Shown: piece after piece, positions 1-46,058 of the stretch
Position numbering within the stretch: position 1 is the first letter of the stretch
Layout: every line of letters starts with the position of its first letter
From: Thermoplasmatota archaeon
GTDB lineage: Archaea; Thermoplasmatota; Thermoplasmata; Thermoplasmatales; Thermoplasmataceae
Direction: 5' to 3'
Assembly: GCA_023379845.1 (NCBI GenBank)
Contig: JAMCPG010000036.1
Coordinates: 1 to 46,058 of the forward strand
DNA length: 46,058 nucleotides
Notes under the pieces: generated by a model
Told to the model about the DNA's origin: nothing
Database searches by the model: none
The model's input: only the letters and a program-made list of their open reading frames with translations
Translations under genes and position numbers: made by a program

Positions 1-81
1 CAGGAACCCCACAGAAATTGTCATCATGAATACAAGTGCAGCTGCAAAGAGGACCCAGAAATTGTTAAGGATATTTATCAT
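1..81 (-). CDS. N-terminal fragment of a membrane protein, possibly an ammonium transporter (partial, runs off the window)
   Basis: Reading the minus strand from the ATG at 79-81 gives 27 codons open to the window edge. After a short polar start (MINILNNF) the residues are almost all hydrophobic (WVLFAAALVFMMTISVGFL), which is a first transmembrane helix. The pattern of Trp followed by an Ala-rich helix and a Met/Thr-rich end resembles the first helix of Amt-family ammonium channels; this is a weak inference from a short stretch. A TATA-like AT-rich stretch (about 104-114) lies roughly 25 bases before the ATG, as expected for a leaderless archaeal gene. Any polytopic membrane protein is an alternative. 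Confidence 0.5.
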   Translation of the reverse strand, partial: MINILNNFWVLFAAALVFMMTISVGFL

Positions 82-191
82 TGTAACTTATTCTTATCCC
101 GGAGTAATATTTAATCGTTGTGAAATGGGCTATAATACTGCGAATTATTATCATTTAACTATTAATATGAAATTTCTTAACGATCTGATAG

Positions 192-365
192 CGGTTCCAT
201 TTCTCTTTTCGATTGACAAAAATCGAAAACCTTCTAAAAGCGGCTAGGAGGTTATACAAATTTGGGGATAGACTTGAGGAAAAAGAAATGGCAAGGCTTC
301 TATCTGTATCAGTTAAAACTGTCTCTAATTATGTCAGTGACATAAAGTCGCAAGTAGAAGATTAG
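192..365 (+). pseudogene. Remnant of a helix-turn-helix protein
   Basis: An open frame without an ATG runs from just after a TAG (189-191) to the TAG at 363-365. Its second half (from about 246) reads RRLYKFGDRLEEKEMARLL followed by SVSVKTVSNYVSDIKSQVED, a classic helix-turn-helix pattern of the kind found at the N-terminus of archaeal transposases, resolvase-like and ParB-like proteins. The reading frame ends directly after the recognition helix, so the effector domain is missing. I read this as the decayed front end of a mobile-element or regulator gene. The upstream part of the frame may be non-coding. Confidence 0.4.
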
Positions 366-515
366 AAGAATAAGAAGATCTTAGATGTGTGACTGTCCTG
401 CCGTACTCTGGAGTAGATCGTAGAAACTCTGAAGATTCCACGACGAACGATTGCTGATGATCAAAAAGAATTTGTGAATCTGGACAACTGTCTTAAATAG
501 GTTAGAGCCTCAAGA

Positions 516-527
516 GAATATTTATAT
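516..527 (+). promoter_or_regulatory. TATA box of the Panacea-like/PIN pair
   Basis: An AT-rich box (atatttatatt) sits about 30-40 bases before the ATG at 557. A GGAG ribosome-binding motif lies just before that ATG (ctggagacaa), so this transcript probably has a short leader, unlike several leaderless genes in the window. Confidence 0.4.
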
Positions 528-556
528 TCTTTAGCAAACTTAATCTCTGGAGACAA

Positions 557-1033
557 ATGACAGACAGCAAAGAGATAGTTCTTGCAGGATTTCTGAAGCA
601 TGTTGGCTTTAACAGGACAAAGATAGTCAGGGGCGGCATAGATAAACGCATCAAGGCCCAGAAGCTTGTATATTTCGGAAAGAAACTTGGACTACCGCTG
701 GATTATGATTTCAACCTGTATCTTTATGGCCCCTATTCGTCTGCACTTGCAGATGACTATTTCAGGATGAGTGATGAGGAATGGGCAAGCGGACAAATAG
801 ATATTCCAGCCAGTATATCCCCATTGATAAATGAACTCCGTAAGCACGATGAGCTGTTCCTGGAGATTGCAGCCACACTGCACTCCCTGAAAACCTCCAA
901 TCCAGGCGCACCTGAAAAAGCCATTATAAGTGCGGTTTTGAACCTTAAGGCGGACCGGCTTCTGGAAAGACAAATGCCACCAGGTTATATTCGAGAGATA
1001 TTCAAAATTCTCAGGAAAATGAATTTAATCTGA
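557..1033 (+). CDS. Panacea/SocA/YwgA-like protein, candidate antitoxin
   Basis: A 158-residue soluble protein. Residues about 30-66 carry the pattern RIKAQKLVYFGKKLGLPLDY then FNLYLYGPYSSALADDYF, that is K.QKL.Y ... G ... Y.YGPYS..L, the hallmark of the Panacea (DUF4065)/SocA and related YwgA-type families. Panacea domains are known antitoxin modules that neutralise many unrelated toxins. The next gene, a PIN-domain protein, starts 12 bases downstream on the same strand, so the two are almost certainly cotranscribed and form a candidate toxin-antitoxin pair with this protein as antitoxin. No transmembrane segment is seen. The assignment rests on motif recognition; the C-terminal 90 residues are not diagnostic. 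The location beside IS and tRNA-linked debris fits a mobile defence module. Confidence 0.6.
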   Translation: MTDSKEIVLAGFLKHVGFNRTKIVRGGIDKRIKAQKLVYFGKKLGLPLDYDFNLYLYGPYSSALADDYFRMSDEEWASGQIDIPASISPLINELRKHDELFLEIAATLHSLKTSNPGAPEKAIISAVLNLKADRLLERQMPPGYIREIFKILRKMNLI

Positions 1034-1045
1034 AGTGCTCATGCC

Positions 1046-1552
1046 ATGCCCGAGCAGATTAAAACAATAGATGCCAACATTCTCATAGATTATCTTCTGC
1101 TGGACAAGCTAGACAGGGATCAAAGGCGTAAGACACGAGCGTTCTTTCATCCTTCGAACACTGGAGACATAAAGATAAGGATTTTCGTCTACACACTTGG
1201 CGAGGTTTTCAAGAGACTACTTGATCAAAGGAACCGCGGGGGCCGCGAATTCATTGACCTGAGCAACCCAGAGCGACAGCGGAACCTGAACAAGTTGCAG
1301 GAAGGGGTTGGAAACGGGTTCATATCCATCGTCAAGATGGACACTATCTCGGTTGATTTCTTCCCGCACTACACCTCAATTGATAGACTAGATTATACTA
1401 TCCAAAAAGGGGACAAGATCGCCCTCGCAGCCTTCTGTGCCGATAGTCAATCTAAATCTTTCTACTCTAATGACATGAGTGTGGTGAACAGTTTAAAGGT
1501 CGGAGATTATATGAGGAAGCATGATCCTCGAAAATCTATTTGTGAACTGTAA
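1046..1552 (+). CDS. PIN-domain protein, candidate ribonuclease toxin
   Basis: A 168-residue protein with a PIN-like layout: an N-terminal beta strand ending in Asp9 with Asp15 (TIDANILIDYLL), Glu53 in a helix (TLGEVFKRLL), Asp123 (KGDKIALAAFC) and Asp143 (YSNDMSV). Four such acidic residues bind the metal ions in PIN RNases. It is longer than usual VapC toxins (about 130-140 residues), with an extra charged segment at about 60-90 (NRGGREFIDLSNPERQRNLN). The first ATG in the area (1041) is in another frame; the ATG at 1046 gives the uninterrupted frame. The gene follows the Panacea-like gene with a 12-base gap, which is the expected order antitoxin then toxin. Toxicity is inferred, not shown. 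Confidence 0.65.
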   Translation: MPEQIKTIDANILIDYLLLDKLDRDQRRKTRAFFHPSNTGDIKIRIFVYTLGEVFKRLLDQRNRGGREFIDLSNPERQRNLNKLQEGVGNGFISIVKMDTISVDFFPHYTSIDRLDYTIQKGDKIALAAFCADSQSKSFYSNDMSVVNSLKVGDYMRKHDPRKSICEL

Positions 1553-1874
1553 TAATTTTACGATGCATTATTGTCTCTCTAACCGATTGGAAAAGGTTTG
1601 TGTCGGTGGTGCAGTATTTTTCTAGCTTGCCATTCCAAACGGCGGGGTTGACAACCTTTGGACCATTATTCGCCTTTGTATTTACGTTATTCTCACTTGT
1701 ACTCTCAAAGTTTTCATTCCGAAACTGACATTGTCCGCTAACTGTTTCTTCCTTTATCTGCAAGTCTTAAGGTGTCGTTCCCCTTCCTCATAGGTTCTAT
1801 CTTACTGAAAGCAGTAAGTGATCTGGATCCACTCTCTTCAGACAGTTTTCTGACTTCATTCAAGTAATTCAACA
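1553..1874. other. Intergenic stretch with no clear gene
   Basis: Between the PIN gene and the left end of the IS3-like element. The minus strand has two short overlapping open frames (a 45-codon one from the ATG at 1873-1875 and a longer one ending at 1536), but neither has recognisable motifs and they lie in different frames, so they may be pieces of a gene disrupted before or by the insertion. I see no RNA gene here. Confidence 0.4.
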
Positions 1875-2728
1875 TGTTTGTACCTCCCAATTTCTTTTTC
1901 GATCCATCTCTTCCTGAAATCTTCATTCAATATTGCAGATTCAAATTCATCTGGTGTCATATAATTCAACGAGGAATGTGGTCTCTTTGTGTTGTAGTCT
2001 GAGATAGCCCATTCAATGTATTCCCTGAAATCATCAAAGCTGGCAAATTCCCTTGTATAGATATAGTCATCCTTGAACCTGCCAAAGTATGATTCGATGT
2101 GGCCATCCTCTTCCGGGGTGTGTGCATGAATGGTCTCATGCTTTATTCCCAATTTTCGGAGATGCTTCTCGTAACCAGATGACGTTAACTGAGAGCCGTT
2201 ATCGGATCTTATTCTAAGACCGGTCACATTCAGATCCTTAAAGGTACCAAGCAATGCATTGTCAACAGCCTCTATCATTTCTGCAGTTCGTGACATACGT
2301 GACACAAGATGTCACTTTATCTTCCTTGAGCAGAGATCCAGGTATGCTTTGAGATGCACCCAGCCTTCGCCTTCTATGTATATCTTTGTGAAATCAGTCT
2401 CCCACATTATATTTGGTCTGGCAACAACGATTGTCCTGAGAACATATTTCCTGTGAACCTTCTTTCTTGTGGAAATGAGGTTCATGTGGCGCATGTGCCT
2501 TCTTATTCTGTTCCTTCCCACCCTTATTCCGGAGCGGCGGATCATCGCCGTCACCCTTCTTGTGCCGTATGATGGCCTTTCTGTCACGATATCTGAGATG
2601 CGTCTTTCAAGATCAGCATCGTATTGCGGTTCTCTCTTTCTGCGCTTGTAATAGATCATGGATCTTGCAGTGCCTGTAAGGGAAGCTGATCTCGATTTAG
2701 AAAGGCCATTAGCAATAAGCTCAGTCAT
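1856..2728 (-). pseudogene. IS3-family transposase OrfB, interrupted by an in-frame TGA
   Basis: Two open segments, 2728-2312 and 2311-1856, lie in the same frame and are separated only by a TGA at 2312-2314, directly after CSRKIK and before HLVSRMSRTAEM. Together they make a full retroviral-type integrase core of about 290 residues: an HTH_21-like N-terminal part (RPSYGTRRVTAMIR), the first Asp in TDFTKIY, the second in RSDNGSQ and the Glu in a helix (EEDGHIESYFGRFK), and a C-terminal YNTKRPHSSLNY signature. The DDE triad is therefore complete apart from the nonsense codon. The ATG overlaps the orfA stop by four bases (ATGA), with a strong Shine-Dalgarno-like aaggagaggtggg upstream. Without readthrough the element should be unable to move on its own. 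Confidence 0.85.
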
Positions 2729-3060
2729 GGCTTCCCACCTCTCCTTGTAAGTTGAATTTTTTTTAAGGTTTCGTTTGCTATGGTCAGTTCACCAATTATG
2801 CCCTTGAGTTCATTGATCTCTCTTGTGAGAGCTGATTCAACGGTTGATCTGCCATGTTCCATTGCAGCTGTACCTCCTTCGATGAAAGCATCCCTCCATT
2901 TGTATACGGCGGATGATGCAACATTATATTTCCGACAGATCTCTGCTATGGTTGAAGAGCTTGAAAGCACCTCCATCACAATCCTTGCCTTCTCCTCCTT
3001 TGTCCGGTATGTGCCCTTTCCTACCATATCGTCACCTCTGGAATTGGGAGGAGATTAAAA
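1875..3060 (-). mobile_element. IS3-family insertion sequence (approximate limits)
   Basis: The element carries the two-gene IS3 arrangement on the minus strand: a helix-turn-helix orfA followed by a DDE integrase orfB. A 10-base inverted match (cctcccaatt at 1883-1892; aattgggagg at 3042-3051) brackets both genes and is the best candidate for terminal inverted repeats, giving an element of about 1.2 kb, the normal size for IS3. The outer limits are uncertain because the match is short and no clear target-site duplication is visible. The orfB stop lies slightly beyond the left inverted repeat. Confidence 0.7.
2725..3027 (-). CDS. IS3-family transposase OrfA (helix-turn-helix protein)
   Basis: A 100-residue protein. 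Residues about 5-60 form the HTH_Tnp_1 domain: KARIVMEVLSSSSTIAEICR followed by YNVASSAVYKWRDAFIEGG. A leucine/isoleucine-rich coiled coil follows (REINELKGIIGELTIANETL), used for dimerisation in IS3 OrfA proteins. It would bind the element ends and work with OrfB. The reading frame is intact although its partner is broken. A run of eight A residues near its 3' end could act as a slippery site for the programmed frameshift that makes the OrfAB fusion in many IS3 elements, but OrfB here has its own overlapping ATG and ribosome-binding site. A fragment nearly identical to part of this gene is found at 14785-14816. Confidence 0.85.
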   Translation of the reverse strand: MVGKGTYRTKEEKARIVMEVLSSSSTIAEICRKYNVASSAVYKWRDAFIEGGTAAMEHGRSTVESALTREINELKGIIGELTIANETLKKIQLTRRGGKP

Positions 3061-3249
3061 ACTCCTCTTCCCTTGACTCTCCCCCTATATAAGTGTTTCT
3101 CCATGCTCATGCTGTCTGAACGGAAGCGGATCCGTAACAAGACTGCCTATGCTGCGAATGAAACTGGTGCATAACAATGCACAATGTTTTAAGAACGGTT
3201 GACTACTTTTGTCCCAATGTCTGAGAAAAAACTAAACCTTATATAGAAT

Positions 3250-3263
3250 GGCCCGACCGGATT
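3250..3263 (-). repeat. tRNA-Val 3'-end copy A (candidate attachment-site scar)
   Basis: The 14 bases ggcccgaccggatt are identical to the 3' end of the intact tRNA-Val gene at 7252-7265, in the same orientation. A partial copy of a tRNA 3' end some 4 kb from the intact gene is the usual scar of integration of an archaeal element into a tRNA gene. Related but decayed copies are at 5598 and 6696. Confidence 0.5.
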
Positions 3264-3349
3264 TATTCAACATATTGAGAGACTATTGCTTCACTCAGAG
3301 TTTCAACTGGAGCGCAAAGGTTTATACCTCTTATTCTATTATAAAAGTA

Positions 3350-3565
3350 ATGCGATTTACAGTAGTCATGGAGAAGGATGAAGATGGAATATACGTGGTT
3401 ACAGTTCCAGCTTTGCCTGGATGCATATCTGACGGGCGCACGGTAGAAGAGGCCATGTCAAACATAAGGGAAGCCGTCCGTGGTTTTATAGACGACATGA
3501 ATGCAGATGGAGAGACCATTCCCCACGATATTGATATCATTGGAAACATTGAGCTCAATGCCTAA
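3350..3565 (+). CDS. hicB: HicB-family antitoxin
   Basis: A 71-residue protein with the HicB N-terminal fold: beta strands MRFTVVMEKDEDGIYVVTVP, the conserved turn ALPGCISDGRTVEEA, then an amphipathic helix (SNIREAVRGFIDDM). It is of the short archaeal type without a C-terminal DNA-binding domain. I chose the ATG at 3350 because it begins the conserved domain and lies about 27 bases after a TATA box (tttatacct, 3321-3329), giving a leaderless transcript. hicA overlaps its 3' end by eight bases. HicB normally binds and blocks the HicA mRNA interferase; here the toxin is truncated, so HicB may be an orphan. Traces of the same promoter and gene start recur at about 5660-5725 and, more weakly, at 6755-6795. 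Confidence 0.88.
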   Translation: MRFTVVMEKDEDGIYVVTVPALPGCISDGRTVEEAMSNIREAVRGFIDDMNADGETIPHDIDIIGNIELNA

Positions 3566-3779
3566 ACTTCCCTCAATTTCTGGAAAAGATACCGTGAAGG
3601 CTCTCTCTAAAGTTGGATTTAGATTCAGGAGACAGGTTGGAAGTCATATGATATTGAAGAGGGAATCAGATGGAAAGAGAGTGGCAATTCCTAACAATGA
3701 TGAATTGCCAAAGGGCACGCTATGAGCAATAATCCGGCAGTGCGATCTTACTGTTGAGGAGTTTGTCAAATTGCTGTGA
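3558..3779 (+). pseudogene. hicA: HicA-family mRNA interferase toxin, truncated by a nonsense codon
   Basis: The frame from the ATG at 3558 begins with MPKLPSISGKDTVKALSKVG and continues with the double-stranded-RNA-binding-like HicA fold, including the catalytic His in GSHMILKRES and the strand RVAIPNNDELPKGTL. A TGA at 3723-3725 then interrupts, but the same frame continues with AIIRQCDLTVEEFVKLL to a second TGA at 3777-3779. Intact HicA proteins read KGTLRAIIRQ at this point, so the stop replaces an Arg codon (CGA to TGA would do it). The missing last 17 residues form the final helix. The product is 55 residues and probably inactive or weak, although the catalytic His is kept. Confidence 0.8.
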
Positions 3780-3868
3780 ATTGCAATGAGCACTTAATTT
3801 TAAGGTACGGACTTGATTGTTTGAGATTTCTGAAATGTGCTGATCTTTTGTCTCTTGTGTTTAAATTG

Positions 3869-4186
3869 CTACTGTTTATTTGACGATTTTGCCGACTTTA
3901 CAATGGTGTCTATTAATTCGGGAAATCTTGTGTTTAGATCCTCCGAACGCAATGATATAAAGTGGTATCTCCCCTCTATTCTGGTTTTCGTTATTCCAGC
4001 TTCACGTAGAATTCTAAAATGATAGGCCAGTGTAGGTGATTTGCAAAGTGATTTGAACTCGTAAGCTCCTTTTTCTGTGCCATCCGAAAGAGTCATAACT
4101 ATTTCAAGGCGTATTGAGTCACTTAGTGCGTATAAAAGTCCCGCCAACGTAATGGCTTCTTTCTCTGGATATGGAAAATATCTCAT
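3869..4186 (-). CDS. ArsR-family winged-helix repressor
   Basis: A protein of about 105 residues with the ArsR fold: helices ALSDSIRLEIVMTLSDG, then FKSLCKSPTLAYHFRILREA, which is the HTH with the typical H-x2-LREAG pattern, and a wing TRIEGRYHFISLRSED. No cysteine metal pair (CxC) is present in the recognition helix, only one Cys (SLCKSP), so the inducer is probably not a classical ArsR metal and may be an organic compound. It is divergent from an MFS efflux carrier, with a perfect palindrome in the shared region, so it most likely represses that carrier. An upstream ATG at 4211-4213 would add nine residues (MLSIKIYIN); the internal ATG at 4184-4186 begins the family-like part. Confidence 0.8.
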   Translation of the reverse strand: MRYFPYPEKEAITLAGLLYALSDSIRLEIVMTLSDGTEKGAYEFKSLCKSPTLAYHFRILREAGITKTRIEGRYHFISLRSEDLNTRFPELIDTIVKSAKSSNKQ

Positions 4187-4215
4187 GTTTATGTATATCT
4201 TTATTGACAACAATT

Positions 4216-4261
4216 ATTTAAATATTCCAGCACTATATAGTTTTATAGTTGTCGAACTATA
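4216..4261 (+). promoter_or_regulatory. Promoter and palindromic operator between the ArsR gene and the MFS gene
   Basis: A TATA-like box (atttaaata, about 4217-4225) is followed by a perfect inverted repeat, TATAGTT at 4244-4250 and AACTATA at 4255-4261, separated by GTCG. A second AT palindrome (actatatagt, about 4232-4241) lies beside it. The expected transcription start of the MFS gene falls inside the palindrome, 14 bases before its ATG, so a bound repressor dimer would block initiation. The natural candidate is the divergent ArsR protein. Confidence 0.6.
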
Positions 4262-4274
4262 GAGAAGTAATATA

Positions 4275-5516
4275 ATGAAATTAGGCATAAGCATCTGGTT
4301 ACTTACCCTGGGAACAGTCGCAATAGGCACGGATTTATTTGTTATTGCTGGTATCTTGCCATACGTAGCTAATAGTTTTGCAGTATCTGCACAAACCGCA
4401 GGCTATTTAGTTACTGAATTCGCAATCATCTATGCTGTTTTTGGTCCAATTCTGGCCAGAAGGACAGCCTCATGGCACAAACGTAAATTGTTGGTCATGA
4501 CTCTTGGTATATTCATACTTGGTGAGGCTATTTCGGCACTTGCTATTAATTTTTATATTATGATAGTAGCAAGGGTGATTTCAGCGGTTGGGGCGTCACT
4601 TTTTACGCCGACAGCCTTCGCTGTTGCGGTGACTCTTGTACCCGAGGAAAAAAGGGGGAGGGCTCTTTCTTTTGTGTCGGGAGGACTAATTCTATCTATG
4701 GCAATCACAGTTCCCATAGGCACTTGGGCGAGCCTTCTATTTGGATGGCGTTTTACGTATTTATTTATCATGGTTATCGGAATCATCGCAGCTGTGGGTC
4801 TAGCCTTGGTACTTGAGACGCCTTCCAAGAATAATATTCCATCGATCTTAAACTCAACCAATGCTCCATCTTCAATGTTTCGATCCTCCTTTGTTCTCGC
4901 TGTAGTGAGCTATACCTTTTGGGGAATGGGCATTTTTTCTATATTCCCGTTTATCTCACTAATACTTACTGGTAATCTGCACGTGCACCTAGTGGACGTG
5001 GGATACGCATTGATGCTATTTGGAACAGGATCGTTTATCGGGGTTATGCTTGGAGGCCATGCTACCGATAGATGGGGTCACATGAAAACAACCAAGATTT
5101 CCATTTCAATATCAGTAATCGCCCTAATATCATCGTATCTCCTCGTATACAAATCTTCTTTCTGGTTCATACTTTCATATTTCATATTTAGCATGGCAAT
5201 ACAGGGCTTTATGCCTTCCCAGTTACGAAGAGTGGTCTATTTTTCACCGAAAAATTCTCATCAAACTGCCCTTGCTATTAACAACTCAATGTTGTACATA
5301 GGTATAGCTCTGGGAACCGTTTTGGGCGGAAGTCTATTCGGCTACTTTTCCCTATCAATACTGCCATTAGTTTCGGGAATCAGCGTAATTATTGCGTTGG
5401 GACTTTCACTCACATCCTGGAAGTTGGAAAAAGTGAGGTTAATCAGTGCCAATCAAAATGCCAATTTAGTGAATGAAACATCATTTCCACATGAGATGGA
5501 TAGACCTGAACCCTAA
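4275..5516 (+). CDS. MFS (DHA1-type) drug efflux transporter
   Basis: A 413-residue protein with about 12 hydrophobic segments and the layout of the DHA1 drug:H+ antiporters (AraJ/Bcr type). The N-terminal half shows the acidic helix-1 motif (GTVAIGTDLFVIAGILP), motif-A-like basic loop (RRTASWHKRKLL) and motif C-like helix (SGGLILSMAITVPIGTWAS). The second half repeats motif A as GGHATDRWGHMKTTK. It would export a small toxic compound across the cytoplasmic membrane using the proton gradient. The gene is divergent from an ArsR repressor and preceded by a palindrome, so it is probably inducible by its substrate. It lies inside the zone marked by tRNA-Val scars, so it was likely acquired. The exact substrate cannot be read from the sequence. 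Confidence 0.85.
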   Translation: MKLGISIWLLTLGTVAIGTDLFVIAGILPYVANSFAVSAQTAGYLVTEFAIIYAVFGPILARRTASWHKRKLLVMTLGIFILGEAISALAINFYIMIVARVISAVGASLFTPTAFAVAVTLVPEEKRGRALSFVSGGLILSMAITVPIGTWASLLFGWRFTYLFIMVIGIIAAVGLALVLETPSKNNIPSILNSTNAPSSMFRSSFVLAVVSYTFWGMGIFSIFPFISLILTGNLHVHLVDVGYALMLFGTGSFIGVMLGGHATDRWGHMKTTKISISISVIALISSYLLVYKSSFWFILSYFIFSMAIQGFMPSQLRRVVYFSPKNSHQTALAINNSMLYIGIALGTVLGGSLFGYFSLSILPLVSGISVIIALGLSLTSWKLEKVRLISANQNANLVNETSFPHEMDRPEP

Positions 5517-5584
5517 AAGTCAGTCATTTCTTTAACCTACCAAAGTTAATAAGGGTCCTCTCCCACTGAAGATTTAGACTCGAT

Positions 5585-5730
5585 TATAGCTGTAAATGGA
5601 CCCGACCCGATTTAGTCATATGCTGAGGGAGCACTGCTAGGTCAAAATATCTAATGAAATGAAAAGTCTTTTGTCTCTTATTCTATTGGAGAATTAATGA
5701 GATTTACAGTGGTCATGGAGAAGGCGAAGT
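5585..5730 (+). repeat. Degenerate module B: tRNA-Val 3' scar, promoter and hicB start
   Basis: Module B has a decayed tRNA 3'-end match (ggacccgacccgatt, 5598-5612), then about 85 bases later a promoter-like stretch (tctcttattctatt) and an ATG followed by RFTVVMEKA, the first residues of HicB, after which similarity stops. The hicB unit at 3250-3380 (module A) has the same parts in the same order and spacing. Module C (6685-6800) is a third, weaker copy. These look like remnants of repeated insertion of related small elements. The rest of 5517-5910 has no clear gene; a 24-codon frame beginning MSKRTSLTPVEQLKKQ at 5774 is probably a fragment. Confidence 0.55.
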
Positions 5731-5910
5731 CAATCAATGCGACCGACTTTGCAAAATAATTGAGAAGATTGTGATGTCAAAGAGAACAAGTCTTACTCCA
5801 GTCGAACAGTTAAAGAAACAAGTTAAATGCCCCTGTTTTGACTCAATATAAGTGAGGGTTTCGCTCGAAAAAGTTAATACGAAATGAGATATACAAAAGT
5901 AGTGCGATAG

Positions 5911-6276
5911 ATGATTAGCGATTTTTATTATAGAAAATTCGTTCAATGGGAAAATGACCCAAGGTATAGGTATTACGGTGATTATGTTAGAGCTAATCGA
6001 AATGACCTTGCGCAGGAATTCCATGATGACCCAGCTTTTCGGGACATTTGTAACTTTGTGAGGTCTTATGCGGAGGGAGAAAAGGCAAGTGCTCTCAAAA
6101 CAATAGTTAGTGAATCTATCAGTCCCGAACAGGACGTTTTAAACATTCTTGTTGCAGCGACGCTTTCCGCTTGTGGATATCCGGACCTTGCAGAGTCTAT
6201 CCTAGGTTTGGTTGTTGGTGGTATAATAGGCGCAGCGGCTATTGCAATTGTGGCTTCTCTTCTATCAAAGAAGTGA
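5911..6276 (+). CDS. Hypothetical protein with a C-terminal membrane helix
   Basis: A 121-residue protein that I do not recognise. Residues 1-60 are polar and aromatic-rich (FYYRKFVQWENDPRYRYYGD), the middle is mixed helical, and residues about 95-118 form one strong transmembrane helix (LGLVVGGIIGAAAIAIVASL) with a Lys-Lys end, so it would be tail-anchored with the N-terminal domain in the cytoplasm. The next gene starts six bases after its stop, so the two form a unit. The pair lies between tRNA-scar modules B and C and is A/T-richer than the core genes, both signs of a mobile origin. A tail-anchored small protein next to a soluble partner is a common form of toxin or defence effector, but that is speculation. 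Confidence 0.55.
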   Translation: MISDFYYRKFVQWENDPRYRYYGDYVRANRNDLAQEFHDDPAFRDICNFVRSYAEGEKASALKTIVSESISPEQDVLNILVAATLSACGYPDLAESILGLVVGGIIGAAAIAIVASLLSKK

Positions 6277-6282
6277 TTAAGG

Positions 6283-6603
6283 TTGTCCGATGACGATAAA
6301 TTCGAATTCCCTCCAATGCTTAAGGAGAGAATTTACGAGATAATAGAACGTATAGAAACGAATGAAACCGACTTTAAAGATAATTTGAACAAATCTTGGA
6401 GTGTTTATTCAAAGGAATTAAAGGTAGATACCCTTATGACCGAGAGTTTTCAGTTAGGATTTTTTATGGCTTATATGGAACAATATTACCGACAGCTAAC
6501 GTTCTCTATATTTCAAAGAATGCCTACGGCTGACGAGTTTAATTATTTTCTTGAAATTATGAGAAATAACCTTGACAAGATAATCAACATACTAAGAAGG
6601 TAG
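6283..6603 (+). CDS. Hypothetical small helical protein
   Basis: A 106-residue acidic, largely alpha-helical protein with a TTG start at 6283, six bases after the previous stop (aaggttg gives a weak ribosome-binding site). Features seen: KERIYEIIERIETNETDFKD and a C-terminal helix NYFLEIMRNNLDKIINILRR; no catalytic motif or membrane segment. I do not recognise the family. Its place directly downstream of the tail-anchored protein suggests they act together, for example as inhibitor and effector. Low sequence complexity is not seen, and the frame is intact, so it looks like a real gene. Confidence 0.5.
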   Translation: MSDDDKFEFPPMLKERIYEIIERIETNETDFKDNLNKSWSVYSKELKVDTLMTESFQLGFFMAYMEQYYRQLTFSIFQRMPTADEFNYFLEIMRNNLDKIINILRR

Positions 6604-6684
6604 TTCGTATGCAATGGTACGGTTCTATCCGCTTAATTGGTTATGCGATTCACTGTTTATTTTCTTGAGCAGGACTTACTCATA

Positions 6685-6800
6685 GCTGCAAATATGCCCG
6701 ACCGCGCTCAGACATATATGTAGAGCGGATTGTAATGTTGAAACATAAAATGATAAGTTTTATACCTCTGATTTTATTAAACAAATAATGAGGTTTTCCA
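6685..6800 (+). repeat. Degenerate module C: tRNA-Val scar and promoter-start remnant
   Basis: The stretch starts with atagctgcaaat, matching atagctgtaaat in module B, followed by gcccgaccg (6696-6704), part of the tRNA-Val 3' end. About 60 bases later comes a TATA-like tttatacctctgattttatt and an ATG-AGG-TTT, as in the start of hicB, after which the similarity ends and an HsdM fragment follows. Modules A, B and C share order and spacing and differ by many point changes, so they are of different ages. Confidence 0.45.
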
Positions 6801-6825
6801 AAAACCTCCACCGAAACCCTTTTTC

Positions 6826-7050
6826 ATGACCTCATGGTCAATATCCATGAACCTTTACCACACAGGATTATCAGAACTGTACAGGGAGATCGAGGCACTT
6901 GGCGATCCCTTAACCGGTATATCAAATCACGATATGGGATACATTCTCGAGGAGCTGATCAGGAAGTTCAACGAAGCCAACAATGAAGAGGCTGGAGAGC
7001 ACTTCACACCAAGAGGCTTCAATAGAGCCATGTGCATACTTGTAACTTAA
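6826..7050 (+). pseudogene. Fragment of a type I restriction-modification methyltransferase (HsdM)
   Basis: A 74-residue open frame whose second half, [20 protein letters not shown] then [10 protein letters not shown], is the well-conserved HsdM segment just before the methyltransferase catalytic domain (family form: [25 protein letters not shown]). The frame diverges immediately after TPR ([11 protein letters not shown]) and stops, while full HsdM proteins are about 500 residues. The SAM-binding and NPPF motifs are absent. It is therefore a short internal relic, with no HsdR or HsdS genes nearby. It sits between scar module C and the intact tRNA-Val gene, so a type I system was probably once part of an element integrated there. 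Confidence 0.75.
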
Positions 7051-7246
7051 TTGAAGGTAACCTATGAATAAAAAATGTCTACACTTTCCATGAAAATTTG
7101 TCTACATTCTGGAGGATCACTTCCCTAAATCCAATAACATGCCCCGAATTAGTTTTGATTACTACAAATTTTTTGAGATGTTAAGTTAAAAACAGGTCTT
7201 TTTTCCCTTCATTTTAGATACAATGAAACATAAATAACATAGTTAA

Positions 7247-7321
<75 letters not shown>

Positions 7322-7421
7322 ATTGTTGTCTTGTCTACTGAAACGCAGTATTGACAGAAGTGATTTAATTTTTTACTTTCTTGCATGAAAGACAATTTAT
7401 TGAAGGTGCAGATTACAAAAG

Positions 7422-8279
7422 ATGAAAAACAGTCTGCTCCTCCATGGTGGCATAGGTTCTGAATCTTCGTTGTCTGCCCTGCTTCAAGAATATGCGTCGA
7501 AAGCCTTTGACAATAAATCTTCCCTCAATTCTGTTGTAAATGCAACTGTACTGATGGAGGATGATCCTATCTTCAACGCAGGTACGGGATCGTACCAGAG
7601 AATAGACGGTACGATCCAGATGGATGCCGCTGTGATGACTGAAACCGGATTTGGTTCCGTGATAGGAGTTGAGAAAATAAGGAACCCTGTGAAGCTCGCA
7701 CTGGACGTGATGCAGAAAACACCTCACCTGATAATGGCAGGAGATGGTGCTTTGAGGCTGGCGAGAATGCTTGGCTATGAAGAATATGATCCTAACACGC
7801 AAAAGGCCCAGGAGCAGAGGGAAAAGGTAATGTCAGAGCTGGCCTCTATCGACTCGGAAAAGAACCCGAGGTTTTCTGCACTCAAGAGAATGGGGGATAT
7901 TTCGAAGCTTATCAAGCCAGAAGATACTGTTGGAGCCGTTGCATATGTAAATGGCACATTTGCTGCTGCAGTTTCTACTGGCGGAGCAACTCCCATGCTG
8001 AGAGGCAGGGTCGGAGACTCGCCTATCCCGGGTGCAGGCATATATTGTGGACCAAAAGGTGCGGTAGTTGCAACCGGCTTCGGTGAGGAGATAATCAAGC
8101 ATATGCTCTGTATATCCGTTTATAACGATATAGGAAGCAAGAACTTGTCGAGCATTCTCGAGGAAAGGACAAAGTCGTTCGACGGGCCAGTCGGGCTCAT
8201 TGCCATAGATAAAAATGGTTATTCATATTTCTCAAGTAAGCCTATGGCAGTCGGCTCCTTTTCAAGTGAGACTGAATAA
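7422..8279 (+). CDS. Isoaspartyl peptidase/L-asparaginase (Ntn-hydrolase, T2 family)
   Basis: A 285-residue member of the plant-type asparaginase family. The zymogen cleaves itself before the catalytic Thr169 in PEDTVGAVAYV; the substrate-binding GGATPMLRGRVGDSPIPGAG follows, the family signature for binding the alpha-carboxylate and aspartyl groups. N-terminal family motifs are LLHGGIG and FNAGTGSYQRIDGTIQMDAA. The enzyme removes isoaspartyl residues from damaged peptides and may also hydrolyse asparagine. At 285 residues it is close to the bacterial and archaeal size. A TATA-like box (aatttatt, about 7391-7398) lies some 25 bases upstream, suggesting a leaderless transcript. It is followed by egsA without a shared operon signal other than close spacing. 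Confidence 0.9.
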   Translation: MKNSLLLHGGIGSESSLSALLQEYASKAFDNKSSLNSVVNATVLMEDDPIFNAGTGSYQRIDGTIQMDAAVMTETGFGSVIGVEKIRNPVKLALDVMQKTPHLIMAGDGALRLARMLGYEEYDPNTQKAQEQREKVMSELASIDSEKNPRFSALKRMGDISKLIKPEDTVGAVAYVNGTFAAAVSTGGATPMLRGRVGDSPIPGAGIYCGPKGAVVATGFGEEIIKHMLCISVYNDIGSKNLSSILEERTKSFDGPVGLIAIDKNGYSYFSSKPMAVGSFSSETE

Positions 8280-8313
8280 GCAGATATATTTATTCGCTAT
8301 GCATTGTGGGAAG

Positions 8314-9375
8314 ATGGATTTCCTAAAGGTCAAAACCATGCAGTTTCCCCGTGATGTTATTGCGGGTCACGGCGTTTTGCATGTAATTCCCGAGCTTATT
8401 TCCAGAGACCTGAAGCGTGGCAGAGTGGCCATAGTTTCCGGCAATAACACCTTTGAACTTGCAGGAAGGGAAGTTGTCAAATACTTGACGGATGCTGACT
8501 TTGAGACAGAGGTTGTCAAGATCGGCGAAGTAACAGAGGAAAATGTCGCGGCCTGCGAGGATCAACTAAAAAACAAGAAAATTTCCATAGTCATTGGAAT
8601 CGGCGGCGGCTCCAAGATAGATGCTGCTAAAATCATTGCTTACAGGATGAAGGTACCCATGGTCAGCGTACCGACGACTGCCAGCCATGACGGGATAGCG
8701 TCACCAAGGGCTAGTATAAAAGGCCCGGGAGTTGTGCTGTCACAGACCGCATCAATGCCGCTCGCGATTGTTGCGGACACATCGATCATGATAAAGGCTC
8801 CATACAGGTATCTGGCATCCGGGGCTGGTGATGTTATATCGAATATCACTGCAATACTTGACTGGAAACTGGCTAACAGACTGAATGGAGAGGAGTATTC
8901 TTCTTCTGCTGCCGCACTTGCGGAATATGCCTCGAGAGAGCTCATTGAGAAGGCATACCTCGTCTCCGCTGGTGTTGAAGAGTCCGTATGGCTGGTCACG
9001 AAGCAGATACTTGCCTCGGGAACTGCAATGGCTATCGCTTCTTCTTCGAGGCCGGCAAGTGGTTCCGAGCATCTTTTTGCGCACGCCCTGGAACTTTATG
9101 GTTCTGGTAACTCAATGCATGGAGAACAGTGCGCAATCGGTTCTGTGGCATCCATGTACCTGCATGGCGGCGACTGGCAAATGCTTGCGAACACCTATTC
9201 CAAGATCAAGTTATCTATAAGGCTCTCGGATTACGGAGTTTCAGACCAGGTTGCGATTAAGTCATTGATGAAGGCTCATTCAATCAGGCCGGAGCGGCTC
9301 ACAATTCTAGGAAACACAGACCTGAGCTACTCCGCCGCAGAGAAGGCACTTGAGCTTACAGGCATTATAGGGTGA
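8314..9375 (+). CDS. egsA: sn-Glycerol-1-phosphate dehydrogenase
   Basis: A 353-residue protein of the iron/zinc alcohol dehydrogenase fold. It reduces dihydroxyacetone phosphate to sn-glycerol-1-phosphate with NAD(P)H, the step that sets the archaeal stereochemistry of membrane lipids. Visible motifs: the nucleotide-binding GIGGGSKID (95-103), VPTTASHDGIASP (119-131), and likely metal ligands Asp173 (GAGDVISN), His253 (SGSEHLFAH) and His269 (NSMHGEQ). I chose the ATG at 8314 because the TATA box atatattta (8283-8291) lies about 25 bases upstream and because it gives the normal family length; an upstream in-frame ATG at 8215 overlaps the preceding gene by 65 bases and adds unlike sequence. 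Downstream genes follow within a few bases. Confidence 0.93.
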   Translation: MDFLKVKTMQFPRDVIAGHGVLHVIPELISRDLKRGRVAIVSGNNTFELAGREVVKYLTDADFETEVVKIGEVTEENVAACEDQLKNKKISIVIGIGGGSKIDAAKIIAYRMKVPMVSVPTTASHDGIASPRASIKGPGVVLSQTASMPLAIVADTSIMIKAPYRYLASGAGDVISNITAILDWKLANRLNGEEYSSSAAALAEYASRELIEKAYLVSAGVEESVWLVTKQILASGTAMAIASSSRPASGSEHLFAHALELYGSGNSMHGEQCAIGSVASMYLHGGDWQMLANTYSKIKLSIRLSDYGVSDQVAIKSLMKAHSIRPERLTILGNTDLSYSAAEKALELTGIIG

Positions 9376-9381
9376 ATTTGT

Positions 9382-9819
9382 ATGACAAAGATATCACTTA
9401 TAGGAAAGGATTTAGCAGTTGTTGGATTAGAGTTTAAGTTTGTAGGACCGCTGATTGGATGCTCGGAATGCGGAATAAAGAATGTTTGCTTCAATCTTGA
9501 GCCAGGAAAAAACTACCGCATAACCGGCGTAAGGGAGAAGTTGAACAACTGTTTTGTTTTCAACGGTGACAAGGTCAAGACAGTAGAGGTGGAAGAGTTG
9601 CCAGAGACGATAACAATGCAGTTTGGAAGATACCTGCAGGAAGGGTCAAGTGTCACGCTAAAATCCATCCGCTGCGACAAAATAGCTTGCAAATATATAG
9701 AGAAGTGCAATTTAATGCATCTTAAGGAAGGCAGGAAAGTAACTGTACAGAAAGTTGGTGAAAAGGTAGAGTGCCCGAAGGGTTACGATATCAGGGAAAT
9801 ATCCGTAAACCTTTCCTGA
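9382..9819 (+). CDS. UPF0179 family protein, cysteine-rich
   Basis: A 145-residue protein matching the archaeal UPF0179 family by its layout: an N-terminal strand region (GKDLAVVGLEFKFVGP), a CSECGIKNVC cluster at about 27-36, and a second cysteine group (RCDKIACKYIEKC, then CPKGYDIREI). The seven cysteines suggest a bound Fe-S cluster or zinc. The family's function is unknown to me; it is widespread in Euryarchaeota. It starts seven bases after the egsA stop and is followed 12 bases later by the OBG GTPase, so egsA, this gene and the GTPase probably form one transcript. The frame is intact and full length. Confidence 0.8.
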   Translation: MTKISLIGKDLAVVGLEFKFVGPLIGCSECGIKNVCFNLEPGKNYRITGVREKLNNCFVFNGDKVKTVEVEELPETITMQFGRYLQEGSSVTLKSIRCDKIACKYIEKCNLMHLKEGRKVTVQKVGEKVECPKGYDIREISVNLS

Positions 9820-9831
9820 TAAAGGTCTGAA

Positions 9832-10998
9832 TTGTCATTCAAAATTGGTTTAATAGGCAAGCCCAATGCGGGTAAATCCACCCTCTTTTCAGCAATAACG
9901 GCAACTGAAGTCGAGATAGCAAATTATCCCTTCACTACCGTTGCGCCGAATATAGGCACTTCGTTCATTATCAGGAGATGCCCGGAGGAGATTATTGGCA
10001 AAAAGTGCAACCCGAACCATGGATCATGCAGCAATGGGAACAGGTACATACCGGTCCAGATCGTTGACGTACCCGGGCTCATCGAAGGAGCTAGTGAGGG
10101 AAAAGGTATGGGAAACCAGTTTCTACAGAGCATTACGGACGCAAGTGCTCTCATACTCGTATTCGACATGGAAGATGCCTTCAAGTCTAATGATTTTGCA
10201 TTATCGATAAATAAGGAGATAAGCGACATCAAGGATGAACTTATCAAGTGGGCATCTTCAATAATTGCAAGGGACTGGGAGAGATTCGCCAAGAAGGCGG
10301 ATTCCCTGAATGAAAAGGTTGAAAGGCAGCTCTCCAGGAAGATTGGATCACTTGGACTGGATGAGAAGCACATACATGAGATAATGTCCGCAGGGTCGCT
10401 GCCACTGAAACTATCGCTATGGTCCGATGATGATTTCAGGTCTTTCGCAGATATCATGTTTTCCAGGATCAAGGCAATAGTACCGGTCGCCAACAAGGCA
10501 GATCTGGTCCCACCAGAAAAGATCAGTGCCCTGCAGCAGCTTGATGTAAGGGTCTTTCCAGTTTCGGCAGAATATGAGCTTGCCATACAGAGGGCCCTAA
10601 CTCATGGCCTGATATCTTCAAGGCTGCCGCCATTCAAACCAACTGAAAAAGCAACACCAAAGCAGGCTGAGGCGCTTAACCACATTGAGGAATTCATTTC
10701 ATCAGGAATAGTCGCAAGGCCGTTCGATATACTTGGCGACATAGTGGAAAAAATACTGAAGCTGATTGTAGTCTATCCAGTATACGATGATAGTACCTGG
10801 ACAGACAAGGCAGGCAATGTGCTGCCCGATGCATTTCTGGTACGGGAGGGTTCTACCCCGCTCGACCTAGCATATATGGTTCATACAGATATCGGAGAAG
10901 GTTTAATTCGCGCAGTCGACTGCAAATCCAAGATGATTATAGGTAAGGATCACCCGCTCAAGGATGGAGATGTTATCAGGATAATATCAAAGAGCTAA
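9832..10998 (+). CDS. OBG/YchF-type GTPase with C-terminal TGS domain
   Basis: A 388-residue P-loop protein of the TRAFAC OBG family as found in archaea. G1 is GKPNAGKST (9-17), the switch II/G3 motif is DVPGLIEGASEGKGMGN and G4 is NKAD. A helical insertion follows (residues about 120-210), and the last 70 residues form a TGS domain (LPDAFLVREGSTPLDLAYMVHTDIGEGL). Two cysteines in a CNPNHGSC loop lie between G1 and G3, typical of the archaeal branch. Such GTPases bind ribosomes or tRNA and monitor translation. The start is TTG at 9832, with an aaaggtctga ribosome-binding motif before it; no nearby ATG fits the conserved N-terminus SFKIGLIGKP. Confidence 0.9.
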   Translation: MSFKIGLIGKPNAGKSTLFSAITATEVEIANYPFTTVAPNIGTSFIIRRCPEEIIGKKCNPNHGSCSNGNRYIPVQIVDVPGLIEGASEGKGMGNQFLQSITDASALILVFDMEDAFKSNDFALSINKEISDIKDELIKWASSIIARDWERFAKKADSLNEKVERQLSRKIGSLGLDEKHIHEIMSAGSLPLKLSLWSDDDFRSFADIMFSRIKAIVPVANKADLVPPEKISALQQLDVRVFPVSAEYELAIQRALTHGLISSRLPPFKPTEKATPKQAEALNHIEEFISSGIVARPFDILGDIVEKILKLIVVYPVYDDSTWTDKAGNVLPDAFLVREGSTPLDLAYMVHTDIGEGLIRAVDCKSKMIIGKDHPLKDGDVIRIISKS

Positions 10999-11364
10999 TC
11001 ATTTGGCGCCCGGGATCTGCATCCCTGTAACAGCCCATCTTGTGCCCCATTCGCGCAGTGCTTCAAACACTGGATCCAGCGATCTGCCTTTCTCTGTCAG
11101 CGAATACTGTACAAGAAAAGGCTGTGTGTTGATAATGGTTCTTTCGACAATGCCTGCAGAGTGAAGATTTTTCAGTACTCTAGACAGAGTCTTTGAGTTC
11201 AGTCCCCGGACAGATTTTAACAGTTCATTGAATCCCATGGGTTTTTCGTTAAGATACCTGATAATTATGAAGTTCCACTCCCCTCCAATGTTCTTTATCG
11301 CATCCACTATGGGGCATTCCGGTATGCTGGCAGTTCTTGAGTTTGTATCCGAACCCACTTTCAT
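10999..11364 (-). CDS. HxlR-family transcriptional regulator
   Basis: A 121-residue winged-helix protein. The HxlR signature is clear: CPIVDAIKNIGGEWNFIIIR with the starting Cys, then FNELLKSVRGLNSKTLSRVL as the HTH, and a wing VERTIINTQPFLVQYSLTEKG, followed by a C-terminal dimerisation helix (DPVFEALREWGTRW). HxlR proteins are dimeric regulators that often use the conserved Cys to sense redox or electrophiles. The gene is divergent from a YceI-family gene with about 80 bases between them, so that gene is the probable target. It is convergent with the GTPase gene: the two stop codons abut. An additional upstream ATG is out of register with the domain. Confidence 0.88.
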   Translation of the reverse strand: MKVGSDTNSRTASIPECPIVDAIKNIGGEWNFIIIRYLNEKPMGFNELLKSVRGLNSKTLSRVLKNLHSAGIVERTIINTQPFLVQYSLTEKGRSLDPVFEALREWGTRWAVTGMQIPGAK

Positions 11365-11443
11365 TCATGCCACCTGATGACAAGTAAGTAGCAGAAGGTA
11401 TTTTAATGTATCTATGATATCCAGTTGCATAATGCAATCTTAA

Positions 11444-12007
11444 ATGGTGAAAAAAATGCAATCGACAATGACATGGAAACAGGATTTGGCTCATTCAAGC
11501 GCAGAGTTCAGCATAAGGCACATGATGATTTCAAATGTGAAGGGAAAGTTTAAGGTGTTCGAAGTAAACTTTGAAGGTGACACCGATGATTTTGAGCATT
11601 CAATTGTCAAGGTCAGGATTGATCCTCAGAGCATAGATACCGGTGAGGAAAAAAGGGATGCTCATCTCCGTTCTCCAGATTTCTTCAGCACGGAGACGAA
11701 CAAAGACATATATTTCGAATCAACTTCAATAAAGAAGATCTCTGACGGGGAATACGAAATACACGGAAGCCTGAACATCAGAGGCATCAAGAAGGCCATA
11801 ACACTGAAAGGTACCTTTGAAGGAAGGATAAAGGACCCTTATGGATTTGAGCGCTTCGGGGCAACCGTTACGGGTGAAATCGTGAGGGAAGATTTTGGCC
11901 TGAAATGGAACAGCGTTCTCGAAACTGGTGGCGTTATGGTTGGTTCCAAAGTTAAGTTTGAAGTTCACGTTGAAATGGTTCTTCAGGCAAACGGTACGTC
12001 CAAATAA
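11444..12007 (+). CDS. YceI-family lipocalin-like protein
   Basis: A 187-residue beta-rich protein of the YceI family: WKQDLAHSSAEFSIRHMMIS at the start, FEVNFEGDTDDFEHSIVKVRI, a DAHLRSPDFFSTE motif, HGSLNIRGIKKAITLKGTFEG and RFGATVTGEIVREDFGLKWN at the end. YceI proteins form an elongated lipocalin-like barrel that binds isoprenoid chains such as polyprenyl quinones. There is no signal peptide, so this one would act in the cytoplasm, as in other archaea. The ATG at 11456 (MQSTMTWKQ) is an alternative start; the first ATG adds four residues. It is divergent from an HxlR regulator and probably controlled by it, perhaps in response to oxidative stress. Confidence 0.9.
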   Translation: MVKKMQSTMTWKQDLAHSSAEFSIRHMMISNVKGKFKVFEVNFEGDTDDFEHSIVKVRIDPQSIDTGEEKRDAHLRSPDFFSTETNKDIYFESTSIKKISDGEYEIHGSLNIRGIKKAITLKGTFEGRIKDPYGFERFGATVTGEIVREDFGLKWNSVLETGGVMVGSKVKFEVHVEMVLQANGTSK

Positions 12008-12297
12008 GTGTCCTTTTACCAGGATTTTATCATGTATAACCCTGGATTCAAGCTGATTTACCAACATTAATTTCTGTTGAACGCGCTGTTTTCAGTGTTC
12101 TATGTGCAGCAAATTTGTTATTTATGATGGTGGCGTTTATCATCATTTCTGCATTAAAACATATCATCAAGAAACGAGTGAATGTGCATATAAACGTCTA
12201 CGAGGGGCTCGTATTATGATAGCAAGATGAAGAAGACAAAGCATCATTATAGATAAATACGGATAGAGGTCAGTGGAAGGAAGAAGAAGTGAAAAGA

Positions 12298-12605
12298 ATG
12301 AGTGGAAAGTTATATGGGGTGGATCAATTTTATCCCGGCGATTTTGTATCAACCTTGACCGGCGTTTACACAGATATATTCCCAGATTTCTGTGATCTGA
12401 TGTTTATTGAATCCAAAACAGACCTTGTAATTCTGGAAAAGTAAACACTGCATTAGAGATATCCAAGCTTTCTACGTCCGATCTGGTAATCATTGCAACA
12501 AAGAATGGAAACTATAAGTTCAGTAAAGAGGATGCCGAGAAACTTATAACTTACTTTCCGCATGAGTTGAAAGGCTTATCTTCGAATTATCCATCACTTT
12601 CGTGA
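12298..12605 (+). pseudogene. Frameshifted small gene of unknown function
   Basis: The frame from the ATG at 12298 reads MSGKLYGVDQFYPGDFVSTL and runs 48 codons to a TAA at 12442. One frame over, starting at 12441, an open stretch without its own ATG continues with NTALEISKLSTSDLVIIATK and ends at 12605 (ANGNYKFSKEDAEKLI-type helical sequence, then PHELKGLSSNYPSLS). The two halves join end to end, so a single frameshift near 12441 is the simplest reading, giving an original protein of about 102 residues. I do not recognise it. Its last part overlaps the left inverted repeat of the neighbouring transposable unit, so part of the apparent gene may belong to that element. Before it, 12008-12297 holds no clear gene. 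Confidence 0.4.
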
Positions 12606-12609
12606 ATAC

Positions 12610-12930
12610 CTATTTCTCTACCTCCCTGAGCATTTTTAAATCCTCCTCAGTTGGTTCAATTATTCTCTGATCCACCACTGCATTCCACTCGATCAATAAT
12701 TTCATAACGGTTTCCAGGTCACTCTTTCGTATTATGATAACTCCCCGCAGGAGTTTACGATGCGGGATCTGATCAAGCAGTCCCTTTCTTCTGTATCTGT
12801 ATTTTCCCTTCTGTGTACTTGTTTCCTGCCCGTAGAATCTCTTCACGAACTTCCCGAGATCACTATTGTTCATCTTCTTTGGCAGATGGAATACGAGGAT
12901 GCATACCTCCATATGGGCAGTAGTGCCCAT
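12610..12930 (-). CDS. Hypothetical protein divergent from the transposase
   Basis: A protein of 100-106 residues (ATG at 12930 or, more likely, 12912: MEVCILVFHLPKKM). It is basic and has an alternating strand-helix pattern: strand EVCILVFHLP, helix SDLGKFVKRFYG, a basic stretch KGKYRYRRKGLLDQIPHRK, strand RGVIIIRKS, helix LETVMKLLIEWNA and a last strand. This looks like a small alpha/beta (ferredoxin-like) nucleic-acid-binding fold, but I do not recognise the family. It starts about 32 bases from the transposase, in divergent orientation, within the same inverted repeats, so it may be an accessory or regulatory protein of the element. It could also be a host gene trapped by the element. Confidence 0.5.
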   Translation of the reverse strand: MGTTAHMEVCILVFHLPKKMNNSDLGKFVKRFYGQETSTQKGKYRYRRKGLLDQIPHRKLLRGVIIIRKSDLETVMKLLIEWNAVVDQRIIEPTEEDLKMLREVEK

Positions 12931-12962
12931 ACATTAATAAGCTCTTTGGTGTTCTCCTTATT

Positions 12963-14654
12963 ATGGATACCGATGATCTGCAGCTTCACACAAAGATCGT
13001 AGGGGCATTGCCAGCGATCAACCACTTCATCCGGAGGCTGCATTTGAATGAGATACTGGCCAGCCGTCTCCCTGCAGGGAATGATCCGGATACGGCCCGG
13101 TGCATTGGTATACTCATAAGGAACATACTCGTATCAAGGGAACCCCTGTACGGCATTGAGGAATGGATATCCGGATTCCCCGCTGAACTGCTTGGCATAT
13201 CCGAGGAGAATGCAGGACGCATCAACGATGATCGCATAGGAAGGTCGCTGGAAAGGCTTTTCTATGCTGATCGATCTTCACTCATGACGGAGATCGTTGT
13301 CCGTGCCGTGCAGGAATTTGATCTCTCCATGAAAAGGTTCCACAACGATTCGACATCCGTGGTATTGAGCGGTTTATACCGGACAGCAAACGGAAAAGAT
13401 ATGAGGATGAAGAAGACCGTGAATCTGACGTTCGGCCACAGCAAGGATCACAGGAAGGATCTGAAGCAGCTCGTATGGATTTTCACTGTCACTGCAGATG
13501 GTGCAGTGCCTGTTCATTACAGTGCTGCTGATGGCAACACAATCGATTCACCAACACACATTGAGACATGGGACTCTATTTTCAAGCTCACGGGAAGACC
13601 CGATTTCATGTATGTTGCAGATTCAAAGCTCTGCACCGATGAAAACATGAGGCATATCCATGAAAAACATGGCAGGTTCATAACGATAGTTCCTGCAACC
13701 CGGAAGGATCATGATCTGTTCAGGGACTGGCTGCAGGATCATCCGGATCCATGGGAGACCACGGTGCATGGAAGAGAGATCGAAAGGGGCCAGGTATGGA
13801 AACTCATGGAATCACCATTACAGTCTTCCGATGGTTTCCGTATCATATGGGCATGGAATTCACAGAAATCCAGGCATGACAGGGAGATCAGGAACGGAAT
13901 GATGAATGCATCCATCCTGAATCTTGAACGACTGGAGACAAAGCTCAGATCGCCAAGGTGCAGGCTCCACACCGGAGATGATGTGGATAAAGCGGCAGGA
14001 GATGCCACAGGAAAGGGTTCAAGATGGGTCGGTTTCAGCATCACTGAAAGCGACATGGAGATCAGGAAACAGTTATCCAGGGGAAGACCGTCGAAGTCAA
14101 CGGAATATCGAATCACCACAAAGAAACGTTTCCATGTTGAATGGAAGCCTATGGAAGATAACATAGATTTCGACGAAGCCTGCGATGGCATATTTCCCCT
14201 CATAACAAACGATAGAAAACTGTCCATGAAAGAGGTCCTTGCAATGTACAAATACCAGCCCCATGTGGAGAAGAGGCATGAGCAACTCAAATCTGTATAT
14301 GCAGTTGCGCCTGTTATGCTGAAGAACGTTGATCGGATAGAGAGCCTCCTGTTTGTCTATTTCCTTGCCCTGCTAATAGAGAGCCTGATGGAGCGTGAGG
14401 TAAGGAATGGCATGAAGAAAGAGGGAAAGGAATCCATACAGATATACCCGGAATTCCGGTCGTGCGAATCCCCGACAACAGATCGTGTCCTGGGTGATTT
14501 CTCCATGGTCCAGGTGAACTGGATTGAGTCAGGCGGGAAGATTGTGAAGAAATTCCTGCCAAAGCTCACACAGAGGCAGGAAGATCTGTTGAGGCTGGCA
14601 GGTGTTCCAATCGGCGAATATCAGAAGGACTGGGGCGCCGTTCCGGGCGTTTGA
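12963..14654 (+). CDS. IS1634/IS4-family transposase
   Basis: A 563-residue DDE transposase with an intact frame. Acidic residues of the catalytic core are visible in FHNDSTSVVLSG (first Asp), YVADSKLCTDEN (second Asp) and the C-terminal MYKYQPHVEKRHEQLKSVY segment, which carries the Glu in the R-x3-E-x6-K-like signature of the IS4 superfamily. It is followed by the IS1634-typical DRIESLLFVYFLALLIESLM helix. The N-terminal 100 residues (LHTKIVGALPAINHFIRRL) form the DNA-binding part. Length fits IS1634 proteins (about 500-580). The start at the ATG of 12963 is preceded by an AT-rich box (attaataa, about 12931-12938). Several large antisense open frames inside it are codon-bias shadows. Confidence 0.88.
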   Translation: MDTDDLQLHTKIVGALPAINHFIRRLHLNEILASRLPAGNDPDTARCIGILIRNILVSREPLYGIEEWISGFPAELLGISEENAGRINDDRIGRSLERLFYADRSSLMTEIVVRAVQEFDLSMKRFHNDSTSVVLSGLYRTANGKDMRMKKTVNLTFGHSKDHRKDLKQLVWIFTVTADGAVPVHYSAADGNTIDSPTHIETWDSIFKLTGRPDFMYVADSKLCTDENMRHIHEKHGRFITIVPATRKDHDLFRDWLQDHPDPWETTVHGREIERGQVWKLMESPLQSSDGFRIIWAWNSQKSRHDREIRNGMMNASILNLERLETKLRSPRCRLHTGDDVDKAAGDATGKGSRWVGFSITESDMEIRKQLSRGRPSKSTEYRITTKKRFHVEWKPMEDNIDFDEACDGIFPLITNDRKLSMKEVLAMYKYQPHVEKRHEQLKSVYAVAPVMLKNVDRIESLLFVYFLALLIESLMEREVRNGMKKEGKESIQIYPEFRSCESPTTDRVLGDFSMVQVNWIESGGKIVKKFLPKLTQRQEDLLRLAGVPIGEYQKDWGAVPGV

Positions 14655-14784
14655 AAATTCGAAGATATTGTTCCAGATTCATGCGGAAAGTAAGTTATAA
14701 AAGTCTCAAGTGAGAGTATAGGCATACCGGATCCCTAACACGTATTTTTACGGATTCAGATCAGAGATGTGGTTCATATCCTCC

Positions 14785-14816
14785 GGTACGGCTGCAATGG
14801 AACATGGCAGATCCAC
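14785..14816 (+). repeat. Scar of an IS3-type orfA gene
   Basis: A 32-base stretch encoding GTAAMEHGRS is nearly identical to the orfA gene of the IS3 element (minus strand 2843-2874), with only two or three mismatches, one of which is silent (gta/acg changes). Nothing else of the IS is recognisable nearby. The rest of 14701-14883 contains no gene that I can support. Confidence 0.6.
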
Positions 14817-14883
14817 TTCTTTTAACCTTTCAGTTCCACCTCACTCTAAGAATGACTTGTGCTTGAAATATTCGTCATCCATC

Positions 14884-17418
14884 TTATTTCTTCTTCCTGA
14901 ATACCATGTATCCTACTGCTATACCTGCTATTGTGCCGGCAACTGCACCTGCTGCTATCAGGAGATCGCTTGTGGTTGTTACAGATACTTTTGCTGATAC
15001 CTTTGTAAATGTCACATGATACACCAATGCAGACCCATGTATTGTTACGACAATGTGTGTAGCCGAGCCAGTGAAGTTGGATAAGTATCCTACTGAGTTT
15101 GCAGTTAAGTAATATGTTCCATTGGGAAGCTGAAAGACATTTTGTGATGAAGATGAGGAGAAGAGTGTGGAATTATCGAGAGCAACGGACCATGCTGCCC
15201 CGGATGACAGGCCAGTTTCATCAAGCGTTACATTATACATTATCACTGTGAAGTTGGCATATACTGTGATCGAATTTCCTTTAACGGTAAACTGGCCTGT
15301 ATGCTCATCCATGTAGTTGCTGTTGGTTGTTGCGAATGCATACGAATATGTTCCATTCTGCAGATCAAATGTCATGTAATTACTGCTAGTCAATCTGGTC
15401 ATTGTCGTATTGGATTGGAGTGATGCTTTCCATGCTGTCCCAGACGGAAGTCCATTCTCGATAATTAAAACCTGAAATGAAACTGGCGAGAAAACAGCAA
15501 ATATGCTCACTGAGGAACCATTTACGTTTATTGTACCGCGGAAATTTGATGTGGACCATGTTCTCGGATATCCGAGAATGAATGCGTATGATCCATTCGG
15601 TTCCATGAAGGATATTGTATTCATTGTGCTATGGAAGGATTGTCCATTGGAAAGGTTGAGGTCCCATGTGGTACCTGAGGGAAGACCTGTTTCTGTGAAT
15701 GTGACCTGGTTTGTTATCTCCGTGAATTTTACCGACAGAGAATAATTGTACCCCGATATTGGGAATGTACCGCTTGATGGTGATGAAGAATATGTTCTTC
15801 CTTCCATGGATGATATTGTGTAATAATATGTTCCATTTGGTTCTGAGAGAGATATTGTATCCGTGGTACTCTGGAAAGACTGGTCATTAGTGAGGTTGAG
15901 GTACCATGTTGTATCAGAGGGGAGACCTTTCTCTGTGAAAATTACCTGATACAGTGCCTGTGGGAATTGTACATGGATAATCATATTGTTTGAAACATTA
16001 AATGTTCCTGTTACCGGAAAAAAAGAGCGATTTGAATTCGTTGCAGAGTATGTGTACTGAGCCGGTGTCAATGAGATACAGATTTCATTTGAATCAGTTG
16101 AGAAGTGTCTTCCTGCAATTGATACATTCCAAGTTGTTCCAGTTGGAAGATCATTTCCCTTGAACATGACATTATAGAAAGTGATATCGTGTGTTGAACT
16201 TAGAATGGAGACCGTGTGGTTACCATCGTTAGCAACATACATATAATTGTTGTAAGGATCGAATGCGATTCCGATTGGTTCGGATTGGACGGATATATTC
16301 TTTATTACAACATTTGACTGATTGATTACTGACACATTATTGCTACCATCGTTAGCAACATACATGTAATTGTTGTAAGGATCGAAGGCAATTTCGGCTG
16401 GGACGGACTGAACCGATATGTTCTTTATCACGACATTTGACTGATTGATGACTGAGACGGTTCTACTGCGAGCATTAGCAACATACATGTAATTGTTGTA
16501 AGGATCGAATGCAACTCCGAACGGGGAGTGTTGAACCGATATATTCTTTATTACAACATTTGACTGATTGATTACTGACACCGAACTGCTGTTGAAGTTT
16601 TCAACGTAGATGTAATTATTGTGGGGATCGAAAGCGATTCCGAATGGTTCGGATTGAACCGATATGTTCTTAATTACGATATTTGACTGGTTGATGACTG
16701 AGACTGTGTTGTTGCCGAGGTTAGTAACGTACATGTAATTGTTGTAAGGATCGAATGCGATTCCGCCCGGACTCTTTTGAACAGATATGTTCCTTATCAC
16801 GACATTTGACTGGTTGATGACTGAGACAGTGCCACTGGCCCCATTTGCAACATACATGTAATTATTGTAAGGATCGAAGGCAATTTCGGCTGGAACGGAC
16901 TGAACCGATATGTTCCTTATCACGACATTTGACTGGTTGATGACTGAGACATTGCCACTGGCCCCATTTGCAACATACATGTAATTATTGTAAGGATCGA
17001 AGGCAACTCCGAACGGGGAGTGTTGAACCGTTCTATTTCCAATGTATTGATCCTGAGTGAAATAGACACTAACATTTATGCTGGAATCATTAACAGTAAA
17101 TGTGTTTTCTGCATAATCCCATGAGATTCCATCTGCTAGAGTTGCTGCATTGAATGCGTATTTCCCCGATTGAAGGGTGAAAGATATCATATCTGCGGAG
17201 GATGTGTATGTTGTACCTGATACTGTTACGTTCCAGATTGAGGACGAAGGCAATCCCACCGGGTGCATGTAAACATTGTAAACTGAAAGGGCATATGGCT
17301 TTTCATAACCCCGTGAAGAGGAACCAGAAAATGTGGCAGGTACTTCAAATGCATAGATAGGCAAGGCAAGTAAAACTATAACAGATAACACCAAAAGCAA
17401 GTATTTATTGACACTCAT
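14884..17418 (-). CDS. Secreted, membrane-anchored surface protein with a seven-bladed beta-propeller and repeat domains
   Basis: An 844-residue protein. It starts with a signal peptide (MSVNKYLLLVLSVIVLLALP), has a domain of about 100 residues, then seven consecutive 41-residue repeats built on GIAFDPYNNYMYVANDG followed by VSVINQSNVVIKNISVQ. This is the YVTN/NHL pattern, and seven repeats close one beta-propeller. Five further domains start with a VTFTETGLPSGTTWDLNLS-like motif, an Ig-like module common in secreted proteins of Thermoplasmatales. A final helix (LLIAAGAVAGTIAGIAVGYMVF) and RKKK tail anchor it, with the bulk outside the cell. Many N-x-S/T sites suggest N-glycosylation. Role probably adhesion or cell-surface binding; no enzymatic motif is seen. 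A TATA element lies about 25 bases upstream. Confidence 0.85.
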   Translation of the reverse strand: MSVNKYLLLVLSVIVLLALPIYAFEVPATFSGSSSRGYEKPYALSVYNVYMHPVGLPSSSIWNVTVSGTTYTSSADMISFTLQSGKYAFNAATLADGISWDYAENTFTVNDSSINVSVYFTQDQYIGNRTVQHSPFGVAFDPYNNYMYVANGASGNVSVINQSNVVIRNISVQSVPAEIAFDPYNNYMYVANGASGTVSVINQSNVVIRNISVQKSPGGIAFDPYNNYMYVTNLGNNTVSVINQSNIVIKNISVQSEPFGIAFDPHNNYIYVENFNSSSVSVINQSNVVIKNISVQHSPFGVAFDPYNNYMYVANARSRTVSVINQSNVVIKNISVQSVPAEIAFDPYNNYMYVANDGSNNVSVINQSNVVIKNISVQSEPIGIAFDPYNNYMYVANDGNHTVSILSSTHDITFYNVMFKGNDLPTGTTWNVSIAGRHFSTDSNEICISLTPAQYTYSATNSNRSFFPVTGTFNVSNNMIIHVQFPQALYQVIFTEKGLPSDTTWYLNLTNDQSFQSTTDTISLSEPNGTYYYTISSMEGRTYSSSPSSGTFPISGYNYSLSVKFTEITNQVTFTETGLPSGTTWDLNLSNGQSFHSTMNTISFMEPNGSYAFILGYPRTWSTSNFRGTINVNGSSVSIFAVFSPVSFQVLIIENGLPSGTAWKASLQSNTTMTRLTSSNYMTFDLQNGTYSYAFATTNSNYMDEHTGQFTVKGNSITVYANFTVIMYNVTLDETGLSSGAAWSVALDNSTLFSSSSSQNVFQLPNGTYYLTANSVGYLSNFTGSATHIVVTIHGSALVYHVTFTKVSAKVSVTTTSDLLIAAGAVAGTIAGIAVGYMVFRKKK
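16205..17045 (-). repeat. Seven tandem 123-bp repeats encoding the propeller blades
   Basis: The motif gatcgaa recurs at 16257, 16380, 16503, 16626, 16749, 16872 and 16995, an exact spacing of 123 bases (41 codons) every time. Neighbouring units differ at few positions, and some pairs (for example blades 1 and 2, 5 and 6 by protein order) share long identical stretches. Such uniform DNA-level repeats favour unequal recombination and gene conversion. Confidence 0.9.
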
Positions 17419-17430
17419 GATAAGATATGA

Positions 17431-17447
17431 TTATATATATATTAAAC
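17431..17447 (-). promoter_or_regulatory. TATA box of the propeller-protein gene
   Basis: On the minus strand the sequence tttaatatatatataatc lies about 20-28 bases before the ATG at 17418, the right distance for TATA-driven transcription starting at or close to the start codon. No ribosome-binding motif is present, in keeping with a leaderless mRNA. Confidence 0.5.
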
Positions 17448-17487
17448 TTGTTCTAAGAAGCCGTAGTGTCCGGGATTTTGTATAAAC

Positions 17488-17682
17488 CTACGGATACCTT
17501 TCCCTGAACATGTCTGTGACCTGATCCTTGCACTTATAATATCCCTTTATGACTCTATTAGACCACTTCTCATTCAGCTCTGCAACTCTGAGATATATTA
17601 TCTTCATTGCTGCACTTTCACTTGGTTGGATTTTAAAAATTACACCACTAAAACTTATCATATTGAGTTTTTGGGGAATCAT
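17488..17682 (-). pseudogene. C-terminal remnant of an IS256/mutator-type transposase
   Basis: The last 45 codons read SESAAMKIIYLRVAELNEKW then SNRVIKGYYKCKDQVTDMFRERYP and a stop. This matches the C-terminal end of IS256-family transposases (ESA.K..YL ... KW ... F..RY). The preceding 20 codons are unlike the family and the DDE core is missing, so only the tail survives. It lies just upstream of the surface-protein gene, in the same orientation. No inverted repeats were found. Confidence 0.6.
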
Positions 17683-18472
17683 ATATATTATTCATTAAAT
17701 GGAGTATCGTAATGCATAAACGAAGTACCTGATTGCACTGGGGAGATATTATTGCTGCTTGACAGCGACCGTTGCTAAATGCTATCTAACACCCACTTAT
17801 TCGGAAGTATGGGTTTTGAATTCCCATGTGACTGCCCACCGCACGGCGTCCTTCGAACAGAAGTATACTGTGACCTTAATGGAGCTGAGTCCCCCTCCCC
17901 ATCGTCTTCAGGGAACTATTATTGGAATGCAGAAATCAGTCGTTAGAATGTTGACTATTGAATCATATCCAGCAGTTCCAATGTATTCTCATTCAGTGTT
18001 GCCAATGGTAGCCATACGATTAACTATTACCATTATTTTGAGATATCATTGATTTCTTGTAATGAATATCACGCCGAATCTAGTCATTTTATCATGACAT
18101 GCCAGAATCTTTCGGTTAACGAAAGCTAAACACCAAGAACTGCTTCCATGACAGGGGATTCATCTAAGACTGCTAAACTGACTTTATCCTGATGGGGATG
18201 CGCTTGCTAGAACTGAAATTGTCCCTCCTCATCCTTGCCTTCCTCAGAACGCCTAAATCGCATTTAACGTCGCTTTATGCTGCTCTGAGGTTTACCAAGG
18301 AAGAATGCTTATATGCAGTGGCAAAGGGATAATTTATTATGCCCAAATCTTACATATAATGATTGAGCATTTCTTTAAATCCGGGGTTTTGCTTGCCAGA
18401 ATGAATATCTTAAATAGTCTTGAAAAATATCCGGGAGGTACTTAACGTTTCAATATTTAACGGGTGACTATA
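17683..18472. other. Long intergenic region with a possible 46-codon ORF and a hairpin
   Basis: No full-length gene is recognisable in these 790 bases. A 46-codon frame at 18192-18332 (MGMRLLELKLSLLILAFLRT, then a soluble end) is open, but has no clear family. A stem of six base pairs (CTTTCG at 18109-18114, CGAAAG at 18120-18125) with a 5-base loop is present. The minus strand near 17800-17900 has weak similarity to the GLPSGT-type surface repeats, broken by stops. The last part (from about 18400) is the promoter region of rps12. Confidence 0.35.
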
Positions 18473-18901
18473 TTGGCAAATGGTGAAAATGCAGGCGACA
18501 AACTCTCTAAGGCGAGAGGAAGATTCAGATGGTCTGATCGAGACTATAAGCGAAGAATGTTACAGCTGAAGAAGAAGAGTGACCCTCTAGAGGGTGCACC
18601 ACAGGCAAAGGGCATCGTGATCGAGAAAGTGGGCATTGAAGCTAAGCAGCCTAATTCCGCAATCAGGAAATGTGTCAAGCTTCAGCTCATCAAGAACGGA
18701 AGGCAGATAACCGCATTTGCCCCCGGAGATGGCGCGATAAACTATATCGACGAACATGACGAAGTGGTGGTTGAAGGAATCGGTGGAAGAATGGGCAGAA
18801 GTAAAGGAGACATTCCTGGCGTCAGGTTCAAGGTTGTAAAGGTAAACGGGATTTCTCTTCACGAACTTGTGAAGGGAAGAAAGGAGAAAACGGTGAGATA
18901 A
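18473..18901 (+). CDS. rps12: Small ribosomal subunit protein uS12
   Basis: A 142-residue protein from the TTG at 18473. It begins MANG, as archaeal S12 proteins do, and carries the conserved [33 protein letters not shown], the decoding-centre motif [10 protein letters not shown] and a DEHDEV segment. The TTG is preceded by gggtga at the right distance for a Shine-Dalgarno site; the GTG at 18464 is in frame but overlaps that site and adds three residues, so I prefer the TTG. S12 sits at the decoding site of the 30S subunit. rps7 follows with a one-base overlap of stop and start (taatg). The usual neighbours nusA, L30e and EF-2 are absent here. Confidence 0.95.
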
Positions 18902-19461
18902 TGGAGCCGAAAGTCTTTGGATTATATCCAGTGAATGAGGTCGCGGTACATGACCAGAGCCTGCAAAAATACATCAACCTGACTTCTGGCCTGAATCTCC
19001 ACGGAGGCGGAAAATACAGCAAGTCGCCGACCGGAAAGAATATCAGCACTATTGAGCGTCTTCTTAACAATATGATGAGAAGCGAGAAGTGGACAGGTAA
19101 GAAGTACAGTGCATATCGCGTGCTCAGGGAAGCTTTTGAGATCATCGCTGCAAAAACGAAGGAGAACCCTATCCAGATACTCATTAATGCCATAGAGAAT
19201 GCTGCACCCAGGGAAGAGGTCACAAGACTGAAATACGGTGGAGTCGCGGTGCCAAAAGCCGTTGATGTCTCACCCTCAAGAAGGGTGAGCGTTGCACTCA
19301 GAAACATAGCGATTGGTGCTACAAATGCATCCTTCAAGAGCAAGAAGCCAATAGCGAACTGCCTGGCGGATGAGCTTATGCTTGCGTCCAGGAATGAGGG
19401 AGGCTCTTTTGCCGTGAACAAGAAGGATGAAGTTGAAAGGATTTCGGCATCTGCCCGTTAA
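18901..19461 (+). CDS. rps7: Small ribosomal subunit protein uS7
   Basis: A 186-residue protein. Characteristic S7 stretches are the N-terminal [20 protein letters not shown], the [20 protein letters not shown] segment and the core [20 protein letters not shown], followed by [18 protein letters not shown]. It binds 16S rRNA in the head of the 30S subunit and initiates assembly of that domain. The ATG shares its A with the last base of the rps12 stop, so the two are cotranslated. Length fits archaeal S7. After the stop come T-rich runs that probably end transcription. Confidence 0.95.
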
Positions 19462-19465
19462 GCCT

Positions 19466-19500
19466 TTCTTTTTTACACCAATTTTTTCCTCTTTTTTATT
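19466..19500 (+). terminator. T-rich terminator after rps7
   Basis: Three T runs (ctttcttttttac, attttttcc, cttttttatt) follow the rps7 stop within 40 bases. Archaeal RNA polymerase ends transcription at such T tracts without needing a hairpin, and none is seen here. Confidence 0.55.
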
Positions 19501-19532
19501 GATTCATTTCGAATCTATTTTTGCTGCCAGGA

Positions 19533-20693
19533 TCACTGGTCCCGATCTTTGCGTATGAGAAGGAATACCATTATCATCAGGATCGATACAATAGGAACTA
19601 TGAACAGGAACGTCAGCCTCCATCCTATCTCGCTGGTGGAGTAGCCTCCGAGGATTGGCCCCGCAACCATTATTATTGTCATCAGGGAGAAGAAGTAACT
19701 GTTGGCTGCACTTCGCTCATTTGACTCATAGGATCTTGAAAGGTATATAAGTGAAAGAGGATAGCTGAGTCCATGCGGTATTCCAAGCACTGCCATCGAG
19801 ATTACGAATATTTCTGCTGTTGATGACATGTACATGAGCAACATGCCAATAACGGTAAGCGCCATGGTCAGCATGACAGGGCGGATCAGTTTCCTGCGGC
19901 CTGAAAATGATAGAAGTATTCTGGATATGAATGATGTCGCAAAGAATACCGTGTAATAGAGCGTTACATCGGCAAGGGGCGCGCCGAGATCAGAGTGAAC
20001 ATAGATCCCGGCGAACACGGTGATCAGGATGAAAGGTATGTTGTATGACAGATTCAGGTAAGTGGCGACCTTGAAGCCATGCCTGATTTCAAATTTAGCC
20101 TTGTTTTGAGGCTTCTCGTCTTCCGGGAATCTTATGTGGAAGGAAAGCAGTGCAGCAGCAAGTCCGAAAGGCAGGAAAAACAGGAAGGTCTCTCTCAGCG
20201 TGAAGTGCAAAAGGACATAGTATTCGAAAAGTGGTCCTATAATCAGGCTCAGGCTCAATGATGAAGCGTACAGCGACAGTGATCTCTCCCTGATCTTCCT
20301 GTCAGGAAATAACCCGGCTGCAGTGATCAGGTTTGGCATTATCATACCAAGAATGGCGCCTGATGCCGCTGTTATGATCCACAGGAAGAGAAAGCTTGAG
20401 TAGAAATAGAATATGAAAATTGAGGCGTAGAGGATGCTTGCACCAATGAATACGTACCTTCTGATCCGTGATTCAAGACGGGAATTTACGAAACCGGTCG
20501 TGATAAAGGTTGCAAGGCCAAATATGGCAGAAAGAACACCTATATCAACTTTTGAAAGCGAAAAATCATATGCTGCGTAGAGGGGAATTGTGGTTTGCAG
20601 CATGTTGTTGCTGCCCCGCACCATGACCGTTGTGGTAAGTAGGATTATAAGAACGATAAGCGCTGAACGGATGTTATTCAAACCTTCCTTCAT
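19533..20693 (-). CDS. MFS transporter
   Basis: A 386-residue membrane protein with about 12 hydrophobic segments. Motif-A-like basic loops follow helix 2 (NSRLESRIRRYVF) and helix 8 (LLSFSGRRKLIRPVM), the usual pseudo-twofold MFS arrangement. A long cytoplasmic loop (RFPEDEKPQNKAKFEIRHGF) separates the two halves. The C-terminus is basic (LLIRKDRDQ). No residue pattern points to a particular substrate; it resembles drug or sugar-efflux carriers with 12 helices. It is convergent with rps7, and its stop lies 72 bases after the rps7 stop. A 60-base gap separates its start from the CopD-like gene upstream, which is in the same orientation, so cotranscription is possible. Confidence 0.85.
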   Translation of the reverse strand: MKEGLNNIRSALIVLIILLTTTVMVRGSNNMLQTTIPLYAAYDFSLSKVDIGVLSAIFGLATFITTGFVNSRLESRIRRYVFIGASILYASIFIFYFYSSFLFLWIITAASGAILGMIMPNLITAAGLFPDRKIRERSLSLYASSLSLSLIIGPLFEYYVLLHFTLRETFLFFLPFGLAAALLSFHIRFPEDEKPQNKAKFEIRHGFKVATYLNLSYNIPFILITVFAGIYVHSDLGAPLADVTLYYTVFFATSFISRILLSFSGRRKLIRPVMLTMALTVIGMLLMYMSSTAEIFVISMAVLGIPHGLSYPLSLIYLSRSYESNERSAANSYFFSLMTIIMVAGPILGGYSTSEIGWRLTFLFIVPIVSILMIMVFLLIRKDRDQ

Positions 20694-20750
20694 CTGGTTT
20701 TAATCCTCCACATATCTTCTCATTCAATATCCGATAGATCTCAATTCTTC

Positions 20751-21245
20751 TCATCCGTATATCTGAAGCGCAACTGCCAGGATCACTATAAGAGCCATCA
20801 GGCCCAGGCTGATAAAGCTGAGAATGTGAGACTTTCTCCTGAGTTTCTGAAGCTCCTCCTTCTTCCCTTCCCTGCTGAGTCTCATTATCCTCTTCCCATG
20901 ATAAAGATTGTTTACGTAAACAATTCCTATCATTGCGGCAACCACAATCATCTTAGTAAGGAGTATGTGCCCTGGAAGCGTTGTTATAAGGTCGGAAGGC
21001 TGAGGCAGGTACCAGCCGAAGGCGAGGATTAGGCCTGTGACAACAAGGATAAGAAGGGATGTATGGGAGAAATAGGCGAACCGCTTTGCCACAACGCCGA
21101 CAAATCTGGTACGCTGCTTCTCGTCATCCGAGACCTTGAACGACGCGGGCCACAGGACAAGCCACATGAAGTAGGACCCCCCGATGAATATGATCGCAAA
21201 GAAAATATGGATCCAGAGGAGCACTAGTATGAGCGAATTCTCCAT
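20751..21245 (-). CDS. CopD-like four-helix membrane protein
   Basis: A protein of 164 residues from the ATG at 21245 (MENSLILVLLWIHIFFAIIF); an upstream ATG at 21275 would add MLNRRKRFRR, a basic stretch that could be real. It has four hydrophobic segments. The pattern LWIHIFFAIIFIGGSYFMWLV, a conserved His in the first helix, SHTSLLILVVTGLILAFGW with a second His, and GHILLTKMIVVA with a third are typical of CopD/DUF2269-like proteins, which may bind copper or haem through these His. Its neighbour downstream is an MFS gene. It is divergent from deoxyhypusine synthase. Function in metal transport or respiration is inferred from family resemblance only. Confidence 0.65.
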   Translation of the reverse strand: MENSLILVLLWIHIFFAIIFIGGSYFMWLVLWPASFKVSDDEKQRTRFVGVVAKRFAYFSHTSLLILVVTGLILAFGWYLPQPSDLITTLPGHILLTKMIVVAAMIGIVYVNNLYHGKRIMRLSREGKKEELQKLRRKSHILSFISLGLMALIVILAVALQIYG

Positions 21246-21286
21246 TCTCCTGAATCTCTTGCGGCGATTTAACATTAATGAGCGAG

Positions 21287-21312
21287 AAATCCCACACCCT
21301 TCAGGTGTGAGC
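21287..21312. repeat. Hairpin resembling an IS200/IS605-type end
   Basis: CACACC (21293-21298) and GGTGTG (21304-21309) form a 6-bp stem with a 5-base loop (cttca), flanked by gagaaatc. Hairpins of the form 'cccacaccc-ttca-ggtgtg' are typical of the ends of IS200/IS605 and TnpB elements. No transposase or TnpB is nearby, so if correct it is a leftover end. A chance palindrome or an operator between the two divergent genes is possible. Confidence 0.35.
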
Positions 21313-21393
21313 GGATATCACATCTCCTCGAGGAAATCTGCACCATCATGCACAGAAAGGTCAATTCAATATATCCATTCCATATTCCTATCA

Positions 21394-22326
21394 ATGGACA
21401 GGAAGGATCTTCTATCTGGGGAGGTACGGGACCTAAAGATATCCGGTAAAACGACCCTGAATGAATTGATGGGTGCATTTTCGAGATCAGGTGGATTCAC
21501 TTCAGCCAAGGTTGCAACCGCTTTCACCATAATGAAAAAGATGTTTGAAGAGGAGAATACGACATTCCTGTCGTTTCCTGCAGACATAATCGCAACCGGG
21601 GCAAGGGGCGTGATAAATGAACTGGTAAAAAGGCATCTCGTGGATGTAATAATCACGACAAACGGTACGCTGGATCATGATATAGCGAGAACGTACATGA
21701 AATACTATTCTGGCTCTTTTGATTACAGCGATCGAGAGTTAAAGGATCTTGGTATCAACAGGCTGGGAAACGTATTCGTGCCGGATGAGAGCTATGGTGA
21801 AATCATAGAAGCCAAGGTCCAGCCGTTCCTTGAAACTGCATTTGAAAAGAAGAAAGAGTGGAGCGGGTCCGATCTATTGCGTGAATTTGGCATGCAGATG
21901 AAGAGCGATGATTCCATCCTTTACAACGCGGCAAAGAACTCCATTCCCGTCTTTGTACCGGGAATGACGGATGGTTCATTCGGATCACAGCTATGGTCTT
22001 TCTATGAAAGGAACAGGTCTTTCAAGGTTGATCTGCTGAAAGACGAGCATGATCTTTCGGACATAATATTCGATGCAAAGAAAACAGGTGCACTAATGGT
22101 TGGCGGTGGGATTTCCAAGCACCACACAATATGGTGGAACCAGTTCAGGGGAGGCCTGGATTATGCAATCTATATAACAACTGCCCAGGAATATGACGGG
22201 TCACTTTCGGGCGCAAAACTGGAAGAGGCCATATCATGGAGAAAAATGCGTGAGGACGCCGAGTTTGTCAACGTGATTGGCGATGCCACGGTAATTCTTC
22301 CCCTGCTGGTGGGTGCCTATCTCTAA
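21394..22326 (+). CDS. dys: Deoxyhypusine synthase
   Basis: A 310-residue protein. It transfers the aminobutyl group of spermidine to a Lys of translation factor aIF5A. The active-site Lys is Lys242 in GGGISKHHTIWWNQFRGG; NAD-binding parts are seen in TGARGVINEL, VIITTNGTLDHDI and the C-terminal TTAQEYDGSLSGA and GDATVILPLL. The length agrees with archaeal and eukaryotic enzymes. I chose the ATG at 21394 over the in-frame upstream start at 21184, which overlaps the divergent CopD-like gene, because the family begins here and a TATA box (atatatcc, about 21368-21375) lies about 25 bases upstream. The last four bases overlap the stop of the convergent next gene. Confidence 0.93.
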   Translation: MDRKDLLSGEVRDLKISGKTTLNELMGAFSRSGGFTSAKVATAFTIMKKMFEEENTTFLSFPADIIATGARGVINELVKRHLVDVIITTNGTLDHDIARTYMKYYSGSFDYSDRELKDLGINRLGNVFVPDESYGEIIEAKVQPFLETAFEKKKEWSGSDLLREFGMQMKSDDSILYNAAKNSIPVFVPGMTDGSFGSQLWSFYERNRSFKVDLLKDEHDLSDIIFDAKKTGALMVGGGISKHHTIWWNQFRGGLDYAIYITTAQEYDGSLSGAKLEEAISWRKMREDAEFVNVIGDATVILPLLVGAYL

Positions 22327-22616
22327 TCCACGTACTTGAGCCATTCCATTACTGGATCGTCGGCTCCCTCTAGCTTTGTTCTTGTCTCGCCCAAACTGCT
22401 CCTTGTCACAAATTCGAGGAAATATATTGTCTCCCCGACCAGTTCCCCATACATTATGTGCTCCACCTGGCTTCCGTCGGGAAAATGCTGAACGGCCTCT
22501 GGAGAATTTGGAAAGAAGTGCAGTTCCACCTTGTTTCCATTGATTGTGAGTGAAAATTGCCTGTTTACATCAACATATGATAATAACTTCTTCCTGTCTA
22601 TTGAAGGCTTGTCCAT
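22323..22616 (-). CDS. Hypothetical protein, 97 residues
   Basis: A 97-residue soluble protein rich in beta strands: FSLTINGNKVELHFFPNSPE, then HFPDGSQVEHIMYGELVGET and YFLEFVTRSSLGETRTKLEG. I do not recognise the family. No Cys, no membrane segment. Its stop overlaps that of deoxyhypusine synthase by four bases, in a convergent arrangement, and it is divergent from the ornithine cyclodeaminase-like gene with about 60 bases between, so this short AT-rich stretch (tctatttaatcagctatattaaatattg) carries both promoters. The intact frame and the tight spacing on both sides argue that it is a real gene. Confidence 0.65.
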   Translation of the reverse strand: MDKPSIDRKKLLSYVDVNRQFSLTINGNKVELHFFPNSPEAVQHFPDGSQVEHIMYGELVGETIYFLEFVTRSSLGETRTKLEGADDPVMEWLKYVD

Positions 22617-22679
22617 GGTACAATATTACATGATTCTATTTAATCAGCTATATTAAATATTGTTACAGACTTTTGGTTT

Positions 22680-23594
22680 ATGAGGTATATCACTGAGCAG
22701 GAAGTTGATGAAAACCTTAAAATGAAAGATGTTGTGGACATGTTGAGGGAGGCGTTCACCTATCTTTACCAGGGCAAGGCTCGTTATTCGCCAAGGAACA
22801 GGCTTTCGGCTGGCGAAGGCATTCTCAACACTATGCCGGCATCGATCGATCCATGGAACATGACCGGTCTCAAGGCGTATTATGCTTCCCGGAAGGGTGG
22901 CAATTTCAAGGTCCTTTTATTCGACACTGCCGCAAATGAGCTTAAGTTTGTGATTGAGGCAAACAGGCTCGGCCAGATGCGGACAGGGGCAGTACCGGCT
23001 CTCGTCTCTTCTCTTCTCCTGAAGGAGAAGGATCCAGTGTTCACGCTGATTGGTTCAGGTTATCAGGCGGAGTCACAGCTCGGAGGCGTGCTTGAGCTTT
23101 TCAGCCCGACTGAAATCCGGGTATATTCAAGGACGTATGAACACGCTGAAGCCTTTGCAGAGAGGAATTCCAGTAAGCTGGGTGTAAAGATAAAGACATT
23201 CAGGACACCACAGGAAGCACTCGAAGGCGCAACACTCATTTCTACGATAACGAATTCGATAGAACCGATAGTCTATGCACCTGATTTAGGAAGCCGGTAC
23301 CATGTAAATCTTGCGGGCGGAAACCTCCCGTTCAGGAGCGAGGCGGATCAAAGCGTGCTTGTATCATCCGATGCCGTGATAGCCGAAAGCTACGAGCAGG
23401 CCATGCTCGAATCGAAGGAAATAATCGAATTTCATGAACAGAATCCCGCCAGAAATGTGATGGAACTTAAGGATCTTTTCGACGGCCGCGATCACAGGGG
23501 AAAATATGGAAAGAGCGTCTTCAAGAGCATGGGCATAGGGCTTGAAGATCTTGCGGCCGCAAAGGCGCTCATTCATGCGATGATGGGTGATTGA
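22680..23594 (+). CDS. Ornithine cyclodeaminase/mu-crystallin family protein
   Basis: A 304-residue NAD(P)-dependent protein of the OCD/mu-crystallin family. It has the N-terminal dimerisation part (MKDVVDMLREAFTYLYQGKA, then SPRNRLSAGEG), the substrate and cofactor segment GLKAYYASRKGGNF, NRLGQMRTGAVPALVSSLL, and the Rossmann loop LIGSGYQAESQLGGV, with RVYSRTYEHA after it. Members include ornithine cyclodeaminase, alanine dehydrogenase and ketimine reductases; the sequence does not tell which, and archaeal forms are often alanine dehydrogenases or ketimine reductases. A TATA-like box (tattaaatattg) lies upstream of the ATG. It ends three bases before the convergent glycosyltransferase gene. 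Confidence 0.85.
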   Translation: MRYITEQEVDENLKMKDVVDMLREAFTYLYQGKARYSPRNRLSAGEGILNTMPASIDPWNMTGLKAYYASRKGGNFKVLLFDTAANELKFVIEANRLGQMRTGAVPALVSSLLLKEKDPVFTLIGSGYQAESQLGGVLELFSPTEIRVYSRTYEHAEAFAERNSSKLGVKIKTFRTPQEALEGATLISTITNSIEPIVYAPDLGSRYHVNLAGGNLPFRSEADQSVLVSSDAVIAESYEQAMLESKEIIEFHEQNPARNVMELKDLFDGRDHRGKYGKSVFKSMGIGLEDLAAAKALIHAMMGD

Positions 23595-23596
23595 AA

Positions 23597-24766
23597 TCAG
23601 CGTTTGTCCATTGCATCCTTGTATACGGTAAGAAGGGACTCAACATGGCTTTCCGGCGTGAACTTCTTCGCACATTCAATGGTGGAAAAAGTGTTTCCGC
23701 TGTAGAGCATCTCATTGATCTTCGAATTCAGGTCGCCTGGGTCAGCATTTTTGAAAGACATGCCAGCCTTGCCGTCAAACAGGAGCTCAACCTGGGATGT
23801 CCCATCAGGAACGAGTATGGGTGTTCCTGCCGCCAGGCTTTCGACGTCAACGGTGCTCATGACCTCAAAATTGGAAGGATTGCAGAACAGGTCGGCGGCC
23901 TGGAAATATAACGGAGCCAAAGCGTCATCGATAAAACCGAGGAATTCTACGTTCGTCAGATTGAGGTTCCTTGCCATATCCTTGTAGTACGAAAGATGAG
24001 GACCACTGCCTATTATGAGAAACTTTATGTCGCTGGATGAAAGTTTTGCAGCGTTAAGCAGAACCTCAAGGTTCTTTTCCCTGCTGATCCTTCCAAGGAA
24101 GAGGACAATCTTCGAGGAATCTTCCAGGTTAAGGCGTTTCCTTGCTTCGCTCTTCGACATCGTTGGGAAATATCGGTAAACATCGATCGCATTGTTCACG
24201 ATCTTTGAATTCACCGATAGTTCATGTGAAAGGAGTTCCTTCACGTATTCTGATGGGGCAATGGTTTCAGAGCACTTGAGATAGTGCCATTTCAGGTATC
24301 GCTTCATTATCCGCTCAACCATGCTGATCGTGATCCTGTTATCTGGGAGGAAAGCGTTCAAAACCGACTCGTCGAAAATGAGGCTGTGGAAGGTTGAAAC
24401 GCAAGGGATCTGCTTCAGTTTTGAGTACCTGAGTGCAGCGTATCCCATCATAAGAGGTGTCTGGGAATGAACGATATCGACCTTCTGGTCCATTATTTTC
24501 TTGTTTACCGAAAACGGGACGGGGCTTATGCAGTACTGCGGGTATAAAGGGAATTTATAGCCCCTGCTAGTGTATACATTATGATCATACTCCCTGGAGG
24601 CTAAGCTCCTGGCGGTGGTTGCTATTATCACCTCATGCCCGAGGCGTTCAAGCTCCTTCCTTAGAGTCACTATATATGTGACGACACCGTCTCTTGCCGG
24701 AATGAAAGTATCTGTGAATATTGCTATGCGGAGCGTTTCCATGTCTGAATCGTTATTGCACAGCAT
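23597..24766 (-). CDS. GT4-family glycosyltransferase
   Basis: A protein of about 380-389 residues with GT-B fold. The N-terminal domain begins LRIAIFTDTFIPARDGVVTY with the DG..T acceptor-side loop; the C-terminal half has FLGRISREKNLEVLLNAA and FLIIGSGPHLSYY, then the EX7E motif FEVMSTVDVESLAAGTPI typical of retaining GT4 enzymes. Relatives transfer mannose or glucose from nucleotide sugars to lipids (such as diacylglycerol or archaeal lipid cores) or make glycogen-like sugars; this one may glycosylate tetraether lipids or surface proteins. The ATG at 24742 (METLRIAIF) is probably the real start; the ATG at 24766 adds eight residues. It is convergent with the OCD gene. Confidence 0.87.
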   Translation of the reverse strand: MLCNNDSDMETLRIAIFTDTFIPARDGVVTYIVTLRKELERLGHEVIIATTARSLASREYDHNVYTSRGYKFPLYPQYCISPVPFSVNKKIMDQKVDIVHSQTPLMMGYAALRYSKLKQIPCVSTFHSLIFDESVLNAFLPDNRITISMVERIMKRYLKWHYLKCSETIAPSEYVKELLSHELSVNSKIVNNAIDVYRYFPTMSKSEARKRLNLEDSSKIVLFLGRISREKNLEVLLNAAKLSSSDIKFLIIGSGPHLSYYKDMARNLNLTNVEFLGFIDDALAPLYFQAADLFCNPSNFEVMSTVDVESLAAGTPILVPDGTSQVELLFDGKAGMSFKNADPGDLNSKINEMLYSGNTFSTIECAKKFTPESHVESLLTVYKDAMDKR

Positions 24767-24857
24767 GTATAAACATTAACAGGTAAGGCATGTTCCGGCT
24801 GCAGCCACCTTCCACTTCTTTATGCCAACGCACCCTGCATATCTTATGCTCTCCGTA

Positions 24858-24868
24858 ATTTTATATAA
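24858..24868 (+). promoter_or_regulatory. TATA box of the hydrogenase-related operon
   Basis: The sequence ttttatataag is a strong archaeal TATA box. It lies about 95 bases before the TTG of the first large gene, but only about 28-36 bases before the ATG of a 20-codon leader ORF, which would therefore begin near the 5' end of the mRNA. Confidence 0.55.
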
Positions 24869-24895
24869 GAATCATACATATCCGGGCACCGTGGA

Positions 24896-24958
24896 ATGGC
24901 GTTTCCACTTGATCAAACCGCCAATATGGCTGATGACGCCTGGCTAACTGGAGGCTAA
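24896..24958 (+). CDS. Possible 20-residue leader peptide of the operon
   Basis: The ORF MAFPLDQTANMADDAWLTGG runs from the ATG at 24896 to the TAA at 24956-24958. Its position directly downstream of the TATA box means it would be the first start codon on the mRNA, probably without a leader. The stop overlaps the ggaggct ribosome-binding motif of the next gene (TTG at 24964), so its translation could affect access to that site. Whether it is translated is not known; it may be a chance frame. Confidence 0.35.
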   Translation: MAFPLDQTANMADDAWLTGG

Positions 24959-24963
24959 TCAAG

Positions 24964-25905
24964 TTGCTGACACTGATCCTGGAAACTGCCACGCAGTTCT
25001 TATTCGTTCTGCTAGCTGCACCGCTGTTTGCCGGCATATTTGCCAAATTCAAGGCAATGGTTGAATCGAGAAAAGGCCCGAGCATATTCCAGCCGTATTT
25101 TGACCTGCTCAAGCTTCTTAAGAAGGAGACTCTCGTTCCTCAGGGATCCTCGATACTCTTCAGGTATGTCCCATATGTTGCTTTCGGCGTATACTGCCTT
25201 ATTACGCTGATAATTCCTGTTGTCATTCCGGTGCCGATCATATTCACTGCAAGTGCAGATTTCCTTGGAGGCGCCATCCTGTTCTCCTTTGCCGCATTTC
25301 TGAAGATGGCTGCGGCTATGGATTCCGGAAGCAACCTGGCTGCCATGGGTGTTTCGAGGCTGGCCTCATTCAATTTCCTGGGCGAGGGTGCCCTGATAAC
25401 CGTATTCATTGCGGTATCGCTGATAACAGCCACTGACAACCCATACACGACCAACCAGTACCTGGTTTCGAATCCTTCTGCAAACATTACCCTCGTGCAT
25501 GTGTTTGCAACGCTCGCGTTTTTCATGATTTTTCTCTATGAAACAGGGAAAATACCTCTTGAAAGCTCCGGCATGCAGGAACTCGGCATGATTGATGAGT
25601 CTCTCAATTACGAGTACAGTGGCCGCCTGCTTGCCGTGAATAAATGGTCGTCGTACATGAAACAATACCTCCTTGGATCGGTACTCCTTAACGTTTTTCT
25701 TTTCCCATGGGGGCTCTATTCCACATACCCGTATTTCCTTCTTGATATACCTGTGATGATAGGAAAGTGGCTCCTCCTCATCTTTATCGTCATGATAATC
25801 GAAACAACACTTGCAAAGGTCAGGCTTTTCAAGATACTTGACTATCTTGCAGTTGCTTTCACCTTTTCAATCCTGTTCCTGCTCCTGAGCGAGGTGATGC
25901 ATTGA
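24964..25905 (+). CDS. HyfC/NuoH-like membrane subunit
   Basis: A 313-residue membrane protein of the respiratory complex I subunit 1 (NuoH) and HyfC family, with about 8 helices. It anchors the peripheral arm and holds part of the quinone-site or proton path. The cytosolic loop KFKAMVESRKGPSIFQPYFD and the following LLKLLKKE match the strongest family signature (GPS..QPY.D..KLL.KE), and YETGKIPLESSGMQELGMID is the second signature with its acidic residues. The start is TTG at 24964, preceded by ggaggctaatcaag. The stop overlaps the next start (ttga). First full gene of the six-gene operon. Confidence 0.9.
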   Translation: MLTLILETATQFLFVLLAAPLFAGIFAKFKAMVESRKGPSIFQPYFDLLKLLKKETLVPQGSSILFRYVPYVAFGVYCLITLIIPVVIPVPIIFTASADFLGGAILFSFAAFLKMAAAMDSGSNLAAMGVSRLASFNFLGEGALITVFIAVSLITATDNPYTTNQYLVSNPSANITLVHVFATLAFFMIFLYETGKIPLESSGMQELGMIDESLNYEYSGRLLAVNKWSSYMKQYLLGSVLLNVFLFPWGLYSTYPYFLLDIPVMIGKWLLLIFIVMIIETTLAKVRLFKILDYLAVAFTFSILFLLLSEVMH

Positions 25906-26543
25906 TCTATGATGGCATAGTTTACCTGATCTCCGCCTCGATTCTCGTAAGCGCCTTCTACATTCAGGGTCAGCGGTACATAATGTCCATGATACGCGGC
26001 CAGCTCGTTCAGTCTATTCTGATCGCTGCCGCATCCTTTCTCCTGGCATATCTTGAAAATTCCCTGGATCTCCTGATCCTTGGCGCCCTTATACTGATAC
26101 TTCGGGGTATATTGATAACCTATATGCTGGAAACCAGGATGCCAAGAAGGAAAAGCTATGTCTTTGAGGAGGGCGTCAATGTACCATATCTATTTCTCGT
26201 TGATCTGGTCTTCATAGTAATAGCGGTCTTCATAATCTATTCCATAATATTCTCAACGCTGGTTCCTATCTCCCAGCCCGGGAATTCCTCAACGCTTCTC
26301 TTTCCGCTACTCCTCTTCTTCCAGGGTATTTTCCTGATTACATCGAGGAGGAGCACCTACACGCAGATCGTTGGTTACGTCGAGGAAGAGAACGGACTCG
26401 TACTGCTCGCAATCTTCCTGCTTCCAGTACCAATAATCATTGAGGCGAGCGTCTTCCTTGACGTACTTGCGCTCGTGGTCATATCGTCTGTCATTACGGT
26501 GGAGAAATCCACCCACGAAAGAATGGAGGAGCTGAGGGGATGA
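25902..26543 (+). CDS. HyfE-like membrane subunit
   Basis: A 213-residue membrane protein with about 6-7 helices, matching hydrogenase-4 component E (HyfE), whose N-terminal half is related to NuoK. Family-like features are IQGQRYIMSMIRGQLVQSIL at residues about 22-41, and the C-terminal VEEENGLVLLAIFL, with a run of acidic residues before a helix. It belongs in the membrane arm next to the antiporter-like subunits. TTG start overlapping the stop of the upstream gene, and its own stop overlaps the next ATG (atga), so translation is coupled along the operon. NuoK and MrpC are more distant alternatives; HyfE is the better fit because of length. Confidence 0.82.
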   Translation: MIYDGIVYLISASILVSAFYIQGQRYIMSMIRGQLVQSILIAAASFLLAYLENSLDLLILGALILILRGILITYMLETRMPRRKSYVFEEGVNVPYLFLVDLVFIVIAVFIIYSIIFSTLVPISQPGNSSTLLFPLLLFFQGIFLITSRRSTYTQIVGYVEEENGLVLLAIFLLPVPIIIEASVFLDVLALVVISSVITVEKSTHERMEELRG

Positions 26544-27886
26544 CGCCGGGTACATTGATCTCCCTTCTTCTATTGCTGGTCCCTGGAATAGCGGCGATAT
26601 TCTATTTCAATAGCATCCGGCTGGCAACAGTTGTTGCGGCCTCGGTCGACGAGGTGCTCTCGGTTCTGCTTTTCTGGATAATGCCGCCACGGGGTTTCTT
26701 CTTTGTTGATCATACCACAGATATATTCGTGTTCATGATAACCAGCATATACCTGCTGTCCAGCATCTATTCCCTCAGGTATATTTCGAACAAGAATGCC
26801 ACCGGCCTGAAGCAGGATACATATTATCTCCTGATCAACCTGTTTGCAGTCTCAATGCTCTTTTCGGCACAGGTCAACAATTATGGCCTGATGTGGGTGG
26901 GGATTGAGGCAACGACAATATCATCGGCCCTCCTGATAATGACAGAGAAGACAGAGGAGTCCCTCGAGGCAACATGGCGGTATATTATAATTGTATCCGC
27001 AGGCGTTACATTTGCATTCATATCCATAATCCTGATATATTACTCGTTCGGGACACTCACTGTTTCAACGATCATCAATTCAGGAATAACGAACACCCTG
27101 TTTGTCAGGGTTGCAGTGTCGATTGCGCTTATAGGCTTCGGAACCAAGATAGGTGTTTTTCCAGTCCACACATGGCTTCCGGATGCACATAGCGAGGCTC
27201 CGTCGCCAGTCAGTGCAATGTTTTCCGGCGTACTTCTCCCAACCGCCTTATACGTACTATATCGTATATTCGAGATTGATCCCATAAAGTCGCTCTTCAT
27301 CTGGTTTGGAACTGCATCAATAGTTGCGGCATCCCTTTTCCTGGGGTACCAGGCCAGATACAAGAGGATGTTCGCCTATTCAACCATGGAGAACATGAAC
27401 CTTGCATTGATAGGTATAGCAACGATGAACCCGATAGGCATAGCTGGCGCCCTTTATCTGCTGATTTCCCACAGCTTCTCGAAGGCCGGCGCTTTCTACT
27501 CATCCGGAAACATTCTCAGATCGACTGGAACAAAGGATGTCGGAAGCGTAAAGGGACTTTCCAGGAGAATGCCATTTACAAGCGCAGCCCTGCTGATGTC
27601 CTCGCTTGGGGTGTCCGGTACCCCGCCGTTCGGGACGTTCTTTGGTGAAATTCTAATCCTGTATGCAATGGTTCTTGTAAATGCCGTGCCGCAGTTCATA
27701 ATCGTTGTCATTTTCCTTGTTTTCGCTTTTGTAGGTATCAACCTGAATGTATCGAGGATGATTTTCGGCCCACCGGGAGAATACAGGGAACCTGGCAGGC
27801 TTATGCCGGCTGTAGCCCTGGTCGCTTCCATGGTGCCGCTTGCCATAGGGGCTTTTTTCATGGTGGTGAATTATGCAATACTATAA
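26540..27886 (+). CDS. HyfF/NuoM-like proton-translocating subunit
   Basis: A 448-residue membrane protein with about 13-14 helices of the antiporter-like family (NuoL/M/N, MrpD, HyfF). The key residues are present: the helix-5 Glu in LMWVGIEATTISSAL, the broken helix 7 with Lys (GFGTKIGVFPVHTWLPDAHS then EAPSPVSAMFSG) and the polar helix-12 region (SSLGVSGTPPFGTFFGE). These carry protons across the membrane in complex I and group 4 hydrogenases. The length is nearer HyfF (about 500) than NuoL (about 600). Overlaps its neighbours on both sides, by four bases upstream and by 14 bases downstream. Confidence 0.9.
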   Translation: MTPGTLISLLLLLVPGIAAIFYFNSIRLATVVAASVDEVLSVLLFWIMPPRGFFFVDHTTDIFVFMITSIYLLSSIYSLRYISNKNATGLKQDTYYLLINLFAVSMLFSAQVNNYGLMWVGIEATTISSALLIMTEKTEESLEATWRYIIIVSAGVTFAFISIILIYYSFGTLTVSTIINSGITNTLFVRVAVSIALIGFGTKIGVFPVHTWLPDAHSEAPSPVSAMFSGVLLPTALYVLYRIFEIDPIKSLFIWFGTASIVAASLFLGYQARYKRMFAYSTMENMNLALIGIATMNPIGIAGALYLLISHSFSKAGAFYSSGNILRSTGTKDVGSVKGLSRRMPFTSAALLMSSLGVSGTPPFGTFFGEILILYAMVLVNAVPQFIIVVIFLVFAFVGINLNVSRMIFGPPGEYREPGRLMPAVALVASMVPLAIGAFFMVVNYAIL

Positions 27887-29045
27887 GACGACGAGAGGAG
27901 GTGGGAGATATATCGGGCAGACAAGGAACTTTACGGTATATTCCGATTCCATTGTTCCACCGATCAGGGTTGAGAAAAAACCCAGTGAAATACTGCCCGG
28001 AGAGCTCATTTTCAATTACGGTCCTTCCACAGGAGGGCTTATCGAGTCAGTGCGGATCGCTTTACCCACGCCGGGTGAGATGATACGATCTGTTGCAGTA
28101 GACCCAGCTTACAAGCTCAGGAAGCTAAAATTAACGGGTCTCAGCCTGTTTGACGCCTTCATGCGGGTGGAGAGGATCAATGGGTATCATTCATCATCCT
28201 ACCAGGCTGCGTTTATAAAGGCCGCCGAAGATGCTCTCCTTATTGGAGATAACAGGGGAATTGATGATGGATTGGTCCTTCAGATGGAACTCGAAAGAAT
28301 TAGGAGCCACCTTAACGTGCTAGAGCGTCTTTGTGAACCGGCAGGGTTTGGGGTTCCATATCATCAGCTTGCACAGATGAGGGAGGAGGTTGCCCGCTTG
28401 ATATCGTCTATTTATGGCCACAGGTATTTCTTTGGCGTTCATGCCTCTTTGCAATCAAGCCCGAAGATTTCGCCTGGCCTCACTGCAACTGCAAATGGAT
28501 TGAAGAAACGCTTCGCTCTCCTCTTCGAGAGCCTGCAGAGTTCCAAGATATTTGTCAACAGGCTGCAGGGCACAGGAAAGATAGAGAAGCCCTGGCTTGT
28601 TGGACCTGTTGCAAGAGCTGCAGGCTACAGGCATGATGCAAGGACGGACAGCCCTTCCCTGAATTATGAGGGATATGGATTTGATCCGGTGGTCGAGGAC
28701 GGAAAGGACGCTTTTGCAAGATTCCTGGTGAGGGGAAACGAGATTCTCTCTTCCTTCGCAATAGTGGATCAGGTTATTTCGAATGGCAAACCTGAGAGTG
28801 CAGGACTGAAAGATATGCATGGAACAGGTATTGGAGCATCGCGGGTTGAGAGCCCCCAGGGGGATCTCTTCTGCTATCTTACGCTAAAAGATGGCATGGT
28901 GGAGAACATAGAATTCTGCTCTCCATCGATCTCAAACATCATTGCGTTTGAGCTGTCAATGCAGGGGAACATATTCACGGATTTCCACTTCAACTGGGAG
29001 AGCTTTGGAATCTGGATATCGGAAGCGGGGGTGGAAATCGAATGA
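27873..29045 (+). CDS. HyfG/NuoD-like large subunit lacking all Ni-binding cysteines
   Basis: A 390-residue protein of the group 4 [NiFe] hydrogenase large subunit/NuoD family. It keeps the family backbone: a short NuoC-like start, FNYGPSTGGLIESVRIAL, DAFMRVERI, ELERIRSHLNVLERL (histidine in the NuoD-conserved helix), and SAGLKDMHGTGIGASRVESP PQGD, but the two CxxC nickel motifs are replaced. Where ERICGxC is expected the sequence is ERINGYHS (Asn103 and His106), and at the C-terminus where DPCxxC is expected it reads FGIWISEAG (Trp381 and Glu384). It cannot hold a NiFe site, so H2 chemistry is excluded. Complex I NuoD also lacks them, but this protein is closer to HyfG in gene order. No maturation protease recognition site remains. 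Confidence 0.88.
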   Translation: MQYYKTTRGGGRYIGQTRNFTVYSDSIVPPIRVEKKPSEILPGELIFNYGPSTGGLIESVRIALPTPGEMIRSVAVDPAYKLRKLKLTGLSLFDAFMRVERINGYHSSSYQAAFIKAAEDALLIGDNRGIDDGLVLQMELERIRSHLNVLERLCEPAGFGVPYHQLAQMREEVARLISSIYGHRYFFGVHASLQSSPKISPGLTATANGLKKRFALLFESLQSSKIFVNRLQGTGKIEKPWLVGPVARAAGYRHDARTDSPSLNYEGYGFDPVVEDGKDAFARFLVRGNEILSSFAIVDQVISNGKPESAGLKDMHGTGIGASRVESPQGDLFCYLTLKDGMVENIEFCSPSISNIIAFELSMQGNIFTDFHFNWESFGIWISEAGVEIE

Positions 29046-29677
29046 AGAACACCATCTGGTTTCTTAAGGGCATCAGGAACGGAAGGAAGACAGAGAAGTT
29101 CCCTTCAACGAATCCCGAAGAACCGCCCCTGTGGCCCTCAAGGCTTGTTGGCAGCGGAACGCCTGAATGCCCGACCAGGGCTTTTGACGGCGGAAAGTGG
29201 AATTCCGGGAAATGCATATCATGCAGGCTCTGTCTTCCCGATTATCAGCCCACTGGTGACCAGAGTATCCACAATATCAAGGGCAAGGTTCAAAAGATGC
29301 TGTCAAGATCCTTCTACCTGTATCCTGTAGATTCTGGTACGTGCGGCGCATGCAATACCGAGCTGCTCTCAATACTTGCGCCGCAGTTTGATGCAAGCCG
29401 GCTGAACATATTCTTTACGAACACGCCAAGACACGCGGATGCCCTTGTCCTTATGGGCGTATACACACAGGGAATGGAACAGGTCATAGCTAAGGCATAC
29501 GAAGCGATGCCGGAACCAAAGCTTGTCATCTCCTTAGGGGCATGTGCAATAAGTGGAGGGATTATCGGAAAGGAACCATTGCTCGCCAGGGGATCTTTAA
29601 TTGAAATTTCCGGATGCCCTCCAAGTCCGTACACAATCCTTGAGGCGCTCGTAAGGGCCAAGGAGGGAAAAACATGA
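29042..29677 (+). CDS. NuoB/HyfI-like small subunit with an N-terminal half-ferredoxin domain
   Basis: A 211-residue protein. The C-terminal 120 residues are NuoB/HyfI: Cys101 and Cys104 (DSGTCGACNTELLS), Cys168 (SLGACAISGG) and Cys192 (ISGCPPSPYTI), the four ligands of the N2-type [4Fe-4S] cluster. The preceding 70 residues contain Cys43 (ECPTRAF) and a C-x2-C-x2-C group, Cys58, Cys61, Cys64 (KCISCRLC), enough for one more [4Fe-4S] cluster and resembling half of a HyfH/NuoI ferredoxin. No separate HyfH/NuoI gene exists in the operon, so this fusion supplies the electron path. Electrons would pass from the N-terminal cluster to N2. Four-base overlap on both sides. Confidence 0.88.
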   Translation: MKNTIWFLKGIRNGRKTEKFPSTNPEEPPLWPSRLVGSGTPECPTRAFDGGKWNSGKCISCRLCLPDYQPTGDQSIHNIKGKVQKMLSRSFYLYPVDSGTCGACNTELLSILAPQFDASRLNIFFTNTPRHADALVLMGVYTQGMEQVIAKAYEAMPEPKLVISLGACAISGGIIGKEPLLARGSLIEISGCPPSPYTILEALVRAKEGKT

Positions 29678-31452
29678 ATCCAGCCTTTCTCTCGCTCATC
29701 ATAACAGCAGCCGCAATTCCTGTCGGGATCAGGTGGAGGAAAGCGTCGTATTCGCTGGTGATCGCGGGATCGATTGTTCTGGCGGTATTCACGCTGCTTG
29801 GCTCCGGGGATCTTGCATACCCTCTATCGTATTTCTCCCTTATAGCTGCGATTGCGTGGATCCTGATCTCTGTATTCTCAATGACATACTCGTCAGGCTA
29901 CGGGAAGTGGCTTACGCCTCTTTTTGCGATGACGGTGCTCGGAATGATGGTTATACTGGAATCCTCAGATTATGTGACATTTATCATAGGCTGGGAGATA
30001 ATGTCGACTCCAGCTTATGCATCCATCGGCCTCAACAAGGAGCACTGGAACGCTGCATATGTTTTCATGGTCTTCAGCGAAATCAGCACCGTATTCCTGA
30101 TAATTGGCGCAATCTTAGCTGTCCAGGAGACCGGTACATTGGACTTCCGCTTCCAGAGCCTTACCTCGGATCTTCCCCTGCTTCTGATTGCGATCGGCTG
30201 CATGACCAAGATGGGCATAACCCCGTTCATGATAAGCGAGTGGCTTCCGATTGCGCATGGAAATGCGCCTGCGAATGACTCGGCACTGTTCAGTGCCACG
30301 ATGACACTGATGGGCGTGTTTGGAATAGTCAGGGTCATGCTTCTCAGCCCTCCGTCTCTTTACCTTGGATTTTTCCTTCTTGCGGTTGGAGTGCTTACGG
30401 TATTTTTTGCAGCACTCTTCGCATACGTGTCAGAGAACATGAAGATGCTCGGCGGTTTCAGCACAATAGAGAACAATGGCTCCATCCTGGCGGCCATCGG
30501 ATTGTATGTCGCCCTGGATGGAAGCGTTCTTAAAACCTATCTTCTATCTGTTATACTCATATTTGCGCTCGCACATTCCGTCGCCAAGACCGGTCTTTTC
30601 ATTGGCATCGGAACCACTAGAAAGGAGAATTTCAGCGAAATAGAGAGCAGGAAAAGCTCTACAATGACAGTCGGCTGGTTCCTTGTCACCATGTCCCTTT
30701 CAGGCTTGCTTCCAACAATTGGAGGTCTCGGGACATGGATGCTTCTTGAGTCGTTCTTCATGGGAGCATACCAGTATGGTCTCATAGGGATTGCCAGTGT
30801 GGTCGCAGGATCGATGATTGCGCTTGCTGAAGGTCTCGCATCCGCATCCATGATGAAAGTGCTCTCATTCACCCAGGTCCACGGACGCCCAGGGGGAAGC
30901 ATGAAAAGCATTGAGGGATATGTCCTGTTCGCCACAGGAAGTGTGCTTGTACTGCTCTTCGTCTTGGCGAATTTTCTTGTCCGGCCGCAGTTTATTTCCG
31001 GTCTCCCTTCAGTTCTCGTTTACAATGGTTTCACAATTCAGTCCAGGTTCAGCGCCGCTGATTTCGGGCTAATCTCGCCGCTGTACGTTCTTGCCATAAT
31101 AACTATATTTGCGGCACTGGCGTACATGATATTCGACAGGCGGGGAGGAGAGCCGAGGGTTGTCCCAAGATGGAACGGCGGTGTTGACTTCGATCAATAT
31201 TACACTTCATTCGCATATGCCAGCAATATCAGGCTGATGCTGAAAGGAATCCTCAGAACCCGCATGAGAGATGGAAACAGGCAGATGAGCGTTGTCGATG
31301 TCTTCTGGTATGCTATGCAGTCATTCGCATCCGGATACAGGAGATTTGCAAGGCAGTTCGCATACAGGGTAATGAACAGCTCAATCACATGGTATATGAT
31401 TTACATGATAACTGCATTCATGCTTGTTCTCATACTGGCATTTGTTATCTAG
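29674..31452 (+). CDS. HyfB/NuoL-like membrane subunit
   Basis: A 592-residue membrane protein with about 15-16 helices, of the antiporter-like family and closest in size and order to HyfB. The helix-5 Glu is seen in IIGWEIMSTPAYASIG and the helix-7 Lys in TKMGITPFMISEWLPIAHGN; the following part reads APANDSALFSATM where relatives have AP.PVSA. The loop after helix 8 carries ENMKMLGGFSTIENNGSI and a Lys-bearing helix-10 region LAHSVAKTGLFIGIG. The C-terminal third has a large loop (RRGGEPRVVPRWNGGVDFDQ) and a last helix, as in HyfB. It ends the operon; no gene overlaps it on the 3' side. Together with HyfF it would give two pumping subunits. Confidence 0.87.
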   Translation: MNPAFLSLIITAAAIPVGIRWRKASYSLVIAGSIVLAVFTLLGSGDLAYPLSYFSLIAAIAWILISVFSMTYSSGYGKWLTPLFAMTVLGMMVILESSDYVTFIIGWEIMSTPAYASIGLNKEHWNAAYVFMVFSEISTVFLIIGAILAVQETGTLDFRFQSLTSDLPLLLIAIGCMTKMGITPFMISEWLPIAHGNAPANDSALFSATMTLMGVFGIVRVMLLSPPSLYLGFFLLAVGVLTVFFAALFAYVSENMKMLGGFSTIENNGSILAAIGLYVALDGSVLKTYLLSVILIFALAHSVAKTGLFIGIGTTRKENFSEIESRKSSTMTVGWFLVTMSLSGLLPTIGGLGTWMLLESFFMGAYQYGLIGIASVVAGSMIALAEGLASASMMKVLSFTQVHGRPGGSMKSIEGYVLFATGSVLVLLFVLANFLVRPQFISGLPSVLVYNGFTIQSRFSAADFGLISPLYVLAIITIFAALAYMIFDRRGGEPRVVPRWNGGVDFDQYYTSFAYASNIRLMLKGILRTRMRDGNRQMSVVDVFWYAMQSFASGYRRFARQFAYRVMNSSITWYMIYMITAFMLVLILAFVI

Positions 31453-31565
31453 TGTTATCCGCATTTCTTATGAATAGACTGCTGATACAGGCAGCTTATT
31501 CTAAAATTGCGAAATGCGTTTGAAAAAATACCTATTCTGCCCGATGCGGAATCATACGGAAAGGA

Positions 31566-32117
31566 TCAAACCATGGCAGAAGCCTGGGCATCTGCGAGCG
31601 CAGCGACTTCCGAAGAATTCCCGGTAGACAGTGAGCCGTATATCAGGAAGAGGTATGTTCCATCGAGACCGGCTGCGAAAAATATATTATAGTTATACAG
31701 GGAAACGTTGACAAACGCATAAGTTATATGGAAGCCCTTAAATGTCGTGTTGTTCAAGGTAACGCCTATCAAAGAAAGCGATAGGGATGATCCAAGAATT
31801 TGACTGAAATTGCTATAAGCCTTTGATGCATATGCAGATGAATTGTACTCAACTATTGATATAGAGACTGTATAACTGCCGGAATAGTAATCCATGGCCT
31901 CGGCTTTTTTTTCTCCGCTGGTCGAGTTTGAAACGGTTGAACTCGAACTTTGGGAAGAAGTAAGATTCTGGTGCATTATGCTATTTGTCTGCTGCTCGGA
32001 AACAAAGCCAAAATGAGGGGATGCCGGAAAGGCGAAAACTGCAAGCAGTACGGCGGCAACAACAATAACCCCAAGTGTCACTGCTATGTTTCTCACGCCA
32101 TGCTTTCCAAGATCCAT
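31566..32117 (-). CDS. Exported or membrane-anchored protein of unknown function
   Basis: A 183-residue protein with one N-terminal hydrophobic segment (NIAVTLGVIVVAAVLLAVFAF) after a short charged start (MDLGKHGVR), so it is either a signal anchor or a lipid-independent signal peptide. The remaining 150 residues are extracytoplasmic: a Ser/Thr/Asn-rich linker (SSQSSSSTVSNSTSGEKK) with several N-x-S/T glycosylation sites, then a beta-rich domain with hydrophobic strands (SGSYTVSISIVEYNSSAYA; LYNYNIFFAAGLDGTYLFLI). I do not recognise the domain. A TATA-like stretch (attaaaaatgc, minus strand) precedes the ATG at 32115-32117. It lies between the Ehr-type operon and an ABC exporter, without operon-type contact. 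Confidence 0.65.
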   Translation of the reverse strand: MDLGKHGVRNIAVTLGVIVVAAVLLAVFAFPASPHFGFVSEQQTNSIMHQNLTSSQSSSSTVSNSTSGEKKAEAMDYYSGSYTVSISIVEYNSSAYASKAYSNFSQILGSSLSLSLIGVTLNNTTFKGFHITYAFVNVSLYNYNIFFAAGLDGTYLFLIYGSLSTGNSSEVAALADAQASAMV

Positions 32118-32206
32118 CTTATCTTGGCTAGCATTTTTAATAAGTATTTAAGTGTGATACTGCAAAATGTTGGTTGACTTTTTTTTTCAGCAACCGTTCT
32201 TTCAGG

Positions 32207-33310
32207 CTACAACCTCTCCTTCTTCGTCGCAATGTAGCTTGCCGAAAAAAATAGAAGAACAGCAATAACAGCCATGATTATGATGGGCAGGATTACAACC
32301 TGAATATCGTTGAAAAGGATCAGGTTGTCCAGTGCCTTGATGAAATATGTAAGAGGAAGGAATTCCGAAACGACCTGGAGGAATGCTGGCATGTCGCTTA
32401 TCGGGAAAAACACTCCGGACAGGAAGAGCATTGGATAGAAGATAACGTTACCAATCAGGCTTGCCGAGTTTTCTTCCTTTGTGAGAAGACCGGCGAGCAG
32501 GCCGATAGACAGGAATGATATCATGCCCAGAAAGATGACTAGTGCCGAGAGCAGTATCGATCTGATTGTCAGGGAAAGGTTTGCCCCAAAGACGGCATAT
32601 CCGATCCCAACAAGGATAAGGTCCGATAAGAACGTGGATAGTGTAAAGAAGATGACACTCGCAGCAAGCCATTCAGATTTGGTGAGCCCGACGAAAGAAA
32701 GTTGCCTGAAAATCTTCTTTTCCCTGTAATTTGGGACCTGGTAGATAAGGGCGAAGACTCCACTCAGTATCGTGAATCCTATGAAACCCGGTATGTAGTA
32801 GTCTATTGTCTTTGTGAATTTAGCAAGGACCGGTCTGTTAACAAGAGACACCGACTTCCCGCCTGCAAGGTTCGAGTTATATGACTGGGCAATGTCATTT
32901 GCCAGTGTCTGGCCCAGAGCCGAGGCTATCGGATTGCTTGGGTTGCTGTAATAGGTGAGGCTTATCACTCCATTTGCAAAATTTGCGGAAAAGTTTTCGG
33001 GTATCTGGAGGGCGCTGTCAATGCTATTCTGCGCAATGTAGGTCGATATATTGACATTGGGTGCAATGACTACGACGCTGAAGAGCCCGGTCTGGTTCAG
33101 GCCTTCAACAATTGCCCATGTGTCGTTTCCCGGATCAAGGTTCTGTACCACGAGGGTGGTCTTTGATGCCACCCCGCTCGTGCCGAAAATTGAACCAAAG
33201 AGAAGAATAAGGATTATGGGAAACACTATAAGGAAAAAGGGGCCGGTTTTTCCGCGCATGAACGACTTTGCATCCAGCTTCAGGTATAGCAGTATGCGCC
33301 TAAGCTTCAT
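32207..33310 (-). CDS. ABC-2 type permease
   Basis: A 367-residue protein from the ATG at 33308-33310, chosen because a strong ggaggtga ribosome-binding site precedes it at five bases; the GTG three codons earlier lies inside that site. One N-terminal helix (GPFFLIVFPIILILLFGSIF), a large extracytoplasmic domain of about 150 residues, then five helices (for example IPGFIGFTILSGVFALIY) make up the ABC-2 membrane layout. The EKKIFRQLSFVGLTKSEW loop is the cytosolic coupling helix that contacts the ATPase. It forms an export system with the ATP-binding gene, which overlaps it by 11 bases upstream. Substrate unknown; drug, lipid or peptide export is typical. Confidence 0.87.
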   Translation of the reverse strand: MKLRRILLYLKLDAKSFMRGKTGPFFLIVFPIILILLFGSIFGTSGVASKTTLVVQNLDPGNDTWAIVEGLNQTGLFSVVVIAPNVNISTYIAQNSIDSALQIPENFSANFANGVISLTYYSNPSNPIASALGQTLANDIAQSYNSNLAGGKSVSLVNRPVLAKFTKTIDYYIPGFIGFTILSGVFALIYQVPNYREKKIFRQLSFVGLTKSEWLAASVIFFTLSTFLSDLILVGIGYAVFGANLSLTIRSILLSALVIFLGMISFLSIGLLAGLLTKEENSASLIGNVIFYPMLFLSGVFFPISDMPAFLQVVSEFLPLTYFIKALDNLILFNDIQVVILPIIIMAVIAVLLFFSASYIATKKERL

Positions 33311-34226
33311 TCGTGTCACCTCCCATGAGGCCGATGAAAATATCTTCCAGGGTGTCTCGCGTTAACGTAAGGTTTTGCGGAGATATTCGAGCCTCCTTGA
33401 ACCTTTCTATGATCGAGAAGAACTCATCCATTGACGATATATCCATCTCAATAAAATCTCCTGATCGTCTATGCAGGAGTCCAAGGCGCAAAAAACCATT
33501 CATGTCATCTTCATCAAAAGATAGCCGGAGCACAGAACCTTTACCGTATTTGTGTATAATTTCATCCGGAGTGGCGGTTATTGTGATTATGCCACGATCC
33601 ATTATGCAAACCCTGTCTGCAAGCTTCTGCGCTTCTTCAAGATAGTGCGTTGTCAGTACAATGCTCTTCCCCGAGCCCTTCAGTTTCTCAATTATCTTCC
33701 AGACAGATCTCCGTGCGACGGGGTCAAGACCGGTTGTGGGTTCATCCAGAAACAGTATCTCTGGATCGTTGACCAGAGCCAGTCCCAGTCCAAGCTTGTG
33801 CTTTTCTCCACCAGACAGGTTCTTTATCAGTGAATCCTTCTTGTCCAGCAGATCCACCCGCTCAAGTATCCCATCCACGGTGTCCCTGGCATCCAGGGAC
33901 TTAATGTAAAAATCTATCGCCTCGCCGCAGTTTATGAGTTCAAGGAAGTTGAAGTCCTGCGGCAGTATCCCGACATGCCGGAAGATTTCAGTTCTCCTGG
34001 TTTCGGGATCCATTCCCAGTACCTCCACCTGCCCGGAAGACCTGTTTCTCTGTCCCTCAATAATTTCAAGTGTTGTCGTTTTGCCTGCTCCATTGTGCCC
34101 TAATATCGAGAAGATCTCACCACGGTAAATTTCAAAAGATATACCTTTGACTGCCTCAAATTTACCGTAACTTTTCCTCAGGTCTGTGATTTTTATAACC
34201 GTATCTGGCAACTCTGGCGAATGCAA
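33300..34226 (-). CDS. ABC transporter ATP-binding protein
   Basis: A 308-residue ATPase. Walker A is LGHNGAGKTT, the Q-loop is GILPQDFNFLE, the signature LSGGEKHKLGLGLAL (variant SGGEKH for SGGQ), Walker B ILFLDEPTTGLDP and the switch His TTHYLEEAQ. The C-terminal 80 residues (DDMNGFLRLGLLHRRSGDFI, then SMDEFFSIIERFKEARI, TLEDIFIGLMGG) form the extension found in DrrA/CcmA-type exporters. The start is TTG at 34226 (codons for MHSPELPDT). Overlaps the ABC-2 permease gene, so the two make one exporter; the cargo is probably a drug, antibiotic or lipid-like compound. Confidence 0.9.
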   Translation of the reverse strand: MHSPELPDTVIKITDLRKSYGKFEAVKGISFEIYRGEIFSILGHNGAGKTTTLEIIEGQRNRSSGQVEVLGMDPETRRTEIFRHVGILPQDFNFLELINCGEAIDFYIKSLDARDTVDGILERVDLLDKKDSLIKNLSGGEKHKLGLGLALVNDPEILFLDEPTTGLDPVARRSVWKIIEKLKGSGKSIVLTTHYLEEAQKLADRVCIMDRGIITITATPDEIIHKYGKGSVLRLSFDEDDMNGFLRLGLLHRRSGDFIEMDISSMDEFFSIIERFKEARISPQNLTLTRDTLEDIFIGLMGGDTNEA

Positions 34227-34288
34227 TTTTAAGTTAAAAGCTTACCTTTATCTAGATCCGGATAGAGATCATCTTTAAGGGACATGAC

Positions 34289-34804
34289 ATGATCTTCTGC
34301 AGTAAAATGGGAGATTTAGTAGCGTTGCTTCTGGTGGATCATTTTGCGATAGGGCAGTTCATGTCTTCGGGATCGAGTATCAAGCCCGTTAAGCTTGAAA
34401 GTGTCATCCACTTCAAGACACAGTGTCATATGGAGATAGAGGAAAATGTGGTTTTTCCGGTGATTGAAAGTTCGCTGCCCGAGGATAAAGGAATCCATGA
34501 AACTATAAAGAAGGCTCTGTCTGATCACATCATGGTAAGAAGGACCGGAAAGTCGTTAATAGACATTATGTCTTCAGAAGAGAACGATTCAGTTATCAGG
34601 AAAGCAGCTGATTTTTTACAGATGCTTGCCCAGCATGACCTGCATGAGGATCAGAACATCTTTCCTTCATGGTTTCACGTCGACTCAAGGAGGAAACTGG
34701 AATCGCTCAGAGAGGCCAGGACCATAATTGAACAGTACGGCTACAGGTACTATCAGAAGGCAACGGATTTGCCGGAATACATGATCAGGTATTTTCTGTC
34801 CTGA
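34289..34804 (+). CDS. Hemerythrin-like (HHE) protein
   Basis: A 171-residue helical protein with the di-iron ligand pattern of HHE cation-binding domains: His18 (VDHFA), His47 and Glu51 (CHMEIEENVVFP), His80 (SDHIMV), and His116 with Glu120 (QHDLHEDQNIFP). Such proteins bind O2 or NO, or sense and repair oxidative and nitrosative damage, in the cytoplasm. The start at 34289 (MIFCSK) may be replaced by the ATG at 34307 (MGDLVA), which is the more family-like N-terminus. An AT-poor upstream region carries no strong TATA box. It is divergent from the ABC exporter ATPase gene with about 60 bases between. Confidence 0.8.
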   Translation: MIFCSKMGDLVALLLVDHFAIGQFMSSGSSIKPVKLESVIHFKTQCHMEIEENVVFPVIESSLPEDKGIHETIKKALSDHIMVRRTGKSLIDIMSSEENDSVIRKAADFLQMLAQHDLHEDQNIFPSWFHVDSRRKLESLREARTIIEQYGYRYYQKATDLPEYMIRYFLS

Positions 34805-34897
34805 TTTACCTGAATGAATGAGAGGCGGGTCATACCGTTGAAATGTTTGCCAACTGTTGAAAACAAATATTTTATTATCTGCGTGTGATACAATTGC

Positions 34898-35047
34898 ATG
34901 GGACTGGGTAAAAGGGATCTTTCCAGAAAAAAGAAAAGTCTGGAGGACAAGCTGGTGGAGCTAGAGGAAAGGGCAAGAAAGAACCCTTTAAATAAGGCAT
35001 TGCAGGAAGAGATAAAGGAACTGAAGAAGAAGATAGAGAAGAGCTGA
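34898..35047 (+). CDS. Small basic coiled-coil protein, 49 residues
   Basis: An ORF from the ATG at 34898 to the TGA at 35045: MGLGKRDLSRKKKSLEDKLV then ELEERARKNPLNKALQEEIK, ending ELKKKIEKS. It is nearly one continuous charged amphipathic helix with heptad-like leucines. A good TATA-like box (aatattttatta, about 34866-34877) lies about 25 bases upstream, so the gene would be leaderless. The coding pattern and promoter support it as real; it is too small to assign. Downstream to 35232 there is no further gene that I can support. Confidence 0.6.
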   Translation: MGLGKRDLSRKKKSLEDKLVELEERARKNPLNKALQEEIKELKKKIEKS

Positions 35048-35232
35048 TTTTTTTCATACAGGCAGGACCAGGTTTTCAGAAAAAGAATAGGATATCCAGT
35101 TTCCTGTTCAACTGGATCTTTAATGAATGTGCGGCTTCAAGGCTATTATCAAAACGTGGCATGTAACTACGGTGAAGGTCTTGAGCAATCGCTGAAGCAT
35201 GCCAGCCTTGTTACAGGTTATATTGTGGATTT

Positions 35233-35574
35233 TCAGAAACTTATGACCTGATATCCCTCGTTAACGTAGTGAGCTATGCGCTCTCCAGCAGGCAGCAGCT
35301 TTACTCCCATATTCTCTAGGGCTTCCTTCTTTCCAAGGCGATCTGCAACCGCAACACAGGCTGAATCAACTGCTCCTGCATTGTAAAGTATTTTGAATGC
35401 ATCCAGTGCAGGTCCCTTCAGATCGGTAATATATTCTTCGCTCGCTCCAAAGAAAATAACCTTCAGATCATCATACCTCTTCTTGTCGACGGATCTGGAT
35501 GCGCTAATCAGTCCGAGGTCGGCTCTTGCTGGGTTTTCCTTTCCTGTCAATATTAAGAAAAGTGCTTTTGCCAT
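35233..35574 (-). CDS. DsrE-like small protein
   Basis: A 113-residue protein of the DsrE/DsrF-like fold: strand MAKALFLILTG, helix and strand ASRSVDKKRYDDLKVIFFGA, helix DLKGPALDAFKILYNAG, a Cys (SACVAVADRLGKKEALENMG) at about residue 73, and a C-terminal GVKLLPAGERIAHYVNEGYQVIS. DsrE relatives handle persulfide sulfur in sulfur relay, with a conserved Cys; here the Cys lies in the expected region between the third strand and helix. A sulfur-transfer role would fit an acidophile in sulfur-rich habitats but is inference. The gene is single, with nothing operon-like around it. Confidence 0.7.
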   Translation of the reverse strand: MAKALFLILTGKENPARADLGLISASRSVDKKRYDDLKVIFFGASEEYITDLKGPALDAFKILYNAGAVDSACVAVADRLGKKEALENMGVKLLPAGERIAHYVNEGYQVISF

Positions 35575-35785
35575 TAGGGCGTATCTGATACTGCCTTAAA
35601 ACGCTTAACTCTGGGCTTTAAATGATCTGTTTTGTTTAATCAGATCAAAGCCATACTCTAAACGCCTGTTCAGCATGATGATTGCTCTGCCACGTCAACC
35701 GATGGGGATGTCTGTACCTGTTTTATGCTGTTATTTCGTGATTTAGCGTCGGTAAAGTAGATATTCAACCAGATAATGTTTTATC

Positions 35786-37492
35786 GTGATAAACGAGGAG
35801 CTTGCCGAGATATTTGGCGAGATGGCCGATATTGAAGAGATTGAGGGTAACAGATGGGAATCGCTTGCATACAGAAAAGTTTCCGCTAACATTACGGCAC
35901 TCGGCGAGGATATCCGGGAAATCTACAAGAGAAATGAACTCAGGAAGATTGATGGGGTTGGATCCGCCATTGAGAAGAAAATCCAGCAATACATCCAGGA
36001 TGGAAAAATAGACACTTATGAAAAGCTGAAACAGAAATATCCCGTAGACTTCAGGAATCTGAGAAAGATTCAGGGGCTTGGTCCAAAGAAGATAGGTGCC
36101 CTTTTCGTCAATCTTGGGGTAACCGATATTGAAAGCCTTAAAAGGGCAATTGATGCCCACAAAGTTGCAGGTCTTCCCGGATTCGGTGAAAAAACGGAAG
36201 CAAATCTCCTCAAGGGAATTCAGGTGTACTCCAGATCCGGTGCATCGAGGATACTGCTGGGCAGGGCCTATGGGGATATCGAATCGCTCAGGTCATATCT
36301 GGAATCAACGGGTCTTTTTGATAGTCTCATAATCGCCGGATCCGCAAGAAGGATGCGGGAATCCATAGGTGACCTGGATATTCTGGCTTCTTCGACCAGG
36401 AGAAAGGAAGCAGCAGATGCATTCATCAATTCTGAGTTTGTTTCAGGGGTTGTCGTATCTGGAGAGTCTAAAATAACGGTAAACCTGAAGCTTGGAATTA
36501 CCTGCGATCTCAGGTTTATAGATGCTGATTCAATTGGTGCAGCACTGCAGTATTTCACCGGAAGCAAGGATCATAATGTTCACCTGCGTGACCTTGCAAT
36601 TTTCAGAGGGCTGAAGCTGAATGAGTACGGCCTTTTCAGGGGCGAGACGCGAGTTGCAGGGAGCGATGAGAAGGGGATCTATGAAAGCCTGGGACTTGCA
36701 TACATACAGCCGGAACTTCGCGAAAATACAGGCGAAATTGAAGCAGCTATGAATGGCTCTCTGCCGGGTATTGTCGATTATGGCGACATTAAGAGCGACC
36801 TGCACATGCACACTAACGACAGTGACGGCAGGAACTCGCTTGTAGAGATGCTTGACCATGCAAAGAAGAGCGGGCTTGAGTATATTGCCATGACAAACCA
36901 CAGCGTTGGCCTCAAAATTGCTCATGGCCTTGATGCGGAAAGGTTTTCCGAGCTCAACGCCCGGATAGATGAAGAGTCAGCCAGAATCGGCATACCCGCA
37001 CTTAAGGGGGTCGAGCTTGAGATACTCAGGGATGGGTCGCTTGATCTGTCGCCAAACACCATTGACCAGATGGATTATGTACTCGCTGCGCTCCATCAGT
37101 ATGTTTCCTCTAACAGGGAGGAAAACACCGGCAGGATCGTAAAAGCAATAGAATCCGGCCGCATAAACGCGCTTGCACACCCAACCGGGCGGCTTATAGG
37201 TAACAGGGAGATGTACAGCATCGATCTTGACGCAGTGGTGGAAAAGTGCATCGAAAATAAGGTTTTCATCGAGATAAATGGTTTTCCGGAAAGGTCTGAT
37301 CTTCCCGCGGATATTGTCAGAAGAGTGCATGATAGCGGTGTCATGTTTGCGCTCGGAAGCGATGCGCACAGCATCTCAGATCTGCGGTTTATAAGATTTG
37401 CAGCTGCCATAGCCAGGAGGGGATGGTTGACTCGCGAGAAGATAGTCAATGCACTGAATCTCAACGATTTCAGGAAGCTGCTCACAAAGTGA
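35786..37492 (+). CDS. polX: DNA polymerase X with C-terminal PHP domain
   Basis: A 568-residue protein of bacterial-type PolX. The N-terminal HhH lyase region has KIDGVGSAIEKKIQQYIQDG and QGLGPKKIGALFVNLGV; the palm carries GSARRMRESIGDLDIL (Asp196, Asp198 as metal ligands) with Asp241 (TCDLRFI) as third; residues from about 335 form a PHP domain, with SDLHMHTNDSDGRN (His340, His342), TNHSVGLKIAHG and GSDAHSISDLRF. The polymerase fills short gaps and the PHP domain has 3'-5' exonuclease and phosphatase-like activity; together they serve base-excision repair. The start is GTG at 35786. This domain order is common in bacteria and rarer in archaea. Confidence 0.92.
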   Translation: MINEELAEIFGEMADIEEIEGNRWESLAYRKVSANITALGEDIREIYKRNELRKIDGVGSAIEKKIQQYIQDGKIDTYEKLKQKYPVDFRNLRKIQGLGPKKIGALFVNLGVTDIESLKRAIDAHKVAGLPGFGEKTEANLLKGIQVYSRSGASRILLGRAYGDIESLRSYLESTGLFDSLIIAGSARRMRESIGDLDILASSTRRKEAADAFINSEFVSGVVVSGESKITVNLKLGITCDLRFIDADSIGAALQYFTGSKDHNVHLRDLAIFRGLKLNEYGLFRGETRVAGSDEKGIYESLGLAYIQPELRENTGEIEAAMNGSLPGIVDYGDIKSDLHMHTNDSDGRNSLVEMLDHAKKSGLEYIAMTNHSVGLKIAHGLDAERFSELNARIDEESARIGIPALKGVELEILRDGSLDLSPNTIDQMDYVLAALHQYVSSNREENTGRIVKAIESGRINALAHPTGRLIGNREMYSIDLDAVVEKCIENKVFIEINGFPERSDLPADIVRRVHDSGVMFALGSDAHSISDLRFIRFAAAIARRGWLTREKIVNALNLNDFRKLLTK

Positions 37493-37592
37493 GAGACAAG
37501 ATGCTGAAGTTCTCTTCGGCGCGATGTGCATGTCTATTCTTCCTTGTACGTATTCTGAGAAAAGCCTATATTCAGAATCGCCTTAAAGTGCT

Positions 37593-37961
37593 ATGTTGGA
37601 TCATAAGAGAAGGGAGAGGCTCGGCTCTGCTAAACGATACATAACAGGTCATGAGAATCAAGTTTTCACAAGCCTGCTTTCCAAACTGCAGGTATCAGGC
37701 AATCCACAAATAGTTGCAGGTGATTTTTCGCTTAAGTATGCCTATTGCGAACTGAAGGAAGAGGACAAACCGGAACTTGAGGTTATAGAAGATATCCCGA
37801 CTAAGGATTCAAGCGTATATTCCCTGAGTTTTGACATAACAACCAAAGGGGAGATGGTTGCAGAAGCAGTATTTTACAGGGACGAAATTGCACTTACCCC
37901 GAATATACGAACCAGGGACCTGGAAAACCTGGTGCAGTCGATTCTTGGAATATCGCCATGA
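37593..37961 (+). CDS. Hypothetical protein, 122 residues
   Basis: A 122-residue soluble protein with strands and helices (RRERLGSAKRYITGHENQVF, then SLKYAYCELKEEDKPELEVI, SVYSLSFDITTKGEMVAEAVF). I do not recognise it. No membrane segment. A TATA-like box (cctatattcag, about 37565-37575) lies some 20-25 bases upstream of the ATG. It is single, in the same orientation as the PolX gene and about 60 bases before the next gene. It is intact and its codon use resembles its neighbours, so I call it a real gene. Confidence 0.6.
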   Translation: MLDHKRRERLGSAKRYITGHENQVFTSLLSKLQVSGNPQIVAGDFSLKYAYCELKEEDKPELEVIEDIPTKDSSVYSLSFDITTKGEMVAEAVFYRDEIALTPNIRTRDLENLVQSILGISP

Positions 37962-38019
37962 AACAGTATATATACTTTATAAACTAATATGTTTATTTAT
38001 AGTCGGGCCCTGTTAAATC

Positions 38020-38655
38020 ATGGTTGGAACAGTGATAATAACAGGCGGATCAAGAGGGCTTGGCAAGGAGCTTGTGAGCCTATTCCTGAAGGATGGGTGG
38101 AAAGTAAGCACATTTTCCCGAAGCTGGGAACGTGATATTGATTTCAGGGAGCCATTTTTCCTTGGATTGAAAGCGGACATCAGATTTGAGGCAGATGTTG
38201 AGAGAGTCATAACGGAGACGAAAAAGTCGCTGGGGGACCCGACGTTGCTGATATTAAACGCCGGCTGGGTGTCGAAGGCGACAAGCATAAAGGATGAAAA
38301 CATCAACAACCTCAGGAACGATCTGGAGGTGAACGTTGTCTCCAGCACATTCATGGCACAGGAATTCCTGCGGAAATGCGATCCACATGCGGTTGTTCAT
38401 ATCACCTCAGATGCAGCCTCCACACACTACCCCGGATGGGGCTTCTATGGTGCATCAAAGAGTGCCATGGATTTCCTTATGGAGACGATGAAGCTTGAAA
38501 ACCAGGGCACGAAATTTATTTCAATCGATCCCGGGGATATGTATACTGAGATGCACAGGATTGCGGATCCTGACGCAGATCCTGCGGGGCTGAAGGACCC
38601 TGCAGAAGCGGCACAGATTGTGTTCAATAGAATCGTTGCAGAGGTGAAAAGATGA
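38020..38655 (+). CDS. Short-chain dehydrogenase/reductase
   Basis: A 211-residue SDR of the classical type: the nucleotide-binding loop TGGSRGLGKE (8-17), NAG motif at 80-82, catalytic Ser130 (HITSDAAS), Tyr143 and Lys147 (FYGASKSAM), and a PGDMYTEMH segment after them. It would oxidise or reduce an alcohol/ketone with NAD(P)H. No signal for a given substrate. A TATA-like stretch (atatatactttataaac, about 37966-37982) lies upstream. Its stop overlaps the ATG of the queA-like gene (atga), so the two are translated together and may belong to one pathway. Confidence 0.87.
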   Translation: MVGTVIITGGSRGLGKELVSLFLKDGWKVSTFSRSWERDIDFREPFFLGLKADIRFEADVERVITETKKSLGDPTLLILNAGWVSKATSIKDENINNLRNDLEVNVVSSTFMAQEFLRKCDPHAVVHITSDAASTHYPGWGFYGASKSAMDFLMETMKLENQGTKFISIDPGDMYTEMHRIADPDADPAGLKDPAEAAQIVFNRIVAEVKR

Positions 38656-39686
38656 ACGGGATCCCTGAATACCTTATTCAGACAAGGGAATTTTCGACAG
38701 GCATTCCATCCGAATATCTTGGAAAAAGGCGGTCAGATGTCAAATTATTATCAATCAACACATCGTCAGGGACATATTCCACGGGAAGCTTTGGCGACAT
38801 TGCCGGATTGCTCCAAAAAGATGATCTCCTTGTTTTTAACGACAGCAGGATGGTCCGTTCAAGCCTGAAGGGATACGCCAGAAACCATGAGCAGTATGTC
38901 AGGGTAAATTTTGGATACTGCGAGGATGGTGTGATAGCAGAGATAAGGGACCGCCTACATGAATACCATAGCGGCGACGCAATAATGTTTGCAGATGGTT
39001 CCTTCGTCACACTGGAACAAAAATACGAGAGATATGGGAGATACTGGCATGTCTCTATTTCTGATTCCAGGTCATTCAACAGGCTTTTGAAGGAGTCTGG
39101 AGATTTTATCATTTATGGTAAGAACAGTCCTTCTTATCCTGAGTCCGTGTATTACTCGGAATTAGCAACAGTTGAAGGATCGGTGGAATATCCATGTGCC
39201 TTGAGGCCATTTACCGGTGATGTCATTGAGCTGTTAAGAAAGAGAGGGATCCAGCTTGCACCCTTAACAATACATTGTAACCTGGGGTCGCTTGATGCAT
39301 CGGAATTCTTTCATCAGAAGAGCCTATTGCCCGAATTTTACTACTTGCCGGACAGAACTGCGGAAATGATTTCAAAAGCGAGAGATAACGGAGGAAGGAT
39401 AATAGCCATTGGAACAGGGGCTGCCCGGGCTCTCACTACTGTGCATAGAAGCAACACCTTCAGGCCGGGTAAGGGGTTTACCTCAATATTCATTGACCAA
39501 AAGACGGAGACGGGCCTCGACGGCATAGTTACGGGGATGCATGATCCTACCACTTCACATATCCTTCTTCTGTCGGCTTTTGCTGATATTGCACTTATCA
39601 GGTCATCGTATGAGGCTTCCAGCGATCATGGATTCCGCTGGCATGAGTTCGGCGATATCTCCATAATATTGGGACCCAGGCGTTGA
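38652..39686 (+). CDS. queA: QueA-like S-adenosylmethionine:tRNA ribosyltransferase-isomerase
   Basis: A 344-residue protein with the QueA family layout: the N-terminal PSEYLGKRRSDVKLLSIN (relatives: P...IA..P...RD..RLL), the DLLVFNDSRMVRSSLKG motif at about 58-75, a beta-barrel insertion, then ALRPFTGDVIELLRKRGIQL and IIAIGTGAARALTT (relatives: RIIAVGTTS.RALE), and a C-terminal TSHILLLSAFADIALI (relatives: HLPKSTLLMLVSAFAG). QueA makes epoxyqueuosine from preQ1-tRNA and SAM in bacteria. Archaea make archaeosine instead, so the substrate here is uncertain. The YP.D step and the GTTS motif are altered (GTGA), which may reflect a different role. Overlaps the SDR gene by four bases. Confidence 0.8.
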   Translation: MNGIPEYLIQTREFSTGIPSEYLGKRRSDVKLLSINTSSGTYSTGSFGDIAGLLQKDDLLVFNDSRMVRSSLKGYARNHEQYVRVNFGYCEDGVIAEIRDRLHEYHSGDAIMFADGSFVTLEQKYERYGRYWHVSISDSRSFNRLLKESGDFIIYGKNSPSYPESVYYSELATVEGSVEYPCALRPFTGDVIELLRKRGIQLAPLTIHCNLGSLDASEFFHQKSLLPEFYYLPDRTAEMISKARDNGGRIIAIGTGAARALTTVHRSNTFRPGKGFTSIFIDQKTETGLDGIVTGMHDPTTSHILLLSAFADIALIRSSYEASSDHGFRWHEFGDISIILGPRR

Positions 39687-39695
39687 GAATGAAAA

Positions 39696-42600
39696 TCATA
39701 CCTTCTTTCTTGCCAGAAGGTAGAAGACAAACCCGGCCACAGCAACCATTGCGACAATTGCGAGTATGAACTCAATCTCGAACACAAGTGCATTGGGCGA
39801 CGTAAACTGTATAACGAGATATGCCGCAGATCCGCTGACGACAAAGGTACCGCTGGGGTTTGAAATCTTGTATCCGCTGACGCCGTAGACGGTATAGGCA
39901 TATGACCCATTTGTCAATGACAATACGAGCGGTATGCTGGATAGATTATATTTTACACCGTCAAAGAGAATTGTCCAGTTCTGGTTTGCAGGAAGGCCGG
40001 ATTCCGAGATGCTTACGGAATATTTCAGCTTGAAGAACTCAATCTGTATCGACAAAGCTGAGCCGTTTACGGTGAATGTTCCATAGAACTGGGCCGCAGT
40101 GTATATGTTGCTGGACCGCGAAAAATTATAGCTGTAAGTCCCATTTGTAAGGTTCAAGCTCACAGTGTCTGCGAGGATATTCCCCGTACTTATCACACCG
40201 TTGACATCAAGAGACCAAGTTACATTGGAAGGCAGACCCGATTCAATAAATGTAACTTTGTATAGTTTTTTCTCGAAGTGCAGGGTTATTGAAAGATTCC
40301 CGCCATCTATGATGAAGGTCCCATTATTAGTTGGGGCGTAAATGGAATCAGATGAGTAGGCGCTGTACTGGTACGGCCCATCGGTCACGTTTGCAGAATA
40401 GGATCCGTTTGTCGGTATCCCTGGAGATGGAGGCAACCCCAGGATATTCACGTACCATGAAGCACCTGCGGGCAGCCCAGTCTCGTTAAAAGTAACAACA
40501 TAGTTTCCGCGAACGCTAGAGTAAATGCCCTGCTGAAGGCTCTTTTCAAGGTAGCCGAAGGTCCAGCTATCATTACCTGAGGGAGAATACCCAATATTCG
40601 CACCAATCGATCCGCTCTGTGTCGTCTGAAGGGAAACGACACTGCTCTCGGGTGAAACCCATGTTTGGGATTCGAACGGAAGAAGCATGGGAATAAAGCT
40701 TCCTCCCGTACCCGGGCCAAATACGCCAGCCTTGGAGGACAATGCGCCTGTGACAAGTAACTGCGGTGAGAATGTTCCAGATGCAGCCGGTAACCCGTCT
40801 GGCCCGGTAGACACAACTGAATCTGCATAGAAATAATCATAGTGCAGTCGACCGATAATATAAGCAGCGCCTGGTACCTGGAGAGTAAGCACCGCAGATC
40901 CAATTCTAGAACTTATGATGCTGCCCAGGTACCCTGGCGTCGTGACAAGCAAGGATGTTATATTGAATGGATGGGCCCATGGAATAAATATCGCAGTGGA
41001 ATTGTATTCATATCTTGCAATGCCCGGGTAGAGACCCATGTATGGTGTTTCTATCTGCAGCGAAAAGTTCCCGGAAAAGCCGGTCTCATTCAGTCCTGAG
41101 ATCTGTATGATTGCCTGTACCCAGAATGCCGGTGTTCCAAGGCTTGAGGCAAGATAAAAGTTCTGCTGTATAGATGCGTTGAAACTGCTGAAGACATTTC
41201 CATCAGCCAAGTAAGAGGTAGCGTTGATGCTGGAAAGATTCATGGTATCCATAACACCGGATAGAAGACCGGAACGTATTGTGAAATTTTCATTCATGAC
41301 AAATGATGTGAAATTATATGCATTAATGGATCCCCATCCATTTAGAAGGCTGTATCCATATCGATCCGAGTAGAGAGTGTTGTATCCATGTATCACGGGT
41401 CTGTATGGCCTGCTTGAAAGTGATGTGTTGTAGGCAGTGGAACCGTAATGCCCCACACCGCCCGGATAAGATACAAGATTGTACTCTGCCGTCCCGATTC
41501 TGTATAGTGTTGGATCCAGGAAACCCAGCGCCTGTGATCCCTGACTCTCAATTGAATGATCTATTTCCGCAATGACGCCGGCAGTAAGCGGGGATGCAAT
41601 GCTCGTACCAGCTACCGCCTCGAACGGGTACCCCTGTGAAGCGTTGGTCGCGTCATAGGTGAAACCGCTCACAGTGAGGGTCATTATTGTGTTATTTGCA
41701 AGTGCCGAGATGTCCGGTACTCCTCGACCCTGCCCCTTTATTATCGAGTTTGCAGATGAATTAATCTGCCAGGATGGTTCCGGAAAGACGCTTGATATGC
41801 CGGATGTTGTTCCTACTGCCGTAGAAAGGGTGGAGAGTGATGCAGGCTCATACCAGTTTGTCTCGGATGAAATATCAAGAGATTTGTTGAGTGTCACGGT
41901 AACCCCGCCCACCGCAACCATCCCAAAATTATTGTATGCCATGGAAGCGGGAAAGCTGACATTTGATCCTATGTACTCCGAGCTGGAAGTGCTGTCGGCG
42001 TCATCACCGCTGGAAGCCAGCACGGTGATTCCTCTCGCGTTTGCCTCCTGAAGATCGTTGTACCAGATTGTGCAATTGCCATCTGTTCCTCCCCATGAAT
42101 TTGATATTACAGAAACATTGTCAAGAGCCGAATACGCCGGAGAAGGATTCAGGATTGAACTGAATGCATCCACTAGGTTTGCGGTGGATGAATTGTTTCC
42201 GTACACGTTATAGATTGAAGACCCGGGAGCAGTGCTACCCAGCATCTCCAGGTCAAGGGTATTCTCCACATATGCTCCTGTCGAATCGTATGATGCCCTT
42301 ATGCCCGGAAGAGGGGCGCCGTCTATTGGGTAGGCATATATCTTGCTGTGCGGCTCGCCTGGCGGAAGGGTTTCATTGTAATAAGTGTATATATCAGAAG
42401 GTACGAATGGGCCAACATAAGTATCGGGCGAAATAAGGCCTCCATTCGAAGTTATCTCCTTTGTGGTTCCAGTGTATTCACCACTCCAGAGAATGGTGGC
42501 CTCCACCATGTTAGTCGGATAGCCGAACTGCTCAAACAGCGTCTTTTCTTGCATTGCAATCTGCATGTCTGATCCGAATAGGTACTGGGCACTGGTCGAG

Positions 42601-43337
42601 TTGACGGGTATTGGATAACCGTTCTGCGTAGTATTTTGTCCAATGTTTTCCGCAACTTGCTTGGTTTGTATTGAGAGTTGCGAATGTTCGTTTACAAGAA
42701 CAGAATAGTTGGACAAGCCGGCAATACCGGATACATCGCCTGCTATGACATACGGTAAAGAAGGTGCTGCAGATGGTGCAAAATATGACCCCAAAGAGGA
42801 TTCAAAGCGCATCAATGACACACCAAAAATATCTGCTATCTGTTTGGGAGAGGCTGAGAAAGACACCTCCATCCTGTCTGAGAACTCGTTCAGGTTTGTA
42901 ACTCCATTCTGCTTCAGATAAGATATCAGGTCCTGATATATGGCTGTTGAACCACCGAACATAGTATCAAACTGTTCCTTGGTCAGGTATTCATGATACA
43001 GGGGTGAAGAAGGATTCGATACTTCCGAAAGAAACTGTTGCAACATGCCTTCATTGCTAGGGTTAAGCCCTATTACGATGTTCACTGTACCAGTGTATGC
43101 ATGGCCCTGCTTGTTCTGAGTGGCTGGAGGCATGGGGCATCCTTTGGTATAATCAGCAACCTCCTGCATTGGCCCGAGAAAAATTGCTCCTGTACTCTGC
43201 CCGGTACTCGCTGCAGGAGGGATGATTGCAGATCCAGACGAACCATTTGCAGCCATCACACTCAGCATTGCAGAGGCTGTAAGAACCAGAACTATAACGT
43301 AGGACAAAATTATCTTTTTATTAGTGGGGCGTTCCAA
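39696..43337 (-). CDS. Secreted S53 (sedolisin/kumamolisin-type) protease with C-terminal repeat domains and membrane anchor
   Basis: A 1213-residue protein. Signal peptide (IILSYVIVLVLTASAMLSVM), then an S53 activation prodomain (about 80-240) and the catalytic domain: Glu358 and Asp362 (VENTLDLEM), the oxyanion Asp445 (SSGDDAD) and Ser579 in VAGTSIASPLTAG. A long region follows (about 690-960), then four VTF.E.GLP..W modules like those of the propeller protein, and a final helix (EFILAIVAMVAVAGFVFYLL) with RKKV tail. These enzymes cleave proteins at acid pH and fit a peptide-using acidophile. The start is TTG at 43337 (MERPTNKK). The extracellular part is anchored so that it stays at the cell surface. 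Many N-x-S/T sites are present. Confidence 0.93.
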   Translation of the reverse strand: MERPTNKKIILSYVIVLVLTASAMLSVMAANGSSGSAIIPPAASTGQSTGAIFLGPMQEVADYTKGCPMPPATQNKQGHAYTGTVNIVIGLNPSNEGMLQQFLSEVSNPSSPLYHEYLTKEQFDTMFGGSTAIYQDLISYLKQNGVTNLNEFSDRMEVSFSASPKQIADIFGVSLMRFESSLGSYFAPSAAPSLPYVIAGDVSGIAGLSNYSVLVNEHSQLSIQTKQVAENIGQNTTQNGYPIPVNSTSAQYLFGSDMQIAMQEKTLFEQFGYPTNMVEATILWSGEYTGTTKEITSNGGLISPDTYVGPFVPSDIYTYYNETLPPGEPHSKIYAYPIDGAPLPGIRASYDSTGAYVENTLDLEMLGSTAPGSSIYNVYGNNSSTANLVDAFSSILNPSPAYSALDNVSVISNSWGGTDGNCTIWYNDLQEANARGITVLASSGDDADSTSSSEYIGSNVSFPASMAYNNFGMVAVGGVTVTLNKSLDISSETNWYEPASLSTLSTAVGTTSGISSVFPEPSWQINSSANSIIKGQGRGVPDISALANNTIMTLTVSGFTYDATNASQGYPFEAVAGTSIASPLTAGVIAEIDHSIESQGSQALGFLDPTLYRIGTAEYNLVSYPGGVGHYGSTAYNTSLSSRPYRPVIHGYNTLYSDRYGYSLLNGWGSINAYNFTSFVMNENFTIRSGLLSGVMDTMNLSSINATSYLADGNVFSSFNASIQQNFYLASSLGTPAFWVQAIIQISGLNETGFSGNFSLQIETPYMGLYPGIARYEYNSTAIFIPWAHPFNITSLLVTTPGYLGSIISSRIGSAVLTLQVPGAAYIIGRLHYDYFYADSVVSTGPDGLPAASGTFSPQLLVTGALSSKAGVFGPGTGGSFIPMLLPFESQTWVSPESSVVSLQTTQSGSIGANIGYSPSGNDSWTFGYLEKSLQQGIYSSVRGNYVVTFNETGLPAGASWYVNILGLPPSPGIPTNGSYSANVTDGPYQYSAYSSDSIYAPTNNGTFIIDGGNLSITLHFEKKLYKVTFIESGLPSNVTWSLDVNGVISTGNILADTVSLNLTNGTYSYNFSRSSNIYTAAQFYGTFTVNGSALSIQIEFFKLKYSVSISESGLPANQNWTILFDGVKYNLSSIPLVLSLTNGSYAYTVYGVSGYKISNPSGTFVVSGSAAYLVIQFTSPNALVFEIEFILAIVAMVAVAGFVFYLLARKKV

Positions 43338-43690
43338 CAGACAATCGCTTAGTTAGTGAAACTTAGTTCAAATATGTTTCCAGGTTGTCTCATAAGTCCT
43401 TAGTTGTTGCAGCATTATAGCTTGAACTTATGGAAATACTGCGATTCACTACTGTTTAGCATTCCTTTATGATATTAATGAACATTGATCCAAAACGAAT
43501 AACATCTGTGAATTGGTAGGATCCGACTCATCCATTTGAGTTTTCTTTTTATCTGGAAGCACCAGCATCATGTGAGAGCCGGAGTATGCGAAGTTACATT
43601 TATCAATTGATTTCAGCTCATTCCGACTGTCAGGTTTTTGATCTTAGTTTTTAGGTACTTTTATTATATGCTTTGAAAAGATAAATTATT
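43338..43690. other. Intergenic promoter region without a gene
   Basis: No ORF or RNA gene that I can support. It carries the upstream regions of two divergent genes. An AT-rich box (caaatatgttt, about 43368-43378) fits the protease gene, and tttattatatgc (about 43660-43671) lies about 25 bases before the ATG at 43691 and fits a leaderless start of the DUF2173-like gene. Confidence 0.5.
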
Positions 43691-44053
43691 ATGACAATAG
43701 ATGAACTGTTTTCGATTAAGGGCGTTGTTGCTGCGGGTGAATTTGACGAACTCGGAAGATTGAAAGGATTTAAGTCAAAAACGCTGACGAAGCAGCAGGC
43801 AGATTCTACAGCAATGCTGAGCGGTTCACTCGTTTCTCTATTAGCAACGATCTCATCGCTGTATACTACCTATTGCGGTGTATTGCTTTCACCGTTCCGT
43901 GGAGTTACAGTGAAAGGGGCAGACTATTCAATAATGCTTCATTGCGGCGAAAAGACATGTCTTGGAGTCATAATAAAAAACGCAGATGCAGATTATGCGA
44001 ATATAGAAAAAAAAGTGGAATATTTCTCAAACCAACTTGCGATTAAGACGTGA
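43691..44053 (+). CDS. DUF2173-like protein
   Basis: A 120-residue protein starting MTIDELFSIKGVVAAGEFDE and LGRLKGFKSK, the start pattern of DUF2173 (roadblock/LC7-like) proteins from acidophilic and sulfur-oxidising bacteria and archaea. The middle part, ADSTAMLSGSLVSLLATISS, is one helix, and the end SIMLHCGEKTCLGVIIKNA is a strand pair with two Cys (at about 84 and 89). These small proteins are thought to act as dimeric regulatory or scaffold proteins, without an enzyme motif. The TATA box 25 bases upstream gives a leaderless transcript. It is a single gene between the protease and tRNA-Leu. Confidence 0.65.
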   Translation: MTIDELFSIKGVVAAGEFDELGRLKGFKSKTLTKQQADSTAMLSGSLVSLLATISSLYTTYCGVLLSPFRGVTVKGADYSIMLHCGEKTCLGVIIKNADADYANIEKKVEYFSNQLAIKT

Positions 44054-44286
44054 CTTTCAGATTACGGATTTACTCGATAATTCTCTGCCAAACAGCATTC
44101 TATCTGCCTAATAATAAACGTGATAGTAGAGCCGTAAACACTTTAATTTCAACTTGAAAGCAAGGATGTTATCTGATCCTTGACACATATGAATGCGATA
44201 TCGTGAATCTCTATTTTCAATGCAAGTCTTATTTAATGAAGAAGAGAATTTTTTTTGTAATTATTGAATGGTATCCTAATACAAAA

Positions 44287-44371
44287 TGCGGAGAGCCGGA
44301 TTCGAACCGGCGAACCCCTACGGGAATGGACCCTAAATCCATCACCTTTGACCTGGCTCGGCAATCTCCGC
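44287..44371 (-). tRNA. tRNA-Leu (anticodon UAG)
   Basis: On the minus strand the gene starts GCGGAGA (44371-44365) and ends TCTCCGC, a perfect acceptor stem, with T arm GCCGG-TTCGAAT-CCGGC. The anticodon arm is AUGGA-UUUAGGG-UCCAU, anticodon UAG (Leu), and a long variable arm (TCCCGTAGGGG) marks it as a class II tRNA. No intron. Its 5' half and upstream flank are duplicated at 45814-46050. Confidence 0.95.
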
Positions 44372-44572
44372 TTTGTAATGAGGGTATATTTGTTTGATAT
44401 TTTAAAAGTCTACATTTTTCCTCTATCTTGGAATTTTATCCTTTCCACAAATTGATTGACGAGATATACAGGTAAACAAGGATTGGAAATAAATCCAGTT
44501 AATAATTTTATTTATGGTTATTTAATGGATGGAAGGTGAAAATTCTTTTGAAACGTCTCATTACTTTGTCCC
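44334..44572. repeat. Direct repeat, copy 1 (5' half of tRNA-Leu and its upstream region)
   Basis: This stretch includes the 5' half of tRNA-Leu (minus strand) and about 200 bases upstream of it. It repeats at 45814-46050 in the same orientation with roughly 85-90% identity by eye; shared landmarks are tgatattttaaaagtctac, gacgagatatacagg and aaataaatccagttaataat. The copy here lies next to the intact tRNA gene. Confidence 0.8.
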
Positions 44573-44900
44573 ATCCTCTAAAAAGACGGTTTAAATATCA
44601 AATGGGTATTATTTCACATTGCAGCAAAAGAAAAGGCTAAAACAGAGGAGTATCAGTCTCAGAAAGAATTGAGGCAGAAGATTCGAAAGGAGTGGAGAAA
44701 CATTGAGCCAAAGTTGGTAGAAATTAACAGGTATATTCTGAACCATTAATAGTGAAACTGTCAAACGAAAGTCACATTTTCTATCCTAAATTCTCATTTC
44801 ACTTTATTCTTAATTTTCAGTGAAAGAATATTCGAACCTGTTATAGTTGCACAGAGAATCATTGGATAAGGTTTTATATTCTGTCATACTTGTTATACTC
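44573..44900 (+). other. Gene remnant and promoter of vapBC
   Basis: An open frame without ATG at about 44598-44749 reads NIKWVLFHIAAKEKAKTEEY, SQKELRQKIRKEWRNIEPKL, VEINRYILNH and stop; it is charged and helical and could be the tail of a small DNA-binding or antitoxin protein. Nothing else is recognised. A TATA box (ttttatatt, 44873-44881) directly precedes the vapB gene by about 25 bases. Confidence 0.35.
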
Positions 44901-45176
44901 ATGCCTGGTATTGAAAAAAAGGTAACGAGCGATATTCTTGTTGTTAGAAAGATCAATAAAAACCTCTATAATAAATTCAGAGAAAGAGCTTTGGAAGAAC
45001 ATAGGAACATTGGAGATGCTCTCAATGAGGCAATGGTTGAGTGGCTAAAGAAACAGGATGCGCGGAAAAAGCTACATATTGAAGAAATTCTGAATCTAAA
45101 TGGGATAGTAAAGACAAAGGAACCAGTCAAATGGAGTGCGGAGGTCGACGAAACGCTTTATGGTGAGTCAACTTGA
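44901..45176 (+). CDS. vapB: VapB-type antitoxin
   Basis: A 91-residue acidic/basic protein. From the ATG at 44901 the N-terminus reads MPGIEKKVTSDILVVRKINK then NLYNKFRERALEEHRNIGDALNEAMVEWL, which fits a ribbon-helix-helix DNA-binding domain (strand IEKKVTSDILVV, helices NLYNKFRERA and NIGDALNEAMVEWL). The C-terminal half (KLHIEEILNLNGIVKTKEPV) is a flexible part that would wrap the toxin. I prefer 44901 over the TTG at 44847 because a TATA box lies 25 bases upstream. It overlaps vapC by four bases (ttga), as usual in vapBC. It would neutralise VapC and repress its own operon. Confidence 0.82.
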   Translation: MPGIEKKVTSDILVVRKINKNLYNKFRERALEEHRNIGDALNEAMVEWLKKQDARKKLHIEEILNLNGIVKTKEPVKWSAEVDETLYGEST

Positions 45177-45577
45177 TCTTTATCGATACAAGTGTACTGG
45201 TTGCCTTTATAGTTAATAAAGACACAAATCATGAGAAAGCCGTTTCAATAATGGAAGAAATAGTCGCCGGGAAACATGGCCAAGCAATCACTTCTGAGTA
45301 TGTATTCGATGAAACAGTGACTGTAGTTTTGGTTCGTTCTAAATCATTGTATTTGGCTTCCAAATCAGGGAATTTGATTAAGGAGTCAATGCCTGTACTC
45401 GAAGTTGGCAACCATACATTTGAGGCAGCCTGGAACAGGTTCAGAAATCAAAAAGATACAAAATTTAGCTTCACAGATTGTACAATTCTTGAGGTTGTGG
45501 AATCTAACCATATTGATAAACTGGCCACTTTTGACAAGGAATTTGAATGCAGCAACAATTTCAAAGTGGTTGGATAA
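45173..45577 (+). CDS. vapC: VapC-type PIN-domain toxin
   Basis: A 134-residue PIN-domain RNase. Metal-binding acidic residues are Asp5 (IFIDTSVLVA), Glu47 (YVFDETVTV), Asp102 (SFTDCTILEV) and Asp121 (ATFDKEFE). Length and motif spacing are normal for VapC. The start is TTG at 45173 overlapping the vapB stop. VapC cleaves tRNA or rRNA and stops translation when VapB is lost. It lies in a 1.2-kb segment bracketed by direct repeats with tRNA-Leu parts, which marks the pair as a mobile or recently inserted module. Confidence 0.88.
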   Translation: MIFIDTSVLVAFIVNKDTNHEKAVSIMEEIVAGKHGQAITSEYVFDETVTVVLVRSKSLYLASKSGNLIKESMPVLEVGNHTFEAAWNRFRNQKDTKFSFTDCTILEVVESNHIDKLATFDKEFECSNNFKVVG

Positions 45578-45813
45578 CAGTTTATTCAATTAATCGTTTC
45601 ACTCTTTTAGTAAACTGGAAGAACCAAAATAATGGCTATAAATCCAGCTCTGGATCTTTTGGGCATATTTTACAGAGATGAGGGAATATTCCTCCCATAT
45701 TTCAAGAGACAAAATTTTACCAAAATTTTTCTTTCGTTTAGATAATACTTTGAACTGCCATAGCTGTTGGGAAATTCAATCAGATTCGTTTCTAGAATTA
45801 AATTGGTCCATTA
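45578..45813. other. Intergenic stretch with no clear gene
   Basis: Between vapC and the second direct repeat. A 37-codon frame at 45632-45745 (MAINPALDLLGIFYRDEGIF) is open, but I cannot assign it and the AT-rich end (ttttaccaaaatttttc) could equally be a terminator for vapBC. No RNA gene. Confidence 0.35.
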
Positions 45814-46050
45814 ATCCATCACCTTCGACCTGACTCGGGAATCTCCGCTTTGCAATAGAGATATGATTGTTTGATATTTTAAAAGTCTACATTTTCCCTT
45901 TTACGCGGAATTTTATCCTTTCCACGAATTGGTTGACGAGATATACAGGCGAATGAGGATAGAAAATAAATCCAGTTAATAATTTTATTTAAGGTTATTT
46001 AATGGATGATGGGGAAATTCATCCAAACGTCTCAATAGTTCGTCTTAGGA
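45814..46050. repeat. Direct repeat, copy 2 (partial tRNA-Leu and upstream region)
   Basis: Matches 44334-44572 in the same orientation. The tRNA part runs from the anticodon stem to the 5' end and has several changes (for example gactcggg for ggctcggc), so it is not a functional gene. The right end of the window lies within or just after the repeat, so its full extent cannot be seen. Confidence 0.8.
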
Positions 46051-46058
46051 TGTGCGAT

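What the first reader, a model, noticed from the sequence alone, without database searches (positions are those of the whole stretch)
24964..31452. Hydrogenase-derived membrane complex without a nickel site (Ehr-type)
Six overlapping genes code for HyfC, HyfE, HyfF, HyfG, HyfI and HyfB homologues, but the large subunit has Asn103/His106 and Trp381/Glu384 in place of the four Ni-binding Cys. The pumping subunits keep their key Glu and Lys. No diaphorase, no F420 module and no maturation genes are nearby. A proton-pumping machine with an unknown electron acceptor (perhaps a quinone at the former NiFe/Q site) and an unknown donor is implied.
Basis: partly seen in the sequence, partly recalled or inferred. 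Interest (0 to 1): 0.8.

Follow-up and report, generated by a model that had tools for sequence, protein, structure and literature searches.

The report
Nickel-free hydrogenase-like proton pump
Six genes of an acid-loving archaeon encode a membrane machine related to both respiratory complex I and proton-pumping hydrogenases, but its nickel site is gone; such complexes are already known, this is a slimmed-down branch of them, and what it reduces is still an open, testable question.

Summary
Observation confirmed. Six overlapping genes (24964-31452, +) encode HyfC, HyfE, HyfF, HyfG, HyfI and HyfB homologues. The four Ni-binding Cys of the large subunit are Asn103, His106, Trp381 and Glu384. This is not an assembly error: none of 54 aligned relatives has the set (four have a Cys at position 103), and HypD passes its cut-off in none of 41 genomes of the family. 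A 77-protein tree places the large subunit outside the NiFe-hydrogenase + complex I branch (100/100); grouping with NuoD is rejected (p-AU 2e-5). It is a strict six-gene cassette without conserved partner genes, lacking the 30-kDa domain, with a two-cluster electron path (8 Cys, each in 54-56 of 56 HyfI proteins). It keeps the MbhL Glu21 equivalent and a four-Cys proximal motif, unlike the sulfur reductase MBS, and lacks complex I's quinone-binding His and Tyr. Best guess: ferredoxin-driven proton pump reducing a membrane quinone (carriers nearly all have terminal oxidases); not shown. The genes were reported in 2013 as 'putative hydrogenase 4' lacking Ni motifs (PMC3750248), so novelty is moderate.

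The parts
24964..25905 (+). HyfC/NuoH-like membrane anchor (313 aa, TTG start); D99, E141, E193, E206 and E217 invariant in 51 relatives
25902..26543 (+). HyfE-like membrane subunit (213 aa, TTG start); E163 and D187 invariant in 53
   Evidence: (NF008556, below cut-off)
26540..27886 (+). HyfF antiporter-like proton channel subunit; E123, K203 invariant, E370 53/54
   Evidence: (NF005042, 592 bits)
27873..29045 (+). HyfG/49-kDa-like large subunit (390 aa), no 30-kDa domain, Ni ligands replaced by N103/H106/W381/E384; E58 (= MbhL E21) invariant
29042..29677 (+). HyfI/NuoB-like small subunit (211 aa): N-terminal single [4Fe-4S] motif (C43, C58, C61, C64) fused to hydrogenase-type proximal cluster motif (C101, C104, C168, C192)
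29674..31452 (+). HyfB antiporter-like proton channel subunit (592 aa); E108, K179, E359 invariant
   Evidence: (NF005046, 637 bits)

Best explanation
A Ni-free, energy-converting-hydrogenase-related (Ehr-type) membrane complex of acidophilic archaea. Reduced ferredoxin, made for example by the cell's 2-oxoacid:ferredoxin oxidoreductases, gives electrons to the [4Fe-4S] cluster fused to the N-terminus of HyfI; they pass to the four-Cys proximal cluster of HyfI and reduce a small lipophilic acceptor, most likely the membrane quinone, in the cavity left by the NiFe site, where Glu58 and the Asn103/His106/Glu384 set supply protons. The redox step is coupled through HyfC and HyfE to proton pumping by HyfF and HyfB. 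Shown here: gene set, cluster motifs, lost Ni site, phylogenetic place, conserved proton-channel residues. Inferred: ferredoxin as donor, quinone as acceptor, direction, pumping.
For: Six-gene order C-E-F-G-I-B in nearly all of 57 relatives (permuted in three), with no conserved partner gene: any other neighbour family occurs in at most 11 of 58 loci, pointing to a soluble shared donor. All eight HyfI Cys conserved, each in 54-56 of 56. A relative on a Burkholderia plasmid carries a complete eight-Cys ferredoxin domain on HyfI. The genome has three POR gamma genes plus a fragment. All carriers in the own family (24/24) and the five in a second family have a heme-copper or bd oxidase, against 3 of 18 genomes taken as carriers of classic Ehr. 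E58 and E384 are invariant in 54. The structure model (pLDDT 90) has the HycE/NuoD fold.
Against: The complex I quinone headgroup residues (H38, Y87) are not conserved: Ile57 and Gly104. All six carriers checked and the own genome also have an ordinary Nuo complex, so a second quinone reductase is not obviously needed. HyfB's TM12 acidic site is shifted. No biochemical data were found for any member.
Confidence: 0.5

Rival explanations
1. Reverse direction: the large proton gradient of acidophiles drives electrons from quinol up to ferredoxin (a pmf-driven quinol:ferredoxin reductase supplying low-potential electrons for biosynthesis or CO2 fixation).
For: Carriers are acidophiles, including iron oxidisers and Metallosphaera; the anatomy is reversible in principle; the host already has a Nuo for the forward direction; the redox span is compatible (general knowledge).
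Against: Heterotrophic carriers have POR-type enzymes that already make reduced ferredoxin (PMC5473848); no conserved link to carbon-fixation genes.
Confidence: 0.15
2. An MBS-like sulfane/polysulfide reductase: ferredoxin electrons reduce sulfur chains at an open proximal cluster.
For: Ni-free member of the same superfamily; sulfur-rich habitats; deep branch present in Thermoplasmatota without oxidases.
Against: MBS opens its proximal cluster by a three-residue-shorter motif and has lost MbhL E21 (PMC7684303); here the motif aligns with MbhJ without gaps, CGAC with four conserved Cys, and E58 is invariant. The genome with the length of T. acidophilum, a sulfur respirer, lacks the complex. Profile score is lower to MbsL than to MbhL, HycE or NuoD.
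Confidence: 0.12
3. A ferredoxin- or NAD(P)-linked pump with another acceptor (e.g. NADP, F420, Fe(III) or a small carbonyl/disulfide).
For: Acceptor site chemistry is not fixed by sequence; classic Ehr relatives occur in genomes without terminal oxidases.
Against: No flavin or nucleotide-binding subunit in the cassette or conserved nearby.
Confidence: 0.15
4. A decayed hydrogenase acting only as a proton/cation antiporter, without redox role.
For: Relatives on Mycobacterium and Allomeiothermus plasmids have lost all four proximal-cluster Cys.
Against: In this clade all eight cluster Cys and the pocket residues E58, R101, G379, E384 are conserved in nearly all members down to 30-40% identity.
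Confidence: 0.05
5. An ordinary complex I (Nuo/Fpo) variant or assembly error.
For: Closest folds include NuoD.
Against: Tree and AU test; separate complete Nuo operon on contig C38; site conserved across independent genomes.
Confidence: 0.01

Closest known systems
Ehr complexes (energy-converting hydrogenase-related; Marreiros et al. 2013, cited in PMC6349859)
   Same: Group-4 hydrogenase-like gene set with antiporter subunits, large subunit without the four Ni Cys, no maturation enzymes.
   Different: Window clade separates from classic Ehr in the tree (100/98); motifs ERINGFHSAS/NWESFGIWISE versus ERISGDNGVAH/NKSFNLSYSGNDL; no 30-kDa domain; one ferredoxin cluster fused to HyfI.
'Putative hydrogenase 4' genes of acid-mine plasmas (PMC3750248) and FAD_0579-0584 of Ferroplasma acidiphilum (PMC5473848)
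   Same: Ferroplasma acidarmanus Fer1 locus L057 has the same six genes; the 2013 paper states that both Ni motifs are missing.
   Different: No cluster inventory, phylogenetic separation from Nuo/NiFe, or mechanism found in the passages read.
Mycobacterium branderi plasmid operon (L118) and M. tuberculosis Rv0082-Rv0087
   Same: L118 has the identical gene order C-E-F-G-I-B; Rv0082-87 has the same kind of gene set by annotation (PMC6901956).
   Different: L118 large subunit carries an N-terminal extension matching NuoC-type models; HyfI there lost the proximal-cluster Cys; Rv0087 was not tested in the tree.
MBS sulfane reductase (Pyrococcus furiosus, PMC7684303)
   Same: Ni-free complex I relative fed by ferredoxin.
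   Different: Window keeps the E21 equivalent and four-Cys proximal motif; MBS lost both and has three clusters.
Respiratory complex I without NuoEFG (own genome, contig C38)
   Same: Homologous core.
   Different: Different clade, no H38/Y87, hydrogenase CxxC instead of CC.

Membership tests
Ehr (Ni-free energy-converting hydrogenase-related complex) | Large subunit homologous to group 4 hydrogenase/NuoD but lacking the Ni-ligating Cys | tested here: met
   N103/H106/W381/E384; 54 relatives aligned
Ehr (Ni-free energy-converting hydrogenase-related complex) | Antiporter-like plus NuoH-like membrane subunits with proton-channel residues | tested here: met
Ehr (Ni-free energy-converting hydrogenase-related complex) | Large subunit outside the Nuo and NiFe clades | tested here: met
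   root not inferred, so Ehr could be a grade rather than a clade
Ehr (Ni-free energy-converting hydrogenase-related complex) | Falls inside the classic Ehr clade of methanogens and rhizobia (a narrower test than Ehr itself) | tested here: not met
   own branch with three bacterial plasmid sequences, 100/98
Respiratory complex I (NuoD/FpoD) | Placement with NuoD | tested here: not met
   p-AU 2.3e-5; no FpoD sequence was included
Respiratory complex I (NuoD/FpoD) | Quinone headgroup residues H38/Y87 and tandem CC in the small subunit | tested here: not met
   I57, G104; CGAC
Group 4 [NiFe] hydrogenase (Hyf/Hyc/Mbh/Ech) | CxxC...CxxC Ni site | tested here: not met
Group 4 [NiFe] hydrogenase (Hyf/Hyc/Mbh/Ech) | Hyp maturation machinery in the genome | tested here: not met
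   no HypD in own genome; none over cut-off in 41 family genomes
MBS sulfane reductase | Shortened proximal-cluster motif with three-Cys coordination | tested here: not met
   gapless alignment with MbhJ, four Cys conserved
MBS sulfane reductase | Loss of MbhL E21 equivalent | tested here: not met
   E58 invariant 54/54; MBS state from PMC7684303
Ferredoxin:quinone oxidoreductase (function) | Ferredoxin oxidation and quinone reduction activity | not testable with these tools
   needs purified enzyme

The most novel reading that the evidence does not exclude
Probability: 0.2. Interest if true: 0.75.

Novelty: new variant of a known kind. Interest (0 to 1): 0.45.

Why it matters
The electron acceptor of Ehr complexes is unknown (PMC10284858 calls their function unknown), and they bear on how complex I arose from proton-pumping hydrogenases. 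This branch has a very small electron-input arm (two predicted clusters, no 30-kDa domain, no separate NuoI), a conserved pocket and a self-contained six-gene unit, and it occurs in cultured acidophiles (Ferroplasma acidarmanus, Acidiplasma, Metallosphaera), so donor and acceptor could be settled with one purified complex. It would also bear on where aerobic acidophiles re-oxidise the ferredoxin made by their 2-oxoacid oxidoreductases.

Tried and rejected
Complex I membership: rejected by tree and AU test. True NiFe hydrogenase: no Cys set, no HypD. MBS mechanism: disfavoured by E58 and the four-Cys motif. A conserved partner gene that would name the donor: not found in 58 neighbourhoods. An alignment of 27 diverse members was too variable for the collection scan; a 10-member alignment worked. 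MbsL, Mbx and FpoD could not be put in the tree, because their full sequences were not retrieved; MbsL was compared only by profile score and by a published description. One literature search found nothing and two returned mostly irrelevant papers.

Full report
Observation. Pfam and NCBIfam identify them as NuoH-like, HyfE-like, two Proton_antipo_M proteins, a Complex1_49kDa protein and an Oxidored_q6 protein; HyfF and HyfB exceed the NCBIfam cut-offs for hydrogenase 4 subunits F and B. No 30-kDa (NuoC) domain was found in HyfG. The Ni-ligand positions align to N103, H106, W381 and E384. Counts over 54 relatives: N103 50, H106 42, W381 49, E384 54, E58 54. Four relatives have Cys at position 103 and one at 381, so single Cys residues persist, never the set.

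Not an artefact. Relatives were found in 57 loci of public genomes: Thermoplasmatales, including Ferroplasma acidarmanus and Acidiplasma aeolicum, Sulfolobales (Metallosphaera yellowstonensis, M. javensis, Acd1), Marsarchaeota, and MAGs labelled Micrarchaeota and Thaumarchaeota. The order C-E-F-G-I-B is kept in nearly all, and F-G-I-B-C-E in three (L076, L077, L079); no other neighbouring family is shared by more than 11 of 58 loci. HypD, needed for NiFe maturation, is absent from the window's assembly (84% complete) and reaches its cut-off in none of 41 genomes of the family, 24 of them at least 90% complete.

Placement. A careful ML tree of 77 large subunits has three well-separated parts: NiFe hydrogenases with NuoD nested among them (100/100), classic Ehr of methanogens, rhizobia, Rhodococcus and Allomeiothermus, and the window clade with three bacterial plasmid sequences at its base (100/98). 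With the site columns removed the groups persist. Forcing window + NuoD together costs 79 log-likelihood units (p-AU 2.3e-5). The root is not inferred, so whether Ehr is a clade or a grade is open. By profile the nearest solved chains are MbhL (160 bits), HycE (137), NuoD (124) and MbsL (113 bits). An AlphaFold model (pLDDT 90, 54-sequence alignment) matches HycE and NuoD folds about equally, so structure does not decide the class.

Electron path. HyfI carries C43/C58/C61/C64, a CP...CxxCxxC ferredoxin-type half, and C101/C104/C168/C192, the proximal cluster; each is conserved in 54-56 of 56 counted sequences. The two labelled Micrarchaeota lack the ferredoxin half. A Burkholderia plasmid relative keeps a full eight-Cys ferredoxin domain, which suggests that the archaeal form is a reduced version. 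The proximal motif is the hydrogenase CxxC, not complex I's CC, and aligns with MbhJ without gaps. In MBS this motif is three residues shorter, one iron lacks Cys, and the E21 of MbhL is missing (PMC7684303). E58 aligns to MbhL E21 and is invariant. The MBS mechanism is therefore disfavoured. The complex I quinone residues H38 and Y87 correspond to Ile57 and Gly104, so a Nuo-type headgroup site is absent; this does not exclude quinone bound otherwise.

Pumping. HyfF keeps E123, K203 and E370; HyfB keeps E108 and K179, with Thr354 at the NuoM-E407 column and an invariant Glu359; HyfE keeps E163 and D187; HyfC keeps E141 and E217. Pumping is inferred by homology.

Physiology. The genome has three POR gamma genes plus a fragment, a heme-copper oxidase and a separate Nuo operon in which no NuoE, NuoF or NuoG was found. 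Of 32 genomes taken as carriers of the window clade, 29 have a heme-copper or bd oxidase; the three without belong to the deep branch. Of 18 genomes taken as carriers of classic Ehr, three have one. This co-occurrence follows taxonomy, and not every listed genome was placed in the tree, so it is weak support for a quinone-linked role. Genome lengths 1,584,804 and 1,564,906 fit Thermoplasma volcanium and T. acidophilum (my recollection); the first has the complex, the second does not. Both respire sulfur (general knowledge), so sulfur respiration does not need it.

Known or new. Yelton et al. 2013 reported these genes in acid-mine plasmas as putative group 4 hydrogenases lacking both Ni motifs (PMC3750248); Ferroplasma acidiphilum FAD_0579-0584 was listed as Mrp/hydrogenase-related (PMC5473848). 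Ehr as a class, and the ignorance of its function, are published (PMC6349859, PMC10284858). I found no description of this clade's two-cluster arm, missing 30-kDa domain and retained E21 in the papers read, hence 'new variant of a known kind'. Supplementary files could not be read and most subscription papers are missing from the library, so this novelty claim is modest.

Verdict. The mechanism offered, ferredoxin-driven proton pumping with quinone as acceptor, is the best guess at about 0.5; donor, acceptor and direction are inferred.

Noticed in passing
L118:13081-13875 and L122:11149-12021: HyfI homologues on Mycobacterium branderi and Allomeiothermus plasmids have lost all four proximal-cluster Cys (e.g. 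SNGS, GTDA, GAPASP) but keep one fused ferredoxin-type cluster motif: complexes apparently without an N2-type cluster.
   Followed up: partly
L120:13069-13602 and L128:1774-2316: Bradyrhizobium and Rhodococcus Ehr operons have a NuoB-like subunit without a ferredoxin domain and no ferredoxin gene in the operon, i.e. one predicted cluster only.
   Followed up: no
L081, L084, L086, L091 large subunits: These divergent members carry a Cys at the first former Ni-ligand position (ERYCGPLS), the only one of the four retained.
   Followed up: no
G000:C39:2393-3118 (L037, L038): A second, partial NuoD on a 3.2-kb contig of the same assembly, different from the one on C38; a strain variant, a second copy or contamination.
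   Followed up: no
L147:10597-11749: In the Aciduliprofundum-like genome G034 the place of HyfF holds only short ORFs, while its relative G068 (L154) has an intact HyfF; possible frameshift or decay.
   Followed up: no
L121:899-11068: Azospirillum sp. B510 plasmid encodes a group 4 hydrogenase with all Ni Cys (ERVCGIC...DPCISC) beside an aldehyde ferredoxin oxidoreductase and hypA.
   Followed up: no
G096 versus G099: Two Thermoplasma-like genomes of one genus differ in presence of the whole cassette.
   Followed up: partly
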